13,615 nt of DNA. It comes from Clostridia bacterium. Its GTDB lineage: Bacteria > Bacillota > Clostridia > Monoglobales > Firm-18. Below are positions 1-13,615 of the stretch, in pieces (the stretch's first letter is position 1; the number at the start of each line of letters is the position of its first letter). The notes under the pieces were generated by a model. That model saw only the letters and a program-made list of their open reading frames with translations. It searched no databases and was not told the DNA's origin. The translations under genes were made by a program, and so were the position numbers. The stretch is taken from contig JAFQVC010000066.1 in assembly GCA_017408205.1 (NCBI GenBank), forward strand, positions 1 through 13,615, read 5' to 3'.

Positions 1-96
1 AACAGAGTTATAAATATCAACATACAACAATTTTAATTTTTTGTTGACAAAGCAAATTTTCAAAATTATCTGTTAAATTTGTTTATAACAAAATTT

Positions 97-105
97 TTAT
101 CAACA
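97..105 (+). promoter_or_regulatory. DnaA-box-like site
   Basis: TTATCAACA matches the DnaA box consensus TTATCCACA at 8 of 9 positions and lies in AT-rich DNA about 130 bp upstream of dnaN. Two weaker matches are nearby. A single good box does not make an origin. It could serve DnaA-dependent control of dnaN or belong to an oriC spread on both sides of dnaA. Confidence 0.4.
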
Positions 106-122
106 CATTTTTCAGCAGGCAG

Positions 123-145
123 TTTTCTTACTGTCAGTAAGAGAA
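123..145. repeat. Inverted repeat upstream of the dnaN promoter
   Basis: The arms CTTACTG (127-133) and CAGTAAG (135-141) are perfectly complementary around T134. The pairing extends outward through T/A pairs and one T-G pair to 123-145. There is no T-run on the + side, so it does not look like a normal intrinsic terminator for an upstream gene. It may be an operator or a weak 3'-end hairpin. No binding protein can be named. Confidence 0.5.
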
Positions 146-163
146 AAAGGGTTGTTAACAGTT

Positions 164-192
164 TTGACAGGGTATAATAATAATAGTAATAA
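164..192 (+). promoter_or_regulatory. Putative sigma-A promoter for the dnaN operon
   Basis: A perfect -35 box TTGACA lies at 164-169. The best 17-bp-spaced -10 is TAATAA at 187-192, which is a weak match. A perfect TATAAT lies at 173-178, but its only -35-like partner is TTGTTA at 152-157 with a short 15-bp spacer. Either or both could fire. Both lie upstream of the GGAGG at 219-223. Confidence 0.5.
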
Positions 193-231
193 AATATAAA
201 GTAATTTAGTTTTATATTGGAGGAAAAAAAT

Positions 232-1359
232 ATGATTTTCAGTTGTGACAGAAATCAATTAAAGGAATGTATAAATATAGTTCAGAAAGCAGTTTCAACT
301 CATTCATCAATGCCTGTTTTGGAAGGTATCTTAATTACAACAGATACAGATAAAATTATTTTAACAGGAAATAATTTGGAAATCGGCATTGAGGCATCAG
401 TTGAAGCAACAGTTGACAGAAACGGTGCAGTTGTAGTTAATTCACGTCTTTTCGGTGATATTATAAACAAATTTACTGGTGATATCGTTACCTGTAACTG
501 CGAAGAAAACAACGTTTTAAATTTAAAATGCGGTAATTCAAAATTTAAAATTACAGGTATTAATCCCGAACAGTTTCCTGAAATTGCAAAAAACAAAGAC
601 CGCGACTTGTACTGCGTGTCTATGGAACAAAGACAGTTTCGCGAATTAGTAAGACATACATATTATGCAACGGGTATTTCAAGCCCCAACATAATTTTAA
701 CAGGTTGCTATTTTGAAGCGTCAAACGGTAAAGCAAATATGGTAGGTGTTGACGGCTACCGCCTTGCTTACAGAAAAATAGAAAAAGAAAATATTATTGT
801 TACAAGTCCCGAAAATTATCAGAAAATCGGTACAATTATTCCGTCACGCTCACTTGTTGAACTGTTGAAAGTAACAGATGATACAGAAAAAACAATAAAT
901 ATTTACGGTAGTGCAAAACACGTACGCTTTGAATTTGAAAACGTAATTTTTGTGTGCAGAATTATTGAAGGCGATTTCATTGACTACAATAAAATTCTTC
1001 CCGATTCAAACCTTACAACTGTCAGATTAAAAGGTTATGAACTGCTATCTGCAGTAGAGCGTGCATCACTTATTATTACAAATGATGCAGGACGTGCACC
1101 TGTAATATTAGACATTGAAAACGGTGAAATAAAAATTGACTGCGAAACAAGTGCAGGAACTGTAAAAGAACTTATTTCTGTTGATATGGTAGGAGAAAAC
1201 GTAAAAATCGGCTTTAACAATAAGTTTTTACTTGATGCCTTAAAGGCGGTTGATACCGATGACATTACACTTTCATTCTCAGGACCTATGAAACCGTGCC
1301 TGATTACACCTGTCAGCGGCGACGATTACAAATATTTAGTACTTCCATTAAAACTATGA
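232..1359 (+). CDS. dnaN: DNA polymerase III subunit beta (sliding clamp)
   Basis: The product is a 375-aa beta clamp, the usual length for the family. It forms the dimeric ring that tethers DNA polymerase III and other partners to DNA in the cytoplasm. The N-terminus MIFSCDRNQLKECINIVQKA and the C-terminal ending YLVLPLKL are typical of Firmicute clamps, and the three clamp folds span the whole length. The start chosen is ATG at 232, which has GGAGG at 219-223 spaced 8 nt away. An in-frame TTG at 217 would overlap that ribosome binding site and is unlikely. The stop TGA overlaps the ATG of the next gene (ATGA at 1356-1359), which suggests translational coupling. It is the first gene of a long co-directional run ending at 9155. 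Confidence 0.97.
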   Translation: MIFSCDRNQLKECINIVQKAVSTHSSMPVLEGILITTDTDKIILTGNNLEIGIEASVEATVDRNGAVVVNSRLFGDIINKFTGDIVTCNCEENNVLNLKCGNSKFKITGINPEQFPEIAKNKDRDLYCVSMEQRQFRELVRHTYYATGISSPNIILTGCYFEASNGKANMVGVDGYRLAYRKIEKENIIVTSPENYQKIGTIIPSRSLVELLKVTDDTEKTINIYGSAKHVRFEFENVIFVCRIIEGDFIDYNKILPDSNLTTVRLKGYELLSAVERASLIITNDAGRAPVILDIENGEIKIDCETSAGTVKELISVDMVGENVKIGFNNKFLLDALKAVDTDDITLSFSGPMKPCLITPVSGDDYKYLVLPLKL

Positions 1360-1592
1360 TAAGAGTAAAAGCGGTAAAAAAATCGTCACAAAATATTGAA
1401 ATTACAACTGAATATATAAAACTTGACCAGTTTTTGAAATTTTGCGGTTTTGCCGAAAGCGGAAGTTTTGCAAAGGAACTTATCTTAAACGGTGAAGTTA
1501 AAGTTAATAACGAAGTATGCACAATGCGGGGTAAAAAACTCCGCATCGGTGATAAAATTTCTGTAGGAAATCAAATATATTATGTATGTTAA
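1356..1592 (+). CDS. yaaA: S4-domain RNA-binding protein, YaaA family
   Basis: This 78-aa protein is almost wholly an S4 RNA-binding fold. The core runs from about residue 21 to 70 and shows the family pattern of a KLDQFLKFCG helix, then AKELILNGEVKVNNEV, then GDKISV. Proteins of this kind lie between dnaN and recF in many Firmicutes and are thought to act in ribosome assembly. That role is family knowledge, not shown here. The start ATG at 1356 overlaps the dnaN stop. A start further upstream would lie inside dnaN and add a non-conserved tail. The 3' end overlaps the recF start by 11 bp. Confidence in the family is high and in the exact function moderate. Confidence 0.9.
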   Translation: MIRVKAVKKSSQNIEITTEYIKLDQFLKFCGFAESGSFAKELILNGEVKVNNEVCTMRGKKLRIGDKISVGNQIYYVC

Positions 1593-2658
1593 CAGTATTT
1601 ACCTTAAAAATTTCAGAAACTACAAATTCGGAGAAGTTCATTTTTCACAGGGCACAAATGTAATTTACGGACCAAACGGTATAGGAAAAACAAATATTTT
1701 AGAAGCAATATATTTTCTTTCTTACGCACGTTCCCACAGATTTAATACCGAAAATGATTTAATACTTTTCGGGGAAGAAAATGCGCAGATTAAAGCAGAT
1801 GTTTTCTGCGGTGGACGTAACCGTAAATTTGACATCAATTTAATGAAAAATAAGAAAAAGCAAATAAGTGTCAACAACGTATCTGTTAATAAAACAAGCG
1901 ATTTGCTCGGTTTTTTAAATGTGGTTATGTTTTGTCCCGAAGATTTAAGGATAGTTAAGGGCTCACCGAAAGAAAGACGCCGTACCATTGATATGGGTAT
2001 GTGCCGTTTCGGCAAAAATTACTTTAAAATTCTGTCCGATTATTCTAAAGTACTTGAACAACGAAACAAACTTTTAAAAGACAAGGCACAAGACGATGTT
2101 GTGGAAATATGGACTGAAAAACTTGCAATGTGCGGTGCAAAACTGTATCTTGCACGAAAAAATTATATTGAAAAACTGTCCCAAACCGCATCAGTTATTC
2201 ATAAAGAAATATGTAACGAAACCTTAAGATTTGAATACAAATGCGGAATAAATATTTCAAATAACGGTTCAGAGAAAGAAATATATGAAGATTTTTTAAA
2301 GGAACTTAAGTTTAATCTTTTAAAAGACAAACAGTTTGAAATAACAAACTACGGGTGCCACAGAGACGATTTTAAAATATTTATAAACGAAATTGACAGT
2401 AAGTTTTATGCAAGTCAGGGACAACAGCGTACCTGCGCAATTGCCCTTAAAATGGCACAGTTAAAAATGCTTGAAGATTTTTACAAAGAAACACCAGTAT
2501 TGCTTCTTGACGATGTACTGTCAGAACTTGACGAGGACAGACAAAACTATATTTTAAACAATATAAAAGGAATACAGACAATAATTACCTGCACCAATAC
2601 TGAAAAATTCAAAGGTCAGGCAAATCTTATTGATGCAGGAACAATTGGGGAGAAATAA
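1582..2658 (+). CDS. recF: DNA replication and repair protein RecF
   Basis: RecF is an SMC-like ABC ATPase that helps load RecA at single-strand gaps, with RecO and RecR. At 358 aa it has the usual length. The Walker A motif GPNGIGKT is at residues 30-37, the ABC signature region SQGQQRT at 278-284, and Walker B VLLLDDVLSELD starts at 306. All ATPase motifs are intact. The start ATG at 1582 is inside the end of the S4-domain gene and has a modest GGAAA-type upstream site, so coupling to the upstream gene is likely. The stop lies 1 bp before the remB start, and the remB ribosome binding site lies within the recF coding end. Confidence 0.97.
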   Translation: MYVNSIYLKNFRNYKFGEVHFSQGTNVIYGPNGIGKTNILEAIYFLSYARSHRFNTENDLILFGEENAQIKADVFCGGRNRKFDINLMKNKKKQISVNNVSVNKTSDLLGFLNVVMFCPEDLRIVKGSPKERRRTIDMGMCRFGKNYFKILSDYSKVLEQRNKLLKDKAQDDVVEIWTEKLAMCGAKLYLARKNYIEKLSQTASVIHKEICNETLRFEYKCGINISNNGSEKEIYEDFLKELKFNLLKDKQFEITNYGCHRDDFKIFINEIDSKFYASQGQQRTCAIALKMAQLKMLEDFYKETPVLLLDDVLSELDEDRQNYILNNIKGIQTIITCTNTEKFKGQANLIDAGTIGEK

Positions 2659-2659
2659 A

Positions 2660-4881
<2,222 letters not shown>

Positions 4882-4901
4882 TTGTCAGATGGAGGATAAA
4901 A

Positions 4902-7388
4902 ATGGCAAAAAATAAGAAATACGAAGATTCACATTTTGAAGAGTACTTAGAAACTCAGACAATTGTGGATATAGACATAGAAAAACGAATGAAGGAAGCT
5001 TTTATTGATTACGCCATGAGCGTAATTATATCAAGAGCACTTCCCGATGTCCGTGACGGTTTAAAACCCGTTCACAGAAGAATATTATATTCCATGTTTG
5101 AAGAACACTTAACTGTTGATAAACCGTTCTTCAAATCTGCTACCACCGTAGGTAATGTTATCGGTAGATACCACCCTCACGGTGACGCATCTGTATATGA
5201 TGCAATGGTTCGTCTTGCACAGGATTTCTCAATGAGATATCCCTTAGTTGACGGTCATGGTAACTTCGGGTCAATAGACGGTGACCCCCCTGCCGCATAC
5301 CGTTACACAGAAGCAAGAATGAGCAAAATCTCAAATTTAATGCTTGAGGCGATAGATAAAAATACCGTTGACTTTTCACCCAACTTTGATGAAAAACGTG
5401 AAGAGCCGGTTGTACTTCCTACCCGTATTCCCACACTTTTAATTAACGGTTCATCAGGTATCGCGGTAGGTATGGCAACTAACATTCCGCCCCATAACTT
5501 AACAGAAGTTTTAGACGGTGTAGTTGCACAAATAGACAACCCCGACATTACTGTTGAGGAACTGATGGAATATGTAAAAGGTCCCGACTTCCCCACAAAG
5601 GGCTCAATTATGGGTAAAAGCGGTATCAGGTCTGCATACCAGACAGGTCGCGGACGTATAATTGTCCGTGCTAAATGCGAAATTGAAACGCACAGAGACG
5701 GTTCAAGTTCAATTATTGTAACAGAACTTCCTTATCAGGTTAACAAAAAACTGCTTGTTGAATCTATTGCAGATTTAGTTAAAAACAAGAAAATTGAAGG
5801 ACTTTCGGATATTGACGACCATTCGTCAGACCGAGTAGGTATCCGTCTTGAAATTTTCTTAAAGAGAGATGCAAATCCTCAGGTAGTATTAAACCAACTT
5901 TATAAATTCACAAGGTTGCAGGACAGTTTCTCGGTAAATATGCTTGCAATTAAAGACGGAAAACCCCAGACTATGGGACTTAAAGAAGTAATAGAAGAAT
6001 TTATCAAGTTCCAGGAAGAAATCGTAACAAGAAGAATACAGTACGATTTGGACAAAGCGCGTGCAAGAATGCACATTTTGGAGGGCTTACGAATTGCCCT
6101 TGACAACATTGACGAAATCGTACAGATTATAAGAAATTCTTACGACGACGCCAAAGAAAAACTTATGGAGAGATTCGGTCTTTCAGATATCCAGGCACAA
6201 AGCGTACTTGATATGCGTCTTGGTCAGCTTCAGAAACTAAACGGTGAGAAAATTGAGACAGAATATCAGGAACTTGTGGAAAAAACACAAGAGTATATGG
6301 CACTTTTAGGTGACCGTACAAAACTTATGGAACAAATTAAGACGGAATTACTTGATATCCGCGACAGATACGGTGACGAACGTCTTACATCCATTGAAGG
6401 TGCAATTGACGACATAGAAGACGAGGATTTAATTGAAGTTGAGGACTGCGTAGTTACAATGACACACCTTGGCTATGTAAAACGTCTTCCCGTTGATACT
6501 TACAGAGCACAAAACAGAGGCGGTAAAGGTATTATCGGTCTTCAGACAAGGGAAGAAGACTTTGTTGAAACCCTGCTTACCTGCTCAACCCACGACCATC
6601 TGCTGTTCTTTACAGACAAGGGAAGAATGTACCGTTTAAAAGGGTACAGAATTCCCGAAGCAGGAAGAACTGCAAAAGGTACGCCAATCGTTAATATGTT
6701 ACAGCTTGAGCCGGACGAAAAAGTAAATGCAACTATCGCGGTAAAAGAATTTAACGACGAGCAGTATCTTGTAATGACAACCAAAAAAGGTACTATTAAA
6801 AAGACAGCATTAAGCGCTTACGATACAGCCCGTAAAGGTGGTATAAGAGCAATAGACTTAGAAGAGGACGACAAACTTATAAATGTTGCTCTGACTGACG
6901 GTACAAAGACAATAGTAATCGGTACTTACGGCGGTCTTGCAATAAGATTTAATGAAAAAGACGTACGTCCTATGGGCAGAGTTTCTCACGGTGTAAGAGG
7001 TATTAAGTTAAAAGGCGACGACTACGTTGTGGGAATGTGTGTTTGCGAAGACGATGCCGACTTGCTTGTTGTATCAGAACTTGGTTTCGGTAAACGTACA
7101 CCTATTTCAGAATACAAAGTGCAGTCACGTGGCGGCTTCGGTGTAATGACATACAATATAAGCGAAAAAACAGGTAACATCGCAGGTATTAAAATCGTAA
7201 ACGACGAGCAGGATATTATGCTTATAACAAGCGACGGTACAATTATACGCCTTGCAGCAAAAGATATAAGCACTTTCGGACGTGTTACAAAAGGCGTAAC
7301 GCTGATGAGATTTAACGAGGGCGTAAACGTTGTGTCTGTAGCACTTACAGACCATATTGAACAGGAAACTGTAACAGAAGAAGAATAA
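4902..7388 (+). CDS. gyrA: DNA gyrase subunit A
   Basis: GyrA cuts and rejoins DNA through an active-site tyrosine and wraps DNA with its C-terminal beta-pinwheel. It has 828 aa, a full-length size. The catalytic Tyr135 lies in [11 protein letters not shown]. The GyrA box at residues 537-543 is QNRGGKG, a conservative variant of Q(R/K)RGGKG, which supports gyrase rather than topoisomerase IV. The quinolone-region motif [10 protein letters not shown] (91-100) has Ala at position 96, the equivalent of E. coli Ser83. GGAGG at 4891-4895 precedes ATG 4902 at good spacing. It follows gyrB by 20 bp and is followed by two membrane-protein genes in the same direction. Confidence 0.97.
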
Positions 7389-7404
7389 AAGGAGGATTTT
7401 ATAA

Positions 7405-7974
7405 ATGGTAACGGGAAATCTTAAAAACTACACAGACGAAAACATTATCGAACTGATTGGAAGTATTAAGGACGAAAGCATTGCATATAATCTTAATGAT
7501 TTAAAGGCAATTCTGTCAGAAGTTAATACAAGACATTTAGATGACAGTTATGCACAACTGTTAGGCGATTTAATAAGAAAGAAAATTATTGACGGTGACT
7601 CTGTTCCCGCTCCAAAAGAAGAGGAAGTAACAGAAGTTCCCGAAGAAAAAGAAGAAAAGCCAAAAAAGAAACCTGATAAAATAGAAAAAATCCAGAACAA
7701 AAAAGAAACAAACGAAAACGCGGAGGAAGAAGATTACCCCGTTTTAAGATTTATGGTTGGTTTCTTAAAAGTTTTCGGCTGGATAGTATTTTGCGGATGT
7801 ATCTGCTATGGCGTTTTTGCAGGAATAACTGAGCATTTAACAAATGTCCGCCTTGCTCTTGGCACAGTATTTACGGGTCTTTTGCTTGGTACAGTTTCTC
7901 TTCTTCTTTGCTACAGTAAATCAGAGTCAATTGCAGTTAAACTTGAAATAGTAAAAGGAATTAAAAAATTATGA
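7405..7974 (+). CDS. Unrecognised two-TM protein with charged linker
   Basis: I do not recognise a family for this 189-aa protein. Residues 1-68 look soluble and helical. Residues 69-110 form a Lys/Glu/Pro-rich, probably disordered linker. Two hydrophobic segments follow at about 115-140 and 149-170, then a basic C-terminal tail (KLEIVKGIKKL). The topology inferred is a cytoplasmic N-terminal part anchored by a hairpin of two membrane helices. GGAGG at 7391-7395 gives a strong start at ATG 7405, 16 bp after gyrA. The stop overlaps the next start (ATGA, 7971-7974), so the two membrane proteins are probably made together and may interact. Base composition resembles the neighbours and there is no sign of transfer. 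Confidence 0.8.
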   Translation: MVTGNLKNYTDENIIELIGSIKDESIAYNLNDLKAILSEVNTRHLDDSYAQLLGDLIRKKIIDGDSVPAPKEEEVTEVPEEKEEKPKKKPDKIEKIQNKKETNENAEEEDYPVLRFMVGFLKVFGWIVFCGCICYGVFAGITEHLTNVRLALGTVFTGLLLGTVSLLLCYSKSESIAVKLEIVKGIKKL

Positions 7975-9155
7975 AAAAACCCGTAGTTTTTTGGGTAATT
8001 ATCGCAATTTTGCTGGTAATTAATCTTGTTCCGTCAGGAACAGTCCCAAATAATACCGCATATTATAAAGACCTTGAATACCTTGGAATGTATAATGTAA
8101 ACAGTGTACTTATGGGGGCACCCGATTCCTTACAGATGCCCCTTAACACCAACCATCTGCTTTTAAACGCAGCACAGTTTACAGCGGTTAAAGGTGTGTT
8201 TACACCCCTTGTTATTTCCCTGTTTTACCTTGCGGTGCTCGGACTTTCCTTTTATGCACTTATAAAGGCATCAGGTAAATATAAAAAGGTTGTAACTTTG
8301 TCGGCGGTACTGTTTCTGGTAACAAAGACTTACTGGTCACATCTGTTTACGGTGCTTCCTTTCGGCGGTGTTTATACTTTCTTCTTATCCGCAGTAATGC
8401 TTTTCGCAGGTATGTTTATTAAAAAGGACGCGACGGTTAAGGGAATAATCACCGTAACCCTTGTTACTCTGGCTCTTGGTTTTTACGATACCGTAACTGC
8501 ACTTGTAGGATGTATTTTTTCTTTGGTAATTGTGGTTTTATATACAGTATCAAAGGGCAGAAAAGAAAAAATCATCTCTTTGGTTTGCGGGTTACTTGCA
8601 CTTGTGCTGTGCCTTTCATTCTTTATAGGATATAAAGGCGTAAATTATCAGGACAATATGGCTTCTTCCGTAACTTACGGAACGTCAATGTATGACCGGA
8701 ACTTTAAACCGCAGGATAAGTTTGACGTAATGGGCTTTTATATGAGTAATTTTTCGTATAAAAAGGACTTTTCACAAATGCTTATGAATAACGCCTTTTA
8801 TGTGGCGGAAACCACACCTTTTAGTGTGTGGGCTTTTGCAAAATCAAGGGTGATGCCCGTAAATATATGGATGTTTGCGGGACTTATGGTGCTTATGATT
8901 GTCATTTCGGCAGTTTTCTTAAAAAAGAAAAAACAACAGGGCGGAATTTTGTATCTTGTAATTGCCCTTGCCGTTATTACGGGAATAACACTTAATTTGT
9001 CGGGCTACCTTGTGGGAATATCAAACCTTGATGTCAATTTAAGATTGTTTAATCTGGTGCTTGATACAATATTTGCAGTGCTTGTCCCTGCAATAACTTA
9101 CGAGGTAACAGAAAGACAGAACAATTTAAAAGAAAAATACGGAGTAGAACAATAA
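7971..9155 (+). CDS. Unrecognised polytopic membrane protein, about 10 TM
   Basis: This 394-aa protein has about ten hydrophobic segments, roughly at 5-20, 77-98, 107-120, 133-150, 158-173, 175-194, 201-220, 299-317, 325-345 and 360-377. Lysine clusters at 100-106, 151-152, 196-200 and 318-321 fit an N-in, C-in topology. That puts two sizeable loops outside: 21-76 after the first helix and 221-298. A large first outer loop recalls GT-C type glycosyltransferases, but I see no clear catalytic acidic pair, so this is only a lead. The gene overlaps the preceding one by 4 bp and ends at a strong terminator. It is the last gene of the dnaN-to-gyrA run, with no separate promoter visible. Confidence 0.8.
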   Translation: MKKPVVFWVIIAILLVINLVPSGTVPNNTAYYKDLEYLGMYNVNSVLMGAPDSLQMPLNTNHLLLNAAQFTAVKGVFTPLVISLFYLAVLGLSFYALIKASGKYKKVVTLSAVLFLVTKTYWSHLFTVLPFGGVYTFFLSAVMLFAGMFIKKDATVKGIITVTLVTLALGFYDTVTALVGCIFSLVIVVLYTVSKGRKEKIISLVCGLLALVLCLSFFIGYKGVNYQDNMASSVTYGTSMYDRNFKPQDKFDVMGFYMSNFSYKKDFSQMLMNNAFYVAETTPFSVWAFAKSRVMPVNIWMFAGLMVLMIVISAVFLKKKKQQGGILYLVIALAVITGITLNLSGYLVGISNLDVNLRLFNLVLDTIFAVLVPAITYEVTERQNNLKEKYGVEQ

Positions 9156-9156
9156 A

Positions 9157-9185
9157 AATAGCACCCAATTAATTTGGGTGCTATT
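9157..9185. terminator. Bidirectional intrinsic terminator
   Basis: A 12-bp stem (9157-9168 with 9174-9185, core GCACCC/GGGTGC) has a 5-nt loop. It is followed by CTTTTTC on the + side and a T-rich run on the - side. It ends the long + operon. The stem also contains the stop codon of the convergent XRE gene (9181-9183), so it serves both directions. Confidence 0.9.
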
Positions 9186-9384
9186 CTTTTTCAAATGTAA
9201 TGATATCTTCAATTTTACAATCTAATGCTATACAGATTTTGTTTAATATAAAACTGTCATATCTTATAACTTTATTTTTGTAATAATTATCAATTATATG
9301 ATAACGGATACCTGTACGCTTTGCCAGTTCATATCTTGAAATATTGTAATTTTTAAGAGCCGAATCAAGTGTAATTCTTATCAT
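9181..9384 (-). CDS. Small XRE/Cro-type HTH transcriptional regulator
   Basis: This 67-aa protein consists of a single helix-turn-helix domain of the XRE/Cro type. LDSALKNYNISRYELAKRTG gives the first helices, followed by a recognition helix near residues 27-36 and the typical ending ICIALDCKIEDII. It probably acts as a DNA-binding repressor. GAGGTGA lies just upstream of the ATG at 9384. It is divergent from a small CxxC protein gene, and its own promoter shares a -35 region with that gene's promoter. The AT-rich palindrome at 9398-9417 over its own -10 is a good candidate operator for self-repression. The target is inferred from position only. Confidence 0.85.
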   Translation of the reverse strand: MIRITLDSALKNYNISRYELAKRTGIRYHIIDNYYKNKVIRYDSFILNKICIALDCKIEDIITFEKE

Positions 9385-9397
9385 AAACTCACCTCGA

Positions 9398-9417
9398 ATA
9401 TATTTTAAAAAATATAT
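9398..9417. promoter_or_regulatory. Candidate operator palindrome for the XRE regulator
   Basis: The arms ATATATTTT (9398-9406) and AAAATATAT (9409-9417) are perfect inverted repeats with a 2-bp centre. They cover the -10 box of the - strand promoter. A second short palindrome GTATATAC (9444-9451) covers the -10 of the + promoter. Both could be sites for the HTH protein encoded next door. Pure A/T repeats occur by chance in such DNA, so confidence is moderate. Confidence 0.45.
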
Positions 9418-9430
9418 ACCTTATTGACAA
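9402..9430 (-). promoter_or_regulatory. Sigma-A promoter of the XRE regulator gene
   Basis: Read on the - strand, TTGTCA (9430-9425) is followed by a 17-bp spacer and TAAAAT (9407-9402), 18 bp before the ATG at 9384. Its -35 overlaps the -35 of the divergent + promoter by 5 bp. Confidence 0.7.
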
Positions 9431-9452
9431 TTCCCCTAAAAGAGTATATACT
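9424..9452 (+). promoter_or_regulatory. Strong sigma-A promoter of the CxxC protein gene
   Basis: TTGACA (9424-9429), a 17-bp spacer and TATACT (9447-9452) give a near-consensus promoter. The expected start of transcription is near 9459, upstream of AGGGGG at 9473-9478 and ATG at 9486. Confidence 0.8.
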
Positions 9453-9485
9453 TAAATAGATATATTTATTCAAGGGGGAAATAAT

Positions 9486-9710
9486 ATGGCTGAATTTTGT
9501 TTGGATTGCTGGAACAAAATCAACGGGACAAGATATGATGAAAGGAAGTATATTATATCAGATGATTTGGACTTGTGTGAGGGTTGCGGGAAGTGGAAAC
9601 ACGTAATTGTTAAGGAACGAAACGGATACTATGGATTTAATATATTTTATTTTTTGTGGAGAATGTTAAGGAAATTATATTGGTGTTTAAAGAGAAACAG
9701 AAAGAAATGA
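9486..9710 (+). CDS. Small double-CxxC protein, probable zinc-binding
   Basis: This 74-aa protein has two CxxC pairs, C5-x2-C8 and C31-x2-C34, which together could bind one zinc ion like a small zinc ribbon. A hydrophobic and aromatic stretch at about 49-66 and a very basic end (CLKRNRKK) follow, so it may touch membrane or nucleic acid. I recognise no named family or function. The strong promoter at 9424-9452 and the AGGGGG site support expression. It is divergent from the XRE regulator, is flanked by terminators on both sides and is more AT-rich than the gyrase operon. It looks like a small self-contained cassette that may have been acquired. Confidence 0.75.
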   Translation: MAEFCLDCWNKINGTRYDERKYIISDDLDLCEGCGKWKHVIVKERNGYYGFNIFYFLWRMLRKLYWCLKRNRKK

Positions 9711-9717
9711 AAAAATA

Positions 9718-9743
9718 AAAAACCACCCAATCGGGTGGTTTTT
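9718..9743 (+). terminator. Intrinsic terminator of the CxxC gene
   Basis: An 11-bp stem (9718-9728 with 9733-9743, core CCACCC/GGGTGG) has a 4-nt AATC loop and ends in TTTTT. It starts 7 bp after the stop codon. A-rich sequence before the stem would give a T-run on the opposite strand too. Confidence 0.9.
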
Positions 9744-9947
9744 GCTAAATCAGAATAATGTAGATGCAATTAAAATTTAGCTAAATTTTGCAGCAAGCTG
9801 CAAAGCGAAATTATTGCTTCGCAATAGCTAAATAACTCCTTTGGAGTAGCTAAATTAAATTCGCTTTCAGTGTGCGTAGCACATTTAGCTGCCGCAGGCA
9901 ATTTAGCTGAGCTTGCTCAATTTAGCTCGCAGAACGCGAATTCAGCT
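9743..9947. repeat. Array of seven mini-hairpins joined by an ATTTAGCT linker
   Basis: This 205-bp non-coding stretch is built of short perfect or near-perfect inverted repeats, each with a different stem and a 2-5-nt loop. They are TTTGCAGC-AA (9787-9804), ATTGC-TTC (9813-9825), ACTCC-TTT (9835-9847), TGTGC-GTA (9871-9883), TGCC-GCA (9890-9900), TGAGC-TT (9908-9919) and TCGC-AGAAC (9927-9939). Between them recurs one octamer. It reads AGCTAAAT on the left (9779, 9826, 9848, and a variant at 9743) and ATTTAGCT on the right (9883, 9901, 9920, and ATTCAGCT at 9940). On the right the period is 18-20 bp. An 18-bp perfect palindrome, AAAATTTAGCTAAATTTT, lies at 9772-9789. I know no named family for it. 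It lies between two terminators of convergent units. Confidence 0.8.
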
Positions 9948-9948
9948 G

Positions 9949-9988
9949 AAAAAAAGACAGATTTCTTTATCGAAATCTGTCTTTTTTT
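9949..9988. terminator. Strong bidirectional intrinsic terminator
   Basis: A 17-bp perfect stem (9949-9965 with 9972-9988) encloses a 6-nt loop, with seven A on the left and seven T on the right. It can end transcription from either side. On the - strand it directly follows the second copy of the tRNA-Gln 3' end, as the terminator at 10091-10115 follows the real tRNA. Confidence 0.85.
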
Positions 9989-9989
9989 C

Positions 9990-10009
9990 TGGTTGCCGAA
10001 CTAGGATTC
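9990..10009 (-). repeat. 20-bp exact duplicate of the tRNA-Gln 3' end
   Basis: TGGTTGCCGAACTAGGATTC here is identical to 10123-10142, which on the - strand encodes the 3' half of the T-arm, the 3' acceptor strand and the CCA of tRNA-Gln. The copies are 133 bp apart in the same orientation. The match stops inside the T-loop, a common crossover position for tRNA-targeting integrases, but no integrase is nearby. Some similarity also extends across the terminators (TGTCTT at 9978 and 10110). It could be a relic attachment site or the remains of a tandem tRNA duplication. Confidence 0.8.
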
Positions 10010-10072
10010 CCCAAAGGGCCGGTCGGCTCACCTTCATCTGCCACCGGCAGCGGTTCGCCTCCTTCGAATCCT
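10003..10072 (-). other. GC-rich foldable segment between the two tRNA-tail copies
   Basis: Positions 10010-10066 are about 68% G+C by my count, in contrast to AT-rich DNA around. Several small stems can form: CTGCC/GGCAG (10038-10042 with 10046-10050, loop ACC), GCCG/CGGC (10018-10021 with 10024-10027), CCC/GGG (10010-10012 with 10016-10018). An outer 7-bp stem joins 10003-10009 with 10066-10072. No convincing gene is seen. It may be a structured RNA, part of a dispersed repeat, or the remains of an inserted element. Confidence 0.5.
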
Positions 10073-10090
10073 TTTCAATTTATTACCAAC

Positions 10091-10115
10091 AAAAAAAGAC
10101 ACCAAAAGGTGTCTT
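10091..10115 (-). terminator. Intrinsic terminator of tRNA-Gln
   Basis: On the - strand an 8-bp stem AAGACACC/GGTGTCTT (10115-10108 with 10103-10096) with a TTTT loop ends in seven T, 8 nt after the tRNA CCA. An outer 9-bp stem (10085-10093 with 10118-10126) can also form and would include the CCA positions. Confidence 0.88.
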
Positions 10116-10122
10116 CGTTTGT

Positions 10123-10196
10123 TGGTTGCCGAACTAGGATTCGAACCCAGACAAACAGAGTCAGAGTCTGTCGTGCTACCTTTACACAATTCGGCA
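10123..10196 (-). tRNA. tRNA-Gln (anticodon CTG)
   Basis: Folding by eye gives a full cloverleaf. The 7-bp acceptor is TGCCGAA/TTCGGCA with the U1-A72 pair usual for tRNA-Gln. There is a short D-stem GTG/CAC with a GG-containing loop, and an anticodon stem ACAGA/TCTGT with loop CTCTGAC giving anticodon CTG for CAG codons. The variable loop has 4 nt, and the T-stem CTGGG/CCTAG holds TTCGAAT. Discriminator A and CCA are encoded. A near-consensus promoter lies upstream and a terminator downstream, so it is a single-gene unit. Confidence 0.95.
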
Positions 10197-10212
10197 ATGA
10201 TTTCACTATGAT

Positions 10213-10241
10213 ATTTTAGCACTTTTTATTCTGTTTGTCAA
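10213..10241 (-). promoter_or_regulatory. Promoter of tRNA-Gln
   Basis: On the - strand, TTGACA (10241-10236), a 17-bp spacer and TAAAAT (10218-10213) with a TGC extension are seen. The start would be about 10 nt before the tRNA. The -35 is only 3 bp past the doc stop codon, and no terminator lies between. Confidence 0.8.
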
Positions 10242-10244
10242 TGT

Positions 10245-10622
10245 TTATTTTTTAAATTTATTAATCCAGTTTAAAATATCTTCAAATTTCATATCTCCTG
10301 ATGCAACAGATAATCCCAAATGAACAACATCCTGATTTGTGCAGTTTATTTTTATACCCTCTGCTTCAAGAAAAGTCAGCATAACATATACGCCAATTCT
10401 TTTGTTGCCGTCAACGAAAGCATGATTGGATATTAAAGAAAAACCAAGGGATGCTGCTTTTTCCTCTTTACTTTTATAAAGTTCCTCTCCGCCAAATGTG
10501 GCATAAGCGTTATTAAGGGCACTTTCCAGAAGTCCTACATCTCTGACGCCAACGCTGCCGCCGGTTTCCTGGGCAATCAGTTGATGTAAAAGCAAAACCT
10601 TTTCTTTACTTAATTTAATCAT
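10245..10622 (-). CDS. doc: Doc-type Fic-domain toxin (death-on-curing family)
   Basis: This 125-aa protein has the size and pattern of Doc toxins. The active-site loop H67-A-F-V-D-G-N-K-R75 fits HxFx(D/N)(A/G)NKR with the catalytic histidine intact. Lys replaces the Gly of AMP-transferring Fic enzymes, as in phage P1 Doc, which phosphorylates EF-Tu and stops translation. That activity here is inferred from the family. The N-terminal part (HQLIAQETGGSVGVRDVGLL) is typical of chromosomal Doc proteins. The ATG overlaps the antitoxin stop by 4 bp, with GAGGAG at 10636-10631 on the - strand. The toxin looks intact. It is co-transcribed with the antitoxin and ends just before the tRNA-Gln promoter. 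Confidence 0.92.
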   Translation of the reverse strand: MIKLSKEKVLLLHQLIAQETGGSVGVRDVGLLESALNNAYATFGGEELYKSKEEKAASLGFSLISNHAFVDGNKRIGVYVMLTFLEAEGIKINCTNQDVVHLGLSVASGDMKFEDILNWINKFKK

Positions 10623-10861
10623 TTTGCCAACTCCTCAAATGCAGGTTTGAATCTTTGCAAAATTCTTTTTGCTGCTACATCAATTTTTTCGTCGTCGGTA
10701 ATATGGAAATATGAATTTGAATCTATGTCAATAAGCAGAAATTTCGGCTTGTTGTTTTTAAATATAACTGCCTGACCGTTACTTTCAGCAACTCTTGCAA
10801 CCTTTGAAAAATTCTGGTTTGCCTCTGTCATGGTAGTAATTGTTTCAGTATTTATATTCAT
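10619..10861 (-). CDS. phd: Phd/YefM-family antitoxin
   Basis: This 80-aa protein has the Phd/YefM pattern: an N-terminal DNA-binding part (TMTEANQNFSKVARVAESNG), then a strand with QAVIFKNNKPKFLLID, and a polar C-terminal tail that would bind and mask Doc. Antitoxins of this kind also repress their own operon, with the toxin acting as co-repressor at some ratios. AGGAGG lies just upstream of the ATG at 10861. The promoter is consensus and is embedded in a long palindrome, as expected for self-repression. It is the first gene of the pair and overlaps doc by 4 bp. It follows spo0A in the same direction without a visible terminator. Confidence 0.88.
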   Translation of the reverse strand: MNINTETITTMTEANQNFSKVARVAESNGQAVIFKNNKPKFLLIDIDSNSYFHITDDEKIDVAAKRILQRFKPAFEELAK

Positions 10862-10890
10862 AATTACCTCCTATTATTTATACAATAAAT

Positions 10891-10929
10891 ATATCCTACA
10901 ATTTATATTATATATAAACTGCAGGATAT
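10891..10929. promoter_or_regulatory. 39-bp imperfect palindromic operator of phd-doc
   Basis: Centred on 10910, the two 19-bp arms match at 16 positions by my count. The outer arms carry ATATCCT on both sides (10891-10897 and, inverted, 10923-10929). The palindrome covers the -10 box and spacer of the phd promoter, the usual place for a Phd-Doc complex to bind. Confidence 0.65.
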
Positions 10930-10935
10930 TGTCAA
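10907..10935 (-). promoter_or_regulatory. Consensus sigma-A promoter of phd-doc
   Basis: On the - strand, TTGACA (10935-10930), a 17-bp spacer and TATAAT (10912-10907) match the consensus perfectly. The -35 begins 4 bp beyond the spo0A stop codon. Confidence 0.88.
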
Positions 10936-10939
10936 CCTT

Positions 10940-11704
10940 TTATAACGCTTTTTTAAGTTCTAACCTTAAATTATCCGAAATCATTGCAATAAATTCCGAA
11001 TTTGTGGGCTTACCTTTTGCCTGATTAATTGTAAAACCGAAAATTCCGTTTAGTGTATCGGTGTCGCCCCTGTTCCAAGCAACTTCGATGGCATGGCGTA
11101 TTGCACGTTCCACTCTGGAAGAGGAGGTATTATATTTCTTTGCCACCGACGGATACAGTTGTTTTGTTATACCGTTAAGTAAGTCTCTGTCATTTAACAC
11201 CATTAAAATTGATTCTCTTAAATACTGGTAGCCCTTAATGTGTGCAGGCACGCCCACTTCGTGAATGGCGGAAGTAACAACGCTTTCCAAATCATTGCTT
11301 TGAAGTTTGGGTGCTTTTCTGTAGCCCGAATTTTGTGCAATCATCCTTATTCTGTTTATAATATGGTCAATGCTTATTGTTTTTGACATCTGGTAGTTTG
11401 CACCGAGGCGGTAGGCGTTTTCCACAAAATCTTCCGAAAGATATGTAGATAAAGTAATGATTTTTGGTTTGTGAACAAGTTTCAAACTGTTTAAACGCTC
11501 CAAAACGCCAAGACCGTCAAGAGCAGGAAGTACTGCATCAAGAAGTAATATCATCGGCTTTTCTCTTGTTACCATATCTACGGCGGTAAGACCGTCGTGG
11601 GCGACACCTAAAATTTCTATATCCTTTGTAAGAGATGCGTAGTCTTTAAAATCATTGCAAAAACTCTTGTTGTTGTCTGCAATAACAACTGTAATTTTTT
11701 CCAT
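10940..11704 (-). CDS. spo0A: Sporulation master regulator Spo0A
   Basis: This 254-aa response regulator has an N-terminal receiver (about 1-122) and the Spo0A C-terminal DNA-binding domain (about 140-254). The C-terminal domain is highly typical, with [36 protein letters not shown] and [12 protein letters not shown]. Once phosphorylated, Spo0A binds TGTCGAA-like boxes and switches on sporulation and other stationary-phase genes. The phospho-acceptor Asp56, Ser86 and Lys108 are present. Unusual points in the receiver are Asn11 where an acidic metal ligand is normal, Thr109 instead of the Pro after the conserved Lys, and PALDG instead of PHLDG. GGAGG at 11719-11715 precedes the ATG. It has its own promoter and upstream Spo0A boxes, and phd-doc follows without a terminator. 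Confidence 0.96.
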
Positions 11705-11751
11705 TGGTAAATTTCCTCCGATTATTATTTTTTTCTCATCCGTCTGTTTTA

Positions 11752-11780
11752 ATTATATAATAATCGATAAGAGTTTACAA
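11752..11780 (-). promoter_or_regulatory. Sigma-A promoter of spo0A
   Basis: On the - strand, TTGTAA (11780-11775), a 17-bp spacer and TATAAT (11757-11752) are seen. The expected start is near 11745, about 40 nt before the ATG. Two Spo0A-box-like sites lie 30-51 bp further upstream. I found no good sigma-H promoter. Confidence 0.7.
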
Positions 11781-11809
11781 TGTTTCGGTGGTGAATACTG
11801 CACCCAATA

Positions 11810-11831
11810 TTCGACATCAAAAAAAGTCGAA
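11810..11831. promoter_or_regulatory. Pair of Spo0A boxes in inverted orientation
   Basis: The - strand of 11810-11816 reads TGTCGAA, a perfect Spo0A box. The + strand of 11825-11831 reads AGTCGAA, 6 of 7. Together TTCGAC and GTCGAA form a perfect 6-bp inverted repeat with a 10-bp A-rich centre. The pair lies upstream of the spo0A -35, which suggests self-regulation as known in Bacillus. Confidence 0.65.
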
Positions 11832-11860
11832 ACTTGCGTATATATAGTATTTTGTATCAA

Positions 11861-11886
11861 AAAAAACACCATATATGGTGTTTTTT
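11861..11886. terminator. Bidirectional terminator after hydE
   Basis: This is a perfect 26-bp palindrome with the core CACCATATATGGTG (11867-11880), flanked by A-runs and T-runs on either side. On the - strand it ends in eight T, 20 bp past the hydE stop, and separates the tcdA-hydE unit from spo0A. Confidence 0.88.
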
Positions 11887-11897
11887 GTTTTGCGATA

Positions 11898-11904
11898 TTC
11901 GACG
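11898..11904 (-). promoter_or_regulatory. Third Spo0A-box-like site
   Basis: On the - strand this reads CGTCGAA, 6 of 7 to TGTCGAA. It lies right after the hydE stop and about 80 bp from the inverted pair, on the far side of the terminator. A 7-bp near match can occur by chance, so it is listed only because of the cluster. Confidence 0.35.
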
Positions 11905-11905
11905 A

Positions 11906-12946
11906 TTAAATGTTCAAACTGTCTCCTCTTGACGCAGATATATTGTACCCGTATTTTACAAAAAGTTCCTTTAACTGATTTATATATTCACCTGCTTCAA
12001 GGCCTGATGAAAGTTTATTGTTATAAAGCATATATTTCTCGCGGACATCTTTTGGCGAAAGGTTGGGCATTATGACGTTTGCCCCTGCAAGTACCCCTTT
12101 AATTCTTCCGTTTTCGTCAACAGAGCCGAGGGCGGTTGTTGCGGGAAGTAAAACTTTCGGGTTTGTAAGGCGTAAAAGCGCAAGGCAAACAAGGGTTTTT
12201 TCCACACTTCCTGACGGATAATCAGAGAAAGGCGTGTCACAGTGGGGAATAAAAGGTCCTATTCCAATCATCTGTGGTTTAAAGTTTTGTAAAAAGTATA
12301 AATCCTCCGCGATGTTTTCATTTGTCTGAAAGGGTGAGCCCACCATAAAACCTGCCCCTGTCTGAAAACCAAGTTCTTTTAAATTGTTAAGACATTGTAC
12401 TCTGTCTTTTAAGTGCATGGTTTTGGGGTGCAGTTTGCCGTAGTGGGCGTCGTTTATGGTTTCGTGGCGTAAAAGATACCTGTCCGCACCGGCGTCACGG
12501 TACATTTTGTACTGCTCTTTTGACTTTTCACCAAGGGACAGGGTAACTGCACAGTCGGGGTACTTTGCTTTTATGGTTGAAACTATGTCAACTACAAGTT
12601 GGTCTGTAAATTTAGGGTCTTCTCCCCCCTGCATAACGAAGGTGCGGAAGCCCTCTTTGTACCCTGTGTCGCAACACAACAGTATTTCTTCTTTTGTAAG
12701 GCGGTATCGCTGACACTTTTTGTTGCTTTTACGAAGTCCGCAGTAGTAACAGTCATTTTTGCAGTAACTTGAAACTTCTATAAGACCTCTTATAAAAATT
12801 TGATTTCCATAGTGTTTTTTTGCAATCTCTGCACCTTTGTTATAAAGGTACTGCAGGTCTTGTCCGCTTATATTATCTAAAATGTGTAAAAATTCTTCCT
12901 TTTCGGCGTAACCGTTATTTGCAATTTTATCAATTAACTGTTTCAT
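11906..12946 (-). CDS. hydE: [FeFe]-hydrogenase maturase HydE, radical SAM enzyme
   Basis: This 346-aa radical SAM protein carries the CX3CX2C cluster motif (C62, C66, C69) in SSYCKNDCYYCGLR. HydE-family blocks follow: QGGEDP, TLSLGE, AGADRYLLRHET, GAGFMVGSPFQT, IGPFIPHCDTP, LPATTALGS and GANVIMPN. The end KYGYNISASRGD is the usual HydE ending. HydE helps build the 2Fe subcluster of [FeFe]-hydrogenase with HydG and HydF in the cytoplasm. Neither partner gene nor the hydrogenase is in the window. The ATG overlaps the tcdA stop by 4 bp, with AAAGGA just upstream, so translation is probably coupled. BioB and PylB are related families, but the blocks named fit HydE better. Confidence 0.93.
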   Translation of the reverse strand: MKQLIDKIANNGYAEKEEFLHILDNISGQDLQYLYNKGAEIAKKHYGNQIFIRGLIEVSSYCKNDCYYCGLRKSNKKCQRYRLTKEEILLCCDTGYKEGFRTFVMQGGEDPKFTDQLVVDIVSTIKAKYPDCAVTLSLGEKSKEQYKMYRDAGADRYLLRHETINDAHYGKLHPKTMHLKDRVQCLNNLKELGFQTGAGFMVGSPFQTNENIAEDLYFLQNFKPQMIGIGPFIPHCDTPFSDYPSGSVEKTLVCLALLRLTNPKVLLPATTALGSVDENGRIKGVLAGANVIMPNLSPKDVREKYMLYNNKLSSGLEAGEYINQLKELFVKYGYNISASRGDSLNI

Positions 12947-13605
12947 AAAATCAAGTCCTTTATAACTTCTCCCGCAATTATAAGCCCTGCAACGCTTGGT
13001 ACAAAGGAAATACTTGCAGGTGTACGGGCGTTTGTTACGGGAAGTTCCGTAGAAAACACGGTTTTTAAAGACGTAATACCCCGTACTTTCAGTTCACGCC
13101 TCATTACCCTTGCTAAAGGGCACACGGAAGTCTTTTTAATATCCGCCACCTGAAATTTTGTTGGGTCAAGTTTATTTCCCGTTCCCATACTGCTGATTAT
13201 GGGAATATTGTTGTTTTTACAGTTTTCTATAAGAAGAATTTTTGATGTAACTGTGTCGATGGCGTCAACAACATAATGGAAGCCCGACAAATCAATCAGG
13301 TTGTCCTTGTCGTAGAAAATTTTATGGACAGTTACTTTTGCCTCCGGGTTAATGTCTGCTATTCTTTCTTTTGCAACGTCAACTTTGTACTGTCCAACAG
13401 TTGAATTTAAGGCGTACAACTGTCTGTTTATGTTGGAAACGTTTACCACGTCACAGTCAATAAGGGTAAGTTGTCCTACTCCTGCACGTGCAAGTGCCTC
13501 GGCACAAAAAGAGCCAACGCCCCCTACCCCGAAAACCGCAACAGAACTGTTTTTTAGAATATTAACTTTTTCTTCACCGATTAAACCGATAGTTCGCTCA
13601 AACAT
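12943..13605 (-). CDS. tcdA: tRNA threonylcarbamoyladenosine dehydratase TcdA
   Basis: This E1-like (ThiF/MoeB superfamily) ATP-using enzyme converts the t6A modification at position 37 of tRNAs reading ANN codons to its cyclic form. The nucleotide-binding loop GVGGVG is at residues 26-31. The Asp of LIDCD (about 49-51), the SNINRQ block, DAIDT, SSMGTGNKLDPT and the end AGLIIAGEVIKDLIL are all family features. The visible length is 220 aa, a little short for the family. The ATG at 13605 has only a weak AGAAAG upstream, the window ends 10 bp later, and no in-frame stop precedes it, so the true start could lie outside. It overlaps hydE by 4 bp and appears to be upstream of it in one unit. Confidence 0.9.
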   Translation of the reverse strand: MFERTIGLIGEEKVNILKNSSVAVFGVGGVGSFCAEALARAGVGQLTLIDCDVVNVSNINRQLYALNSTVGQYKVDVAKERIADINPEAKVTVHKIFYDKDNLIDLSGFHYVVDAIDTVTSKILLIENCKNNNIPIISSMGTGNKLDPTKFQVADIKKTSVCPLARVMRRELKVRGITSLKTVFSTELPVTNARTPASISFVPSVAGLIIAGEVIKDLIL

Positions 13606-13615
13606 ACTACTTTCT

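Follow-up and report, generated by a model that had tools for sequence, protein, structure and literature searches.

What is a row of mini-hairpins, joined by a shared linker, doing downstream of a tRNA gene, and how did it come to be there? The question arises in a window of 13,615 nt (the whole stretch of DNA that was analysed) from a Clostridia bacterium. The initial annotation described seven hairpins with unlike stems and a linker that flips orientation between the two halves, placed between two terminators. Both descriptions can be read directly from the window: the hairpins and linkers occupy positions 9775-9947, and inverted repeats stand at 9718-9743 and 9948-9989, the latter belonging to the mobile unit.

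The array in the window

The sense strand of the array is the minus strand of the window. The features are listed in sense-strand order, beginning with the tRNA gene.

10123-10196, minus strand: tRNA-Gln (CTG), upstream of the unit and on the same strand
9990-10009, minus strand: 20-nt copy of the tRNA-Gln 3' end (original at 10123-10142), adjoining the unit
9740-9993, minus strand: putative mobile unit of CCA copy (9990-9992), terminator hairpin, array and tail, deduced from a 97% identical copy elsewhere
9948-9989, minus strand: terminator-like hairpin H8, GAAAAAAAGACAGATTTC..GAAATCTGTCTTTTTTTC, a perfect 18-bp stem that travels with the unit
9775-9947, minus strand as sense: hairpin array, with its 172-nt core at 9776-9947, between two terminator-type inverted repeats
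9940-9947, minus strand: linker 1, AGCTGAAT on the sense strand, read directly
9927-9939, minus strand: hairpin TCGC/agaac/GCGA, sense TCGCGTTCTGCGA
9920-9927, minus strand: linker 2, AGCTAAAT, read directly
9908-9919, minus strand: hairpin TGAGC/tt/GCTCA, sense TGAGCAAGCTCA
9901-9908, minus strand: linker 3, AGCTAAAT, read directly
9890-9900, minus strand: hairpin TGCC/gca/GGCA, sense TGCCTGCGGCA, with a TNC-type loop on the sense strand
9883-9890, minus strand: linker 4, AGCTAAAT, read directly
9871-9883, minus strand: hairpin TGTGC/gta/GCACA, sense TGTGCTACGCACA
9848-9864, minus strand: centre, sense GCGAATTTAATTTAGCT, forward AGCTAAATTAAATTCGC, near-invariant in 70 aligned copies
9834-9848, minus strand: hairpin ACTCC/ttt/GGAGT, sense TACTCCAAAGGAGTT
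9827-9833, minus strand: right-half linker ATTTAGC
9812-9826, minus strand: hairpin TATTGC/ttc/GCAATA, sense TATTGCGAAGCAATA, with a GNA loop on the sense strand
9804-9811, minus strand: right-half linker variant ATTTCGCT (ATTTCGC)
9787-9804, minus strand: hairpin TTTGCAGC/aa/GCTGCAAA, from its 5' end TTTGCAGCAAGCTGCAAA, sense TTTGCAGCTTGCTGCAAA
9775-9786, minus strand: last linker, here a palindrome, ATTTAGCTAAAT
9744-9769, minus strand: tail TTGCATCTACATTATTCTGATTTAGC, directly downstream of the array, like the sequence after some IVP stop codons
9718-9743: terminator-type inverted repeat on the other side of the array

On the sense strand, four AGCTAAAT(T) linkers (the first being AGCTGAAT), each followed by a hairpin, lead to the centre GCGAATTTAATTTAGCT; after it come three hairpins, each with a reverse linker behind it (ATTTAGC, ATTTCGC and ATTTAGC). 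As read directly, the linkers are AGCTAAAT in the left half, with one copy AGCGAAAT, and ATTTAGCT in the right half, with ATTCAGCT as the last copy. The centre, absent from the initial annotation, is the best-conserved part of the array in an alignment of 69 of the 79 non-redundant copies plus the window. The 5' arm of the hairpin at 9927-9939 and its linker match the centre too, an alternative long-range pairing. The limits of the unit come from a local alignment with the copy in G327:C26, which spans window positions 10006-9739 and takes in terminator and tail; the flanks beyond differ. The unit adjoins the 20-nt copy of the tRNA-Gln 3' end, not the tRNA-Gln gene itself, and the window copy contains no ORF, hence no IVP gene.

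The linker pattern is rarely matched by chance: the 6-mer occurs four times in each orientation within 9743-9947, which only one of 2000 dinucleotide shuffles equals. The same stretch holds eight hairpins of at least 4 bp (shuffle mean 4.3), and other stretches of the window also give seven to nine; since 42 of the 2000 shuffles reach eight, we do not use the plain hairpin count as proof.

Dispersal in Clostridia

The initial annotation held that other copies should be looked for, and they exist. A BLAST search of the window's own genome finds a second copy at 80% (G000:C186). Among relatives, copies occur in 11 of 60 genomes, the own genome included (38 rows, with up to 91% identity in another family), and class-wide the array is carried by at least 23 of 291, again with the own genome; at most two candidates were scored per genome in the class search, so these counts are lower bounds. 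A pattern based on the centre matches at least 114 stretches, mostly from animal-gut MAGs, with records assigned, among the matches listed, to Clostridia, Clostridiales, Eubacteriales, Oscillospiraceae, Ruminococcaceae or Ruminococcus. Nearly all of the genomes are MAGs, and many are incomplete.

The best copy outside the own genome is 97% identical and lies in G327, which belongs to another order and shares only the class with the window's genome. No tRNA gene was found in the 2-kb stretch of this copy, though a tRNA-end-like piece with CCA precedes it. A CCAGAAA-like sequence flanks it at both ends and is found only loosely in the window copy; no exact target duplication could be defined. 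Because this copy sits in another order between unlike flanks, one fixed site inherited vertically would not explain the spread; misbinned contigs could do so in single cases. Judged by these relatives, the array is one copy of a dispersed mobile element present in many gut-type Clostridia.

IVP genes and linker classes

The gene found beside arrays in relatives is IVP, which matches PF05635 (E = 2.3e-27 and 6.6e-30); its solved relatives, 2rld and 2gsc, have five chains each. Within the order, 21 of 51 genomes have PF05635, and within the class at least 81 of 291, own genome included. For a view from the gene, 100 IVP loci were used (30 of the 38 rows from the order, 30 from the class and 40 further down the class list by rank), 84 of them with full flanks and 92 usable for the linker-array test. 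An upstream tRNA or tmRNA gene no more than 600 nt away shares the strand of IVP at 18 of the 84 loci and is on the opposite strand at one; downstream, the corresponding counts are five and one. An inverted linker array, scored blind to class with a threshold of 3, stands upstream of the gene at 26 of 92 loci and downstream at one, as against 1 of 82 further upstream (the tandem array locus L210) and 1 of 1840 shuffles. Many IVP genes have no such array, since 46 of the 92 loci score only 1. Conversely, IVP stands beside a GCTAAAT array in only five of the 11 array genomes (G000, G001, G008, G040 and G059), and G057 (85% complete) has six array rows with no IVP among the matches listed.

The linkers upstream of IVP carry the labels GCTAAAT, GCGATAT, TCGATAT, TGAAAT, GTGATAT, ATGAAG, GTGATG, ATGATG and CTTCAC; a tenth, TATTCA, comes without clear hairpins. 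Upstream of IVP genes there are at least eight linker classes, with the linkers of both halves changing together from class to class, which argues for intramolecular pairing or for a factor that recognises the class. The classes also follow the ancestry of the protein. On a tree of 44 IVP proteins (45 rows were entered and one short row was lost; unlabelled rows were left out, and five labels, all GTGATAT, were assigned by eye), the ten labels need nine changes, the minimum, whereas the average for shuffled labels is 26.4 and not one of 200 shuffles gets down to nine. Six classes each form one side of a branch, CTTCAC (three rows) takes two changes, and three classes have one row each. Host families are mixed within the TATTCA, GTGATAT, TGAAAT and GCTAAAT clades and unmixed within GCGATAT and TCGATAT. 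As array and IVP gene are physically linked, this agreement speaks for common descent, not for binding; linkage would not, however, account for the joint change of the linkers in the two halves.

A (GC)ATCTATATTGTTCGCCTTTGCCA-like tail follows the IVP stop codon at 11 of 97 loci (four found by pattern and seven by eye), mostly with a terminator-type hairpin behind it: L210, L214, L216, L217, L219, L220, L221, L230, L262, L280 and L298. Nine of these have a tRNA within 600 nt upstream. Arrays lacking IVP end in similar tails, and so look like derivatives that kept both ends. We dropped the idea that the tails are copies of the local tRNA end; by eye, they are alike at different tRNAs.

A known layout invites comparison here. 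REP/BIME repeats are directional hairpin units with inverted halves, moved by a RAYT (Y1) transposase, and a GTAG-type head stands beside the hairpin. The array could be a passenger of this kind, with IVP merely sharing its insertion hot spots. It has directional linker-hairpin units that are inverted between the halves, it is likewise intergenic and non-coding, and Y1 transposases occur in 10 of 15 array genomes. The search with PF01797 in these 15 genomes, some of them incomplete, gave no match in G327 (93% complete), G001 (89%), G000, G049 or G050, however, and the Y1 places listed elsewhere are on contigs separate from the array rows or no nearer than 18 kb. No GTAG-type head was found, the linker being GCTAAAT or another 6-8-mer; seven to eight hairpins with unlike stems share one linker, the recurring gene is IVP and not Y1, and linker class goes with IVP ancestry. 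We therefore rejected RAYT as the mover and regard the passenger reading as highly improbable. The initial annotation suggested looking for a linked transposase or RAYT-like gene; the linked gene is PF05635. A reverse transcriptase was discarded as mover as well, with PF00078 in only 4 of the 15.

Several loci deserve separate mention. At L278, a long run of TTCTGCACTC-type repeats comes right after the IVP stop codon. In other phyla, short tandem repeats such as (TTAGTGA)n, recognised by eye, precede IVP (L329, L331, L332 and L333, from Treponema, Bernardetia, Euhalothece and Nostoc plasmids), possibly a simpler form of the array. On a Monoglobus plasmid (L330), an IVP-encoding stretch separates the hsdS and hsdR genes of a type I restriction system. 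At L036:4308-4763, the NUDIX gene behind the array starts with MGSVDMAESI; the class's own IVP gene also has MAESI, as though the end of the element had taken the place of the NUDIX start. Two unverified faecal phage records (L334, MT835815.1; L335, MT835590.1) have IVP with GTGATA and TGAAAT arrays, one of them behind tRNA-Arg. A link to viruses was set aside: the pattern was seen in one viral contig, and the two phage records were viewed upstream of the gene only.

tRNA genes with and without the array

Neighbours of the array were counted at 133 of 162 distinct places, those flanked by 250 nt in each direction. A same-strand tRNA or tmRNA stands no more than 200 nt upstream of the array at 19 of them, and downstream of it at none; a same-strand IVP gene stands no more than 80 nt downstream at 16 and upstream at one (a fragment at a tandem locus). 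Two places have both neighbours, and most have neither. Distances are narrow: 18 of the 21 tRNA/tmRNA neighbours listed stand at 23-36 nt, and the remaining three, including the window's own, at 158-175 nt. At the sites counted, the orientation of the array relative to the tRNA or tmRNA is fixed.

Filled and empty sites can be compared in the genus of G040 (nine genomes). Behind one tRNA-Ser, G040 has a GCTAAAT array and G046 a GCGATAT-type array, and G026, G028, G033, G034, G045 and G047 (stretch printed) have other sequence after the CCA and no array. One tRNA-Arg is present in six of the nine congeners, three of which have arrays or an IVP element behind it. In G026, four tandem arrays (TGAAAT, GCTAAAT, TGAATT and TGAAAT) are followed by an IVP gene (L168:1190-2460); G045 has an IVP element, plus a TGAAAT array preceded by a repeat of the tRNA 3' end; and G046 has a GCGATAT array. 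G028, G033 and G034 have none. The junction lies at the CCA end of the tRNA. A hairpin near-identical to H8 precedes arrays at other tRNAs, and array-free copies of those tRNAs are followed by other sequence.

The initial annotation had listed an insulator among the possible roles. If the array were host sequence serving to block read-through from tRNA operons, with gene conversion behind the likeness among copies, its place in a convergent gap, after tRNAs and with a strong terminator, would fit; yet in congeners these tRNAs are followed by different sequence without an array, copies stand before IVP and other genes, and arrays of unlike classes occur in tandem. Insulation would be at most a side effect, and as the origin of the array we consider it the most improbable of the readings. 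Since tRNA 3' ends are classic integration targets, an integron-like or integrase-type site, that is, folded recombination sites of a tyrosine recombinase acting at tRNA genes, also has to be weighed. The CCAGAAA-like sequence that brackets the G327 copy and the occurrence of tandem units favour it, but the tail matches tRNA ends only loosely, and IVP is the sole gene found to recur downstream. This reading is improbable, if slightly less so than a REP/BIME passenger.

Other arrangements around tRNAs were also seen. In G034 (L305), a tail-like sequence in opposite orientation (AGCAGAACCAAAGAGATAT) comes right after the tRNA-Arg CCA, without an array. IVP genes lie 64-100 nt upstream of tRNA-Leu at L259, L261, L272 and L202, the reverse of the usual order. 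In the window, positions 9990-10122, between tRNA-Gln and the unit, have similar stretches in G004:C9, G004:C8 and G005:C18, one similar stretch standing just before an IVP gene (L228); this looks like a second tRNA-end repeat family. Beside tRNA-Gln is a Fic/DOC gene (10245-10861), with a Phd-like gene (below the Pfam cut-off) upstream of it.

Stems, loops and the building block

The initial annotation proposed that stem identity is free and complementarity kept, and the copies bear this out. Compensation was measured on 86-89 arrays per slot, cut to 39-60 distinct hairpins, and compared with arms dealt between arrays. In the five variable slots, the outer four positions are Watson-Crick paired at fractions of 0.93, 0.90, 0.90, 0.83 and 0.88 within an array and of 0.40, 0.52, 0.49, 0.56 and 0.56 when dealt. 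With 83-93% against 40-56%, related loci do not lose complementarity freely; stem identity is, to judge from these slots, free while pairing is kept. The sixth slot is nearly constant (0.96 within, 0.92 dealt). Pairing may also extend across the array: within one array, the linker plus first arm and the reverse complement of the centre have 5-13 nt in common (mean 9.2, as against 5.0 between classes) over the 25 of 27 labelled loci used, the linker itself making part of the within-class score.

The loops follow rules of their own, mirrored between halves. Across 111 parsed arrays, with near-copies included and the tally taken from the 25 commonest loops, sense-strand loops are TNC or TNNC in at least 222 of 344 left-half hairpins and GNA or GNNA in at least 117 of 274 in the right half, where TT (30), AAA (29) and AA (15) also occur. 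When distinct hairpins are read in the polarity of their unit (loops of 2 or 5 nt omitted), GNA accounts for 80 of 130 triloops and GNNA for 53 of 89 tetraloops. DNA mini-hairpins follow a GNNA loop rule. Those with GNA loops are reported to be extraordinarily stable in work listed among the references of PMC6479982.

The CTTCAC class reverses the polarity of the linker as well as the type of loop, with left loops GNNA (4) and GNA (1) and right loops TNC (1) and TNNC (2), small numbers; since they flip jointly, the building block looks like a directional unit of linker plus hairpin. At L112:1239-1530, the unit AGCTAAATT-CGCCTGACGGCG stands in many amplified tandem copies ahead of an IVP gene, as though arrays could lengthen one unit at a time.

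DNA or RNA

The initial annotation held a DNA-level role to be as likely as an RNA role. We favour a DNA-level role over an RNA-only one: the loops are mirrored, GNRA is not clearly preferred to GNYA, mismatches show little bias toward one strand, and some classes have promoter-like sites in the gap before the gene. The competing reading is a structured RNA, namely a minus-strand transcript, either the leader of the IVP mRNA or a free RNA, that controls IVP or is itself the mobile form.

Transcription through the array has some backing. Promoter sites were scored as consensus matches only, with shuffle controls. TA(T/G/A)AAT(A/G) occurs within 50 nt upstream of the array at 28 of 133 places, with 5.5 expected from shuffles and two found at 200-250 nt, and a -35/-10 pair within 80 nt upstream at 19 of 133 (7.3 expected); some of the 133 places have a promoter-type box and a hairpin before the array. 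The IVP start lies 2-32 nt behind the array at GCTAAAT, GCGATAT, TCGATAT and GTGATAT loci, and the 12 GCTAAAT loci have gaps of 6-27 nt without a promoter site. In the GCTAAAT, GCGATAT and GTGATAT classes, with boxes before the array and no promoter site between array and gene, the array may therefore be transcribed. Promoter-like sites do occur in this gap in the TGAAAT (4 of 5 loci, 1.2 expected), TATTCA (5 of 6, 1.5 expected) and CTTCAC (3 of 3, 0.4 expected) classes, so the array is probably not always part of the IVP transcript, which favours a role in DNA.

The structure points the same way. The array folds as RNA with z -2.3, with linker-linker pairing, and as DNA with z -2.9. In an RNA, GNRA loops and G-U pairs would be expected to be favoured. 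Besides being mirrored between halves, the GNNA tetraloops divide into 24 GNRA and 29 GNYA, and isolated mismatches comprise 18 G-T, 11 A-C and 22 others, at most a weak lean toward RNA. Rfam gave only the tRNA for the window at gathering score, with no match for the array; ten loci searched at E up to 0.5 yielded tRNA and tmRNA, with SSRC34_2 (at a terminator) and Gut-1 (within one array) below the gathering score. A known RNA family was accordingly rejected. As a mobile form, an RNA would be at odds with the rarity of reverse transcriptases in array genomes; in its favour, a section of PMC10053308 likens IVP to Avd, which is required for retrohoming of DGRs. Altogether we think a structured RNA rather unlikely, though well ahead of the other alternatives.

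Comparison with known systems

The initial annotation knew of no described element with this layout, and our searches of an open-access library turned up nothing that describes arrays of this kind or IVP genes placed after tRNAs. CRISPR was dismissed: the linkers repeat but flip orientation, and the spacers are self-palindromic. IVP is listed among genes in cas loci in part of PMC3936711.

Structure is conserved despite sequence variation in integron attC sites. The array shares this property and differs from attC in architecture. MITEs are short, non-coding, dispersed derivatives of gene-bearing elements. Dispersed, similar, non-coding copies are what we find here, apparently derived from a gene-bearing element, but without demonstrated transposase-type terminal repeats or target duplication. 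The PF05635 family resembles the DGR accessory protein Avd in the account of PMC10053308 cited above. Unlike DGRs, the arrays come with no described variable repeat, and 11 of 15 array genomes have no match to the reverse transcriptase family RVT_1 (PF00078), among them G059 (100% complete).

The closest likeness is to the intervening sequences (IVSs) of 23S rRNA, which passages of PMC4990558 portray as small, selfish, sporadic and horizontally spread, equipped with an S23/IVP gene and with strong inverted repeats. Their place is within 23S rRNA helices, whereas the arrays stand behind tRNA or tmRNA genes or before other genes, and the array element adds multiple hairpins and class-specific linkers. 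The S23/IVP ORF is present in relatives with the same array and lacking in the window copy. No 23S rRNA location was found, the window giving only a tRNA in Rfam and the copies lying by tRNA/tmRNA or protein genes; because that location defines an IVS, we do not file the window element as one, and it may nevertheless work like one.

Proposed mechanism

The sequence comparisons show dispersal, fixed orientation behind tRNAs, the link to IVP, compensation and linker classes spanning both halves; from them we infer binding by IVP, a single-strand intermediate, action in trans and origin by gene loss. We propose, with moderate confidence, that the array is the cis-acting, non-coding end of an IVP-encoding mobile element that settles behind the CCA of tRNA and tmRNA genes and elsewhere. 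A complete tRNA-linked element reads, in the direction of the tRNA, tRNA-CCA, terminator hairpin, inverted array, IVP (S23), tail and a further terminator. The window copy would be a non-autonomous derivative that lost IVP and retained both ends.

When one strand is exposed, the array would fold into a tree of mini-hairpins with GNA/GNNA loops and class-specific linkers. An IVP of the same class (its solved relatives have five chains) could recognise linkers and hairpins on the exposed strand and, with host polymerases or recombinases, bring the folded element to sites that bear hairpins, such as tRNA terminators. Host enzymes would copy or join it there, and the terminator that it carries would keep the tRNA transcript intact. 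Among the families searched in the 15 array genomes (Y1, PF01797, and reverse transcriptase, PF00078), no recombinase was identified.

Significance

The best reading of the tRNA-associated, IVP-encoding element is a new kind of mobile element. The array itself offers a natural example of linker, loop type and layout being conserved when the stems are free to change in sequence. By analogy, the likeness of IVP to Avd suggests an architectural role with nucleic acid. More tentatively, and with clearly less confidence than in the proposal for the array, a nuclease-free four-helix-bundle IVP may use an inverted array of self-renewing DNA mini-hairpins with class-specific linkers as an address code that directs the element to positions behind tRNAs and to other hairpin sites, the 23S IVSs being one branch of such elements. 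How S23/IVP intervening sequences of rRNA spread is an old open question: the relevant passages of PMC4990558 call the functionality and origin of IVSs unclear, and treat their mobility as unexplained and a theory only. Elements with IVP that have a readable linker code, variants, filled and empty tRNA sites and copies without IVP make this spread testable.
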